NCBI GenBank assembly: GCA_949126835.1
Contig: OX421497.1
Coordinates: 43,174,226-43,238,225, forward strand
Source: Anisus vortex
Taxonomy: Eukaryota; Mollusca; Gastropoda; Planorbidae
Length of the DNA stretch: 64,000 nt
Reading direction: 5' to 3'
In this document: positions 1 through 64,000 of the stretch, one piece after another
How the letters are laid out: every line of letters starts with the position of its first letter
Position numbering within the stretch: position 1 is the stretch's first letter
Program-made: the position numbers and the translations under genes
Notes under the pieces: generated by a model
Database searches by the model: none
What the model saw: only the letters and a program-made list of their open reading frames with translations
Told to the model about the DNA's origin: nothing

Positions 1-92
1 TTCGCGTTTGTCTTGTGCGCATTTGTGTCATTGCGGGATTGTCTGTGCGCGTTTGTCGTGTGCGCAATTGTCTTGTGCGCGTTTGTCACGGA
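1..92. repeat. short imperfect tandem repeat, ~15-bp unit
   Basis: The first 92 bases consist of variants of TTGTGCGCGTTTGTC repeated about five times with single-base changes and a few insertions. Small open frames across it read as Cys/Ala/Leu-rich repeats and are not believable genes. The array may continue to the left of the window. Confidence 0.6.
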
Positions 93-119
93 ACCCTTTT
101 TTTTTTGTCATATATCTTT

Positions 120-385
120 CTTCGGCATCCTTTTACGTCTCGCGAGACGATGGTGCATATATATCCAGGGGCGAAGCCACAGGGGGGGGGGGGGGCTGAG
201 GGGGGCTAAGCCCCCCCCCCCCATGGAAAAAATTTCTGGCTTTGCCCCTGGGTGCATCACCGTGGGTTGAGGTTGCATTTTCTCGTGTGGCTGAGCAGGC
301 CTATCCTTGAATGGCAGCCCTTATCACAGCTTTTTCTGGGCTTTCCATTTTCTTTGCCTTTCTCCTATAAATAGCTCTTTTTCTA
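120..385 (+). repeat. dispersed repeat D1, copy 1 (interrupted by a MITE)
   Basis: The stretch from CTCGCGAGACGATGGTGCAT through TTGAGGTTGCA, TCTCGTGTGGCTGAG and CCTATCCTTGA closely matches 61471-61640. Copy 1 is interrupted by a small inverted-repeat element at 166-250; the other copy is continuous at that point. No coding capacity is recognised. At 61.4 kb this repeat lies directly after repeat D2, so D1 and D2 may be parts of one larger element. Confidence 0.7.
166..250. mobile_element. hAT-type MITE, 85 bp
   Basis: Near-perfect terminal inverted repeats CAGGGGCGAAGCCA and TGGCTTTGCCCCTG bound a G-run/C-run hairpin. GGTGCAT occurs at 152-158 and again at 251-257, although 7 bp (ATATATC) lie between the left copy and the CAGGGG end. 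The intact repeat at 61.47 kb lacks this insert, so the insertion can be polarised. CAGGGGCG...GCC ends are typical of hAT-family non-autonomous elements. Confidence 0.65.
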
Positions 386-1088
386 CGGTTTCCTCCATCC
401 TGTGCTCAGCTGCTAGTTTTACCCCCCTTCCTGACAGCAGTGCGTCAGGTAGATCAATCCTCAGATTTTCACTCCCAGACGTCCCATATAGTCATTTGTA
501 TTTTATAGGCCTAAACCACGAAGATCTATTTTTTTTTTCATTTGATCTATTTACAATGCAAAACTGTGGACAACTATTCTATTCAAGTGGTTCTCACAGT
601 GGGGTCTTTATAGACTAATAAGGCCTATAGGCCTATATGTAGGCCTATATAACATATTATACAAGTCTCATAATATAGCTAATATAGCTATAGACTCTAG
701 ACTCTAGACCTATAGGCCTATATAGCTCTAGGCTTATAATAAAGTACAGGACTAGGGCAACCTACTAGACTTGGCATGCTCGTCAATTTTCATCAGTCGA
801 CCACTTTAAAGACAATTCAAATCTCTTATATAAAAAAAATATTGGTGGCGCGCAGGTTGACATTTATGCCTTTGGCACACTGAATGTAACCCTACTTAAA
901 TTTCTATGTATGCCTATTTTTAATAATACATAATATATAGGTTACAAACTAAAATTGGTAATAGGCCTAGGCCTACATATCTAGAAAAATTAACTACGGA
1001 ATTTGTAAAATAGGTCCAAGATGGAATAATGTAGCAGGTCTAGGCCTACATTTAATAAACATTTGAACCTAGCTTTAGATATTGCAAA
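386..1088. other. intergenic, dense TAGGCCTA clusters
   Basis: No gene seen. About eight copies of TAGGCCTA or close variants lie between 507 and 1055, in places within 10 bp of each other (for example 619-650), set in AT-rich sequence. Confidence 0.6.
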
Positions 1089-1878
1089 TAGGGATGTTAA
1101 AACGAAAACCGGAATACCGGATTTCGGTTTTGAAACTGAAAACCGGTTTTGATTTTCAAAACCGGATTTCGGTTTGTTGATTGCAACCCTTTTCTTTTTG
1201 TTCTGATGGAAATATTTTTAATAAATGATGTTGGTTTCGCACAAAACAATTCTTGAAATGCATTGCTAACACTATTTAGTCTTAGATATTGTGTTTCTTT
1301 TTTTTTTCCAAATACCAACTATGGCTTGCGATAAAAACAACATCAAACCAAATGTTAAGTTACAGTTACAATTAACATGAATCTTTTTACTTTTCGGCTC
1401 ATCTTTGAACAAAAATTATTTAACGATGGCTCAGTGTAAACTTTGTTCCCAACAGATAAGCCTGAGCGGTGGCAGTACCGCTAGATTGCGTACGCATCTG
1501 CATACTAAGCATCCTGGATTAACATCGTCATCCTCTTCATATGCTTCTTAATATTATGGTCAACGATAATCGGAAATTAGATTATCACTATTGAAAACTA
1601 TTATCGGTTTTAATCAATTAACCCAGATTTTTTTTAGTTCTAAAGAATTTAAAGGTAAATTGTACAAAATTATATAGGCCTAGTATTCACACAAATCTAC
1701 CCCTTGAATGCCCTGCAAAAAATAATTAAGTTTGAACTATTTTTCAAATATACCTACAAAACTACGCACATTTTGGCTTTTCTTGCCTAGGGGAGGGGGG
1801 GTAACCGAATTCCGATTTTAAACCGGTTTTATAGAACCGAAAACCGGTTTTGAAAACAAACCGGTTTTAACATCCCTA
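1089..1878 (+). mobile_element. hAT transposon copy with 8-bp TSD and BED-finger remnant
   Basis: The element begins TAGGGATGTTAAAAC and ends GGTTTTAACATCCCTA, with several AAACCGG/CCGGTTT inverted motifs just inside both ends. It is flanked by a perfect 8-bp target duplication ATTGCAAA (1081-1088 and 1879-1886), the hAT hallmark. A second copy in the same orientation lies at 48407-49318. Inside is a short frame encoding a BED-type zinc finger (1426-1551) but no transposase domain, so the element is internally deleted and non-autonomous. Confidence 0.9.
1426..1551 (+). pseudogene. BED zinc-finger remnant of an hAT transposase
   Basis: A 41-residue open frame starts MAQCKLCSQQISLSGG and continues to LRTHLHTKHP before a stop. 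Cys4 and Cys7 (CKLC) and the His pair in THLHTKH match the C-x2-C...H-x(3-5)-H plan of BED fingers, which are DNA-binding modules at the N-terminus of hAT transposases and ZBED proteins. Nothing resembling the hAT catalytic or dimerisation domain follows, so this is read as the first part of a transposase whose remainder was lost by internal deletion. The 48.4-kb copy has lost this finger and carries unrelated sequence at this position. Confidence 0.7.
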
Positions 1879-1929
1879 ATTGCAAAACAGCACATTATAA
1901 CACACTGTAACACAGAGTCGTGACAATAA

Positions 1930-2265
1930 AATATACATAACCAACTGAAGAGGTTTATTATTTATAAAGAAACATATTTCATATATTATAATATTTAATG
2001 TGCCGGTATCACTTCATTTATGATCCTTGAGTGTTAAATTAATGTTAGGTGGTTTTTCAAAATATATTATTAATTAAAAAAATAGGTATCGTAAACTTTA
2101 TATTTTTGGATACTGGCACCATAGAAAAATATGGCATTAGATTTAGATTATTTTAGATAGTCTATAAATAAAAATACATTCATCTCATTAAAGTCTATGT
2201 GGAACTCAGCTTGCAAAAATTACATAGACGCATGGAAAAACACGTATATAAATTATAAAATCTAA
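1930..2265 (-). repeat. inverted copy of the flank of the 16-24 kb THAP transposon
   Basis: The reverse complement matches 22850-22935 (GCAAGCTGAGTTCCACAT block) and 23560-23860 (GTGCCAGTATCC, CAAGGATCATAAATGAA and CTCTTCAGTTGGTTAT blocks). In this copy the sequence lies upstream of the transposase fragment at 3312, whereas in the 16-24 kb copy it lies downstream. It is therefore either a long inverted-repeat end of the element or the result of a rearrangement. Confidence 0.65.
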
Positions 2266-2593
2266 GATAAAAAAAATAAATGTAAAATGTAATGTAGACC
2301 AAGTTTATATTTTTCTTACCAAGAAAATGACTATTGGAAATTGGTAACTTTCTTTGCAATTCTGGATTATTAGTTTCCGGACTTCGATTGGAAATCTTTC
2401 TGCACCAAGAATTTTCAAGGGAAATTTGTCGCTTTTCCTTTTAATGTTTTTAGCTTAGTGAAAATAGTATTGCATGCTTCTTGCTTGTACTGATCCTTTA
2501 ACTCCAGTGTTAAACCTAGAACATAGGCTACTGTTCGCTACCTGAGACAAAGAAATTCAAAGTTGTTCATAACCTGAATAATTCGTAACCTGT
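2265..2593 (+). repeat. repeat block A, transposon intron, copy 1
   Basis: The reverse complement of 11815-12165 matches this stretch over about 320 bp (CTTACCAAGAAAATGACTAT at one end, CCTGAATAATTCGTAACCTG at the other). Copy 1 has TAGGCTA at 2524-2530 where copy 2 reads only CA, a difference consistent with a 5-bp insertion. The block sits 5' of the transposase exon in both copies, so it was probably intronic in the element. Confidence 0.7.
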
Positions 2594-2729
2594 GGTATAT
2601 TTTAAAATAAATCTATTATTAGCTAATGTTCTTACCAGGACTTTTAATGTACAGCATGATAAGAATTTTGATACATTCACTAATTACCTAATTACAAATA
2701 TTGATTGGGCAGATGCTACCAGTAGTAAT

Positions 2730-3000
2730 GGGCACGGTGGCCGAGGGACAGCGCGATCGACTGGCGAGCCGAAGGTTCTGGGTTTGAATCCTGGTGCAGG
2801 CTAGGATTTATTGCCCGAGACTTGACTTGAGGGTGCCCCTGAGTCTACCCAGCTCTGATGGGTACCTGACACTAGTTGGGGTAAAGTAAAGGCGGCTATA
2901 GGCATTGTGCACACATCCCCTTGTATGCCGTGGCCATAGAAACTGGTGAACGCAGCTTCACCAGCCCTATGATCAGTTTAATCCAAAGGGTACTTTACTA
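2730..3000 (+). repeat. tRNA-derived SINE, family 1, nearly full length
   Basis: The head carries a Pol III A-box-like GGTGGCCGAGG (2736-2746) and a B-box-like GGGTTTGAATCC (2780-2791), in the order and spacing of a tRNA-derived promoter. The body includes CAGCTCTGATGGGTACCTGA and GGGGTAAAGTAAAGGCGGCT and ends around CTTCACCAGCCCTATG. Related copies lie at 8590-8705 (+), 9355-9590 (-) and 14327-14485 (-). The small ORF across its head is not a gene. Confidence 0.8.
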
Positions 3001-3311
3001 GACACTACGAGTGCCCAATACAATATATGATATGATTAAGTATTATATTATATTAGGCCTACCCTAATATATCTCAATTATTTAACAAATAATATTAAGA
3101 GTGTAGCCTACCATACTATGGTTCATAGGTCCACTCGTATAACCTTAAGTCCCCCAATTGAGGAGGTTGACTTCGCTACACATTATTTGTATTATATTAT
3201 ATGATAATCTTGTATTTTACTGACAGTAGCTTGATAATTAAATCTGAAGTCATTAATTAAATAAATTATATTGTTATTGATATTGTTATAGTTATATATT
3301 TTCAATTTCAG

Positions 3312-3512
3312 GAAACAGAATTGACAAGGATCACATCACCCATAGTTCAAGACTGTAAATGTAGTGAGCAGCTTATTATACCTCCACCATCATTCGAGCA
3401 TGACTATATTATACCAATGGATGCAGCTCTAGAACAAAACAATAATCCAGATGAGAAAATACAACAAATCCATGAATTCAAACACAGACAACACAGGGAG
3501 AAAATGAAATAA
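3312..3512 (+). pseudogene. THAP/DDE transposase exon-2 fragment
   Basis: After a splice-acceptor-like TTTCAATTTCAG (to 3311) the frame reads ETELTRITSPIVQDC and then SEQLIIPPPSFEHDYIIP. This is nearly identical to the start of the minus-strand transposase exon ending at 8398. Similarity stops around 3480 and the frame closes at 3512, so the HTH and DDE domains are absent. Upstream DNA (3150-3311) also matches the upstream DNA of the 8.4-kb copy, including the TCCCCCAATTGAGGAGGTTG block. This is a truncated, dead copy. Confidence 0.8.
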
Positions 3513-3519
3513 TTTTGTC

Positions 3520-3700
3520 ACTAATCTGTTCAATGTATATATAACCTACGGTATAAGAATGATGTAGAATCCATTTATTCTCCTAGAGTGCTTGCTATGC
3601 ATTGGAGGCATATATAACTATTACTGTCTCTAATGACTTCCAGTTCACAATGGGCCCTATGACAGAAATATCCCAATAAAATGGCAATATAATTTAAAAC
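3520..3700 (-). repeat. inverted copy of the transposase 3' flank
   Basis: The reverse complement matches 22060-22230 downstream of the intact transposase (TTGTGAACTGGAAGTCATTA, ATATATGCCTCCAATGCAT and GATTCTACATCATTCTTATA blocks). It lies in the opposite relative orientation to the adjoining exon fragment, which shows that this copy is rearranged. Confidence 0.7.
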
Positions 3701-3709
3701 CATATTTTT

Positions 3710-4286
3710 TAAAGTCAATCAACGAAATTTTAAAAGAACTCCAGATACCAGAGCATTCAACATGGTGAAAGATAGTGGACTAAAGAATTTTTATTTTTAT
3801 ATTACTAAATGTCAGATTGATGATGCATTTTAAAAAATAAAAATGCATTTGGTATAAATAAAGATTCATTGGTTTGTTTTTTTATAATTACTATATTATG
3901 ACCTAATTCAATAAATTGATATGAGTGCCTACAAAAATTGTTTAATTTATTAATTCGTTACAAATATTGCACCGGTAAAATATTAAAATGCTGATGCTAA
4001 GATACAGTTTATATATATTATACAGTAGACTACTTTTCAAAAGCTAAATGGTAGGACATAGCAGAAAAAGCATTCAGGGCCATTTCTTCCCACTTATATG
4101 CACATGAATTGTTATTCATTATATAAAAATCTATATTATTTAAGGGATAAACAAGGTGTGTTAACTTGTATTATTGGTTAGACTAACATTCATTATAATT
4201 TCATAGTTAAATATAGATATTTGTCTAAATTGGATACAGTTTATCAAGAAAGACTATTTGGTGGGTCATTTCTCCACACTCTCCCC
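3710..4286 (-). mobile_element. partial copy of the GGGGAGAGTGGGG element
   Basis: It ends TCTCCACACTCTCCCC followed by TA. Read on the minus strand it matches 25850-26270, including AATAGTCTTTCTTGATAAACTG, the TTATCCCTTAA block and GCTTTTGAAAAGTAG. Only one terminus is present; the other half of the element is missing. Confidence 0.75.
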
Positions 4287-4557
4287 TAAAGGTTTTATAT
4301 CTAAATCTACATTATGATCCTCAAAAATATTATTGTTCAAATATTTAACATATAATTTTTGCCATTGCAATCTTCCCCACTTAAAGCTGGTGATATTATT
4401 CCCCAATACCATGATTCCGTAAACGAAGATCCAGTTAATTAAAGATGGTATAGTAGGCCTACTTTTTGTTAAGATTTCTAGCTGCCATTTGAAAATAAAG
4501 GTTTAGTGATACTGTTGACAGCTTTTGTTTTCTTTATTTGTCTGTAGTAAATTTTAC

Positions 4558-5017
4558 CATAGACTATAATATACATGGACCGCTTGCTTTAGTTTTTTAT
4601 GCTATTATCTTCTTTTTTTTTGCAATTCTCGATTCTAAATAAAGTAATTGTTATACAAGTTCCGTTTTATTAAATCACATTTTTTTCAACTTTAAATGAA
4701 TACTTGTAGGCCTATTAATATATCATTGACTCATTGACTATAATAAGATGGACCACCTGCTCTATTTTTAGAGCTCATGTTCTTTTTCCATGCACACACA
4801 ACACTGATCTATAAAAGTTTCCGCTCTGTACTACTTTCGATTTTAATTTTTCATTGAGAAAATCAGTGATTAAATAAAACGGAACTTGTATATCAATAAC
4901 TTTATTTCCTGTATAGCAATTACGTTATATAGAATCGGGAATTCCGAACATCAGTGTTTCAAGTCGTCATATAGCAGAAATACTAAAGCAAGCGGTCCAT
5001 GTATATTATAGTCTATG
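4558..5017. mobile_element. foldback/MITE element with long inverted repeats and 7-bp TSD
   Basis: Both ends carry CATAGACTATAATATACATG followed by GACCGCTTGCTTTAG in inverted orientation. Lower-grade inverted similarity extends through TTGTATATCAATAAC and ACAAGTTCCGTTTTATT. ATTTTAC is duplicated directly outside both ends (4551-4557 and 5018-5024). A third degenerate copy of the terminal motif (CATTGACTATAATAAGATGG) lies inside at about 4731. No coding frame. Confidence 0.8.
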
Positions 5018-5024
5018 ATTTTAC

Positions 5025-6634
5025 AAATAGGCACATGATAAATTTGTGTGAATTCTGGAACTTTCCATTAATTTATTTTTAAATAGCATTTTTAATTATT
5101 ACTATTTAATTAAATGTAAATTTTTTTTAGTTGTAAATATAACAATAACTGCCACTTTTATTTGTGTTATTTACTTTAGCTTTATAAAGTTTAGGTTAGT
5201 TAAATTTAAAACAAGAGACTATTTGGGCAAGAACAGATCCCCATTGTAACATTATTAGATAGAAGCAATGATCACCTGCATTAAGATATGATGGACTGGA
5301 ATGAAGGATGCTATGTATTGCCTTAGTGATAGTGGATTCCACAGAATAGATACATATTCTGTGGTGGATTCAACATGATGAAAAGGGATTAAGGGAAAGG
5401 TAGTCAAACTAAACTAAGCAATTATTTCTAAGCACTGAATAAAAAGGAAATTCATAGCCTGCTAAATTTGCTGCAGATCTGCTAGAAAGTACATCTATGA
5501 ATAATACTAACTGGTGTGCATATGTTAAAAGAAGCTAAGAATGAAAGTTGCAAAAAGTGCAAGCAGTAACACCGGATCCTACATGACTATATATCTGTTC
5601 TACATACAGGCACATATATTCATATTGAATCATATATAGTTAAAATCTTTGGTTTTACCGGCAACAAATACATACTGTCTACCAGTGACAGACAAGCCTT
5701 GCAATTATAGATATCTTATACAAGTCAGTTAATAAAAATGTATATTTACTTAGATAAAAATGTGTTTATAGTGTGAAATATGTATGGTTTGTAACTATGT
5801 AAATTTAAATTTTTTATTAATAACATTTTCATTTGTGTTTACTCTGTTGCTTTTGTGGTAAACTTTTGCAATAATATTTTTTTTACATACTAAAAAAAAA
5901 AAATAAAAAAGTAATATTCTATTCTTGAAATTTTTATTCTTGGCGTACGGTGTTTATTGTTTTTTTTTCTATAAATCAAACTTCTGAGCTTTTTGACCTC
6001 TTTCAGTAACTGCCAAACATATTGAAGTTGTGGATTGTGTTGATTAAAAGTAGGTAAATGTAAGCAAATCAATAAAACACATCTGAGATTGGCTAGTTTG
6101 GGACATTTGTTATTGTTATAAATGTTTAATTTTAGTTTAGCTTCATCATTTTTTTTAATTATTAAGACAGCCTTAACTTTATCAATACATATTATAGAAA
6201 TAGAAATATATCTTTAAAATTACAAAACAAAAGATGTAAAAAAAAAAGATATTTTCTACCTTTTTTATACATTTCACTTTAATATTTAAGAAAAAAACAT
6301 TGACACAAAGTTTGTGCTTTGAATATAATATAAAACTAGTATAAATATTTATACATCAACATGAACTTGAGATTATTATTATTAACTTACATCATATGGC
6401 AATATGTTCAAATTTACTTCCTTGTCAAAACAAATTTCAACATTAAACTGTAACAAAAAGCAAGGAAGCCATAAAAACTTACAGCAAATAAATTTAAATG
6501 CTGACTTGGTAGTAAAAGAATTTCAATTGAATTTAAAACAAAGATCACAACAGGAGGGAGGAATCCCAAAGGACAACAACCCCCATGATGAGGATCTTGC
6601 GATTGGATAACAGTGTAAGACAAATAAACATGAC
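5025..6634. other. AT-rich intergenic DNA, no gene seen
   Basis: No exon-like or repeat-like structure recognised beyond homopolymer A/T tracts. The largest frames (about 60-69 codons near 5890-6072 and 6404-6623) have biased composition, no recognisable domain and overlap on opposite strands. Confidence 0.5.
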
Positions 6635-6638
6635 TTAA

Positions 6639-7241
6639 CCCTTACAGTCGCATATTATTCCATCAACCTACTTCTTTTCATCAGTCCCAGTATCGAACAT
6701 TGTCATCAAAATATGAAATTCCCTGGAGCCCAGTCGCATATATATATTCCTCAAGGAAGGGTGTCTACTTTAAGAACAAAAAAAAGTCAAAGAATTCGAC
6801 CTTTCACCATAGTCTTGGGGCAGTATATTTATTTGATAGCTAAATAGTTGAATTTTATTTCGCTTTTAAAATTAAGACAATTGACCAATTACTGAGTTGT
6901 TTTTTAAAATGAAAGTGCGGCCTTAATGGACACTACCGAATTACCTTCCGTTATTATGGACTTGCGTGTTGATAAAACTTTTTCTTATGAATTAATATTA
7001 CAAATGAATACAATTATTTTATGAATTAGTTTATTCTAATAAGTTAAGTTATTATGTTTCTAGCAATTTACTTTCTACATGTTGTTATCAATTTCTACCC
7101 ACAAAAAAAATAATAATTTTGAACCCTCTGGATGTCTCAGCCATTCTGAAATAAAGTCTGGTCTGTAGGGCATATAATTAGTAAAATAATGGCCGGGACT
7201 CAAAGTATACACAGCAGGAAAAAAAGTCGATACTGGAAGGG
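6639..7241. mobile_element. piggyBac-like MITE, 603 bp, TTAA-flanked
   Basis: TTAA at 6635-6638 is followed by CCCTTACAGTCGCATA, and GACTTTTTTTCC-type sequence reading CGATACTGGAAGGG is followed by TTAA at 7242-7245. The CCCTT termini with TTAA duplication are the signature of the piggyBac superfamily. A much shorter element with the same left terminus (CCCTTACAGTC) lies at 50630-50703. No transposase frame is present. Confidence 0.75.
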
Positions 7242-7303
7242 TTAAACATAAACATTCACATCCTAAAGAAAGACGGTGGGCATAGTCAGTAAATCAAAAA
7301 GGA

Positions 7304-8398
7304 TCAATCCACACCAAGGGAGGACACTGAACATTGAAAATTAGTTATTAAGCATGCCACTGTCCATAACTGGTTCACTAAGCCTAACATACTGAAAGAA
7401 AATGCTGAATCGAACACACAAAATTGTTTCAAACGAATGGCTTTGTCCAGATACACCTGAACATCTGCAGCGTTCTTGCTTTTGAATGATTTATGTCCTA
7501 ACGTTGAATCACTTGATAAAACATTCGGCATTACCAGTGTGCATTTTCTTTCTTTTATGACATCAGATATTTGAAAATCTTTGGTGGCCATGACCTCATC
7601 TCCTTCTTCTAACAGATCTAAAATTCCAGAGTTAGATACTAGTGTAATGTCTGAGATGGATCCTGGGAAAAGATTACTTACAAAACAAACTGCACCTCCT
7701 GGAGTAAAACCTATCAAGCCTTTTACTGTTGCACTGCTTTTACTTCTGGAATAGAATTCATTACTCAGTGACGTTCTTGACAGAGTCTTGACAACTATTT
7801 TGATACTGTCAATGATGACTCTGGTCTTGGGGTGTGCTTTTTTAAAACATTTGGGCATGAACTGCTGTGCCCTTTGTTTGGATGGCCACAAAGGCTGTGA
7901 GCCCAAAACAAAGTATAGGAAGTTGGCCCAAGTAGTTGTGATTCTACTAACTGTTTTTGTGGACACTAGAAACTTGTCGGCCAAATCTCGATCATAGGAT
8001 CCAAGCCTCAGTTTGTTTAGAAACATAAACAGCTGATCAATTGGTTGAATCCTTTCGCCAGAAGACTTTGAACAATCAGTGTGTAGTTCTTGCTGGTCCC
8101 ACATTGTTATTTGTGGGATAAAAGATTCTATGCTGAGAAAGAAATTTGTTAGAGTTCTGTAATTAGGGAAACCTGTATAAAACTTTATGAGCTTATCACT
8201 ATTAGAAAATCTCTCCAAGCAAAATCTGTTCACAAAATACTGTTTCATTACTTCTTCAGATTGTATTTTCTCATCTGAATTATTGTTTTGTTCTAGAGCT
8301 GCATCCATTGGTATAATATAGTCATGCTCAAATGATGGTGGAGGTATAATATGCTGCTCACTATATTTACAGTCTTGAACTATGGGCAATTCTGTTTC
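7304..8398 (-). CDS. THAP-DDE transposase, exon 2 (with exon 1 at 13583-13966)
   Basis: This open exon begins after the acceptor TTTCAATTTCAG (reading GAAACAGAATTG on the minus strand) and encodes 364 residues ending SSLGVD. It carries a PPPSFEHDYI region, a helix-turn-helix (IQPIDQLFMFLNKLRLGSYD) and a DDE_Tnp_4-type catalytic domain (RVIIDSIKI, KGLIGFTPGG, FPGSISD, EGDEVMATKDF). It is very close to the 20635-21912 exon. The upstream THAP exon at 13966-13583 ends at phase 0 (AAGG|GTACG) and this exon starts at phase 0, giving a predicted 492-residue protein across a 5.2-kb intron filled with SINE, minisatellite and MITE insertions. The domain order THAP, HTH, DDE_Tnp_4 matches ISL2EU-type DNA transposons. 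The usual ADKGF motif reads ATKDF and the usual HVERA reads YLDKA, so cutting activity is doubtful. No frameshift or stop is visible. Confidence 0.8.
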   Translation of the reverse strand, partial: ETELPIVQDCKYSEQHIIPPPSFEHDYIIPMDAALEQNNNSDEKIQSEEVMKQYFVNRFCLERFSNSDKLIKFYTGFPNYRTLTNFFLSIESFIPQITMWDQQELHTDCSKSSGERIQPIDQLFMFLNKLRLGSYDRDLADKFLVSTKTVSRITTTWANFLYFVLGSQPLWPSKQRAQQFMPKCFKKAHPKTRVIIDSIKIVVKTLSRTSLSNEFYSRSKSSATVKGLIGFTPGGAVCFVSNLFPGSISDITLVSNSGILDLLEEGDEVMATKDFQISDVIKERKCTLVMPNVLSSDSTLGHKSFKSKNAADVQVYLDKAIRLKQFCVFDSAFSFSMLGLVNQLWTVACLITNFQCSVSSLGVD

Positions 8399-8589
8399 CT
8401 GAAATTGAAAATATATTGCAATATCAATAACAATATAATTTTGTTAATTAATGACTTCAAATTTAGTTATAAAGCTACAGTCAGTAAAATAATACAAGCT
8501 AATCATATAATATAACAATTTGACCACCCGTACGGCTGGCGTATTGAAGTTAATGGGTTTGAATAGGTGACGAATAGGATTTGTTTCCT

Positions 8590-8705
8590 GGGATGGAAGG
8601 TTTCCCAGAGTCCCAGACTTTAGCTGGGGTAAAGTAAAGGCAACTAGTATGCAAGAGCCACAGAAACTGGTGAACTCTGCTTCATCTGCTCTATGGAACA
8701 TTTTG
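8590..8705 (+). repeat. SINE family 1, 3' fragment
   Basis: AGCTGGGGTAAAGTAAAGGC through ACAGAAACTGGTGAACTCTG and TTCATCTGCTCTATGG matches the 3' body of the SINE at 2730-3000. The tRNA-like head is missing or too diverged to see. Confidence 0.65.
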
Positions 8706-9159
8706 GTCTGAAGAGATACTTGACAACTATATTATATTATAGATTATTAATTTTAAACATGTTTTTTTTTTACTGTTTACAGTTATTTTATTTTTATTTA
8801 TCATTGCTTTTAAAAAATTTAATTTAAGCTATGTAAAGCTAGACATTAAGAATCATCGTTCACTTTTAATTACACTATTTTATGGTAAACATTGTTAATA
8901 GTTACTAACAGAAGACTAGCACCCACGTAATCAATATAAAACTGACAATTTAATAAAAAATATTGTGGTTATCAAAATGTTTCTATTCTTTACAAAATAG
9001 GTCTGTGCACAATTGCAAGGGTGGTATTTTCTTGTGATAAAGGTGATACTTTTAACATTTTTGTCTCAGTGAAATGGTATTTAATATATTAATTAATAGC
9101 ATTGATATATGTTGTATAAATAAGGTGTAATAAACATTTTGAACTTAAGAATTCTGAAG

Positions 9160-9740
9160 CATTAACAACGGACATTAACAATGTTATGTTAATGTATAGA
9201 GATCAAACTACTTTAATAACGGGCAATAACAATGCAATGTTAGTATATAGGTCATCCAGAGTTAACAATGGACATTAACAATTTTATGTTAAAGTATATA
9301 GGCTAAACTGTATTAATAACGGACATTAACAATAAAAAAAAATTAAGCACAAAATTGATCCACAGGGCCGGTGAAGCAGTGTTCACCAATTTCTGTGGCC
9401 ACGGCATAACTAGGTGATTGTGTGGCCAGCACTATGCACAGCCACCTTTACTTAACCCTAACTAAGGTCAGGTACCCATCAGAGCTGGGTAGACTCAGTG
9501 ACACGTTCCAGACCCAGGGAAAAATCCTAGCATTCATCAGGATTTGAACCTACGCCTGCCGAACACGCTGATGCACGGCCGTGCTCCCATTTACAATGTT
9601 ATGTAAAAGTATATAGGTCAACCTGTGTTAACAACAGACATTAACTATCTAATGTTTTTAAAGTATATAGGCCATCCTGAGTTAATAATGGAAATAAACA
9701 ACGTTATAAAAAAGTATATAGGCCAACCTGCGATTCAAAA
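9160..9740. repeat. minisatellite, ~60-bp unit, split by a SINE
   Basis: About six diverged units built around GGACATTAACAAT...TTATGTTAAAGTATATAGG occur at 9160-9345 and 9595-9740. The intervening 9355-9590 is a minus-strand SINE. The broken unit reads TTAACAAT on one side and TTACAAT on the other, the expected target duplication. Confidence 0.7.
9355..9590 (-). repeat. SINE family 1, minus strand, near full length
   Basis: The reverse complement starts GGGAGCACGGCCGTGCATCA and has a B-box-like GGTTCAAATCC, then the shared body (CAGCTCTGATGGGTACCTGA, AAGTAAAGGTGGCTGTGCAT, GGTGAACACTGCTTCACCGG). It lies inside a minisatellite, so its insertion post-dates the array. Confidence 0.8.
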
Positions 9741-10137
9741 GTCCCCATAGGTATGAGGCCTATTTCTTGTTCACATAGTTGTATTTCATCTTCCTATTTT
9801 AAAATCAATAAATCCTTTTTTACAAAACATAAATTATAAGTCATATATTTCTATTTTAAAAGGTAAACATAAAATAGATACTGAAAAAAATGTGAAGTAA
9901 TTTATTTAGTATTTAAAAATAGTTTTCAATTGAGTCTATATAAATATAAGCCAACCTGTAATATCAAAGAGTTTTTATCATTGTTCCACTGCTCACTATC
10001 ATTGCCAGGGTTAATATACATAAACTTCTCACCGACTTCAGATTTCTAAAATATACAAATTATATACATATAGATTTAAAAACTAATTTTGAAAACACAA
10101 CTCATAAATTTGATAAAGTATTTGTAAAAGAGCGTTA

Positions 10138-10570
10138 GTGGCATGTTAGTATTTGTATGAAAGTGTGCATTATATTAGATTAGTTATTTAGTGGCATGTT
10201 AGTATTTGTATGAAAGTGTGCATTATATTAGATTAGTTATTTAGTGGCATGTTAGTATTTGTATGAAAGTGTGCATTATATTAGATTAGTTATTTAGTGG
10301 CATGTTAGTATTTGTATGAAAGTGTGCATTATATTAGATTAGTTATTTAGTGGCATGTTAGTATTTGTATGAAAGTGTGCATTATATTAGATTAGTTATT
10401 TAGTGGCATGTTAGTATTTGTATGAAAGTGTGCATTATATTTATTAGATTAGTTATTTAGTGGCATGTTAGTATTTGTATTTGTATGAAAGTGTGCATTA
10501 TATTAGATTAGTTATTTAGTGGCATGTTAGTATTTGTATGAAAGTGTGCATTATATTAGATTAGTTATTT
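10138..10570. repeat. minisatellite, 53-bp unit, ~8 copies
   Basis: Nearly identical units GTGGCATGTTAGTATTTGTA...TTAGATTAGTTATTTA repeat with a period of 53 bp. Two units carry short internal duplications (extra TTAT near 10440 and extra TTGTAT near 10480). The low divergence indicates recent expansion. Direct adjacency without spacers rules out a CRISPR-type array. Confidence 0.9.
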
Positions 10571-11404
10571 TATGTGAGTTTAGAGATGATTGTAATTGTA
10601 AAGTGCACATGATATATTGGATGAACGATGTTGCACTGTGGAATAAAAGGAGTAGAGATTATTCAAAAGCTTGATAGCAAATGAGCAATAAAAGACTTAT
10701 TAGTTGAAGATTGGACTACGACCAAGCAAGTCGGTATTGTAGTCTGATACTCGCCTGTATGATTGAAGAGTGAATTGTTGATCTCATGTCAAGGATTAGC
10801 ATTGATTAGACAAGTGAATTACTACAACGCTTCTATTGAATTTATCGCACTGTTACAAGTGATGTGGTGCCTGTAGTGTTCGTCCTGTGACACTATTGTA
10901 AATTATATTGATTATATCTATAAAGAAGTGTTGATTTGAGCTTTTCTCTCTTTTTTTTTCCCTTATCTCCTCTGCTCTTTATGTCCCCATCTCTATTGGA
11001 GGTGTGCCAGGTGGAGCAATCATCTGCTTGATGCTCCCAGTGGCATGTAACTTTATAGTGGAAACCTTCATGTCTCTTTTACAGACTACATCCTTGTGAA
11101 GGTATAGCCACCCTCAACCTATTTCATAAAATTTGTATCAATGTAACGTTGTAAGCCTCAGTTTGGCGTCCCTTTAACTTAGCAACCAAAGTAGGTGAAA
11201 CTGTCTGCAACCTCCAAGCTTTACATTGTTAAGCAAAACATTTCACATTTTTAAAACAAGAGTCCTTCAAACTTTTCTAATGTTTCAAATCCCATTTATA
11301 TAATAGTTTATAAATTAATTTGTATACATTCTTTAACTTGGTTGTGGCAGTTGTTTATCATAAATGTATTACCTTTTTAACTTCAAAAGCATTGTTTTGT
11401 GCAG

Positions 11405-11450
11405 TGAAATCAACCTCCTCAATTGGGGGACTTGAGGTTGTAGAAAAATC
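11405..11450 (-). repeat. repeat block C, copy 2
   Basis: The reverse complement contains CTCAAGTCCCCCAATTGAGG followed by AGGTTGAT and matches 3145-3182. With block A and the exon fragments it keeps the same order in inverted orientation, marking the two regions as copies of one element. Confidence 0.6.
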
Positions 11451-11584
11451 AATTTCTGATAAAATCTGAAATTAAATCAGAGTCTTTGTAACTAACTTGA
11501 AAATTAGATGCCAGGTTAATAATGAGTAAAATATATATATATAAATATATATATTTACCATATTTATATATACATATATCGTCA

Positions 11585-11795
11585 TTGCCAGTGCAAAACC
11601 GGCCAAGTCAGAAATTTTCATTTTTTATTTTAACCGAAATGTTCCTTGGGGACGTCCCCCATAAAAAAATATCTTGTAGTATTGTCCAATAGATTTTCTC
11701 CAATTTTATTTCTAAAGATAATGGTGACGTTGATTCGTTCACTAGATCTATGCAGTTTTTTGCTATTTCTGACTTGGCCGGTTTTGCACTGGCAA
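11585..11795. mobile_element. MITE with 31-bp perfect terminal inverted repeats
   Basis: TTGCCAGTGCAAAACCGGCC and the following 11 bases (11585-11615) recur exactly inverted at 11765-11795. Outside, ATATATCG appears on the left and CGATATAT on the right, so the palindrome may be longer with a small gap. The interior is non-coding. The superfamily cannot be assigned from the ends alone. Confidence 0.8.
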
Positions 11796-11814
11796 CGATA
11801 TATATATATAATGA

Positions 11815-12165
11815 TACCCCAGGTTACAAATTATTCAGGTTATGAACAACTTCGAACAACAACTTTGAATTTCTTTGTCTCAGGTAACGAACAGTGTGTT
11901 CTAGGTTTAACACTGGAGGCAAACGATCATGTACAATACAAACAACAAGCATGCAGTAGCCAACTATTTTCACAAAGCTAAAGACATTAAAGGTAAAGCG
12001 ACAAATTTCCCTTGAAAATTCTAGGTGCAGAAATATTTCCAGTCGGAAGTCCTGAAACTAATGATCCAGAATTGCAAAGAAAGTGACCAATTTTCAATAG
12101 TCATTTTCTTGGTAAGACAAATATAAACTAAATTAAATTTTACATTTATTTTATTTGTTTGTTTT
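11815..12165 (-). repeat. repeat block A, transposon intron, copy 2
   Basis: It matches the reverse complement of 2265-2593. It lies in the predicted intron between the THAP exon (13583-13966) and the DDE exon (7304-8398), on the same strand as that gene. Confidence 0.7.
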
Positions 12166-12387
12166 CTCTTTGATACGCGAGTACTGTACACTACACATAT
12201 ATATATATATTCATTGCCTTTTGTCAGGTAAACAACCGGATGTTATAACACAAAATCTTTATTTTATTGATTTACGAGTTGAGAAACACATTTTACGTAA
12301 ACCAATATAGTGGCAATAGGTAGGCCCTACCACTGTATAACATATTATAATATAATAAAATATATAGAGGCCTTTATGGTATATAGT

Positions 12388-12776
12388 CAGGGTTCTCACA
12401 TTTTTTCTGGAAAAAAATCAAGACTGTTTCAAGGCTATAAGAGCCAAATTCCAGGCTGCTGGAACACGTTATTTGGAAAATGGTCACACGCCTCTTCCCC
12501 CTAAGTGACCTAAATATTGCGTGAATGAGGTATTGATCTAAGGCTCGGTCAGTGGGCGTTTATGGCGTATAAAAATGGGATTGACATATTTGTCTGATCT
12601 TGATTTTTATAAGAAATAAATTATAAATTTAGATATAAATATAGATTTAGATAAATTTCCAGGCTGACAGGCTATTTTCCAGACTAAAATGCCAATAATC
12701 AAGGTTGTCCAGGCCTTGATTTGTTCTTTTGAAACTCTAGACTTTTCCAGACTTTCCAGACTGTGTGAGAACCCTG
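12388..12776. mobile_element. hAT-type MITE, 389 bp
   Basis: The termini CAGGGTTCTCACA and TGTGAGAACCCTG are inverted repeats followed inside by TTTCTGGA/TCCAGACT motifs. TATAGT lies directly outside both ends (12382-12387 and 12777-12782), a 6-bp match within AT-rich flanks. Internal CCAGGC/CCAGACT motifs repeat several times. No transposase frame. Confidence 0.75.
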
Positions 12777-12829
12777 TATAGTATATTATATAGGCCTTCT
12801 AGTCCTATAGACTAGGCTATACTATAGCC

Positions 12830-13203
12830 CAGGGGTCGTGAACCCATGGCTCGCGAGCCAGATGTGGCTCTTTTGATGGCTGCATCTGGCTTGCAGACAA
12901 ATGTTTGATTATTAAAAAAAAAATTTTTTTTAACTTTTTGATCTACATATTAACTTAATAAAATTAATTGCATATCAATATTTCATTCTACAAATGAGCT
13001 AAAGTCTACTGCAGCATCAGAAGAATTCAGAGATAATTATTAATTATATATATATTTTACTTTTAGTGTTGAAATTACACAAAATGCACACATTTACTTG
13101 AATTTTTAGTTTTAAACTGAATGTTTTTATGGCTCTCACAGAATTACTTTTCAAAATATGTGCTGTCCATGGCTCTCTCAGACAAAAAGGTTCCCGACCC
13201 CTG
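12830..13203. mobile_element. hAT-type MITE, 374 bp, perfect 8-bp TSD
   Basis: Ends CAGGGGTCGTGAACC and GGTTCCCGACCCCTG are imperfect inverted repeats with ATGGCTC motifs inside each. CTATAGCC is duplicated exactly at 12822-12829 and 13204-13211, matching the 8-bp duplication of hAT transposons. Confidence 0.9.
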
Positions 13204-13582
13204 CTATAGCCAATATTCTATATTCCTATATTTATATAGAGGCCTAGGCCTACTATCAGTGTATCAGTCTTTAAAAAAATACTATATTATTATTATTATA
13301 CTTATACTATATATTCTATATTCATAAATTCATAATTTTAAACGCCTACTGCATATATATTATAGAAATATAGGCTTACATTTATATAATGATATCATAA
13401 ATCTAAATATTATTTTAAATAGGCCTACCCACGCAATATCTAAGCTTAAAATTACATAAATAAGACTAATAAGACTCATAAAAGACAATTAGGCCTATCA
13501 TTAATTATGGTTAGTGCCTATGACCTATGAATATTGTTATACTTAATTATAGTATAGATCTATTTTTTTTTTTAAATCGTAC

Positions 13583-13966
13583 CCTTATGCGTTCTCTCTT
13601 TGCATATGCTCCTCTCGTTATGATTGGCTTTGAAGATTTAGACCTATGTAAACCGCTTTCGTTGAATAAATTCCTACTGGGTATTGCATCAGGGAGCAAT
13701 CTTGGTCTTGGTCTTTTTGTAACATACATTCTCTCTTCAGACATTGACAATGATCTCAGAAAAGAAGGGCGAGTGGACAGTTCTAAGTCCGTTTCTACGA
13801 AATGATCACTGCATAACATAGCCGATCTGCTTGGTTTAAAATTAGCTCTTCTTGTTTTGATTGTCCACTTTTTTCGTAAAATTGGATCATTCGGAAACTT
13901 GAAGAAACTTATTCCTGGTTTAAAGCCACTGTTTTTGCAACCGAAAGCGCTACAGTATCGAACCAT
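13583..13966 (-). CDS. THAP domain exon 1 of a THAP-DDE transposase
   Basis: The exon starts MVRYCSAFGCKNSGF and encodes 128 residues. A complete THAP zinc finger is visible: Cys5 and Cys10, FKFP near residues 22-25, Trp34, Cys52 and His55 (LCSDHF), and an AVPTIF-like DAIPSRNLF near residue 95. THAP domains bind DNA and occur in P-element and ISL2EU-type transposases and in host regulators. The last codon before a GTACG donor is phase 0, matching the phase of the minus-strand transposase exon starting at 8398; the join would read KRERIR|ETELPIVQD, parallel to KVRVIEKIPLPTAQD in the paralogue at 20.8 kb. It could instead be the first exon of a stand-alone host THAP gene. An in-frame Met 18 codons upstream is possible but lies outside the domain. 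Confidence 0.75.
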
Positions 13967-14104
13967 TTTCGTACGGTAGCCTACACAAAAATAACCTAGT
14001 TTAATCAGAGAATGCCGCAATGTAAATATATGAATGAATAGGTATGTACTATGTATGTTACATTGTTAGTTTTAGATTACTCAGCTGTATTGTGTTTTCA
14101 CTTT

Positions 14105-14140
14105 ACACGCGGTGACGTAATGTCACGTGCCTTTTATAGC
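14105..14140 (-). promoter_or_regulatory. CRE/ATF-like and E-box cluster upstream of the THAP exon
   Basis: GGTGACGTAATGTCACGTGC contains TGACGTAA (CRE/ATF type) overlapping TCACGTG (E-box), in a small GC-rich patch about 140-170 bp upstream of the THAP start. Placement fits a proximal promoter for the minus-strand gene. Motif reading only; no TATA or initiator could be fixed. Confidence 0.4.
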
Positions 14141-14326
14141 CGGGAAATTACACATCTCGAATGGCTACGAGATTTGATACATCAGCTTGACAAGATCTTA
14201 TACCGTAAACTAGGACGCTGTCTGTTGCTATAGGGCAGGGTTGCCAGGTAATTTAAAAGTTGAGGCTAAAATAATTTATATAATTTATATAGTTCAGTGT
14301 AGTTATAAGTTAAGTACCCGTCTGAA

Positions 14327-14485
14327 ATTGATCCATAGATTCGGTGAAGCAGCGTTCACCAGTTTCTGTGGCCATGGCATACTAGGTGATTGTGTGGCCA
14401 GTATTATGCACAGCTACCTTTACTTTTCCCCAACTAAGGTCAGGTACCCATCAGAGCTGGGTAAACTCACGGACACCCTCCATAC
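14327..14485 (-). repeat. SINE family 1, 5'-truncated
   Basis: TTGATCCATAGATTCGGTGA through TTCACCAGTTTCTGTGGCCA and GTACCCATCAGAGCTGGGTA matches the inverse of the SINE body at 2730-3000. The tRNA-like head is missing. Confidence 0.75.
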
Positions 14486-15240
14486 CTTATTGACGATTAG
14501 GGCTTTTATGATATGATTTGAATAAACTTGTGTGCCTTTTAAATAAATTGTGTGTTGATTTAGTAGTTTCATCATTGTGGTTGTGGTTAAATGGTCAGTA
14601 TTGTTTGTTTTCGTCGTGCTGTAAGATCACGTGCTACCTATAGCCCCCTGTGTAACTTGTCCCAATAAAAGTTAGTTATTTTTCAACAACTTAACTAGAC
14701 TTGTGTTTACTATCAAGACATTACACTGCAGATGTTATTTTGTAAATAGGCTATGTAGTTGTTTGGATATGCCGGCTCAAGCTACCAGTAAAACGTGATG
14801 CTTCAAGGGGCACAATTAGGAGCGACATTAAAGATCTGCCAGTTAATATTAATTAAATAATAACCGATTATAGGCCTATCTAATAGACTTTTAAGGGGCC
14901 AGAGCGAAAAAATGTTGATGCCACGAAATAATTCAATAATGTTCGATCGCAATCATCGCATAGATTGCCAGCCTAGTGGTCATCTTAGTAGCCTAGTGTT
15001 TGGTGACCGCTCATTTTCAAAGGTAGCGCTGAAGAACATTTTGGCCATAAGAAAATGGGCACTCTGAAATAATTTATTATCATCTACGTCTATGCCTACT
15101 ATTTTAATTTTAAATGCACATAGATATATGTCTACTGGTGTTTTCTTCAACTTATTTTTAAATAATGTAATTTCTCCATTTAAAAACTTTAAGCGAGAAA
15201 AATTGGGATTTTAGAATAAAACGTGTTTAAGCATTATTAT
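14486..15240. other. intergenic, no gene seen
   Basis: AT-rich DNA with scattered TAGGCCTA-type motifs. No domain-bearing frame, TIR pair or tandem array recognised. Confidence 0.4.
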
Positions 15241-15590
15241 GAGCTCTGGGTATAGGCCTAGGCTACATCCACACACTGAGTGGAGTGGTCTGGGTATATT
15301 ATAGGCCTAGGCTACATATCCACACACTGAGTGGAGTGGTCTGGGTATATTATAGGCCTAGGCTACATCCACACACTGAGTGGAGTGGTCTGGGTATATT
15401 ATAGGCCTAGGCTACATCCACACACTGAGTGGAGTGGTCTGGGTATATTATAGGCCTAGGCTACATCCACACACTGAGTGGAGTGGTCTGGGTATATTAT
15501 AGGCCTAGGCTACATCCACACACTGAGTGGAGTGGTCTGGGTATATTATAGGCCTAGGCTACATCCACACACTGAGTGGAGTGGTACGAA
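15241..15590. repeat. minisatellite, 49-bp unit, 7 copies, containing TAGGCCTA
   Basis: Units of CCACACACTGAGTGGAGTGG plus TCTGGGTATATTATAGGCCT and AGGCTACAT repeat from about 15250 with a 49-bp period; one unit has an extra AT and the first lacks TATTA. Each unit contains overlapping TAGGCCTA and TAGGCTA, so this array alone amplifies the genome-wide motif. Confidence 0.9.
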
Positions 15591-16486
15591 ATATAAAAAA
15601 ATATGTTGCGTTGTTCGTCCCTCGTTTCCGATGATAACCACGTTTCCCAATAGCCCAATTCATTTTTCCCAATTCTGTTTAGGCTCCAAAAATTCTTAAC
15701 AATAATATTATAAACAACCATCCTTATATAAAGTCTATTATAAAAGAAAACGGCGATATTTTCATTTTAAAACTACCATTGGCAAACGTTTCTTTAAAAT
15801 TTGGCGAAAGCATAATTTCTTTGGCCTACATTTCATTTTGGCCAAAGTGGTATGTTGACATCTAGAGGGAGGAGGAGCTCTTTTAATTCGCTATTGGCGA
15901 AAACAAACCATTGATCTTATTATAACAGGCCTAACTTAGGCCTATAGACTAAGTCGAAAAAAAAAATTAACATTTTTTTTCATAAACATAAACTAAACAT
16001 TCTTCCAAATTTTGTAATTTTTTATTAGTTTATTAGTTTGGAGAGAAGCACATATTATTATGGGTGAAGTTAAAAAAGTGGGGGGGGGGGGGGGGGGGGG
16101 GACAAGGTAAAAATAGGTATCTATGAACATATAATTTATTATAACTAGGCTTTTCTGGGTTTTTAGGAGCTCAACTTGGCTTTTCTGAAATTTTTAGCGG
16201 TATCACTGCTCGTCTCTCTATACTCTATAGCTTAGTGTTGGGTACTTTGTACTGTAGACTATATTATTTTATTGTTGCAAACGCTTTTTTGCTTTTTATT
16301 TGTAATGTTTAGCCTCGAAAAGACCGAAGAAAAAAAAATCTCAGGGACCTGAAATAAAATGTTTAAAAAAAAACTAGCATTAGCATCTGCAATTTATATA
16401 TGAACGCTAAACTGAATTTTTATTGCTTTACCGATTACCCAGCCATTGTGAAACGAAAACGAGGCCCGGACCCTCAATAAACCAAC
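15591..16486. other. 5' flank of the THAP transposase gene with a 22-base G run
   Basis: No separate gene seen. A homopolymer of 22 G lies at 16080-16101. CTCAACTTGGCTTTTCTGAA at 16170 recurs at 24058 upstream of the third THAP exon (as TTCAACTTGGCTTTTCTGAA), so both are probably copies of the same element's 5' region. Confidence 0.5.
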
Positions 16487-16660
16487 ATGGTTAACTGTTG
16501 TGTTCCACTTTGCTTTAATAATGATCGATCTCGATTCCAATTAGCCAAATTCAAATCATTAACTGGAAAGAGGCGTAGTTTTCATACTTTTCCTAAAGAT
16601 GAAGAGAAAAGAAAAGAATGGTTTGCGAAAATACGACGACCAGAAGGAAACGGATTTGTG
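16487..16660 (+). CDS. THAP-DDE transposase, exon 1 (with exon 2 at 20635-21912)
   Basis: The exon starts MVNCCVPLCFNNDRS and encodes 58 residues: the first zinc ligands (CCVPLC), FHTFP, and the conserved Trp in RKEWFAKIRRPEG. A donor GTAACG follows GGATTTGTG at phase 0. Exon 2 opens at phase 0 with VTQFTRICSAHF, supplying the missing Cys and His of the THAP finger, so the two halves fit exactly. The 4-kb intron contains two nested hAT insertions. GT two codons earlier (GTGGTA) is an alternative donor and would remove one residue. It is the transposase start of an ISL2EU-like element, or possibly a domesticated derivative. Confidence 0.8.
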
Positions 16661-17261
16661 GTAACGCTTTTGATTATTAAATAAAAACTATTAAAATTAT
16701 AATTATTAATGTTAAATTAAATTATACTTAATAACTAGTTTTAGTATTACTAGTACACTACTCAGACTACTGTGACTGTGTGACTACAACTACATTTATA
16801 GTTGTTAGGTGAACTAATAATGCACCTTATAATGCTTGGTCGCTTGGTAAAACGAAATTCAAAAATTTGAATTTGTATAGGCCTACTTGTAGGCTACTAT
16901 TCATTCAACATTTTAATAAGCCAATAAACATTAAAATTATTATAAAACCATAGAATTATAATAGGCATAGTCCTAGTCTATAGTATTATTAATATTACTA
17001 TAGAGCCTATAAACTATAAAGTATAGGCCTACCCTATAATTATAATAGGCCTATATACTATATAGCCTAATAGACTATTAGGCCTAGGCCCTATATATAT
17101 TTTATATCTATATTATATAAAATTAAAATAAGAGCGTTTGTCCGCATAGGGATCCCCATTGGTCAAATTGAAATCACATGAGTTTGTGTCACTGACCTAT
17201 TTAACTATTTAGGCCTATATACTGTCTAATAACTGTTCACATCGGACATAGGCATATGTGT

Positions 17262-17343
17262 CTTCGCTAGCTCAGTGGTAAACGTTGCGGACGGCTATGC
17301 GGGCGACCCGGGTTCGATTCTCGAGTTAGGCTATAACTTTTTT
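17262..17343 (+). repeat. tRNA-like SINE head or tRNA pseudogene
   Basis: TAGCTCAGTGG (17268-17278) fits the Pol III A box and GGTTCGATTC (17311-17320) the B box; a T run (17338-17343) follows as a possible terminator. The acceptor arms (TCTTCGC against GTTAGGC) do not pair and the D and T stems are weak, so this is not a working tRNA. It could still be transcribed by Pol III. Confidence 0.55.
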
Positions 17344-17624
17344 CGACAATATTTTTTTTCTAACTTTTAAAAACAAAAGACATTGTAAATCTACGGACAA
17401 TTTAGATTTTTGTTAAATAAAAATACTTGCCTTTTTTTTACCCAATTACAATATTTATTTTAAATTTCTTTCCTAAAAGTCTTCAGTAAAAAAAATAATA
17501 ATTTAAATATAAGATTTATAGCTTTTTTTAAAGTGTAGTTTATACAATTTTTATCTGCACCTTATACAGTCCTGTTTTTTTTTACCCGGGCAACGCCGGG
17601 CAATGTAGCTTGTATGTATATATA

Positions 17625-19679
17625 CAGGCCCGGCGGAAGGCGGGTACAATGCGTGTCCATCACGCAGGCGCTTAGCGGCTAAGGCTATCAGGAAGGCGGC
17701 TAAATTTTCCGCTGCTTTGTTCACATTTTAGTCTGATAAATCTTAGGAGAAAGTTCATCCAGTTTCAGTCTTTCAAATGCTATTGTGATTTGTTTATATA
17801 TAGTGTTTTTTTAAATTCTGCTAAGTACTGAAATAGTTTTTTAATAATAATAATAGAATTAAAAGTAATATAGTATAATTTAATATGTATATAGGGGTTA
17901 CAGACTTCTGACTACAGTATATTTTTCGTGCTAAGGCGCAAAAATCACAGGAAGCGGAAATATTGTGGCCTATGAATATTTTATATAATATGTAAAAGGG
18001 TTATATAAATATACAGAGCCAGATTGACCTATTGTCGCTAAGTAGGCTATAGCCTAGGGAGGCAAAATTTGGGGGCTGCAAATTTCAGTTAAGTCAATCA
18101 TTTAAAATATGGACGGCTTAAGACTGTATAATCATTCATTTCAACATTAACATCAGAAGTCGTTTGTCCTCAGCAACCTGTGATTCCCCGATGTCAGGAT
18201 GCGATAATTCCTTCTATTTAACCCTCTTATACCTCGTGATGTAACTTCATCACTACTTAATGTTTTATTTAAAAACATTTATTTTCTCCAAGATTAAAAT
18301 TTGAAGTACCGTAATCATAATATTAATGGAAGGGGCCAAGCCGCCGAAGGGCACACTTTTATAGAACAGAGACATCTTGTCTTGGAGAAACTAAATAAAT
18401 ATATTACAATTTATGGGGCAGCAACCTCAACCTACCATTACCAAGACACTATATAGCAGTATCGAACAACTGAAAAAGACATGTAAATATGTTTTTCTGG
18501 CATTGACTGCAAAAGAGCAAACAGCTCTGCAGACTGGCTAATAGAAGAAGAAGAAAAATGGGGCGGCAAAAAGTTCATAAGCCTAGGTGCGGCAAAATTG
18601 TAACTCCGCCACTGTAAATATTATTATATATTTTATAATTAGGCCTATATATAATATTTTTTTTTAGCAAATAATTAAAAAAAAGAAAACTTTCTGCCTG
18701 GGAATATATAAACAAAAACGACAGTGAAAAGAGGAGCAAACGAAAAAAAAATCAGAAATCATTGGGAATTTTTTTTTAAAACCTCATTGTCAGCAATCAG
18801 CCAACAAAAATAAAATGGACATTGTTCAAAACATTGAATTTAATTCTGAAAGTTTAATCGAAACAATTAATTCGGTTGTACCAGAATCTGAAAGCGTTGT
18901 GCAGTTAAATGACTTCGTCGATTGTATTAGAAAAGCAACAACATGGAAATGTAAAATAAAATACCTATATAGCGAAAAGAATCCCTTGTAAAGCTCATTT
19001 TTATTCAAAATCTTAACCAAAAACTTTGATATAGTTCTTAAATTTTAGCAAAGCTTCAACATTTAACTCTCTAAACATGAAAGTTAAACAAAAAATAAAT
19101 TGTATTTTTAAAAAAACGAGGCTATTTTAAATTAACAATTAAGCATGCTTCTAGCTACTGTTCCATGAGTGGGAGGTTTTACACGGGGACATTCGTTTCT
19201 ACAGTCCCACTTGTGGGACGCTTAATGTTTGACACCTGCTAAACCAAAGTTAATTTTATTTTTTAATGATTTATTTTGTTATAATTGATAGATAAATGAT
19301 GTAGTTTTACATAAAAATGTAATCATATTTTGAATATGTGTACTTACTTTTGAGCATGTTTATGTTTTTTCTTCAGTTTTTACAAGTTGAAATTTCAAGT
19401 CATGTAAATCTTATTAAAAGTAAAATTTTGTTCGCAAAACAAAGTTATACTTAAAATCTGACTATCGTACAATAATAAAAACTAATGTTGGTTTTTATAA
19501 TGCATATATAAGTATTTAATAGGAATTTTTTTACAAAGTGTCCCATAAGTGGGATGCTAGCAGAATTTTTTAAAATAAAATAATACATAAATAATATTCT
19601 TATGAATTTCACTGAATTTTCAAAAAAGGCGACTACATACACATTTCACGCACCCTCAAAATTTGTAGCGCCAGGCCTG
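17625..19679. mobile_element. hAT-type element, 2.05 kb, in the transposase intron
   Basis: It begins CAGGCCCGGCG and ends CGCCAGGCCTG, inverted repeats of about 11 bp with one mismatch, flanked on both sides by TATATATA (17617-17624 and 19680-19687). The flank is low complexity, so the duplication is supportive but not decisive. No transposase frame was found. A second hAT element (18014-18614) is nested inside. Confidence 0.7.
18014..18614. mobile_element. nested hAT-type element, 601 bp
   Basis: The left end CAGAGCCAGATTGAC and right end GTAACTCCGCCACTG are hAT-like and partly inverted (CAG...GC.GA.TT). The flanks TAAATATA (18006-18013) and TAAATATT (18615-18622) match at 7 of 8 positions. 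The interior at 18340-18555 ends with a GAAGAAGAAGAA tail like a SINE or LINE 3' end, so a retroelement may sit inside the inner hAT. Confidence 0.6.
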
Positions 19680-20634
19680 TATATATAATATATATATAGC
19701 AATATAGCCTACTATAAATTGAATTATATATAATATTATATATCAACTGTCAGACCCTTGTCATTGTATAGAAGTGGATTATATTTATATTTATAATTTA
19801 TTATTAATATAATTAGAATATTTTAATTTTATAATTGTAATAAAAGATATAGGCTATATAATATAGACAACTTTAGTGCAAATTAGGTGCAATAGAATTT
19901 TTATTCTGATTAAATTCTGATAAGTAAACTAATATATTTTCGCTAACTGCATTATAATAGGTTAAGAATTCAAATTAGGTTGATTAAATAGATCTTTTTT
20001 GTAAATTCAAATTTTAATTTCTAATTTTTCGGAAAAAAAATTGAATGTGATAAAACTGTATAATTATCAGTTGTGTAGCCAGGATTGCAAGGTGGGGTTG
20101 GCAAATAGTCCAAGATAGGAGAGGTAGAGGGCAGTGTATAATGTGCAGGGGGATGTGTGCAATAATGTTTAAGAGGCATTACAGGCATAGATAAGTGTTT
20201 TTTTTAAATAAAATAAGAGTGTTATAAATAAATAATAAGGTTTATTAGTTAGGGCCTACTATATATACACACAGGCTACTCTTTTGCAAAAAATATAATT
20301 TATAGTCTCTGAATTTATAGTCTTAACCAGAGCTCATCTCGGCCAACTATCCCGTTTTTTTAATTTTATTTCCCTCAATAAATAATACTTATAGAATTAT
20401 CATAAACAAAAAATTGACATAGTGTATTTTGATAAATAGATAAATACTAGTACCAATTCAGTACTGGGCTGAATTTTAAATCATCTACTTGTTTAGACCC
20501 AATTTTAAGAACATAAACATACTATTAGTGAAGAATGATTTATTATAGTATTTGAGTATCATTTTACTGGCAGTAGCTTATGAAATGCATTTTCAATTAA
20601 TCTAATAATTATAATGTATATTTTCATTTTTCAG

Positions 20635-21912
20635 GTAACACAATTCACACGTATCTGCTCAGCACATTTTGAAGAAGATGACTATAAAAAAACTTTCCTG
20701 AACTTGCCTACAAACACCTTAAAGCCATCTGCAGTTCCTTCAGTTTTTAAATGGACAGAAAGCACATATGTCCCCAAACCACCAAAAGTTAGGGTGATAG
20801 AAAAGATTCCATTGCCCACAGCTCAAGACTCTCAATGTGTAGAACAGTCTACAATCCCTCCACCATCATTTGAGCATGACTATATTGTAAAAGTGGATAC
20901 ATCTCTTGAGGAAAAGAATAAACTTCTTGAAGAGAAAGTACAACAGTTGGAGGAAGTAATTAAAAAATATTCTGTGAACAGATTTTGCTTGGAAAGATTT
21001 TCTAACAGTGATAAGCTCATAAAGTTTTATACAGGTTTCCCTAATTACAGTACTTTAACTAATTTCTTTCTAAGCATAGAATCCTATATTCCTCATATGG
21101 TGACATGGTGCCAGAAGGAACGACAGAATGGTCGTTCAAATAAGACCTTGAATTCTTTTGGTGGAAGGATTCTACCAATAGATCAGCTGTTTATGTTTCT
21201 AAACAAACTGAGGCTTGGGTGCAAAGATCAAGATTTGGCCGACAAGTTCTTAGTATCCCGAATTACAGTTTGTAGACACACAAAAACATGGGCCAACTTT
21301 TTATATTTCATTTTGGGCTCACAGCCTTTGTGGCCATCCAAACAAAAGGTACAGCAGTTAATGCCCAAATGTTTTCAAGAAGCATTCCCCAACACAAGAG
21401 TCATTATTGACTGTATCGAAATTGTTATTCAAAATCCATCAAGAGTGTCACTAGGTAGTGAATTCTATTCCAGAAGTAAAAGCAGTGCAACAGTAAAAGG
21501 TTTGATAGGTTTTACTCCAGGAGGTGCAGTTTGTTTTGTAAGTAATCTTTTCCCAGGTTCCATCTCAGACAACTCACTAGTATCTAACTCTGGAATTTTA
21601 GATCTGTTAGAAGAAGGAGATGAGGTCATGGCCACCAAAGATTTTCAAATATCTGATGTCATAAAAGAAAGAAAATGCACACTGGTAATACCGAATGTTT
21701 TATCAAGTGATTTAATGTTAGGGCATGAAGCAGTAAATAGCAAGAACGCTGCAGATGTTCAGGTATATCTGGACAAAGCCAATCAACGTTTGAAACAGTT
21801 TCGCCTGTTTGAATCAGAATTTTCTTTGTACTTAGTGAACCAGTTATGGACAGTGGCATGCTTAATAACAAATTTTCAATATTCAGTGACAGCCCCTGGC
21901 ACGGCGGATTAA
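20635..21912 (+). CDS. THAP-DDE transposase, exon 2
   Basis: Begins after the acceptor CATTTTTCAG and runs 425 codons to a stop; with exon 1 (16487-16660) the protein is 483 residues. Order of parts: second half of the THAP finger (RICSAHFEEDDY, AVPSVF), a coiled coil (LEEKNKLLEEKVQQLEEV), a helix-turn-helix (LPIDQLFMFLNKLRLG, VSRITVCRHTKTW), and a DDE_Tnp_4-like nuclease domain (RVIIDCIEI, GLIGFTPGG, FPGSISDNS, DEVMATKDF). This is the layout of ISL2EU-type transposases, which excise and insert DNA elements. The motif normally read ADKGF is ATKDF here, and the region of the catalytic Glu (usually HVERA) reads YLDKA. Both changes are shared with the 7304-8398 copy. The frame is uninterrupted, so either the family uses an unusual triad or the protein has lost catalysis and been kept for DNA binding. 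Confidence 0.85.
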   Translation, partial: VTQFTRICSAHFEEDDYKKTFLNLPTNTLKPSAVPSVFKWTESTYVPKPPKVRVIEKIPLPTAQDSQCVEQSTIPPPSFEHDYIVKVDTSLEEKNKLLEEKVQQLEEVIKKYSVNRFCLERFSNSDKLIKFYTGFPNYSTLTNFFLSIESYIPHMVTWCQKERQNGRSNKTLNSFGGRILPIDQLFMFLNKLRLGCKDQDLADKFLVSRITVCRHTKTWANFLYFILGSQPLWPSKQKVQQLMPKCFQEAFPNTRVIIDCIEIVIQNPSRVSLGSEFYSRSKSSATVKGLIGFTPGGAVCFVSNLFPGSISDNSLVSNSGILDLLEEGDEVMATKDFQISDVIKERKCTLVIPNVLSSDLMLGHEAVNSKNAADVQVYLDKANQRLKQFRLFESEFSLYLVNQLWTVACLITNFQYSVTAPGTAD

Positions 21913-23860
21913 TTTTCCTTAATTTACTGAAATTTCTGGACTGTGTCCTGCTGTAATGCGTGTTTGTTGATATTTTTTTTTATTTAGATCATGTTCATTT
22001 GTACCCTAGATATGATGAATGCCTTCCTTTGTTATGCCATTTCCACTATTCTCATCATGGTTATACATATATTGCCCTTTCATTGGGATATATCTGTTCT
22101 GTCAAAAGGACCAATGTGAACTGGAAGTCATTAAAGACAGTACTAGTTATATATGCCTCCAATGCATTGCAATCACTCTAGGAGACTAAAATGGATTCTA
22201 CATCATTCTTATATTATATATATAATATATGTACTGGTACATTGAACAGATTAGTGACAAAAATACACTGGTACATTGAACAGATTAGTGACAAAAAATT
22301 TCATTTCCTCCCTGTGTTGTCTGTGTTTGAATTCATGGATAGATTTTATAATTTATATGTGTTTTTAAATAGATTATATTTACCAGTAATACCAGTAAGC
22401 ATCATTATATTTTTTATATTTAAATGTGAACTTAATTTCTCTATGACTATGTTTAAAAAAAAAAAATAACAACACAGTTGTAATTTTCCACAAATATATG
22501 CTGCCTACTTTTCTCCCTGAATTCCATCTGCAACAAAGGACCACGCTCTGCAGCTTGTCTTCAGCTTCTGGGTTGAGCTCATTAATTAGCTCTTCCCATC
22601 CCATGCCACATAGTCTCGTCTTTAATTTTTAACTTCGCATGAGCTATTGCAAGTGAACTTTGGTCAGCTTGAGCGATCAACTTATATATATATATACTCT
22701 TCCTCTAGCTTGCAGTTTACTGATATTGATATGGAGTTTTATTTTCTTATCTGCCCTAAGCATTATTTAAAATTGTATACCCTATGAATCCAGCTTATCT
22801 TTAGACTTTAGAATGTTTCTTGAGACAGCTCTTGACTAGATCTAGAGTAAAAAATTCTAGAGTGTTTGGATAAGTTTTTGTGTTTTTCCATGTTTCTGTG
22901 TCATTTTTGGCAAGCTGAGTTCCACATGTACTTCAACTTCAAGGAGATGAATATATGTTTATGTATAGGGCGTTTGCAATCATGTGACAAAAAGCACGTG
23001 TTTTTTGTTTACTTTGAGTAATGGTGTACAAGTAATAATGGCCGCTGTATTAATAAAGTTTCATATAGGCTCGAGCTTTTTTTAAATGATGTGTTGTGTT
23101 TTAAGTCTTATTAAGATTTAAGCTGTATTATGTATGTTAAATAAAATAGGCTATTTTATTATTATCATAGTATTCATAGACATAGATCATAGACGATGTG
23201 AGCCTATTATTGACTTGACTAGACTAGATATTCACCAACACTATCACTTGACATCGTAGCCTAGCCTACAAAACATTAAAAGTGTAGGCCTATAAAGTGA
23301 AATTGAAAGTGTAAATAGGTCTAGCCGGCCCTAGCCTAATCACATTAATCCATTAATCTACAGTACTACTATTTACCTCCTTATTTTTTTGTAGGATAGT
23401 TAATATTCAGATGTGAATTTTGCATGATAAAGAGCAACTTCACTTTCACCACGTTACATTTGTACCTTAAGTGGGTTCTTATATTTACACAAATACGTCA
23501 CTAAAAATAGAGTAAAAACCTAAGCCACGCCCACTGAGAACGCTCTATAGACTATCTAATTCCACATGCTAATGCCTTTCCAATTCATCTTTATTGGTGC
23601 CAGTATCCAAAAATATATAGACTGTCTATGGGTTTACCATTTTTTTTATTAATAATATATTTTGAAAACCACATAACATTAATATTACACTCAAGGATCA
23701 TAAATGAACTGATACTGGTACATTAAATATTACACTCAAGTACTCAAGGATCATAAATGAACTGATACCAGTAGGCTACTTTAAATGTTATAATGTATGA
23801 ATATGTCTCTTTATAAATAATAAATTGACATGAAAATCTCTTCAGTTGGTTATTGTTTTT
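21913..23860 (+). repeat. 3' flank of the transposase element, shared with the 2-4 kb copy
   Basis: No gene. Blocks at 22060-22230, 22850-22935 and 23560-23860 recur inverted at 3520-3700 and 1930-2265. A short direct duplication (ACATTGAACAGATTAGTGAC twice at 22239-22293) and a 55-bp duplication around CAAGGATCATAAATGAACTG (23693 and 23748) also lie here; the second copy of the latter carries TAGGCTA where the first reads TA. Confidence 0.6.
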
Positions 23861-24189
23861 TTTTTTATTATCACGACTAGGTTTAAATTTAAATGTATGA
23901 GTTGAAAACACATAGACTACATAATTAATTAACTCTTCAATATTTTATCTTTATATTCACCAAGTCACCAAAGCAAATGCGACATATATTATATATAGAT
24001 AAGTGCCCCCAAACCATAAATCTTGCCTCTTCTGTGTTTTTTTATTATAAAGAATTCAACTTGGCTTTTCTGAAATTTCAGAGTAGAGTGGGTATAATGA
24101 TCAACTACGACAATCAAAACATATAAACATAAAAATATATTATTATACAACCTGTATACGCTACGCTGAATTATTTATTAAAAAATCAA

Positions 24190-24407
24190 ATGCCCAATTT
24201 TTGTTGTGTACCAAAATGCAAAAATATAGGTAGGCCCTAGACACAAATTTCCGACAGAAAAAAATAAAGAAATTAGAGCGAAATGGATAGTTGCTGTAAA
24301 AAGAGAAAACCCAGGACACAAAAAGTGGTTACCGTCAGTTTATACAGTAATTTGTTCAGAGCATTTTAAAGAAGACGACTATTGTACTGGTGATACTCTA
24401 TTGAGAG
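24190..24407 (+). pseudogene. third THAP domain exon, frameshifted
   Basis: ATG at 24190 opens MPNFCCVPKCKNIG, the start of a THAP finger. After TAGGCCCTAG (24231-24240) the correct continuation is found in another frame: HKFPTEKNKEIRAKW, then CSEHFKEDDY with the Cys/His ligands, up to a donor-like GGTAGG at 24407. Treating GGCCCTA (24233-24239) as an insertion restores the THAP reading. The exon is therefore broken by a 7-bp insert of the genome-wide motif. No matching DDE exon is seen downstream in the next 10 kb. Confidence 0.75.
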
Positions 24408-24754
24408 GTAGGCCTAGGTCTACATAAAGAAAAGTTTACGAATTGTTTAGGGTGAAATCAAGCACACGTGCTAAAAAGACTGATTTATTATTGCCCCCCT
24501 CCCCAAAACGTGCACTATTTACCCGATGCAAAATGTTGCCCCCACCCCTTTCTACTATTTGCTTATACCATTTGCCCCTTCATCCCTCGCCAATGTGTGT
24601 AGGCCTAGGGCCGACATATGCCTATGTGGGATTAAAGCATGGGGACGGCCATCACACTTACCATAGTGACATATAATGCAATGGGAATTACCTTTTGTGG
24701 TTCTTCTCGAAAATGTTCCCCTGATATAGGCCTACTAATTGATAGGCCTACAGG

Positions 24755-24851
24755 CCCAGTGGGCAACCCACGTCGTTTCGACGAAGAAACAACGTGAAAA
24801 CACACGGAAACCACGTTTTTTTTTCCGTCGATACGAGGTGTGCCCGCTGGG
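24755..24851. mobile_element. palindromic MITE CCCAGYGGGCA, copy 1 (97 bp)
   Basis: The left end CCCAGTGGGCAACCCACGTC and the right end ending GAGGTGTGCCCGCTGGG are inverted, with CGTCGATACGA/TCGTTTCGACG inside. A second copy lies at 43063-43155. A run of G follows the right end. Confidence 0.75.
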
Positions 24852-25849
24852 GGGGGGGGGGCTATAAGCTTTACAAAAATTATAATAAGACTCCCTCTAT
24901 AATAGGCCTAGGCCTATATGCAGTACCCAACAAAAATGTAGGCCTGCTAGGCTTATGGGACCTATTATAGTAGGCAAATAAAAAAAAACGTGCTAAGAGT
25001 TGTTAACTGTTGCTAACTTTTGTGATAGCCTACGCCTATAGACCTTTTTAGTTTGACCCCGGAAAAGGGGCGTGGCCTATATTATGTGTTTAATTACAGC
25101 GATATCGTACCGTGCTTCAAAAATCGCTTCGCACATTTACATTCTCAAAATTTCACAAAAAGTTCAAAGATACGTATTTTTTTTTATTAGAACTAGTCTA
25201 GATCTATATTATCGTGTAATAATTTAAATATTGCGGGTAAAAATATATGTAAGGTTTAATATATTTAAAATAAGGAGCAAGGTACAAGGCAAATAATTAT
25301 ATAGGTAGGCTAAAAGAGTTTGTGCGCGTCTACCAGAACACCCAATTAAATTAGCATGCTTTCGGTTGTTAAGATAAATATGCCATTGTATGAAAAATGG
25401 TATGATAATATAGTTTGCGCGGATGTCTATTGTGTTTGAGTAGAAATGGTTCTTTAATATTGTTTTAAGTATGCCGAAAGACGGAATTTATGTAATCAAA
25501 TCAAATTTCCATTTATTTGGATCAATAAAGTAATCTTATCTTATCTAGGTCTATGTTAAACTGCAGAATAACCAATAGATTTTACTCCATCTCTATCTCT
25601 CTTTCTCACCCCCATTTTTCTTCCTCTAACGTTAACATCTGTCCTAATCAAATTTTACTTTTAGTGATTGATTAGTTAAATTTGTCAACCATCAAACTCG
25701 TGAATCGTTCCTGTAATGCATTGTCCTTTAAAACTAAGGGCGATTATGGTATTGGTTTAACCACTTATTAATATTTCCTGAGTTATCTTTATTTGACCAT
25801 TTACGAGCATTTTAATGCCAGATAGAACTGAAAAAAAAAAACAAGTTTA
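24852..25849. other. intergenic, with a LINE/SINE 3'-tail fragment
   Basis: No gene seen. At 25505-25553, AAATTTCCATTTATTTGGAT followed by CAATAAAGTAATCTTATCTTA resembles a non-LTR 3' tail. Its inverse occurs at 48305-48352 (TTTCTTTATTGATCCAAAC). Confidence 0.5.
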
Positions 25850-27022
25850 GGGGAGAGTGGGGAGAAATGGCCCACCAAATAGTCTTTCTTGATAAACTGT
25901 GTCTAATTTATACAAATATGTATATTTAACTATGAAATTGTAATAGATGTTAGTCTAGCCAATAATACAAGTTAATATACCTTGTTTATCCCTTAATTAT
26001 ATATAGATTTATAGATAATAAATAACAATTGATGTACATATAGGTGGGGAGAAATGGCCATAGCATGGGGAGAAATGGCCCACTAGGTGGGGAGAAATGG
26101 CCCTGAATGCTTTTTTTGCTATTTCCTACCGTTTAGCTTTTGAAAAGTAGGCTATATGTAAACTGTATCTTAGCATGAGCATTTTACATATTTAGTAATA
26201 TAAAAAAATGTATTTAGTCCACTTTTTCATCCCGTTGAATACTATGGTATTTGGAGTCCTTTTAAAATCTTGACGTTTGAATAGAAAAATTATAATTTCA
26301 TAATTAGACATTTAGAAATAACATGTTGGTAAAGTCTTTTTAATATTCATAGTTGTTATAATCATATTAATCATAGTTTAATAAGCAATAGATTGCATAT
26401 TATTACTATAAACTATATATAGGGCTACATTCACTATTTTTGGCTATTGAATTTGTAATAATAAAAAAACAATCTTTAAAAAACACAATAGTTTCTAATA
26501 TCAAAATATATTTAATTAGTAATTTAAATTATTATCAATATTAGTGATAAATTTAAATTAATTTACTATAAAACAGTTGTTTTAAAAGGATAGTTTGCTA
26601 AAAAAGTTAGTTTTATGGGTGGCCATTTCTCCCCACAAATTGTGGGCCATTTCTCCCCATAGGGGGGTTGTGATATAAAAATATTTTTTAAAAAATTACA
26701 TGATATAAAAGATAATTTAAAATATCATATTGTTATATCTAAATAATTGATGTATTAAGAAAATGAATTTCCAATTATTAAGAAAAAAAAAGCTTAATTT
26801 TGATTAAAAAATGTAAAAGTTCAAAAAGTATATTTTTTTAACATAAAATTTCAAACATATCCAGTCCAACAATTATTGAACATTTCGCCCGGAAATTGAT
26901 GGAGGACCATAAAAAGAATGTAATTAATACATTCATTTACTTCCTAAACATTAAGGTCCAGCAGTTTTGGATATAATAGGGGTGGGCCATTTCTCCCACT
27001 TGGCCATTTCTCCCCACTCTCC
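25850..27022. mobile_element. TA-flanked DNA element with GGGGAGAGTGGGGAGAAATG ends
   Basis: It starts GGGGAGAGTGGGGAGAAATG and ends CCATTTCTCCCCACTCTCC, with TA outside each end. The core GGGGAGAAATGGCC repeats internally near the left end (26044, 26066, 26087) and inverted near the right end (26627-26660, 26982-27015), so the subterminal regions are arrays of one motif. This suggests multiple transposase-binding sites. No ORF of useful length; non-autonomous. A half copy lies at 3710-4286. The superfamily is not assigned; TA duplication is compatible with Tc1/mariner-like elements among others. Confidence 0.8.
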
Positions 27023-27419
27023 TACATTTTTTTTTTCATTTTCTGCGATGGGAATAGACCTATGTGACTGGCACTATGATCAGTCACCGTTTATACATCT
27101 TAGATGTCACACAAAATTCAGGAATGGACAGACTATTTTGCACTCCCGCTCTGCCAAGTTCTTATTTGTTTTAAATTGAATAAAATTATTATAAATTTTG
27201 TATGGTTAGGCCATATATACTATATAGGGCCTACGACAGTTCTAGTCTTGGCGTACCCAACGATCTGCCAACATATATAACCAGTGTTCCAATATATACT
27301 TGATTAAATTCGAATGTCATATAGATCTAGGCCTATGCTTCACTATAACAGACTTAGAACATATAGAACCAGTTGTTATTGCTGCATCAACAAAACTCCC
27401 TTTTAAAAGGTAGGGCCTA

Positions 27420-27665
27420 CACGATTCGAGTGTTTGGATCCATCACAACTTCACGGTAGATTTATTTTTCAATCAAAAGCATTAGACTATATATTATCCC
27501 ATACAGGTGCTGCATATTCTAGTATAGGTCTATAACTAATGTGAGATAACATTTTAGTTTTATATTCTTATTACATTTGTAAAAGTTCCTTTTTATGAAT
27601 CCTAATGTTTTATTAGATTTTAATTACTTCATCAATATGAGGGTTCCAAGATAACTTGAAGATAA
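27420..27665 (-). pseudogene. LINE reverse transcriptase fragment (Jockey/CR1-like)
   Basis: Read on the minus strand across shifting frames: LSWNPHIDEVIK, then a region like FIKRNFYKCN, then PILEYAAPVWDN. This is the stretch after the catalytic domain in Jockey/CR1-type reverse transcriptases (LEYA.PVWD is characteristic). Several stops and frame changes make it a dead relic. Confidence 0.65.
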
Positions 27666-30204
27666 CTTGTCATTCTTTATCATTTATTATAGCCTGGTAA
27701 TAGCGATCTATATAATATATGACCTATTTAATTGTCTTCTAGTTCGGTCGAAATCTCTTTTAGGCATATCGCCGCATATCTATTAATACCTGCTATTTAA
27801 TACAAAACATATTAACATCTATATTAAAAGCCTATATATTTATAGATATTATTATTTTAAATAAAACGTTTGAATATTATATATTAGAGTCTGAACCTTG
27901 TATATAAGACTTTAAAAAAAAAAAGAAATAGCCTGGCCTACAATAACACATTTGCTAATATAATAAATACGATATTTACCACATGGGATATCAAGGTCAA
28001 GGTTAATTTTAGCGCATTGAAATTTAAAATAACAGTTTATTGACTATATATATATAGGCTACGCTTATATGCCTACAAATAGATCTATACCCCTTAAACA
28101 TGCCGGCATTGGCCCCATTCGGAATCAATTAGAGTTTTCCCCCCTTGCCGTAACCCGTACCTATTAGGTTGCCAGCAGTTGCCCGCATGGCGCCCCAATG
28201 AAAAGCGATATCGCTATGCTAGGAGGCCTTAGTAGGCCAAAATGGCCGCCATTTTGGCGTCGATACCCGCGCTGATACCTGGGTCGATTATGGGCCAATG
28301 CGGGCATTAGACATGCGGGCGCGATTAGGGTTTGCCGGCATTGGGGCCTAATGGATATCCCCCTCCCTTCTCCGGCTTTTCATTTCGTTTCCATATCGGG
28401 CCAATGACGGTAGTTTATTACCAGCGCAATGCGGTTTTTGCCTTCATTGACCCGTATATTTAGTCCTTATCAAACCAACATTGGGTGGATTCGGATTTAC
28501 CTTTATTTACCCACTTTTTCGTAATTATAATACAATATAAAAAAAAATTATTATATAAACACATATAGTAAAAACAAGTAAAACAAAACAAAGAAAGTGA
28601 TTTCGTTTATATTTTATTATATTTGTATTCAAAATATTTTTTTGCAACATACAATAAAAAGTATATATTCAATCAATAAAGCAAAACGGTGACAGTAAAT
28701 AAAGTGCAAAAACATGGAAATGGTAGAGTATTGAAGTTAATAACATTTTTTTTTACATAACTACATAAAATAATTTTGGTAAAGTTAGTGTAATAGTACA
28801 AAATAGTTGGACATAATATATAGATATGCCTAAACAATAAATATGATATAATATAGATAAAATATTTTATTTGTACTTGATATACAACTTAATTTATTAA
28901 TTTAACAATAGCCATGCAGCAGAGTAATGGGAAAAAATATATTTATGGGAAAATATATATAGGCCTACATCATTACTACAAGCCTACATAGAAATATATA
29001 TTGATAAAATATAGCACAATGTAAACAGACATTATAAGTAAACATTGTGCAATAAAAATAAAAAACAAAATATGTAGGCCTTTGCAAGCCAAGTAGTAGG
29101 CTAAGCTATTTTAAAATATAGGTATACATTCAAAATACCAGTTTTTACAAATTTTGTGGAGAAAAAAATGTTATTGTCTAACAATAAAATAGCATTAGTG
29201 CAAAATGGAAGATTAATGGGACAATATTATTTAACCCTGAATAATGGGCAGACCGATAATGTATTCCAATAATTAATCAATTTAACACTCTTGCTAGGCC
29301 TACAAAAATGAAGATAAATTGTACACAATAGGCCTACAACTGAAATTGCTTTATTTATTTAAAAATAGGACTCAAAATATCTTTAACACAAAAACATGTA
29401 ATATATTGAGGAAAAAAAAACATTAACATGCACAGCAATGGATTCAAATGGAACACAAGATATTTTAGGGCTATAATTTTTTTTTATACTATACACACAC
29501 ACTTATATTATTTTAGTATGCTAACTCAAGTCTTTTTCACAAAACATTAAATAATGCAATAAAGTATCATCTTTAATTATACTTCTATAGGCATATCATA
29601 ATAATAATAAATAACATTTTGAACCAATTGTAATATTGTAAAAAGCACAGTAATGGAAATGGAACATAAGATATTTCTTTAAAAAAAATATATAGTTGAA
29701 TACATTTGAATATTATAGACAATCAGACACACATACGGTTAACCAAAAAAGAGGGTCTACATTCATTAAAATATTATGTAATGATTACCGTTAAAAGTAC
29801 TACAATTATTAAACAAAATTAATAAAACTTTTGACACAATTTGTGATATGGTTAAAAAGCACACTAATAGGCCTACAGTAATGGGTACAGAACATAAGAC
29901 ATTTATTTAAAAAAATATATACATGATTATAAATTGGTTGAAGTTAACCAATATGAAAAAGTAAGCTCTACACAGAATTATAAGTTGTATGTTTACCAAA
30001 AAAAACCAACACATTCATTATAATGTTATATATTTAAAATTCATTATATTATAACCAGATCAGTTACAGTAAGTCTTTTCAGAAAAATGTATAGTACATA
30101 TATATCACTTTAAATTATACAGATAACTTTTAATTTTTCAAAGTGAAAATATTTTAACAAAAATAACACCCACCACAAAATGCCACAACTGACAATGAGT
30201 ACTG

Positions 30205-33200
30205 GTACTTAGTTTAACCAAAAGATTTATTATTTTCAAAAGCAACTTTCATAATTAATAAATATGAGCCATTTAGAATACTGGGTACATTTTTTTGCAT
30301 ACAAAGAATAAATCCATGAATATTCAACCACACACTACTTCCACAGGAAAAATTAAACTGATCTGCTCATACTATGGGCTATAAATAAGTCAAGGCAAGC
30401 ACACATGTGAAAGTTTTCTAAGTATATCATGGTCCATTCATCAGCCATTATGTAATCCTACAGAAATCTTTAATTAGCACTGTCTGGTGGATAACACATC
30501 TTAATATCCTAGTAGAGAACGTTTGTATATACTGCCAAATGCACACAGGTTCTTCTATTAAATCCAGCCATAGAATTGTCCATGCTCAAATGAATTGTGA
30601 ATAAAGTACACTATGGTTGTGGAAGGACCTGTCTTGTCAGGCAACTTAGCAAATGCATTATTTGCAAATTGTATAAGTCAAAATCAACTGGATGTGGTCT
30701 TGGTTATAGTGTTTGTACAATAGTGCATATTTCATAAAATCTCCAGATACATAAAAATGTCAGATGCTGATCTATTGGGTCCTCTTGGGCTTTTTTGTAA
30801 CTGTAGTTTGGTTAATTGATGAGTACTGCTTTTCCTAAATGTTCACACCTGGCACTGGCTCATCAATAACTGATTGCCTGGATGTTATACTAATCATAGC
30901 CCACAAATCAGTATCCATTCATCATATGTATGCTGCAGTTCAAGCTTCATCTGAAAATTGAAGTGAAATTTGAATTATAACAAGTTTTTTAAGTTAAAAA
31001 AAAACAATGTTAACAAGGATAAACAGATCCAATTATCAGTTTTAAAAGCAAGCAATTTCTTTTAAATACGAGTTATCACTGTTGCAGAATAAATTGCAGT
31101 TTTGGCTTTCATAGCATGTGACATTACATTAATAAATTGAATTTTTCTTTTGGTTGTTATGAATAAAAGGCATGAATATGATAATCAGTTTTAAAAGAAA
31201 AGTATGACACAAATCAATACCTAGATGCCTAGTTTCAACTGACTAGAGACTTATTTAGCTTTGAAAAAAAAGTATAACACAAGACAATATACACTGATGA
31301 AATAATAAAGCATGGGCTTTAACTATAATCAAAACATATTTATGAAATTTAAAAAAGATGAACAGGCTAAACTTGGATTACACAAATTCCTCAGTTCAAG
31401 TCAATCAAATCCAATAAGTTAATATAAATTCACCATTTAAATATCATGATATGGGCCTATGTATAATATATATATATTGTATTTATTTTTACACTAGGCC
31501 TATATCTATTTAAATTTTATTTAAGTAGGCATATTAGTCCTTTAGTTAGTTATTATTTAGACTAAGTTTAAGGTTAATAGAAGTAACAATTAATCTATTT
31601 ATACTACTAATATTTAGTAATACTTTACACTATATTACTATATTAATCTTTTCTTTACATGGTACTTACTCACCTGTTTATTAAAAAATCAACTCTATCA
31701 TATGACTGCATATCATGAATGTTATCTAATAGTTGTAGGCCAGGGTGCAGCCTAAAAGAAGATTGTTGAACTTTTGACTCGACTCTACTCCAAACTAGCA
31801 CTCCACAGCTTCCAACTTCAGACTGAAAAAAAATATTCCTGTTAACTTTTAATTAAAATACAAATTAAAAAAAGCCTACATTACAATAGTCATAGTGTCA
31901 CATTATAATTAGTAGGGCCTATAATCCTATAAACATAAACTAAGACTATAGGTATAGGCTATTACAAAGCAGTATAGGGTCTAATCATATTGACCTTGTC
32001 ATATAACTATATAACTAACAACAAATAGTAGGATAGTTCAATATTAATATTAATGGACATGTTGATTAATATATATAGGCATATTGTATAGTAGGCTATA
32101 GTCCTACAAGTTTGCACATATATACATATATATATTGCATAGTCATAGTAGCCTATTGATTAAAAGTGGCTAATTGGACCCGATAGACTTAGTAATAGTA
32201 ATAGAAGATAGTATCGGTTAGTTTATATAGGATAGGCATAGGTTTGGGATGGCTTTATAGAACTGTTTTGTAATAGTTAGTATTGGTTAGGTTATATTGG
32301 ATATGGATATATTTGTTGTTTTAGTAATTATTTTGCTATTTACTATAAAATATAGTTAGAATTACAATATATTTTGAGTTTTCCCCATCTTTTTTTTATA
32401 TATTTTTATGGGTTCTAAAGAATTTTGTCAGACGCTGGGTCTGAATAGCCATTTAATTTTAAAGGGACCCGGGTCCGAAGAGCCGCAGCCTTGATTAAAA
32501 AATGATAATCATCTGTCATCTATTTAAATTAATTTTATATAGGCTATTTATAATGATATCTGTGTAGACTAGAAGGCATACTATTTGGATAATGTGACTT
32601 ACTCCACTTCTTGTGTTTAAGTGGTCATCTGCTGTCTGGAATCTTCACACCATAGTCCAACCGATAACTGAGCGTAAGACTGAAAAAATTGTTAAAATAA
32701 AAATAAAGGATTATTAATTTAATTAGTTCTTACCTAGTCTAGTTATATAGGCCTACTAGTATTATAATTATAAACAGGCCTTAGGCCTTAGGTCTATGCA
32801 ATTCATGATTCAGCTTTATAAACCTGTTCTTATTTTCCTGTAATGATTCGAGTTTAATAGACTATAGTCTATAGCCTAGGTAGCCTATAAGTATATGATT
32901 ATTTATGATATAGGATTATAGGCCTAGATCTATAGTAGGCTATATAATTATATATAAAAAATATATATAGTAATATAATAGTAGTTATATAAAAGAAAAA
33001 TATATTAATACAATATATTTATAGATAATAGTCATAGTAGGCCTATCCTATTTTTTTATAATACTAAATTATAGAATTAAAGGCTAGCCTATCAATATCC
33101 TATATATTATATATTATAAATTATAATATATATATATTCCTATACTATAAATATAAACTAGGCCTATACAGTGCCTATACAGACTAGGCCTATACCTATA

Positions 33201-33655
33201 CATACAGTATTATACTTTTTATACAGTGTTACACTGAGTGTATATACTATATTGATTAATTTATATGAAGGTTTACAATTTAATTTAAGCCTGAAATAGA
33301 CAAGACTATCTTAGACTGCTTAGACTATCTAATCTAGATAGTCTAGATCTAGACTAGATTTAGATGGTAATGGACCAAATTCCAAATGGTAGGCCTAACA
33401 ATACTAATACTAAAAGTAAAAGTAATACCTCCTACCTATTACTCCTAATAAAATACTAATAATCCTAATATAATTATTAAGTATGAACTTATTAACATAT
33501 ATATAGGTCTATTCGACAATTCGGTTGGCCTCGTGGCATATGAGCTTACCTAGTATATAAAAATGTAATCCCTCGGCTCGTTACAAGAGTAACAAGAGAA
33601 TTAGAACAATTGTGAATCAAGAAACAGAGCCTTTAACTTTATCGACAAAATGGCG
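30205..33655 (-). ncRNA. predicted spliced minus-strand transcript, four exons, no long ORF
   Basis: Canonical boundaries on the minus strand define exon 1 (about 33655 to 33550, donor CTAG|GTAAGC), exon 2 (32679-32603, acceptor TTTTTTCAG, donor GGA|GTAAGT), exon 3 (31822-31674, acceptor TTTTTTTTCAG, donor ACAG|GTGAGTAAGT) and exon 4 (from 30950, acceptor CAATTTTCAG). Exon 2 has stops in all three frames. Exon 3 is open in one frame, but that frame ends at once in exon 4. The 3' end is not fixed; AATAAA at 30231-30226 (minus) is one candidate. The gene lies wholly inside the 7.15-kb inverted-repeat element. It could be a long non-coding RNA or the eroded gene of the transposon. Confidence 0.45.
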
Positions 33656-33690
33656 CGCTACGCACCATCGAGTTATTTCATTGGCTGTAA
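33644..33690 (-). promoter_or_regulatory. CCAAT box and YY1-like site at the start of the spliced transcript
   Basis: On the minus strand CAGCCAAT (33687-33680) is followed about 25 bp later by GCGCGCCATTTTGTC (33658-33644), a strong match to the YY1 site GCCATTTT often found at transcription starts of TATA-less promoters. It lies directly upstream of predicted exon 1. Motif evidence only. Confidence 0.45.
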
Positions 33691-35243
33691 GATATAAAAA
33701 AAAACACTTAAAACTTTGACTACAAATGTCTTACTGACAGATCTACTGACCAAAGGTCATAAAACTCTTTTTTATCGCTTCAACGTGTGTCCAAATCACA
33801 TTGCCATCTAACATTTAAATTCTCACATTCTATTGAAGTCTGTCATCTCAAGAGCAATTAGGTTTCTAGTCAGACATTTTACAAGTCGGCCCGTAATAAA
33901 AAAAACAACAAACAAAGCGAGCCGATTCCATGCAGGGAAACGCGGGCTGAAACCATTATAATTATAACAATTATAAGGCAAGATTAGGGGAAAACCTAAT
34001 CGAGTCCATTTATGCGTTTTGAAGGCCATATTAAGACCTAATCTAAATTGGGTTATTCCATATATACAATAAAATCTGGAAAAAATATAAAATTAATAAT
34101 AACAAATTGAAGACTATCATAGGCCTATGTTTAAATCAACATACAGGGTAGGACTATTGAATTTCTTGTTTAATTATGTTAATATTTTTAATGAAACTCA
34201 AATGAAAGTAAAAAAAAAAAAAATTTGTATTCATTTTACTCGGTAGATCTAGATCTATTCATAATAAAGAAATTATTATTTTTTTAACTTAAATATACAA
34301 TTTATTTTTTTATAAATGTCTAGATCTAGATTAGATCTAGTCTATATATTTAAATTCTACACACACACACACACAAAACATTTAAAAAATGAGCTTAAAC
34401 TTTATTAATTATGTTTAAATTCCTAAAAAAAAAAACATTTAAAAAATGATATTTAAATTTCTAACATCTACGGTAGCCTACTAAAACTAACTCGATTTAT
34501 AACTTTAAAAACAGAACTAATTAAATACGTTTATTCCATCAAACAGTTAAAAATACATGAAAATGTTATAAACAACAATAGGCCTATATATATCGTTTAT
34601 TACTAGATATCTATATAATTTAGGTTGCAATACTATATAGTCTAATGTATTTCAAAACTAACAACACAAATAACTAAATCTAAATCTAATGAAAAACACG
34701 AAGACGGCAAATATAGCCTAGAGCTATTATAAACTATTGACAGGGTATCATGAAACAAGAAAGAAACATGAAAGAAACCTCGCACTCTTAGACTCCCACT
34801 GAGTCGGCCATAAAACTTTTTTTTCTCTTACCACTTCACGGGATGACCTGGGGCTATTCAATGATATGGGTAACATGATAGTAACATCACAAAAAGAAAG
34901 AACAAAATTCTTTTAGATCTTCTAACCAAAGTCGCCATAAAACTGGTCTCTATTAGCACTTCAATTTCAATACGCGCAACTCAAAAACACATAGCCACTT
35001 AACGTTAAATTCACACATTCTAATGAGGTTTAGGGTATTAGGTTTCTATTCGGCCATTTCAGAAGTCTGCCGTAATAAGAAAATCCTAAAGGAAAACGAT
35101 ACGGCATTCATTGTGGCAATTTCATTAGGACGGGATTAGGGAAATCCCTAATCGGTACGAAGCGGGTAAAACCTAATTACTAATGGGGCCTGCGCTAGCC
35201 CCCATAGACGGTATTTGACTTTCAAATGGACATGTTTAAGGGG

Positions 35244-36510
35244 TAAGCTTATATAGACCTATGTAGGCCTCGATACTCTAGTATTTTTTTTTTCAAGACT
35301 AGCTGGGTCTTTATGGATGGATAAGGTCGAAGACATAATATTATAAGATATTCTTCAATTCCTGCATGATCTTTAAATTGCTTTAGTCTTTAGGATTTAG
35401 TTTAGGTAAAGAAAAACTGTTTATGCCAAGGCAATTCACGCATAGATCTATACAAATCTATTACGTCTAGCCTACTAGTTAAAGTATAAACTAAAATAGA
35501 AATAGTGACTAAGCGTATAATACGCTCTTATTCCGAGCAATAATGAATATATGTCTTGAAGTAGTTTACACGACTATAATATATAATATAGCCGCGTCGT
35601 AGCTTGTTACATTTTTTGACCGAGTTATTGACCTTTCAACTTTAACACATTACCCAAAATAGTTACAACCCTGCTATAAATAAATGTATAACAAGTATGT
35701 TTTAGTTAAAAATAAAGAAATGGTCAATATTTATTTTATGATGAGCTATATATAGCTTATATAGCAATATAGTTTAATAATCTTCAAATTTGTCAAGAGC
35801 AAAAGACTGTTTGCCAAAGAACTATTTTGTTTTTAATAAGGAGTCATATTAGTCCGCCTTGTTTTGTAAATATTATCGCTATGATAGGCTATCTAAGAAT
35901 ATCTTATCCTATCACCGACATTCAACAACTGTTACTGTTCTCACCAGGAAAAATATTAGGAAACTACGACTACAAGATAAGCCTATACTAATTTTTAAAG
36001 TAAGTCTTACTATAGATATGCTCTTCCTTTTGTTTAATGAATTTTAATTTAATGTTATTTTAGATCAACAAATATTAATAATTCAGATATCAATTAATTA
36101 GCAAAGTTCAAACAACATGTAAAATGGAACTAAATAAATAACTAATCAGTAAATAATAAATGTTATGTAGGAGCTTTGATATTAATATTATTATAATTTA
36201 TAATGCTAATTAATTGTTGTTTGAATTAATTTTATTAACATTGTTACTAAGATTCGAGTTACATAAATTTTGTATTTGGCCTAAAATTATGTTTATTATA
36301 AAACAACACTTTTTGCAATATTTTATATTTTATATACATGCATGTGACATGTCTTTATCTTCCGCAGCTTTCAGTGCTCATCCAAATAGCCCATCTTAAC
36401 ATATGCTATACTTTAAAGAGGCTCAAATATATATAGGCCTATGTACTCACCTATTACAATGAAGATGAAGACATTTTGGTGGGCTATATTAACAATATAA
36501 TATAGTTAAT
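35244..36510. other. intergenic, no gene seen
   Basis: AT-rich with TAGGCCTA motifs and several homopolymer tracts. The frames present (about 60 codons) are of biased composition without domain signals. Confidence 0.45.
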
Positions 36511-37500
36511 ATATGCCTCAGTCCACAAGTCTGATAAGCTGATTACCTTTGGAGACTTTAACGCCAGAGTTTGCACTGACTACATGGCGATGGAGGGAAC
36601 TACTGGTGTAACTGGCATTGGTAAGTGCAACAGTAATGGACATCTATTGCTTAGGACGTGTGCAAATCATGATCTTCAGATTACCAACACTGTATTCTGC
36701 CAGCTGCAATGCAACAAAGCAACCTGGATGCACCCTCACTCTAAGCAGTGGCAGCTGGTTGACTGCAGGAATAGCAAGCAGGATACCTCGTGACTAAGGT
36801 CATGCGTGAAACTGACTGCTGGACAGATCTACTGATCTCCAGGATGCCCTACAGGTGACCACAGGGCTTTTAATGTACCAACATCTCTGGATAAAAGGGC
36901 AACATTCCAGTCTCTTGCCCATGCTCTGACTCACAAACTTGTGTCTTCAGATCCTGCGAACACGATATTCAGTTCAGATGGGCTACAGGGCTGCATTAAA
37001 AAAGCTGATATACATGTATACAGTAACTTGAGATGCGACAATGGGCACCACCAGTAGAAAGCACTAGGACTTGTTCCCTGAAAAATCAATGTCTTGCTTG
37101 ATTAAAAGCACTGACATCTCCACTGTGCACATATTAACAACTTCAAATCAGCTAGTAAGAAAGATATCTTCATCAGAATGCTCCAGATTGTCCAGGAAGA
37201 GCTCAGTGAAATCCAGGCCTATGTGGACAAAAATGACACGAATAGCTTCTACAGCGGCTCGCCTTTGCCGCTAGAAAGCTTCACCACTGATCGCTCGCTG
37301 TGGTGCAGCTAAATTGCAGATGGAGCAGTGTCCTACAAACCAAAAAAGACAGAACAATGCAGCTCGATAACCTCAACTCCGCTAATCCATGGACAGTAGC
37401 TCTGCCTTCATACACCTTCTTAAGCGAACATGCAGTGCATCAAGAGACCCAGAGTGACAGACACTTTGGGCTTGGATTGGACTCATTAGTCACTCCCTGA
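36511..37500 (+). pseudogene. LINE ORF2 fragment: AP-endonuclease domain and linker
   Basis: From 36511 the frame reads [14 protein letters not shown], then [22 protein letters not shown] and [11 protein letters not shown]. These are hallmarks of the apurinic-type endonuclease domain of non-LTR retrotransposons (GDFNAR carries the catalytic Asp and Asn). After 36793 the reading continues in other frames (DHRAFNV; QEELSEIQAYVDKND; SFYSGSPLPLES). It is therefore broken by several frameshifts and lacks the reverse transcriptase. The protein type resembles the entries often annotated as craniofacial development protein 2-like. Confidence 0.75.
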
Positions 37501-38087
37501 TGACACTTAGTCTTCATAGATACAGATGAACAAATAACAACACAGCCTGCATGCAGTTATTAAAGACAGTATAATAAAGGAGTACAAGTTATACTATACT
37601 GCTTTTTTAAGCTATTATAACTAAATAGGCCTATACAACATTTACCTTAGTAAAAATCAGGATACTGACTAACAAATATTTAAAAAAAAATCTGGAATTA
37701 AACAGTTACAATCTTAAGGATCTAAAGTCTATTTTAGGATCTATTTTGAATAAAATATTACATTTCTCATAGAGGGAAGCAAAAAATGTTTTGTTTAAAA
37801 TTTAATAAATAATTATGTAAAGTATCCAGGCTGATTTTATTCTGTTTTTTTTTACAAATAACTTTTTGTCTTTGGTCTGATATCACAAAGTTTTATTTCA
37901 ATATAGAGATAGGACAAGTTCATGAAATGTAAATTGTTACTATTGCAATAATATAATGTCATTATATTTATAATTTTTTTAAATATTTTTTTTTACTGTG
38001 GCAATACCATTTTTCTTCATAGGTAAACGGTGCAAATTCTTATGAGTAGATGAACAAAGGGCTTCAAATTAAAAAAATTAAATTGGT
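37501..38087. other. intergenic, no gene seen
   Basis: AT-rich DNA after the LINE remnant. No frames, TIR pairs or arrays recognised. Confidence 0.4.
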
Positions 38088-38297
38088 TACTTATATAGCG
38101 CTTCTATCCATGCTATTTTAGCATGCTCAGTGCGCTCTGTCAACACAATGCTGCCTGCTGGCGCAAATATGTTTACAGGCCCAAAACTCCTGCAGGGCGA
38201 CAGGGATCCGCCGATGGCCGGGCTAGAACCCGCGACGTGTCAGTTGGTTTTTGGTTGACAGTCCGGTGAACTAACCGCTGGACCAGCCGGCTTCACA
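38088..38297 (-). repeat. tRNA-derived SINE, family 2, full length
   Basis: On the minus strand: an A-box-like GCTGGTCCAGCGGTTAG head, a B-box-like GCGGGTTCTAGCCC, a middle TCGCCCTGCAGGAGTTTTGG, and a 3' end GCGCACTGAGCATGC...ATAGAAGCGCTATATAAG. Partial copies lie at 47183-47236 (3' end) and 59968-60090 (5' half). The GCGCTATATAA-type tail is common in SINEs mobilised by LINEs. Confidence 0.85.
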
Positions 38298-39339
38298 ACT
38301 TCAACTCTGAAGCAAATAAATCATTTATGTTTTAATTGTACTGCTCTGTACAAAGTTTTCTACCAGCATTCATCAAACTGTAAGCAGAGATTTTTGATTT
38401 TTACAACAGTAGCATTTTATTGAAACAACATTTACTCTATAAATCCATAATATGTTTCAAGAGACTTGATTTTTATATAGGTGTCTATATAATTAATAGT
38501 GCTTTATCAATAATTTCTCATGTTTTTTCATAGACTGATAATTTGATTATATCTGATGCTGTAAGATTAGTAAAAGAAAAATACAATTTGTATCATGATT
38601 GTATGATGTATTATATGCTCATGTTGTTAAAAATTGTTAATGATTAAATTTTTTTTAAAATTTATAAACTCATTAATTAGTTAATTAATTTTTCTGTTTC
38701 TTCTAAGTTCTTTGTTACTTATAATATATGTTTATTATACTGTACATTAATGAGTTCTTTGCTTACTCATTACTTGAGTTTTAGTTGTCTTTTTATAACG
38801 GTTTTCAAATTATATGTTGTAAAAGTATTACTTCAAGTCTCTAAATTTTTTCCTCATATTCTGCAATCTTTTTTTGGCTCATTACTCTAGCCATTCACTC
38901 AGTATTCAAACACTTAAAGCCACACCACAAACACATTCATAAACACAACTTACTATGTCCAGCCAGTGGCATAAACAATAAAATAGAGCTATCAGGTCAC
39001 TAAGTCTGGTCAACATATTTAAATAATACAGTCCAATGTGTGTCACTATAAGTCTCAGTCAATTTATAATTATTCCGTCCCTTACACATTCACTATTACT
39101 GTCACATGGTCTAAGTTCATTTAACCCATCCAGGCCCAACTGTTGCTCATACAAGAAAGAAACTAATTTAATTGACTTTGTCTTTGCACAAATATGGCAT
39201 TTAATTGTTTTTTTTTTATCTAATCTTTCAGAGAATAGTAATAAAATAATTTTGTGGTTTTCTAAGCTAGAACTAAAATTCCATTGTATTAATTACTACT
39301 TTACATCTAACCTCAATTTTTTTCTAAATTTAAAGATTT

Positions 39340-39490
39340 TACCAAGGGCAATAAACTTGTAAATTTTCACTTGTGATGAATCTTACAACTCTTTTCTGAA
39401 TTATTTCAAGTTTTGTAAATGTTTTAATTGGTTGATGAGTCTAAGGCAGAAGTTGCATATTCAAGTAAAAGTCTAAATACTTAAGATAGT
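39340..39490 (-). pseudogene. LINE reverse transcriptase fragment (Jockey/CR1-like)
   Basis: Read on the minus strand: LLLEYATSALDSSTN, then in another frame LEIIQKRVVRFIT. The pair matches the post-catalytic LEYA..WD...LE..Q+R..RF segment of Jockey/CR1-type reverse transcriptases. Short and frame-broken. Confidence 0.55.
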
Positions 39491-40092
39491 ATATGTGTTT
39501 TATCTTGTTTTTTTGTTTTACTTTTGTATACATTTTTTAAAATATGTTTTTATTGATCACTTTTATCTGCAAGTAGATTTTTTTGACAACTATAAGCATT
39601 GCAAATACAACTAAGCGCTTTGCATTTTTGTTTTAATAAAGTGTATGTATGAAAAATTATTAAATTAAATGCAGCAGTACATAAATTATGAAATCTGTAA
39701 TTAACATAGAAAGCTGAAAATAACCTATCACCCAGGTCAATTTAGGCTAATATACTGGTAGGCATAGACTCATTTTTAAACAATAGAGTTAGGTTTTCCA
39801 TGATCAAAATAACTGGTAATAAGCCAGTTTATTTGCTATTCTTTTTCCTCAATACACTCAACGAATGGCAAAAAAGTTTCAGTTAGATTACCACTTTTGT
39901 AATTTTTTCTTTTTTTTTGTTCGATATTTCATAATCTTGAGCTGATTATTTTTCCTACATAATATGCAAACTGCTGCACATAGACTGTTTTCCAGATTGA
40001 GACTATTGAAGTTCACATAGAAATAATATGGAGTTTAAGTTTGTTTCTTGTGGAACTAGAAATGTAAATGTTCAAAGATGCCGGAAAAAAAT

Positions 40093-40406
40093 AGTTTTAA
40101 AAGTAAAATGTAAACTTGATCAAATGTTACAAAAAAAATAATTATTTCATTATAAAATGTAAACTTTATTACTTTATCAATTGTTTACAAAAATATTTGT
40201 TTTAAAAGTAGGCCTAACATGTAAACTTGATCAAATGCTTTAAAATGAAATATTTCAGTTTTAAAAGTAAAATGTAAAATTTATCAAATGGTTTAAAAAA
40301 ATATTTGTTTTAAAAGTAAAAATGTAAGCTTTATCAAATACTTTAAAACATAAATTTAGTTTTAAAAGTAAAATGTAAAATTGATCAAATGCTTAAAAAA
40401 AATACT
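40093..40406. repeat. tandem repeat, ~50-bp unit, 5 diverged copies
   Basis: Units start GTTTTAAAAGTAAAATGTAA and continue ACTTGATCAAATG plus an A/T tract. One unit (40201-40250) reads AAAAGTAGGCCTAACATG where its neighbours read AAAAGTAAAATG. It is therefore locally distinguished by an inserted GGCCTA next to TA. Confidence 0.75.
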
Positions 40407-40721
40407 ACCACACGTTGAAAGCCTTTTTAATAATTAAATTAAGGCCAAATCTCCTTAATTAGCTTTGCCACAAACACTATAATATATTTGCTCGACCAAA
40501 AGGTTAAAAACTAACAAACTAAAGAAATAGCTTGTTGACAATGCTGACATCGGCATCTGCTTAGACTAGGCTATAAGAGGCTATAGGCCTATTTTACGAG
40601 GACGGAGCATTATTGAGAAATACTTTTAAGAAAGGGGAGGGAATTTTTTATTAATGTATAATGCTCAGCAGACAAGTACAAGTGTGGGCTACACTTTGTT
40701 TAAAAGATTTGTACCAGATTC

Positions 40722-42150
40722 TTCTTCTTCTTCTTTATGTGCCAGGTCTGGAGCAGACATCGGCGGTCATGACTCTCCATTCTTTCCTGTTGTTAGCTTT
40801 TTGCAGAAAGTTATTATTACTTATGTTGTTGTTCGTGACCCAATCGTTCAGGCTTTCTACATATGTTAGCCTTTGTCTTCCTCTGTCTCTCTTACCAGAT
40901 ATTTTCCCACACAAGCCAGTCTTTCTATACCATTTTCCTATAGATGTGTCCTAGAAATTTCATCTGTCTATTCCTAATGGTGTTAATGAGTTCTCTTGAG
41001 GTACATGCTGTTTTCAACACCTCTGCATTAGATTTCTTTTCAGTCCATGATATTCTCATCATCCTTCTTAGAAACCACATTTCTACTGCCTCCAATCTTT
41101 TCCTTGTTTCATTATCAATAGTCCAACATTCACATCCATATAGAAGAACAGACCAAACATACCCCTTCAGTATGCGCATTTTGGTACATATTCTGATATT
41201 TCTGTTTTTCATGATACTTCTTAAGCTCATGAAGCTGTTTTTAGCTATTGCGATTCTTCTCTTTATTTCTTTGTTGCATTTGACTTCCTGTGTTATTGTA
41301 TAGCCTAGATACTGGAAAGAATTGATTTGCTTGATGTTTTCACCTTCACTGGATAAAGAGCATCTTGGAGGTTGTCTTTTCTTAGAGATTACCATTACTT
41401 CGGTCTTACTGAGATTGAGTGTTAATCCTTTAAGTCGGCTCTCTTCTACCACCTTATTTAGAATAGTTTGCAGGGCACTTTCTGATTCTGCTATTAGTAG
41501 CCTACTGTGTCATCTGCATATCTCAGATTATTTATATTCTTTCCTCCAACTTTAATACCATCTAGGTGTTCGATATTCCGGAGTATTATTTCACTGTAGA
41601 TGTTGAAGAGGTCTGGTGATAAAACACATCCCTGTCTTACTCCTCTCTTTATTGGTTTGAATGCACTTAACTCCCCTTCATATCTAATGGCATCTTCTTG
41701 CTCCCAGTATAGATTTCTTATTATTCTGAGGTCTTTACCATCTATGTCCAGATCTTGTAATATATTAAATAGATCTTGATGTTTGACTTTGTCAAATGCC
41801 TTAGAATAATCTATAAAGCATAGATACAGGTCTTTTTGCATCTGGATGCATCTTTCAATTAACATAGATAAGGTGAAAATAGCATTTCTTGTGCTTTTAT
41901 CTGCAACAAATCCAAACTGGGTTTCTGAAATTTCCGGACGGATTTTACTTCTTATTCTTTCCATGATTATTCTGAGGAGTATTTTTGTGACATGATTCAT
42001 TAAGCTAATTGTTCTGTGTGATTCACACTCTGTTGCTCCAGGTTTCTTGGGTATTGTGATGAAAATTGATCTGCTTAAGCTTGAGGGGATCTTACCAGTA
42101 TCATATATTTTGTTAACAAGTTGAGTTATTTCATTATGTACCAGATTACA
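40722..42150 (-). pseudogene. RTE-like LINE reverse transcriptase, 5'-truncated and frameshifted
   Basis: On the minus strand, from about 42150: KIPSSLSRSIFITIPKKPGA, HRTISLMNHVTKILL, ETQFGFVADKSTRNAI, CFIDYSKAFDKVKH, GVRQGCVLSPDLFNIY, then the catalytic LRYADDTV. Two lesions are visible. At 41500-41504 a GGCTA/GCCTA insertion after ACAGTA shifts the frame and creates stops; the thumb region then continues as KVVEESRLKGLTLNLSKTEV through QYLGYTI and LYGCECWT. Near 40940 a one-base loss in an A run ends the frame at RKMV, with the rest (ERLACVGKISGKRDRGRQRL, NRKEWRVMTADVC) in another frame to a GAA-repeat tail at 40734-40720. The element lacks the endonuclease. RTE or a close relative is the best match by motif. 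Confidence 0.85.
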
Positions 42151-42779
42151 TCAATAAATTAAATGACTAAATAGGCCACGGTTACAGACGCTCCAACTAA
42201 GCTTATACAGGAGATTCGGTCCTATTATTACTCTGTCTATGCTTGTTCAAGAATAATAATGTGCGAAGAGGCTGTGTACACTATAGATCTAGTTGGATGA
42301 AATATAAGGCAATAATAAGTCTTTGGCGACTGTAAGCCTATATGTTTTAATGTTTATAAACGTGTGACGAAATGAGAAGCTTTTTGAAATTATAGGTTAA
42401 AGGTTATGATTAGCAGGACAGAAACCAATACCAGTAACAAGAGTAACGAAATTGCTGCCAATGCCTCTACTTTAGATTATTATCAAGTTTTCCTCAGTAG
42501 GCTTACGCTAAACCGTTTTCTTATATGAGTTATATGTAGGTACTAGGCCTACTAGATCTAGTATGTGTTACAACATTCATTATATGTAATAATACACATG
42601 TTTGTTCTGCTTAATTAAATGCATCTGACCATGTAAATAAACATAGACCAACATAACCAGGTCAGTGTAATCGAAACAGTATGGCTTAATTACAAGTCAA
42701 AAGTTACGTCTGGAACAAGAAGAAAAAGGCGACTGCGCATTTTATTATATTTATATTATAATAGTGTCACCTGCGACTC

Positions 42780-43062
42780 ATCATAAATCATCATCAACAT
42801 TAATTCTTCTGGTGCCTTGGTGGACATAGAGTCTGCCCACAAACGCCAACCTTCGCGGTCTCCTGCTGGTCTCTTATGTAGCTTCATTCCATGTTGCACC
42901 CTTGGCTTCCACCTGTAGGCCCTACTACTCAGTTGTCATTTCTGATGTAGACGTTCTATGCGCAGTTTGTCTTGGGGATCCAGTCTAAAGTTAGTCTGGC
43001 TCTGTTTCCATATCCTTTTCTGGTGGTGTGGCCTATCCATTTCCGCTATCTCTCAAGGATTT
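42780..43062 (-). pseudogene. LINE 3' end fragment
   Basis: On the minus strand: RPHHQKRIWKQSQTNF, then a broken middle, then RPAGDREGWRLWADSMST and an ATGATGATG-type tail. The basic C-terminal RDREGWR..A sequence followed by ATG/TGA microsatellite matches the end of RTE/Jockey-type ORF2s. Its boundary is interrupted by the MITE at 43063. Confidence 0.6.
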
Positions 43063-43155
43063 CCCAGCAGGCACACAACGTCGTATCAACGGTCACGAAA
43101 ACACATGGAAACCAAGTCTTTTCCCCCGTCGATACGACGTGGTGTGCCCGCTGGG
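43063..43155. mobile_element. palindromic MITE CCCAGYGGGCA, copy 2 (93 bp)
   Basis: CCCAGCAGGCACACAACGTC at the left and GACGTGGTGTGCCCGCTGGG at the right are near-perfect inverted repeats, with CGTATCAACGG/CCGTCGATACG inside. The interior AAACACATGGAAACC is shared with the copy at 24755-24851. Confidence 0.8.
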
Positions 43156-43159
43156 TTGG

Positions 43160-45001
43160 AGGCCTCATATTGCTCTTTAACTGTACATCACCCATAAAAG
43201 AATAACTGTTGGTTTTCCATTTTATCGAACCATAGAATATTTAGTTTTTGTACTAGTCGCCTGATAAGAAAAGTTTGTATTCTGATGGTATACGTTTCTA
43301 CTAGGCTACTCTCCTTGTCTCTGATCCGTGTATAGGATAATTAATTTAACAATACAGTTAAAGATAATATGTAATGGGTTTGGCGGCTAAGGGTCGTACA
43401 TTTTGGCCGATTTTCTACTCTCCCTCCCTCGAAAATCGCCACAAGAAGTCAAAGTCAGAGCCCTGTTCTAATATGAAGTCACAAGGCTCTGCAACCCCCC
43501 TCCCCTTCCCCTAAAAAAACACATCAACAAAAAAAATAAAATACAAACAACACAATAACAACAACAAACAAACCAAAAACAACGAACCATATTTTCTATT
43601 TCGAAATTAGCATGTTTCAATTATTTTTTGGGGCATTGTGTTATAATAATTACAACAAATAATACACTTAGCCTACTGTAATTAATTAAATGAAACTCTT
43701 TATAAGTTAATAAAGTAAAACTTGTCAAAGTGGAAATTTCATTTAAAAATGAACATTAAAAAAATCTGATCTTACATTGTTTAAACACCCTTCTGCCTCT
43801 CGTCCCATATTGTTACAAATGTACGACCCCACCCCCTAGGTGCCAGACGTCATTTATGGATAACCCCATATAGGATTGGATATACCGATTAGTGATTAGC
43901 TTTAAATGATTTATTGACAAGGTAGACACAATTGATGATCTGCTCTTTGTTTATACTTTGAATGTTTGATTTGTCGTCGGAATTATGATTGTTGTTAATT
44001 AAGAAACTAGCTTTTGAGTTCGTTAATCTTTAATCCTTCTACTTTCTCTATTTAAAATTACTTAATGGCATTTACCTTGCTGTGCTTAGGGTATCGTTTC
44101 AGTTTAAGGCGATAAAAAGACTAGGTTGACAGCAATATATATATGTAGGCCTATATCTACAAGCCGAAAGCTACTCGGCACTTTATAAGGTTGTATCGAG
44201 AATACCAAGGTTTCATCAAGAATCTAGATCTAGCAGTTTTGAGAAATATAAATATGTGGGTTTTTTATTTTTTATTTTTTTTTCTTCGGGTGATACATCA
44301 TGCCAATAGGCTTTAGTTTACGTGAACGCTTCTGATAGTGATATTATTAAATTGTAGCCTATATTATGACAATAAGTCTAAGTGTATTTAACCGAAGAAG
44401 GTGGTTTTATGATAGATTAAAAAAATAAAATTAGTCATTAGTATTAGGCGAACTGGTTGGAAATGTAGGCTAATATCGCCCGGACCTTATACGTAGGCTA
44501 ACTAACCGATAGAAACCCTGTTTGAACATTTTGCATCCGTTCTTTTTAGTTCATATAAAGTGTATTTTAAAATTCCTTTATACTTATAAACAATAAAATG
44601 TTCACTTATTAATAACAAAAAGACACAAATTCGGTAGGATTTTAAATACTTATTAAATACTTTGGCCCCACTTATTCCAAGACCTGATTAAAATAAGATC
44701 TTTTTGATAAATCAATAGGCCTAACCTTCGGCCTACATACACATTTTGCAACATTGCAGTATTGCGCCACAGTGAGAAAGCATCATAATTACGCATAATC
44801 CTAATAAAAGGCCTACATCAGCAAAAAGCTTGACAAATTTTTTTTTATGACTAATATCATATATTTAAACATAGCATTCGTAAAAAGCTCTAAAAAATAT
44901 TTAGACATAACGTTACAGCAAATCCCCTTTTAAGGGATGCTTCAAATAAGTAGGCTAGCCTATACAAACATACTGTGAGCTATCACTTTTATTTTTAATA
45001 G
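43160..45001. other. intergenic upstream of the IAP-like gene
   Basis: No gene or clear repeat recognised. The stretch ends with a plausible splice acceptor (TTTTATTTTTAATAG, to 45001) 31 bp before the IAP-like ATG, so a 5' non-coding exon may lie somewhere in this region. Confidence 0.4.
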
Positions 45002-45032
45002 ATCACCCAACCAAGGTGACCGAAACCGAAAA

Positions 45033-45698
45033 ATGGGAGCAGCTAGCCAGAATCGTCTGTCAACGCGAGACTATTTAATTCGACTTGCGTCATTCCGCCA
45101 TATTTCTTTAAACTTCCGAACTGAGATTGTGCATCCGATGAGCTTGGCAATGTCTGGTTTTTACTATTCAGGAAGCGGAAGTGACGTTATTTGCTCAGCG
45201 TGTGCTAAAAAGGTGGATCTAAAGAAATTCGCAAACGACCCTAGTGACCGCGACTACCATAACCCAGATTGTTCGTTTGTGAAATTAACGCTAAGGGATA
45301 CTTTTGAAGACAGTCAAAACTTTGATACAACTCCAAACAGAGACATAAATTCGGATTATTTGCGAGGTTCATCTGTCGAGCCTGAAATCAGCCCAGCAAT
45401 AATTTCCGTTTTTGGCAACGCTGACCCTACTTCACATTCCAGGTTAAAAGAAAGTGACCAGTCACATGCTAGAAATAATGAAAGGTCAGTCCGTGAAATG
45501 ACCAGGAGTTTACTTGATCGAGAAAACCAAGCCCTGAAACAACAGATGCAATGTAAATCCTGTAAGACTTCACCTGTCCAAGATTTATTCCTGCCGTGTG
45601 GAGAGATGTACACGTGCAAAGATTGTTCCAATAAATTCACACATTGTCCATCTTGTGGGAAGAGAATTCTGGGAACTGTCACAGTTTTCTTCTCATGA
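45033..45698 (+). CDS. IAP-like protein with one BIR-like domain and a C-terminal RING
   Basis: A 221-residue single-exon frame. Residues about 18-88 form a BIR-like fold (RLASFRHIS, SLAMSGFYYSGSGSDVIC, SACAKKVD, NDPSDRDYHNPDCSF). Residues about 174-221 form an IAP-type RING (CKSC, DLFLPCG, YTCKDC, HCPSCGKRILGTV) ending with the FFS tail usual in IAPs. IAPs bind caspases through BIR domains and ubiquitinate targets through the RING. Two departures stand out. The BIR His that normally follows DPxxE is displaced (DPSDRDYH, one residue short), and the RING His after CG is Glu (LPCGEMYTC). Zinc binding may be weakened at both. The start is the first ATG, 31 bp after a possible acceptor. The same-strand BIR gene at 54.8 kb is a likely family neighbour. 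BIRC7-like by layout; function inferred. Confidence 0.85.
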   Translation: MGAASQNRLSTRDYLIRLASFRHISLNFRTEIVHPMSLAMSGFYYSGSGSDVICSACAKKVDLKKFANDPSDRDYHNPDCSFVKLTLRDTFEDSQNFDTTPNRDINSDYLRGSSVEPEISPAIISVFGNADPTSHSRLKESDQSHARNNERSVREMTRSLLDRENQALKQQMQCKSCKTSPVQDLFLPCGEMYTCKDCSNKFTHCPSCGKRILGTVTVFFS

Positions 45699-47182
45699 AG
45701 TTTACTACTGGTAACTTTTAGTTTAGAAGACTAGTGACATATCATAACTCTGCGATGTAGCCAAACTTACTGAATCTTCAAATTATAAGAATTCTAGTAA
45801 GCTATCCATGGGAACTAATACACCATGATTACAATTTTTACTCTTTTTGTCATAGTAATAGTCTATGCTTCTGGCACCATTGATTTAATGTTACATTGTC
45901 AGTACGTTTTGTCCATTACGTTCTGTAAACGTTCTCTCGGGAAATATTGTTGTTTGTATATTGCCATTGTTTTTTTGTTGTTTTACAATGTTTTTACCCG
46001 AGTTTTATTTACTCTATGCATGTGTTCTCTTTTATATATTTGTATACTTATATATTACATTTTTATGAGACAATACTTCTGTAAAATTTAAGTCATAAAA
46101 CTATATTTTGCCATATAATGTCTTTTTTATATCTTTAATACGTAAAATACTATGCATTTCAATTTTTTAATGATTTTTTATTCCCATTAGATGTCAATAC
46201 GGTAATTTGCTAGATTAATTGAAGTGTAGTTGGGGAACAAGTTAACGAATTATTTGAACTTTCGAACCCTCACCCAGTAACACAAAATTAAATAGAGATT
46301 TAAGTAGTTGATGCTGCGTGAGAACACAGTTTCCTTTCTTATACATTTAATCTAACGAAACCTACATTGTTTTTAATGAAGATGATTTTATTAATTGTTT
46401 TATAGTAGCAGCCCAAATTTGAATGGATGGCGCCAACACAAAACCCATGGTATTACATGCAACTGTATGTCTCTTATCCTTTATAAACATACATTAGCAA
46501 TTTTGCTGGTACATTGAAAAATGAAATATAACTTTTTGAAGTTTTTGTGTTTATAGTAATTTAATCCCCCCCCCCCCCCGACCCCCATAATGATTCTCCA
46601 AAATAAGACTTATAATATTAGTTTTTTTATATACTTTACAACAGTCCATAGCCATAGCCTAATTTTAAGCAATTTAAATTTGATTGTTTAGTTTAAATAA
46701 TTTATTTACAGTTTATTGTTGGTTATATAATCTAATTTGTTTGACTTCCATAACAATAAAAATAATATACCAACTACAATACTTTGTTTCTTGTTGACCT
46801 AAACTAACCTGATGTTAGAATTGAATTGTCAAAATGAGTCACACGATCTCTTGAAAACCTTCTTAAAGCTGCTAAGTTAGAGTAGGCATCGAGGTAAAAT
46901 GTACTTCAAATAATCTGTATTGGTTAACCAGTGCTATACAATGGGTTCTGGATTACACAATAGTGCTGATATAATGATACACCTGCTTATTTCTGATAAC
47001 GATGTCATTTTTAGGCTGTAGATCTATGCACTATTGAACGTTTTTACACCACTACTGTTTTACTTTTCTTTTAGGTCGGCTAATGTTACACTTATTTGCT
47101 TTGTCCAATGTTTGTGCGGTTTTAAATTATTAATTAGCTTTATATCTTTTCAGCTTAGATATTTAAGAATAAGAATGGACAT
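45699..47182. other. 3' region of the IAP-like gene and intergenic DNA
   Basis: No second gene seen. A hydrophobic 88-codon frame at 45825-46091 is Leu/Ile/Phe-rich from AT-rich DNA and has no support. A 17-18 base C run lies at 46567. No polyadenylation site could be chosen with confidence. Confidence 0.4.
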
Positions 47183-47236
47183 TTCTATAGCGCTTCTATC
47201 CATGCTATTAAATTAGCATGCTCAGTGCGCTCTTGG
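47183..47236 (-). repeat. SINE family 2, 3' fragment
   Basis: TATAGCGCTTCTATCCATGC ... TTAGCATGCTCAGTGCGCTC matches the inverse 3' end of the SINE at 38088-38297. Confidence 0.7.
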
Positions 47237-47289
47237 TGTGATTTGTAGTGGCAGATGTATTAGCCAAAGAGAAAGGCTTGTTTGTTGCT

Positions 47290-47345
47290 CGATGTTAAAT
47301 GCGCTCCGAGTTTACATTATGTTTGTTGGCAGCGCCATTGACGAG
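47290..47345 (+). repeat. LINE 3' end fragment
   Basis: AAATGCGCTCCGAGTTTACA and GTTTGTTGGCAGCGCCATT match the 3' tail following the LINE fragment at 62857-63222 (CACTCTGAGCTTACATT, TTGTTGGCAGCGCTATA). An inverted piece lies at 47890-47925 (AAGCTCGGAGCGCCAACATA). Confidence 0.6.
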
Positions 47346-47619
47346 ACTTAAATCTTATGCATGCATACATTTTGGATGACACATCACTTCCGATCCTATT
47401 CGCTAAATTGGATAAAACAAAATGGCTGCCTTCTGCTATACATTTTGGATACTCACTTTTAATATTGTAGACATAATCCTCACAATAATACTTATAGCCT
47501 TTGTTTATTAGTAGTCGGCCTGAACTTGCAGTTGAAAGTACAATGAATTTCTCAACATCCGTGAATGTTAAGTCAGCAACAAGGCGTAAATCTCTGGTTT
47601 CAATCGTAATGGTTGCCAT
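47317..47619 (-). CDS. short frame with a FLYWCH-like segment
   Basis: From the ATG at 47619 the minus strand reads MATITIETRDLRLVAD, FTDVEKFIVLSTASSGRLLI, NKGYKYYCEDYVYN and SEYPKC over about 100 codons. FIVLSTASSGRLLINKGYKY resembles the start of FLYWCH zinc fingers, which occur in MULE-type transposases and host regulators. The terminal QWRC looks apt but lies in a LINE 3'-end repeat (47317-47345) and is probably coincidental. The true exon, if real, would end before that repeat, perhaps at a splice site not identified. Function unknown. Confidence 0.3.
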   Translation of the reverse strand: MATITIETRDLRLVADLTFTDVEKFIVLSTASSGRLLINKGYKYYCEDYVYNIKSEYPKCIAEGSHFVLSNLANRIGSDVSSKMYACIRFKSRQWRCQQT

Positions 47620-47982
47620 TGTAAGCAAAACAAAATGAAACCGGAAGTTTAGCAATGCACTTGAAACATGCCGAAAATATAATTATACGGTTGTTTACGG
47701 GAATATAGCAGAAATGCATTTTCATCCAAATTGCTTATTTAAGACTCGTCAATACAAATGAAATTATTATTAATATCACTATTAAAAACGTATCTAACAT
47801 CATCCAGTTAAGTAATGAGGCGCATCATTTATGTTTGCGTGTAAGATATCTACTGAGGTGGCGAAGCTCAAGGACAAACAAAGCAACCACAACACTGTTA
47901 CATAAAGCTCGGAGCGCCAACATAGTAATAATTTTATTGTATTTTTGTTAAGTGGGGTAAGTAGGAAGTGTTTGTTCTAGAG

Positions 47983-48181
47983 CAGGGATCGGCAATCAAT
48001 GGCACGCGTGCCAGACTTGACACGCCGTGGGCTTTTCAATGGCACGCGGAAGACTTTAGAAAAGGCAAATCGAGTTTTTTACTACAAGAAATTGAGTGCC
48101 AGAGCAGGATACATTTTAGCCTCCTGGTACGCTGAATGTATTAGAAATCCTACATTATTATCAAAAGGTTGACGACCACTG
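47983..48181. mobile_element. hAT-type MITE, 199 bp
   Basis: CAGGGATCGGCAATC at the left and GGTTGACGACCACTG at the right are imperfect inverted repeats of the CAGnGrTCnnCAAcC type. Flanks TTCTAGAG (47975-47982) and TTATAGAG (48182-48189) match at 7 of 8 positions, consistent with an hAT duplication. The interior has the GGCACGCG/CACGCGTG motifs often seen in such elements. Confidence 0.75.
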
Positions 48182-48189
48182 TTATAGAG

Positions 48190-48352
48190 AAATCACTCAT
48201 ACACACACACAAATACACTTAGTCAGACAGAGACAAACACATACGAACACTCGCACTCGCACACACATGCACACATACACACACAAATATATATATATAT
48301 ATATAAGATTTCTTTATTGATCCAAACAAATGGAAATTTGTCTTGATTACAG
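48190..48352. repeat. CA-rich microsatellite and inverted LINE/SINE tail
   Basis: Irregular (CA)n with a (TA)n end covers 48195-48305. Then 48305-48352 (TTTCTTTATTGATCCAAACA and following) is the inverse of the retroelement tail at 25505-25553. Confidence 0.6.
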
Positions 48353-48406
48353 ATGTTTTGTCCTTCAGCATATTTTTAACAAAATAAAAGAATTGTTTGT
48401 TTTCAA

Positions 48407-49318
48407 TAGGGATGTTAAACGAAAACCGGAATACCGGATTCCGGTTTTGAAACCTAAAACCGGTTTTGATTTTCAAAACCGGATTTCGGTTTGTTGGTTG
48501 GTAGTTGGAAAATAATCATTATTTCAAGTAGAAGACCCTTTTTTTTTGGTTCTGATTGAAATATTTTTAATGAATAATGTTGGATTCGCACAAAACCATT
48601 CTTGAAATGCCTTGCTAACACTATTTACTTAGTGTTTCCAAATACAAACTATGGCTTGCGATAAAAACAACATCAAACCAATTGTTAAGTTACAGTTACC
48701 ATTAACGTGAATCTTTTTACTTGTCATCTCTTAGATGTTCGCGCGTCTTTGATGTACGCAATAGAGAGATGCAAACTAGCCCTTCGATGTGACCCTGAAC
48801 TAGGCCTAGGCACCGCGTCTGTGCTTTATTGTTAACGGGACTATTAAATACACATTCTTTTGATTGGTGCTACGCGAACCCTTTCAATACAGAATTTTTT
48901 TTACAAGTTACCATATTATAGGCTATGCCTCTTCATATGCTTCTTAGTATTATGATTATGGTAAACGATAATCTGAAATTTGATTATCACTATTAAAAAT
49001 TGAAAGCTATCATCGGTTGTAATCAATTAGCCCGCATTTTTTTTAGTTCTAAAGAATTTTATGGTAAAGTGTACAAAATCATATTCAATTCTATTCACAC
49101 AAATCAACCCATTTAATGCCCTGCAAACACTAATTAAGTTTGAACTACTTTTCAAATATAGCCTACTTACAAAACTACGCACATTAAGCTTTTCCGGCCT
49201 GTGAGTGACTTCAATGTGATATTGCGCAAGAAGGGGGGGGGGGACCGAGATCCGGTTTTAAACCGGTTTTATAGAACCGAAAACCGGTTTTGAGAAAAAA
49301 CCGGTTTTAACATCCCTA
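48407..49318 (+). mobile_element. second copy of the TAGGGATG hAT element
   Basis: Starts TAGGGATGTTAAACG and ends GGTTTTAACATCCCTA with the same AAACCGG motifs as the 1089-1878 copy. Perfect 8-bp target duplication GTTTTCAA (48399-48406 and 49319-49326). The BED-finger segment is replaced by other sequence. Compared with copy 1 it has GCCTA extra at 49161-49165 (AAATATAGCCTACTTAC against AAATATACCTAC). Confidence 0.9.
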
Positions 49319-49410
49319 GTTTTCAAGCACAGAAATATACTTATAAAAATAGACAAGCGCACACACAATCACACAATTTATCATGCAAGAAAAAGTTCAT
49401 TAGTAGTCAT

Positions 49411-49735
49411 CTATATCTATTGTATCTATATCTATTGTATCTATATCTATTGTATCTATATCTATTGTATCTATATCTATTGTATCTATATCTATTGTAT
49501 CTATATCTATTGTATCTATATCTATTGTATCTATATCTATTGTATCTATATCTATTGTATCTATATCTATTGTATCTATATCTATTGTATCTATATCTAT
49601 TGTATCTATATCTATTGTATCTATATCTATTGTATCTATATCTATTGTATCTATATCTATTGTATCTATATCTATTGTATCTATATCTATTGTATCTATA
49701 TCTATTGTATCTATATCTATTGTATCTATATTATA
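49411..49735. repeat. 15-bp minisatellite, ~21 perfect copies
   Basis: TATCTATATCTATTG repeats without a change over some 320 bp. A long frame across it reads YLYLL repeated; this is a by-product of the 15-bp period being divisible by three, not a protein gene. The near absence of divergence suggests recent expansion. Confidence 0.9.
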
Positions 49736-49739
49736 TATT

Positions 49740-50045
49740 AACCCTAACCCCTACTTACTGCCCGCCACCCCTAATGGGGGGTTTCGACCACCAGTTGTAG
49801 ACATCCAGAGTTCTCTATCCTGGGTCAATTTTTCTATTTCTTTCCTTCCATTTTTAAAATGGTTGCCTCTTTAACGCTTCTCCAGCTGTTCCTCGAACGA
49901 CCTCCTTTTCTCTTTCCATGTGGATTCCACGTCTAGTGACGTGGTATGTGCCCTATCCAACCTTATCTCCTTTTCCTGATCATCTTCAACAGAAAGCTGG
50001 CAGGGCTATTGGCTGAGTTGGCATTGATGATTGTATCAGGCAAAC
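49740..50045 (-). pseudogene. LINE remnant (RTE-like 3' region)
   Basis: On the minus strand, GATGTCTACAACTGGTGGTC and GAAACCCCCCATTAGGGGT, preceded by GAAAAGGAGGTCGTTCGAGG-type sequence, resemble the end of an RTE-class ORF and its 3' UTR. Frames are broken. The AACCCTAACCCC at 49740 belongs to this remnant and is too short to be telomeric. Confidence 0.4.
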
Positions 50046-50629
50046 GAATCTGATGAACTCTATTTAGGGAACAGCTAATCTTCAAATGCTTTAAATTAAA
50101 GCTATTTTCTTTAAAAAAAAAAATCAAATAAGAATGTTTTTAATTCTGATTTTATACTGTCAATATAAAGTGACAAAAATTTAACATTCAGCCATATTGA
50201 GGAAGCTTTTTATTATAAAGAATGTTTGGCTAAAATTAGATCACTTAAATGGTTAAAATAAGGAACTATAAATAAAATTAGTCGAATATAGGTAATTAAA
50301 CAACTAATTATCGAAACATGAACACACCACTTAGAAAGAGAACAGTAATTATTTTTATGCAGTTTGAAAAGGGACATTACCGCGTGCTTTTCCCATTCAA
50401 TAGCTCTGTTAATTCTCTTGCTATTAAGCTGTTGTTCAGACAGTTACATAACACTCTTTATCATAAACCAATTCATTACTAATAGTTAATCTCTAAAAAA
50501 ATTGGGGTAAATAAAGATTGCTGGGCCACACGCATAGTCTATCGTTTATCGAGTACATGGTCAACATTTCTAACTTAGGCCAACTAATAAATCCTAGAAA
50601 AAAAATGATCATACATACTTAGATGTTAA

Positions 50630-50703
50630 CCCTTACAGTCCCGGGCGCGTATATAGCGGAACTGAAAGGAAGCATATATAGAAGTAGGTCGGTACGGGAA
50701 GGG
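50630..50703. mobile_element. 74-bp piggyBac-like MITE, TTAA-flanked
   Basis: TTAA (50626-50629) then CCCTTACAGTCCCGG; at the other end CGGTACGGGAAGGG then TTAA (50704-50707). Same left terminus as the 603-bp element at 6639-7241. It is inserted just upstream of a LINE C-terminal fragment. Confidence 0.75.
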
Positions 50704-50707
50704 TTAA

Positions 50708-50867
50708 GATGTAAGGCCTACTGCTATTATGTATTACGAGCATTCTCATACGTGGGCCCGTCCGCCTGGAATGCCCTCCCACAACAGCATCGACAAAGCC
50801 TTAGCTTTGACACCTTCAGAAGCGGGTTGAAGACCCACCTATTCAAGTAGCAGTTTATTATTTTTTC
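50708..50867 (+). pseudogene. LINE reverse transcriptase C-terminus (CR1/L2/Jockey-like)
   Basis: The frame reads LRAFSYVGPSAWNALPQQ then SFDTFRSGLKTHLFK and stops. FS...P..WN.LP......S...FK..LK..LF is the well-known C-terminal signature of CR1/L2/Jockey-type ORF2s. Upstream sequence is cut by the piggyBac-like MITE. The 3' UTR is interrupted at 50868 by a larger inverted-repeat element and resumes at about 52016 with GTTGACAGCGCATAG. Confidence 0.8.
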
Positions 50868-52015
50868 ATGTATATGTTACGGCCAAAGCCCGAAGTCGGC
50901 CAGATCGCGAAGTGGCCAATATCACCTCACATTTGACCGGCCAAAGCCCGATCTGTTCTTGATTTCGGACCTTGGCCGGCCAGATCGCGAAATGGCCAGG
51001 GGCGATTGGCCAAAGCCCGATTAAGAAGGTCATGATTTTGCAGATTTTGAGTGTTTGTATACCGTAATTATCACATTAGGCTTATATTGATTAATAATTA
51101 GGCTAAATTACAAAATCAGTCAAATTATTTTATTATAGTAAATTATCCATCTTTATTTATACTAAATTACAAAATCAGTCATGTTCATCTATCATAGTAC
51201 ATTTTAGATCTATAATCACTTGTTACAACTAAAATCCATGAGGAAATAAGTGCGTAAAGTCGTGTTTGGGGCGTTTTTACACAAGGAAGATCTACCTACG
51301 AAATATAACATGGACCAATGAGAAAGGAGTGGGTGGACTTTAAAGCCACGTATCTCTCTCCCATCCCTTTGTCCAAACATTCCAGTCGCTTGTGGCTTCG
51401 AGGGTCCGTCAATGGGTGGGGATGGAAGGGTGTTTTTCCGGTCGTCGGTGTAGGTCACGAGAACAATGATGGCCCTGCCCTGTACAGTATTGACACTCCC
51501 TCTCTATCTCTTTTCATAAAATCAAACACGCTCTTTGACATTGCGACTGGCGGCCCCACCCATGTTTATACAACACATGAAAATAGACCGTGCGGACAAT
51601 GACTAGATAAAAATACGGTCGCTCCTGCCTGACCTGACCACCTTTGTGGATTATCAAAAGTCAATCCTCTACCCTCAGAGACCATCCAGTCAATTTACGA
51701 CGCAAATGGTGTTTTTATCCAGGTAGATAGTTTACTAAACCGTGTGATAATTAATTTCCTTGATAATTAGTGACCACTTCGGCAGGACTTTCTCTGAAAA
51801 GCAGACGATGAACAGAAAGTTAACGTCACAGCGTATGTATCATTGTTCTTGCTACCTTATGCAAGCCGCCATCACACCTGTGCCGCCTACCGAACATTCT
51901 TGTATCAGCACATCGGACATTGGCCGAGGATCGTCAGCCACATCGCGAAGTGGCCGGCCAAAGTAGCCAGATTGCGATCTGGCCGCACTTCGGGTTTTGG
52001 CCGTAACATATACAT
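50868..52015. mobile_element. 1.15-kb inverted-repeat element inserted in a LINE 3' UTR
   Basis: ATGTATATGTTACGGCCAAA on the left recurs inverted at 52015 (TTTGGCCGTAACATATACAT, one mismatch), followed inward by GCCCGAAGT and CGGCCAGATCGCGA on both arms. The motif GGCCAGATCGCGAA/TTCGCGATCTGGCC repeats inside each arm at least three times, like subterminal binding sites. Frames inside (80-94 codons) show no domain. LINE sequence lies on both sides, so this insertion is younger than the LINE. No clear target duplication. Confidence 0.75.
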
Positions 52016-52108
52016 TTTTGTCTTTTATTCGTTGTCTGTTGACAGCGCATAGAACTGTTCCCAACGGCATATGCGCTATAGGCCTATAAGTCGTATTATT
52101 ATTATTAT
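52016..52108 (+). repeat. LINE 3' UTR continuation
   Basis: GTTGACAGCGCATAGAACTG ... GCGCTATAGGCCTATAAGTC then (ATT)n parallels TTGTTGGCAGCGCTATACAC then (ATT)n at 63178-63222. The GGCCTA after GCGCTATA here is absent from the 63-kb tail. Confidence 0.55.
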
Positions 52109-52241
<133 letters not shown>

Positions 52242-53087
52242 CATATTGAATTGTAGTTGAACTGTCGACGGGAATGAACACAAGAAGCTATCCACGGAGG
52301 GAGTGGGGAAAATTTTATATATATTTAAAACATAAACAGTAAATATTTTTTTTACAAAATTGCCAAAGGGGTTAACCCCGCCCCCCCTCCGCCCTCTTTT
52401 ACCTTAGCTCCGCCTCTGATTGGGAGTGACAGAATTGAGAATGTTCTGGGGCAACAGTGAAGGAAATGCGTACTTCGAACGCAGCTGCAACGCAGTAGAA
52501 ATTCAATGATTAAGCATACTATATGCTATTTATATTTTCTTACTAAGTAACTAACTGTGGATGCCTATACTTATACAAATTAAGATTAGTTCACAGCGAT
52601 GCGCTTTACTCTTTACTACCACAGACAAGAGGGACCTGCGTTCTTAAATGATGTAGGTAATGAAGCTTCTTCGTTTAAAGCGAAATACGAGGCCTAGGCC
52701 TTATACATTTAAAAAAAAAATCAAAATAGCTCAACGAACTTTCGGGAAATCCCAATATGACATAATTCTTATAAATCAGTCCTCTAGGCTATTGGTCTAC
52801 AATTCAACCAATCAGGTATTTGTGGTTGTTTTTTAAACTATAAAAAATGTTTTATCGGACGCAGTTTAAATGCCTACTGACAAGTTAGTTTTTATTACTA
52901 TCATTTGTTTTAGATTATACATTTTTAAACGTTTACAAAATCTTGAATTTCTAACAAGGAAGGCATAATTTTTATATTGGAGCTTTTAAAGGTAAGGCGA
53001 CACAAGCATTACTTTACATATTTAATGATCTTATTTTATAAAAGTTATATGCCACAAAACTCCCCTTCCATAAAGAAAAGAGGATTA

Positions 53088-53200
53088 TTGCGTCCTAAGC
53101 TTATTATTCGTGTTTTGAAACTAAGTCCAGTCTTGCATTTTGATTAGTGTTTTAAATGATGTTAATTTACTGGTATTCCTGGTTTGTTCAGGCATTTCTT
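53088..53200 (+). repeat. dispersed repeat D2, copy 1
   Basis: ATTGCGTCCTAAGCTTA, AGTCTTGCATTTTGATTAGT and TTTACTGGTATTCCTGGTTT match 61352-61450 and 63645-63745. The hydrophobic 121-codon frame starting here (53140-53505) is not supported as a gene. Confidence 0.7.
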
Positions 53201-53509
53201 GCTTACATGCCACTCGTAAAGAAAGAGTTCCTGCATATGGGAAAAGGAAAATGTTTTGTCCTGCTTATCTGAACATTGTTATATTGCTATTATGTTGTAT
53301 ATCTAAGTTAGAATCTAATGCCTTATATATTGTTACCACTTCACTCTTGGCCCTTTCGTCCTTTAGTACTCTCGTTAGTTTTGACTATGCGCTAGTCCTT
53401 GCAGTAGTTGCTTATACTTGTTATTCTTCTTATAAACTAGATTATATTATAAATAATATATTAGTCACCATTAGAAATACTATAGTTCTTAAATTATTAT
53501 GCTAATACA

Positions 53510-54712
53510 ACAGGATGTATTATAATTATTATCATTATTTAAAAATATATTTATTATTCTCACTATTTTACACAACTTGTTATGTCAGCATACAGACATT
53601 AGATCTAATTAAAGATATTTCAAAGTAGGCTAGATAAAAAAAAAAATAACTGAGTAAAAACTTTCTTAAACACATGCTAACTATAGCTACGTACTATTAT
53701 TTTATAGCTGTCCATATTATCATCTTAGTGTCTTATTTTAGATGATTTTGTACAGTTTCCTAAATACGTTTTCTACATGACCCAGCTGTTTTCATGCTTT
53801 GCTTGAGTAAGAGTTCTATACATTTTATGAACCACTAACATTTGATTTTCACCCATACTAGCCTTCGCCTATACCTAGAACTATTAGTGACATATAAAAT
53901 ATGTGCATTTCTACCTGTGAATATTTATATAGGCTATTAAATACCTGGGTAGGCCCTACATGTAGCTTTTGATAGCAGTATTATGCTCGAGATGCTAACG
54001 TAGCCTAAGGGTATTGTCAATACAAGGCCATTGCATGTCTGGGCATAAATTCCAAATTCCTGTTACCATAGCCCACAACTCACAGCTCTTGAAATTGTGT
54101 ACCTTATTTTTTTTCATTTAGCAATCTCCTGCGCTAGTCTTCTAAATTCCATAAATGACAGTCACAACAAAAAGGTTTCTAAACTGCTGAACATACTTAA
54201 CTAGTAATGTTTCTTCTTTTATAGCAAAAACTGTTTTAATGCACATAAGGCTTGGGGAGGGGGGGGGGGGAGGGAGGTGTTACAAAAGTAAGCATAATAT
54301 AGAATCTAAGTATGCACATACATTGGTTCAAGTTGTCGAGAGGGGGCTGGGAGTGAGTGGGTGTTTTGGCTCTACTGTGTCCCACTTCCTAACGCGATAA
54401 GGTGAATATTATTGCCCCAAAACTAATTGCCTTTATTGTGTGCTAATTGATTAGACAAGACTAAACTGCTTTGTGCTAATAATTTTCAATTAAAAACGTG
54501 GTGCGTGTCTCTCGATATTACTATGTTTATTCCATATTGTAATGTTTTAATAAAAAAATAATCTTTTAAATCATAACAGTAAATAAAGAGAAAATTTTAT
54601 ATATTTCTTTTTTTTCATGGAATGCAACTCTGTCCTATATGTGATAAAAAATATATTTCTTAGTATTTCAATTTTTTATAGATTTAAAAATGCTTATATA
54701 TTTTCTCTACAG
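53510..54712. other. intergenic / 5' region of the BIR-protease gene
   Basis: AT-rich, no coding frame. A strong acceptor TATTTTCTCTACAG ends at 54712, so 54713 onward is probably exon and at least one upstream 5' UTR exon is expected but not located. A G-run with GGGAGGG lies at 54254-54274. Confidence 0.45.
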
Positions 54713-54819
54713 GTTTGAATCCATTGAAGGCAATTACTTCTACGATTTTTATACTAGAATTTAAAAGTAAAGCTTTAGACGTATACAAATAGTAATTGTA
54801 ACACTTTATCCACTTGAAC

Positions 54820-57800
54820 ATGTCAGAAGGTCAATATTTCTCGGGATATAACACAAACCAAATGAACCGGGTGGCGTCTTTTCGGACAATGCCCAGACAG
54901 TATATACAAAAAGACATTTCCTGTCTGAAAATATCAGAGGCTGGCTTTTCTTATACTGGTCAAGGCTCATTGGTCAAATGTGAACATTGTGACAACGGAA
55001 TATTTCTGGAACGTTTTGAGAACAATGGCGAGATGCTCGATCCAAAGCACGCAATGTTCCACAAAGACTTTTGTATCTTTTCACATGGAAACTCCCAGAA
55101 AACATCCACTACAAGCCAAGAGATTGTTTCTGATACAAGCAGCTCAACTGTATTTGGAGACAATCTTACCAATCATACATCAAATGGAGTCTATAGAAGT
55201 CATCTCGAAACTGACAACATACACATTCCAATGCACACATCCCAAAACAATCATGTTTACGGTATTGCTATTTTTTTTTATATATGGCCAATACATTAGC
55301 TTTTTTTAAAAATTAGATAACTAGACAAGTAGAATAATAATGAAATACATGTTTGACGATAACGATATCTATTTTGCAGATGATTCTGAGGACGTTGTTC
55401 CGGAAGTTGAAAATACTAATTCGCAGAGTTCCAACAATGGAATAATTTGTGAAAAAAATCCTGGCCACTTCGGTTATTTTTATACCAGAAATCTGAGACA
55501 AGAAAATGTTCCTGGGCCAGCTAGGCTTCCATGTGTTGTTAAATTGTTGCAATTGTTGTCAATGCTCACAGTCAGAATAATTGTAGAATGCAAGGGTGCC
55601 ATCAAGACTGGGACAGGGTTTGTATCTATGGATGCAAGCATCAATGAAAACGACACAGCGGAAGAAGCAGACTCTAATAGAAATGGAAGCCAGCACGAAT
55701 GTGGAAAAATATACATAGAGACCAGCAAGCATGTTGTAAGTAGCATTGATGACACCAGCAAAGTGAAAGTTGAGTTCTTCTATGACGATCACCGGAAAGG
55801 TCAGGTGAAATCCGTGGGGGTGGCATCAGTTCAAGCGAATCTCCCCATTGGTGATTCCAGGTCGTTGCTGGTTTGCAGGCTGCCCGAGGTGGAGTTTGTC
55901 CAAAATATCATAGAGCTGAGACGCCAGATGGTTGAGGTGGTTAGCACCATCCCTGACAGCGTTAAAGAATTTCTGAGCAAGAAGGTTTTCATCATTCATC
56001 ACCCACACGGTGGGAACAAAGTTATGAGTCACGGTGATTTTGTGTTAGTGAAACACAGACTTGTGCCAGAGAGCGACGGCAGGCGGTTGAAGCTTCATAA
56101 ATTGTCTGCTACAGAGTCTGGTAAGTCTCAGAGAAATATTTCAAGTATATATCATAAAATATATACTCGTAGACAGTGCTTTTTTTGTAAAAAAAAATAG
56201 GTGCCGGTACTCAGTGATGGATTTCCTAACTTTTAACTACCAGTTTGCACCTTGATGCAAGCTAAATCAAGACTGCAAATATACTAAATTAAATTAATAA
56301 TATAATAAATTAATAATAAACGTTAAAATACAAGAAAAGTAATAATTTTTTCCCCACATTGAAAAAGGTGCCGGTACGCAGTACCGGTGCGTACTGTCAC
56401 AAAAAAAGCACTGCTCGTAGAAATTTTCCTTGCCGGAAGAAATCGATATTTTATTCAGCAAATTTAGTAAATAAAAAAATATATCACAGCTATCTAAAAT
56501 TCAAAGTAAACCTGAACCTCATCTAGTTCTTTTTGATATGATACACATTGTTTAATACATTAAAAAAAAGTATATTTAGTAGGCCTGCCAAAAGTTAATT
56601 GTTTGATTTTATCTTCAACACCATATTTATATAAACTAAACATTACTTTTCATCTAATCATGCATGTGTAAATAGTCATTAATTTGTTTCCAATAGAACT
56701 TCTAAAAATGAAGTTAAGTTTTTGAAAAGTTCAAATTAGGCCTATCTACAATGAACTGGTTTGATCAGATTCGATATTTTTTCTATATTTAATAATATTA
56801 TTGTCTAGAAAAAAACTCAATCTTGATTTTTCTAATCAATAGAATCAATTACAAATACTTAATAAAATAATGATTTTTTAAATAGTTTTTACCGTTTTTT
56901 TTGTTAGTTTGTTTCGTTTTACCGTTAGTTTGTTTCGTTTTTTGTTTCATTAAGGGACTATTGGTAACCTACACATCTGGGTCCACTCTTTCTTTTGAAC
57001 TACCGGTATTTCTGTTTCAAAGGGTTTTGTTGTGGAACTGATGCCGACTTTCAAGTCATATCTGAAAGGATGGACTAGCTAATAAAACTTAGTCGTCGGC
57101 TTAAAAATTAAATCTCGTGTATGTTATAAGTAGCCTACTAATGCACATGTTTGATCCCAGAACATTCGCAATCAAGTTATCCTTACATTGTGGACTTTTT
57201 CCTCGGATATAAAGGGGTCTCCACAGTATAATGAAGAAGAAGAAGATGAATACACATCTGGATCACGGCTTTCTTTAAAAGTGTGTTTCTGTATTTTCTC
57301 CGTGTGCTATTTTAGAACAAAGGTAGCGAAACCGATAATTTAAGATCACTTCACCCTTTCATCGGCTAGACTTAATCCGCAAAAATGGGAAAACTATACT
57401 TTAGCAAGACGTTGGATTAACGTTAAACCGTTAAGTACAGATAATATACTACGTCTCTAATTAAACCACGGATATGCGAAGAATAAATAATCTTGGGGAT
57501 AAGTTTTTTTTTTTTTAAAATTACCAGATAGGTTAAACCAGAAATACCACATGGTGTAGAATGCTAAATTACATTCGAGAAGTTCCGCAGTTAACTTGGT
57601 TCTCAGTGAGTCAGCCAAGACCGGAAGCTTTTTTCCTCAACACAACCAAAACTAAATCCATTTTCTTTCTTTTTCTAAAGGGGATTTCAAGAAGTAAAAA
57701 GGAAATGCGTTCTAATAATTTATCAACACAGAAAGCATGGATTGAGATTGTTTATACGAAACTATGTACGTTTTAACCCCCCCCCCCCCCCTCTGGATGC

Positions 57801-58631
57801 ATGACACGTACTTTAAACATATTTAGAAAACTTCCTGTTATAAAAGGTCAAATGAAAATGATACCAAGGCGAATTTGTTCATTAATAGCACCTTCAAAAT
57901 TGCAATCATATGTTTAAAAATGTGTGTTAATTTATTGAGGTAACGAAATCAATAATTTAAAAAATCTATATTATAAATATCTTAGAGCAGAATCTGCAAG
58001 AGGAGCACGCTCCCCCAGGGGCACATTAAATTCCGACGTCTTGCGAGACAAATGAAAGCCAACAACAACAATAACTAGAGCAAAATTAAAATACACTAGT
58101 TTCTTAACTAAATACTTAAAAAAATATATAATGTGTGTACTTTTAACCTTTTTCTTTCAAGCAAATGAGACTACGAAGGACGTGTACAAGATGTTAATGT
58201 ACGCTGCTGACACCTGCAAGGGCTCTACCGGCGCCCCAATCATTACATTCAGGAGGAGAACACCCAATGATAGGTACCTTCTGGATATCTGGATTCACAA
58301 TGGCCATAGCAAGGAACATGGACTAGGAACCTCTGTTATGAAAGGTGATATCAGTTATATTATAACTCAGTTATTTTTCAGAGGCTTTTGGGCCTATGTA
58401 AACAGGTAGTCAATTAAGTCTTTTTTAAAACCATATTTATCGCAGTCAGAACTACCTCGAATCTGTTTGACCTTGAAAGGTAATAGACTTCCTTGCCCCA
58501 AAAAGGTAACAAGAAAAAAAAGTTGGTCAAAGTTTAATTAGTTTTCTTAGTCAGCGTATCAGAGTTCAAACGCTCAAACTATAGGCCTATGTAGTATGTT
58601 TTTAAAGTCTAAGTAATCATCTCTATATATG

Positions 58632-58685
<54 letters not shown>

Positions 58686-58722
58686 CATTCATCCATCTAT
58701 CTATGTATCTTTCCATCGGTCG

Positions 58723-58813
<91 letters not shown>

Positions 58814-58929
58814 CATCCATCCATCCATCTATCTATGTATCTTTCCATCGGTCGATCGATCTATCTATCTATCTTTCTTTCTATCATCTATCAATCAATC
58901 AATCTATCAATCTATCTATCAATCAATCA

Positions 58930-58961
<32 letters not shown>

Positions 58962-60330
58962 GTTAGTTTTTCTGTCAATCTATTTTCCTATCTTTTAATC
59001 TATCTTACTGTCCATTCTTCTAATTATCTAGCTTTCTAATATACATCCCTACAATTATAACATGCTTAAGACCCATAAACTATCATGGAGTCAACGTCGA
59101 TATCAAGGGTTCAATAAACGTACCTACCTATGACGTTATACAAGTTAATGAACTTATAAAGATGTGCTAGTCTTCAAATACATTTTATTTTATAACAAAC
59201 CATTTCGGTAAATAAATCGCTGTCTGTAAATCACCATGTCTGTGATCCATACAAATATTTGCATATGTCTCTATCAGTTTTACATGATCTCTATTTGCCT
59301 GTCATCGAACCAGCTTGAATAGTCGATATATTCAAACTAAAAGCTGTTAAAACAACTTAAATAAATGCAGGCCTAGAGTCTTTATCATAATCACTTATTG
59401 AATTTTTCTCTATCAATAGTCTGCGACACAGATGACTTTGGCCCAGCCACCATCTCCACAACGCTAAGCACAAGTAACGCAGTTGAACAGATGCCTGATT
59501 CAAATGACCAGCAATCTAGTCTTGATTTGTCACCAACTGCCCCAGTGGTGCATCCATCCTATCCAGCGTTTATCACAAAGCAGAAGCGGTTGGAAAGTTT
59601 TCAGGATTGGCGCCATCAAAATATTCACGAACCTGATTATCTTGCAAGTGTTGGTTTCTTTTATGCAGGTCAGTGTTTTGTAGTAGGACCCTTTCAATTT
59701 TGAGCCTTTAAAGATCATAAAACATATATGATCTTCCACAACATGGTTTTAAAAAAAATATTAATCTCTTAGGCTAACAAAACATTATTAATTAAAAACA
59801 CGATTTTACCTAGATTTAATTTCGTTATTTTTTTTCTTGTGACCCGTTATTATGGAAATTGGGATTTATAGAATAGAAAGCCTTAAGGCAATAGGTGTTA
59901 ACTGAAAAATAATTTTATCCTATAAGTTTACAGACGTTCCTTCTAGATAGAAGATTATTACGTCCACTAGGCCCAAAACTCCTGCAGGGCGACAGGGATC
60001 CGTCGGTGGCAGGGCTAGAACCCGCGACCTGTCAATTGGTTTTTGGTTGACAGTCCGGTGAACTAACCGCTGGACCAGCCGGCTTCACAATGTCATAATG
60101 TCAGGATCTAGGTAAAAAAAAATTGTGTTTTTATAGAAATGTTATTTTCTTATTTAATGCCTTCAGGTTATTCTGACTGTGTCCGGTGCTTTCAGTGTGG
60201 TCTTGGGCTACGCTCATGGAAGCCCGGAGACAGCATTCTGGAGGAGCACAAGAAGTACAGATCAAGTTGCCCGTTTCTCCAGACCCTGTTGGCCAGAGGG
60301 GAAACCCATTGTCAAATGATGATTTCGTGA
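54820..60330 (+). CDS. five-exon BIR - trypsin-like (PA clan) - BIR protein
   Basis: Predicted exons 54820-55261, 55380-56120, 58162-58344, 59420-59668 and 60167-60330 give 592 residues. Every junction is a GT-AG phase-1 intron and the joined length is a multiple of three. Residues ~17-88: BIR-like fold ([40 protein letters not shown]) with altered spacing. Residues ~200-450: trypsin-like/PA fold with [23 protein letters not shown] (candidate catalytic His), [13 protein letters not shown] (possible Asp), IIHHPHGG, and [11 protein letters not shown] where proteases of the FAM111/HtrA/V8 type have GSSGxP, so the nucleophile position is Thr. Residues ~512-580: a canonical BIR ([22 protein letters not shown]-x16-H-x6-C). 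IAP-type BIRs bind caspases or IAP-binding motifs; the middle domain may be a protease or pseudoprotease. The ATG at 54820 follows a 5' UTR acceptor at 54712. A likely immunity or cell-death regulator. Confidence 0.75.
56174..56413. mobile_element. hAT-type MITE, 240 bp, in intron 2 of the BIR-protease gene
   Basis: The termini CAGTGCTTTTTTTGT and ACAAAAAAAGCACTG are perfect inverted repeats, with GGTGCCGGTAC motifs inside each. CTCGTAGA is duplicated exactly at 56166-56173 and 56414-56421. A recent, well-preserved insertion. Confidence 0.92.
58630..58980. repeat. (CTAT)n microsatellite in intron 3
   Basis: Long CTAT arrays with CCAT interruptions cover some 340 bp. A segment CCATCTATCTATGTATCTTT and CCATCGGTCGATC occurs twice (58690 and 58815), so the array also duplicated as a larger unit. 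The Tyr-Leu-Ser-Ile frames here are artefacts. Confidence 0.9.
59968..60090 (-). repeat. SINE family 2, 5' half, in intron 4
   Basis: The reverse complement starts TTGTGAAGCCGGCTGGTCCA and runs through GCGGGTTCTAGCCC to GCCCTGCAGGAGTTTTGGGC, matching the SINE at 38088-38297 but lacking the 3' part. It lies between exons 4 and 5 of the BIR-protease gene, antisense to it. Confidence 0.85.
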
Positions 60331-60535
60331 GATCTGATAATGACACCATCATTGTTTTACTCGTAAAGAACTTTCTCACGCAGACAATGAGACAACAACG
60401 GACGATAAAACAGCTACTGCCAATAAGACAGCTACTGCCAATAAGACAGCTCAAGTCTCCAATAACGTAGAAACCAACAACAATCAAACAAAAGACACTG
60501 CCCTACCTACAGCAGATGTCTTGGTGGAAGTCTAA
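60331..60535 (+). other. coding-like tail after the BIR-protease stop, in other frames
   Basis: Directly after the TGA at 60328-60330 one frame reads [16 protein letters not shown], and another reads RKELSHADNETTTDDKTAT then LPTADVLVEV to a TAA at 60533. An 18-bp direct repeat (AAGACAGCTACTGCCAAT) lies within. Composition looks protein-like, so the annotated C-terminus may be shortened by an indel or an unrecognised splice. It may equally be 3' UTR. Confidence 0.35.
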
Positions 60536-61351
60536 CGCTATATGTGACTACCTAGTGCTTCCGCTTCACATATTGTTTCTTTTATATCATTGTAAACGGT
60601 GGTCTTAATTCAATTTGTATTTATAGTGGCAATATATTTAACATTGTCGAAAATTGAAGACAAAATCTCAATATTTGAAAAAAAAAGTCATCTTTTTTTC
60701 TAATAACTAAATGTTGATTTTGTTTTTCTTGCACTATTTTATATCCAGTGTATATATAACTTTCCGTGATGGTCCACGTCAAAGAGTCACATGTATACCC
60801 GTAATTATGTCTGATGGTTATCACCAAATTCAGCCATGACCTTGATACTGAACTTTAAGAACTATAAAGGCTGAATATTAGAAAGGTTAGCCGACTGTAT
60901 TTATTCAGTTAGTGAAAAAATATTGACATTAATGAGGCTAATAACTCAACCTGTCGACTGTCACGAGGGTGTTAGTAGCGAAAAAAAAGAGGGGAGATGA
61001 TGGAGGACTTCAGAATGACGACACATAAATCAATATTTCCTCTGACAAGATACAATTTTGACCCCAGGATCAATTTAGCATCATGATGACCACGTAAGGT
61101 AATCTATTTTAAGCAATGACGAATCTTTGAGTTGTACTTGCTATTGCGACGTATTTGGTTTGTGTAAATGTTGCATTACTGCTAATAATATGTTCGCTCC
61201 CCGAATTATTCCCAGGCGACAAAACAGATGAACGTTTTTTACTTTGGCATTTTATAGAAATAGAAACCAACAATTTACAAAGGGATCGGGTGCTCAGCAC
61301 AATCCCCAGACGCATTTATCTTATAGATTGCAGTCGCTCCTTACATAAAGA
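60536..61351. other. 3' flank of the BIR-protease gene, no further gene seen
   Basis: AT-rich sequence. Small frames on both strands overlap each other and show no domains. No array or inverted-repeat pair recognised. Confidence 0.4.
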
Positions 61352-61640
61352 ACATTATTGCGTCCTACGCTCACTTGTGGTTTGAGTCTAGTCATGCATT
61401 TCCATTAGTGTTTTAAATGATGTTAAGTTACTGGTTTTCCTGGTTTCTACAGTTAACGCAAGCTTTTGCATCCTTCTTTCTCGCGAGACGATGGTGCATC
61501 ACCGTGGTACGAGGTTGCACTTCCTCGTGTGGCTGAGCTGGCCTATCCTTGAGTGACAGTCTTTATCGCAGCTTTTGCATACGTGTTCCGTGATTTCTAT
61601 TTTCTTCGCATTTCTTCTAGCCCTTTTAACGGAAGCTATA
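61352..61640 (+). repeat. dispersed repeats D2 and D1, adjacent copies
   Basis: 61352-61450 is D2 (GTCCTACGCTCACTTGTGGT ... TTACTGGTTTTCCTGGTTT) and 61460-61640 is D1 (TCTCGCGAGACGATGGTGCA ... CGTGTGGCTGAGCTGGCC). This copy shows the uninterrupted target of the MITE at 166-250. Confidence 0.7.
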
Positions 61641-62850
61641 ATTTTATATTATAAGTAAAATGTTTCAGGTCTCATTAGTCGATCTATAATTCAGTACCGG
61701 TTCGTATACTGCCAAGAGGTAGGCTAACCGTATCCAGGTGTTGGCGATGATGTCCAGTAAAAGAGTTCTTTCGGTGAAACGTCACAGATAGCAAGACGTA
61801 ATTGCCTATTTTTAGATCAGCAGAATCATAAAACGACATTATTTAACAGCAACCAGTACTGGATTTGTGTAGATTAGATGGTGCTGAGTGTCCGCGTGAG
61901 AAAACCGGATGAAACAGCCTAGTTTGCTATAAATAGCTTCTATCATTGGACCAACCCTAATGATGCAAGCGGAAGCTACAATTTTCATACACTTTATACA
62001 CAACTCACTTATCCAAACAAGCGAGTTACAGGAATAAACCTCTTATAATTAGAAGTCAAAATCACTAGATATGTATTTATAGGTCAGTGTATGCAATTTT
62101 ATAGAAGCATTTAACAATGGCGGCCGCTTTGTGCGTACAAAATATTGTTTCCAGTACTAATCCAATTTTTTTTTATCTATCAGTGGTATGCACATTTTCA
62201 TATTTATGATTGTGACCTACTTTTTGCGATACAAATACCACATAATAGAAATATATCTATTGTCTATACCTATTCTATGATCTGTATAATTAGGTCCGAG
62301 GTTGGGACGCGGGACGACAAATATTCGAGTGCCTATAGCCTACGAATACCTTGAAACGGGCCTACCCGTAGTACGGTAATACAGTTTATAAATAGCGACC
62401 AATGAATATTTCCCCGTGTTGAAACCTTATGTCGTCAGGCTCAATTTGCGTCCTTGTCAGGGAAATGGAGATATAGAAGATGGGGAAAATAATACACCAG
62501 AGAGAATAACGTTACCAGGCAGCAACACCTGGTGTGCTCGGTTACCCGGTATCCCAAATGATACATACATGCATACAGAGACAGAGAGAGACACACGCGC
62601 AGAGAGAGAAGGAAATAAAGAAACGGGATATTCACAATTTAAAATTAAGATAGTTTTGCTCTTATCCACCACTTTGAATTGCTAATTAAGTTTAACAGAT
62701 GTCAATAACTCTGGGATATTTATATGCGCATCTTCAAATAAGCTTACATCACGATGGATGCATAGGCGAAGCCGATAAAACACCCATTCTTTTCGACGAG
62801 GGGTGCAGTACCGATAAACCTACTCAGCCTTATGAGCAACGATATCCCGT
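61641..62850. other. intergenic, no gene seen
   Basis: Scattered GC-richer patches, for example GGCGGCCGCTTTGTGCG at 62120, and an AGAG/GACA-rich stretch at 62576-62612. Frames on opposite strands overlap at 62416-62685 without domain support. Confidence 0.4.
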
Positions 62851-62856
62851 TTCTCT

Positions 62857-63222
62857 CTGACAACCGTTGGCCTTAGAGCCTTCTCAGTATCCGGTCTGGA
62901 GGTGTGGAATCTACTTCATATTCAACTCAGGCGAACAAGCTCTACCGTTACTTTAAAAAAAGAACTTAAAAACTAATTATTTCAAAATTTACCTTACATA
63001 ACATTTAACATGCCTTAGACCCTTACTGTCTTACTTATGGGTTGGGTCGGTCAATGATACATTTATTTGATTTTTTTTTTAAATTTAAATAATCAATTTA
63101 GCTCTGTCACCTGGCCTAGAGTAATATACGTGTTCTTAGTTGTATGTTTAACGCACTCTGAGCTTACATTATTTTTGTTGGCAGCGCTATACACATATTA
63201 TTATTATTATTATTATTATTAC
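62857..63222 (+). pseudogene. LINE reverse transcriptase C-terminus and 3' UTR
   Basis: The frame LTTVGLRAFSVSGLEVWNLL then LRRTSSTVTLKKELKN ends at a stop, matching the FS...WN.L....S....K..LK signature of CR1/L2/Jockey ORF2 C-termini. A 3' UTR follows ending TTGTTGGCAGCGCTATACAC and (ATT)n at 63195-63222. 5'-truncated as usual for LINE copies. Confidence 0.7.
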
Positions 63223-64000
63223 AGCTTATGAATATATTATATAATAGGAAGAAATGTTCAGTTCTGTTTAGATATTCCAATTACATGCGTCAGTAATGAC
63301 GTCAACAGCGTCGGAAATTTATAGAGTTTTGATTGAGGAGAAGTGACCTTGTCAGATTATTACCCAACACTTGTTATTCACTAGTGCTTCAATATGTTGT
63401 GGTTATAATGTTCTTATGATTGATTTATGATAAAAAACTTTTTTTAAAATCATATTTTAGACTACTTACTATTATTGAAAATGTAACTGTCTAGTTCTGC
63501 TCTACTGATTAGTGTTTTTTCATGATAATGTCGAACGAATCGAAATCTAAATAGGCTTAATTTAGTTATTGAAAATAAAATTTGTATCTCTTTTTTAGAA
63601 TAAATATTGTATCATATAACTATGATCTGTAAAAAAAATATGATTGTATCCTACGCTCATCCGTGGTCCGAGCTAGTCTTGCATTTTTATTAGTGCTTTA
63701 AATGATTTAAGATACTGGTTTTCCTGGTTTGTTCCAGGAACCCATTTTCATGCCCGGAAGCCACTCGGATAGAGCACTTATATGCATTTTTTCTCGCTTA
63801 AGGGATAAGCACAGTGTTTTTTGTCCTTATGTTTATATGAGCATTACAAGAATTACAGAATTTTTAAGCTAGAAATTATTGCTCTATGAAATATCATTAC
63901 CGTGCATTTAAATATAGTTAACTGAAGTTATTAAATAAACCTATATCCTAGTGGTTTTAAAATTCATGTCACAATTTTAATATGTAAACAATTCACGTGC
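63223..64000. other. intergenic with dispersed repeat D2, copy 3
   Basis: 63645-63745 (TATCCTACGCTCATCCGTGG ... GATACTGGTTTTCCTGGTTT) is the third D2 copy. The rest is AT-rich with no gene seen to the window end. Confidence 0.55.

Follow-up and report, generated by a model that had tools for sequence, protein, structure and literature searches.

IAPs bind caspases and act as ubiquitin ligases; in animals they are countered by a separate protease, HtrA2. Substrate-pocket His motifs are carried by V8 and 3C, and the V8/Esp glutamyl endopeptidases and picornain 3C are active bacterial and viral enzymes without BIR. BIRC7/ML-IAP, XIAP and NAIP/BIRC1 have, like the protein described below, a C-terminal BIR with the CX2C...HX6C pattern and a groove Trp, and no PA domain is known between the BIRs of any of them. 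A PA-clan domain of Trypsin_2 type is found in animals in FAM111A/B; the FAM111 triad is intact, vertebrate members also carry two UBLs, and BIR is not named in the part of the FAM111 paper considered here (PMC9798293). The IAPs of oyster (PMC8917759) and hard clam (PMC7831173) show lineage-specific expansion, with or without RING and with some novel BIR types, and in the sections examined BIR is combined with RING, UBA, DD, UBC or PC4; "trypsin" and "peptidase" are absent from both main texts and "protease" occurs once in each. When the literature was searched for BIR or IAP together with a protease or trypsin-like domain, no such fusion appeared by title or abstract start among the open-access articles covered. 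No description of a BIR-PA-BIR(-RING) design was found in this literature.

Here a gene in a 64,000-nucleotide stretch of Anisus vortex DNA (the window) was analyzed. In contrast to HtrA2/Omi, which is a protein separate from the IAPs, it places a predicted PA fold between two BIRs in one chain, with Thr at the nucleophile position.

Gene structure and BIR domains

The gene model was re-derived from the DNA, and the five exons joined in frame with the coordinates and the 592-residue length given in the preliminary description. The exons and BIRs were as follows.

54820..55261, + strand: exon 1, from Met1 to the first base of codon 148, an ORF containing the N-terminal BIR; donor GTATTG at 55262, phase 1
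54868..55083, + strand: N-terminal BIR, aa 17-88, CX2C...HX3C, ligands Cys54, Cys57, His81 and Cys85
55380..56120, + strand: exon 2, covering the first barrel and some of the second in the predicted PA domain; acceptor TTTGCAG, donor GTAAGT
58162..58344, + strand: exon 3, predicted nucleophile loop and substrate-pocket strand; acceptor TTTCAAG, donor GTGATA
59420..59668, + strand: exon 4, linker followed by the opening half of the C-terminal BIR; acceptor CAATAG, donor GTCAGT
59587..60282, + strand: C-terminal BIR, aa 512-577, spanning exons 4 and 5; type-II-like, full Pfam BIR profile (1-70)
60167..60330, + strand: exon 5, remaining half of the C-terminal BIR, then a short tail and the stop TGA (60328-60330); acceptor CCTTCAG

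The exon lengths (442, 741, 183, 249 and 164 nt) gave 1779 nt, that is 592 codons and a stop without any internal stop, and all four introns were GT-AG and phase 1. An alternative start at Met15 (54862) is possible, and P0002 starts there. In protein searches, which needed shared 5-residue words and applied length limits and the third of which scored the 7995 candidates sharing most words, the window protein matched P0001 of Bulinus truncatus (596 aa; 45% identity over 95%, E 1.8e-147) and P0002 of Biomphalaria glabrata (581 aa; 44% over 96%). The exon junctions of the window gene sat within stretches collinear in both. Based on these near end-to-end matches and collinear junctions, with the predicted proteins of the relatives as gauge, it is unlikely that the BIR exons and the middle exons belong to separate genes, an arrangement that the preliminary description had named as fatal to its model. 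The two-gene candidate was rejected, the collinearity of the relatives with the joined model being far beyond chance. A coding-like open stretch in another frame was seen just downstream of the stop (60344-60535). A bacterial-type promoter scan upstream, a type unsuited to an animal, returned 1 site against 3.7 expected.

Pfam BIR matched the whole window protein in two stretches (E 5.5e-27). On aa 1-116 alone the match still exceeded the gathering score (E 7.3e-6), which bears out the N-terminal BIR-like domain noticed earlier. This domain is degenerate, without any Trp; in 47 aligned rows, comprising the window protein and 46 relatives, its ligands were kept in 43 to 44, and the remainder were gaps (3 to 4 of 47) except for one Gly. 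The C-terminal BIR, rightly called canonical, covers the full Pfam profile, and its zinc ligands (C546, C549, H566 and C573) form the CX2C...HX6C pattern of a BIR, with gaps at the ligand columns in 3 of the 47 rows. In its predicted type II groove, W556 and D560 were present, with Glu565 and Tyr569 at the other two positions examined; these four positions are presumed to line the groove for the IAP-binding motif. The closest solved structures by sequence were NAIP/BIRC1, BIRC7 and XIAP BIR2, and solved IAP BIRs shared 30-42% identity with the BIR of the P0001 model among the matches listed. No RING, CARD, UBA or NACHT was found in the Pfam scan of the window protein, which stops at 60328, and no UBL either, a domain that can escape such a scan. 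When 67 fetched proteins were compared with the window by tblastn for a RING downstream of 60330, nine matches extended past that position, all at E 3 or worse.

The predicted PA-fold domain, its active-site positions and its relatives

No Pfam match at E<=10 was obtained for the middle of the window protein. The PA fold was assigned from models of relatives, and the window protein was placed by homology: P0001 was predicted to form a PA double beta-barrel, FAM111A chain 8s9k_D was matched by this model in Foldseek (E 5.1e-5), and the top protease folds for two relatives' models were V8/Esp and picornain 3C. Trypsin_2 (PF13365) matched 18 of 34 relatives at E<=1, the best at 6.9e-5 and the rows with inspected scores lying below the gathering score, and P0042 bears PF13365 in its precomputed annotation column; Peptidase_C3 matched 4 of 34 members at E<=1 (best 0.013). 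The only PDB sequence matched by the PA-domain profile at E<=10 was surely a chance match (V-ATPase subunit E 0.018), so the kinship to known proteases is drawn from the fold, the weak Pfam matches and the motifs.

55445..58343, + strand: predicted PA-clan domain, aa 170-455, spanning exons 2 and 3
55730..55732, + strand: His265 (CAT), catalytic-His position; column His in 43 of 49 rows
55853..55855, + strand: Asp306 (GAT), catalytic-Asp position; column Asp in 39 of 49 rows
58227..58229, + strand: Thr417 (ACC), nucleophile position by alignment column, in CKGSTGAP
58296..58298, + strand: His440 (W-x-H-x-G motif), predicted S1-pocket His; column His in all 47 rows

The nucleophile column of the 49 rows, from which P0035-P0038 were left out as lacking the PA domain, held Ser in 29, Cys in 13, Thr in 5, Ala in 1 and a gap in 1. 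His440 was presumed to be the S1-pocket His from its motif and by analogy with V8 and 3C; in a wider set of 63 rows (P0052 left out) its column was His in 58 and a gap in the other five. With His265, Asp306 and Thr417, the window protein has neither a His-Asp-Ser nor a His-Asp-Cys triad, so it was treated as a PA-fold homologue and not filed as a peptidase. Thr417 sets it apart from FAM111 with its triad and from picornain 3C with its Cys nucleophile; Cys is found in 13 of the 49 family rows. It differs also from HtrA, since no PDZ was found by Pfam at E<=10 and the PA domain is followed by a linker and a BIR. The PA-clan middle proposed earlier was thus supported as a predicted fold from the relatives' models, while the word "protease" probably does not suit this copy, given Thr417 and a clade without canonical triads.

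The preliminary description had called the one-chain design unusual and had proposed a search in other mollusc genomes. The window protein is not alone: the layout is shared by 46 relatives, and the BIR-PA-BIR fusion is, as judged from predicted proteins, an expanded family in freshwater snails and a sea slug. The database names of its members refer to BIR or RING only, or are lacking. A RING pattern, which predicts a ubiquitin-ligase tail, was present in 34 of the 47 rows, which indicates BIR-PA-BIR-RING as the common design and the window copy as one without RING. His-Asp-Ser or His-Asp-Cys was kept in 31 of 42 relatives, and His-Asp-Ser in 10 of 10 stand-alone relatives of the PA domain. 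The 47-row and 42-row counts leave out P0044, for which no BIR is listed, and P0052, which lacks the nucleophile region, and the ten stand-alone relatives do not include P0053-P0057 (no BIR listed; nucleophile region missing or unaligned). The closest relative by PA domain was 52% identical.

In the tree, from which P0044, the truncated P0053-P0057 and P0060 were left out, the window copy fell within a clade of five (support 100/100), none of which has a canonical triad; in the sisters His is replaced by Arg or Asn and Ser by Ala, and P0004 keeps Ser at the nucleophile position. The His-x-Gly of the predicted substrate pocket is invariant in this clade. Because P0003 and P0004 break off within the C-terminal BIR, only three of the five members show the RING-less state. 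A single clade for all Cys rows was rejected by the AU test (p 0.0007), to which light weight was given, since a well-optimised constrained tree would be expected to give a log-likelihood gap smaller than the 362 obtained. In the viral fold library, viral IAPs and polyproteins appeared as separate rows among the matches listed, and no named BIR-protease fusion was among the 50 matches listed, several of them nameless. A two-pattern scan for bacterial or viral relatives picked out 9 stretches in viral_contigs and 64 in genome_contigs, none of which proved to be a relative by tblastn.

Proposed function of the window protein

These results suggested that the window gene encodes a RING-less IAP-type protein with a predicted PA fold, likely catalytically dead, between a degenerate N-terminal and a canonical C-terminal BIR, and that it acts as a binding-only regulator (decoy or scaffold) in cell death or immune signalling; the probability of this reading is put at about 0.55. 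Loss of catalysis is considered likely because Thr417 occupies the nucleophile position. Partners with an IAP-binding motif, such as caspases and Smac/HtrA2-like proteins, would dock on the C-terminal BIR, and a second partner would be bound, uncut, by the PA domain through a Glu/Gln-type peptide (the P1 preference that we infer) in the His-x-Gly pocket. Having no RING, the window protein could not itself ubiquitinate these partners; it would therefore keep them shielded or sequestered from the family paralogues that combine BIRs, an apparently active Ser/Cys protease and RING.

A less probable reading is that the PA domain survives as a relic of relaxed constraint, with the C-terminal BIR alone doing the work of an ordinary RING-less IAP. 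Exon 5, which holds half of that BIR, is the best-kept part of the gene (80% identity to P0001 and 74% to P0002). Identity to the four clade relatives is 43-49% in exon 2 and 47-59% in exon 3, and exon 1 shares 28-34% with P0001-P0004. The stem branch of the clade is long (0.57), and the triad columns decayed at the same pace as comparable ones: 16% of random column triples of equal conservation were kept as poorly as the triad in the clade of five. The test for greater loss of the triad columns was therefore negative, and selective loss of catalysis in the clade was not supported. Since 19 of 95 well-conserved columns were kept by at most two of the five members, the whole PA domain has drifted. 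Both results also weigh against the binding-only reading. However, 68 of the 95 columns conserved in other rows were kept by at least four of the five, with the pocket His and Gly kept by all, and the PA domain is open and full-length in the window gene, Bulinus and Biomphalaria, which argues against a relic.

It is rather unlikely that the protein retains protease activity, whether slow or through Thr417 as nucleophile, and cleaves itself or IAP partners in the manner of a built-in HtrA2. A change to Thr is crippling in a trypsin-like active site, and the His and Ser substitutions of the clade sisters point the same way. Nevertheless, Thr417 alone is no proof of a dead enzyme, as His265 and Asp306 are retained and Ser persists in P0004 of the clade; Thr, found in 5 of the 49 rows, requires at least four changes on the tree and could thus have a use, and the family nucleophile alternates between Ser and Cys, with at least seven changes among 50 Ser/Cys rows.

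Very little probability was given to a PA domain serving as decoy or sensor for pathogen proteases, for example 3C of snail picorna-like viruses, in a family expanding through an arms race. Its structural neighbours include picornavirus 3C and, presumably via the 3C part, polyproteins of picorna-like invertebrate viruses, one of them a Biomphalaria pfeifferi virus, and BIR families are described as expanded in schistosome-host snails in the part of the genome paper concerned (PMC8861042), but a common fold does not show interaction. That the gene is a recent pseudogene, or two genes joined, is just as improbable: the stop directly follows the BIR and the coding-like stretch at 60344-60535 lies beyond it, yet the 592-codon frame with its four GT-AG phase-1 introns is unbroken and the relatives are collinear, two of them likewise ending soon after the BIR.

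Implications for the family

As a bolder and tentative proposal, heterobranch snails may have invented an all-in-one IAP, in which a Glu/Gln-specific 3C/V8-like protease was inserted between the BIRs upstream of RING, so that one chain would recognise, cut and ubiquitinate death or immune factors. The nucleophile would have switched repeatedly between Ser and Cys, and the RING-less, protease-dead branch with the window gene would be retained as a dominant decoy for active paralogues or pathogen proteases. If true, a protease fold inside an IAP would allow a single molecule to combine recognition with cutting and ubiquitin tagging. Among the snails carrying the family are the schistosome hosts Biomphalaria and Bulinus. 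Large BIR expansions are reported in genome papers on such snails, and their exact role is given in the sections concerned as not yet understood or merely suggested (PMC8861042, PMC5440852). The likely dead branch offers a natural control for the BIR-PA-BIR family, and the variation among Ser, Cys and Thr at one catalytic position within one animal family, against Ser in all ten stand-alone relatives, makes a change of nucleophile testable in close paralogues.

Structure of the window gene and its surroundings

The window gene (54820-60330, + strand) consisted of five exons, all four introns being GT-AG and of phase 1. The exons joined in frame, as the preliminary description had read them, to 1779 nt comprising 592 uninterrupted codons and a stop. 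The BIRs described at both termini were likewise placed by the Pfam scan. The C-terminal BIR was canonical and type-II-like, and the N-terminal one was short and degenerate (CX2C...HX3C, no Trp) and also brushed the NuBaID/zf-C3HC profile, below that profile's cut-off. The middle ~290 residues matched no Pfam family at E<=10. A long TCTA-type simple repeat lay within the third intron (58640-58960, +). Just past the stop, an open, coding-like, Thr/Asn/Ala-rich stretch in another frame (60344-60535, +) occupied the place of the linker in RING-bearing relatives. The other features of the window were:

45033-45698, + strand: BIR-RING gene, 221 codons in one open frame, encoding a BIR (Pfam, E 5.5e-8) and then a RING (Pfam, E 1.2e-9)
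20584-21912, + strand: DDE_Tnp_4 transposase frame (Pfam), with a partial THAP match slightly under the THAP cut-off
7304-8443, - strand: a DDE_Tnp_4 transposase frame (Pfam) like the preceding one
13547-14065, - strand: THAP-domain frame (E 6.3e-15)
41494-42150, - strand: reverse transcriptase frame (RVT_1, E 7.4e-30)

The two transposase frames are presumably Harbinger-like, and the stretch 40925-41509 (-), which overlaps the reverse transcriptase frame, seems to be its putative continuation. The BIR-RING gene, ~9 kb upstream of the window gene, belonged to the same kind as that gene. Its frame held neither a PA domain nor a second BIR; it had the RING that the window gene was without and was without what the window gene had, and is perhaps a single-exon derivative.

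Relatives and origin of the fusion

A search of 5.8 billion clustered proteins with the joined window protein gave 38 matches, 34 of them with the PA region. The nearest were P0001 of Bulinus truncatus (45% identity over 95%) and P0002 of Biomphalaria glabrata (44% over 96%), both matching nearly end to end. A second search, its query restricted to the middle of P0005, the relative from Lymnaea stagnalis, returned 35 matches including the query, every E being below 1e-49, from Biomphalaria, Bulinus, Lymnaea and Physella, together with a single sea slug match (P0045, Plakobranchus ocellatus) and two entries without organism (P0015 and P0050). In the precomputed Pfam column of these 35 rows, BIR was listed for all except P0044, and a trypsin domain for P0042 only. 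The database names were "baculoviral IAP repeat-containing protein 7", "RING-type domain-containing", "uncharacterized", "hypothetical" and "unnamed". Long N-terminal extensions with hydrophobic stretches preceded the first BIR of the relatives P0007, P0032 and P0037, and may mark proteins anchored in a membrane or stem from joins made in annotation.

A PA-domain profile, used for the third search, revealed ten stand-alone relatives (P0058-P0067, 313-403 residues, E 6e-25 to 3e-18) from Biomphalaria, Physella and Elysia marginata, two being without organism names. Since such relatives were found, nine of ten sharing a KNPGH motif at the domain start, the PA domain was probably at first a stand-alone protease of these animals that later became fused to an IAP. 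A 100/100 branch separated the 47 fused rows from nine stand-alone rows, which would fit a single joining event.

Active site and substrate pocket

Among 49 aligned rows, the catalytic columns held His in 43 and Asp in 39, and the nucleophile column held Ser in 29, Cys in 13, Thr in 5, Ala in 1 and a gap in 1; complete triads were His-Asp-Ser in 20 rows and His-Asp-Cys in 12. Because all ten stand-alone relatives carried His-Asp-Ser, Ser was likely the ancestral nucleophile. On a tree computed with the three catalytic columns removed, the Ser/Cys states required at least seven changes among 50 rows. His and Asp were retained in 12 of the 13 Cys rows, the pattern expected of active Cys proteases. 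These results pointed to a possible serine-to-cysteine protease change within one animal gene family. The Cys rows included P0018, P0025, P0031, P0039 and P0048. A single clade uniting all Cys rows was rejected (AU test, p 0.0007), with the reservation that the log-likelihood gap of 362 seems too large for a well-optimised constrained tree.

The window protein had a W-x-H-x-G motif 23 residues past the nucleophile; 58 of 63 rows shared the His of this motif, and the remaining five had a gap there. A His in the corresponding position gives the pocket of V8-type and 3C proteases its selectivity for Glu or Gln, so a P1 preference for Glu/Gln is predicted.

The window protein and P0001-P0004 formed a clade (support 100/100, long stem) in which the triad residues were His-Asp-Thr in the window protein, His-Glu-Ala in P0001, Arg-Asn-Thr in P0002 and P0003, and Asn-Asp-Ser in P0004. 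A canonical triad was thus found in none of the five, compared with 31 of the 42 other fused rows. The other rows had 95 conserved columns, of which 68 were retained in at least four clade members and 19 in two or fewer; the pocket His and Gly were retained in all five. In a control, which weakened the case for lost catalysis, random triples of equally conserved columns were as poorly kept in 16% of draws. Therefore, selective loss of catalysis was unsupported, and the control indicated that the clade evolves fast across the whole PA domain. The chain of the window protein, P0001 and P0002 stopped shortly past the C-terminal BIR with no RING, whereas 34 of 47 rows had a RING pattern; P0003 and P0004 end within this BIR and are hence uninformative. 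Within the window, nothing downstream of the window-gene stop matched a RING at better than E 3.

A candidate pseudoprotease IAP

BIR expansions have been reported in the genomes of Biomphalaria glabrata (about 50 genes; PMC5440852) and Bulinus truncatus (117; PMC8861042), and neither paper names a protease domain in the passages covered. As far as the available text goes, oyster and clam IAPs combine BIR with RING, UBA, DD, UBC or PC4 (PMC8917759, PMC7831173), and "trypsin" and "peptidase" were absent from the main text of both papers. The available part of a FAM111 review mentions UBL-protease proteins and no BIR fusion (PMC9798293). Within the literature searched, IAPs that carry a PA domain internally appear undescribed.

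The likeliest reading of the window protein is that of a pseudoprotease IAP. Alternatively, the PA domain might be a relic, the His-Asp-Thr protein a slow Thr enzyme, or the product might sense proteases of pathogens or act as their decoy; a pseudogene is the last rival. As a pseudoprotease IAP, the protein would dock IAP-binding-motif proteins through its C-terminal BIR, while another partner would be bound, uncut, by its PA domain. Having no RING, it would not itself transfer ubiquitin, and it may shield or sequester partners from the active, RING-bearing paralogues.
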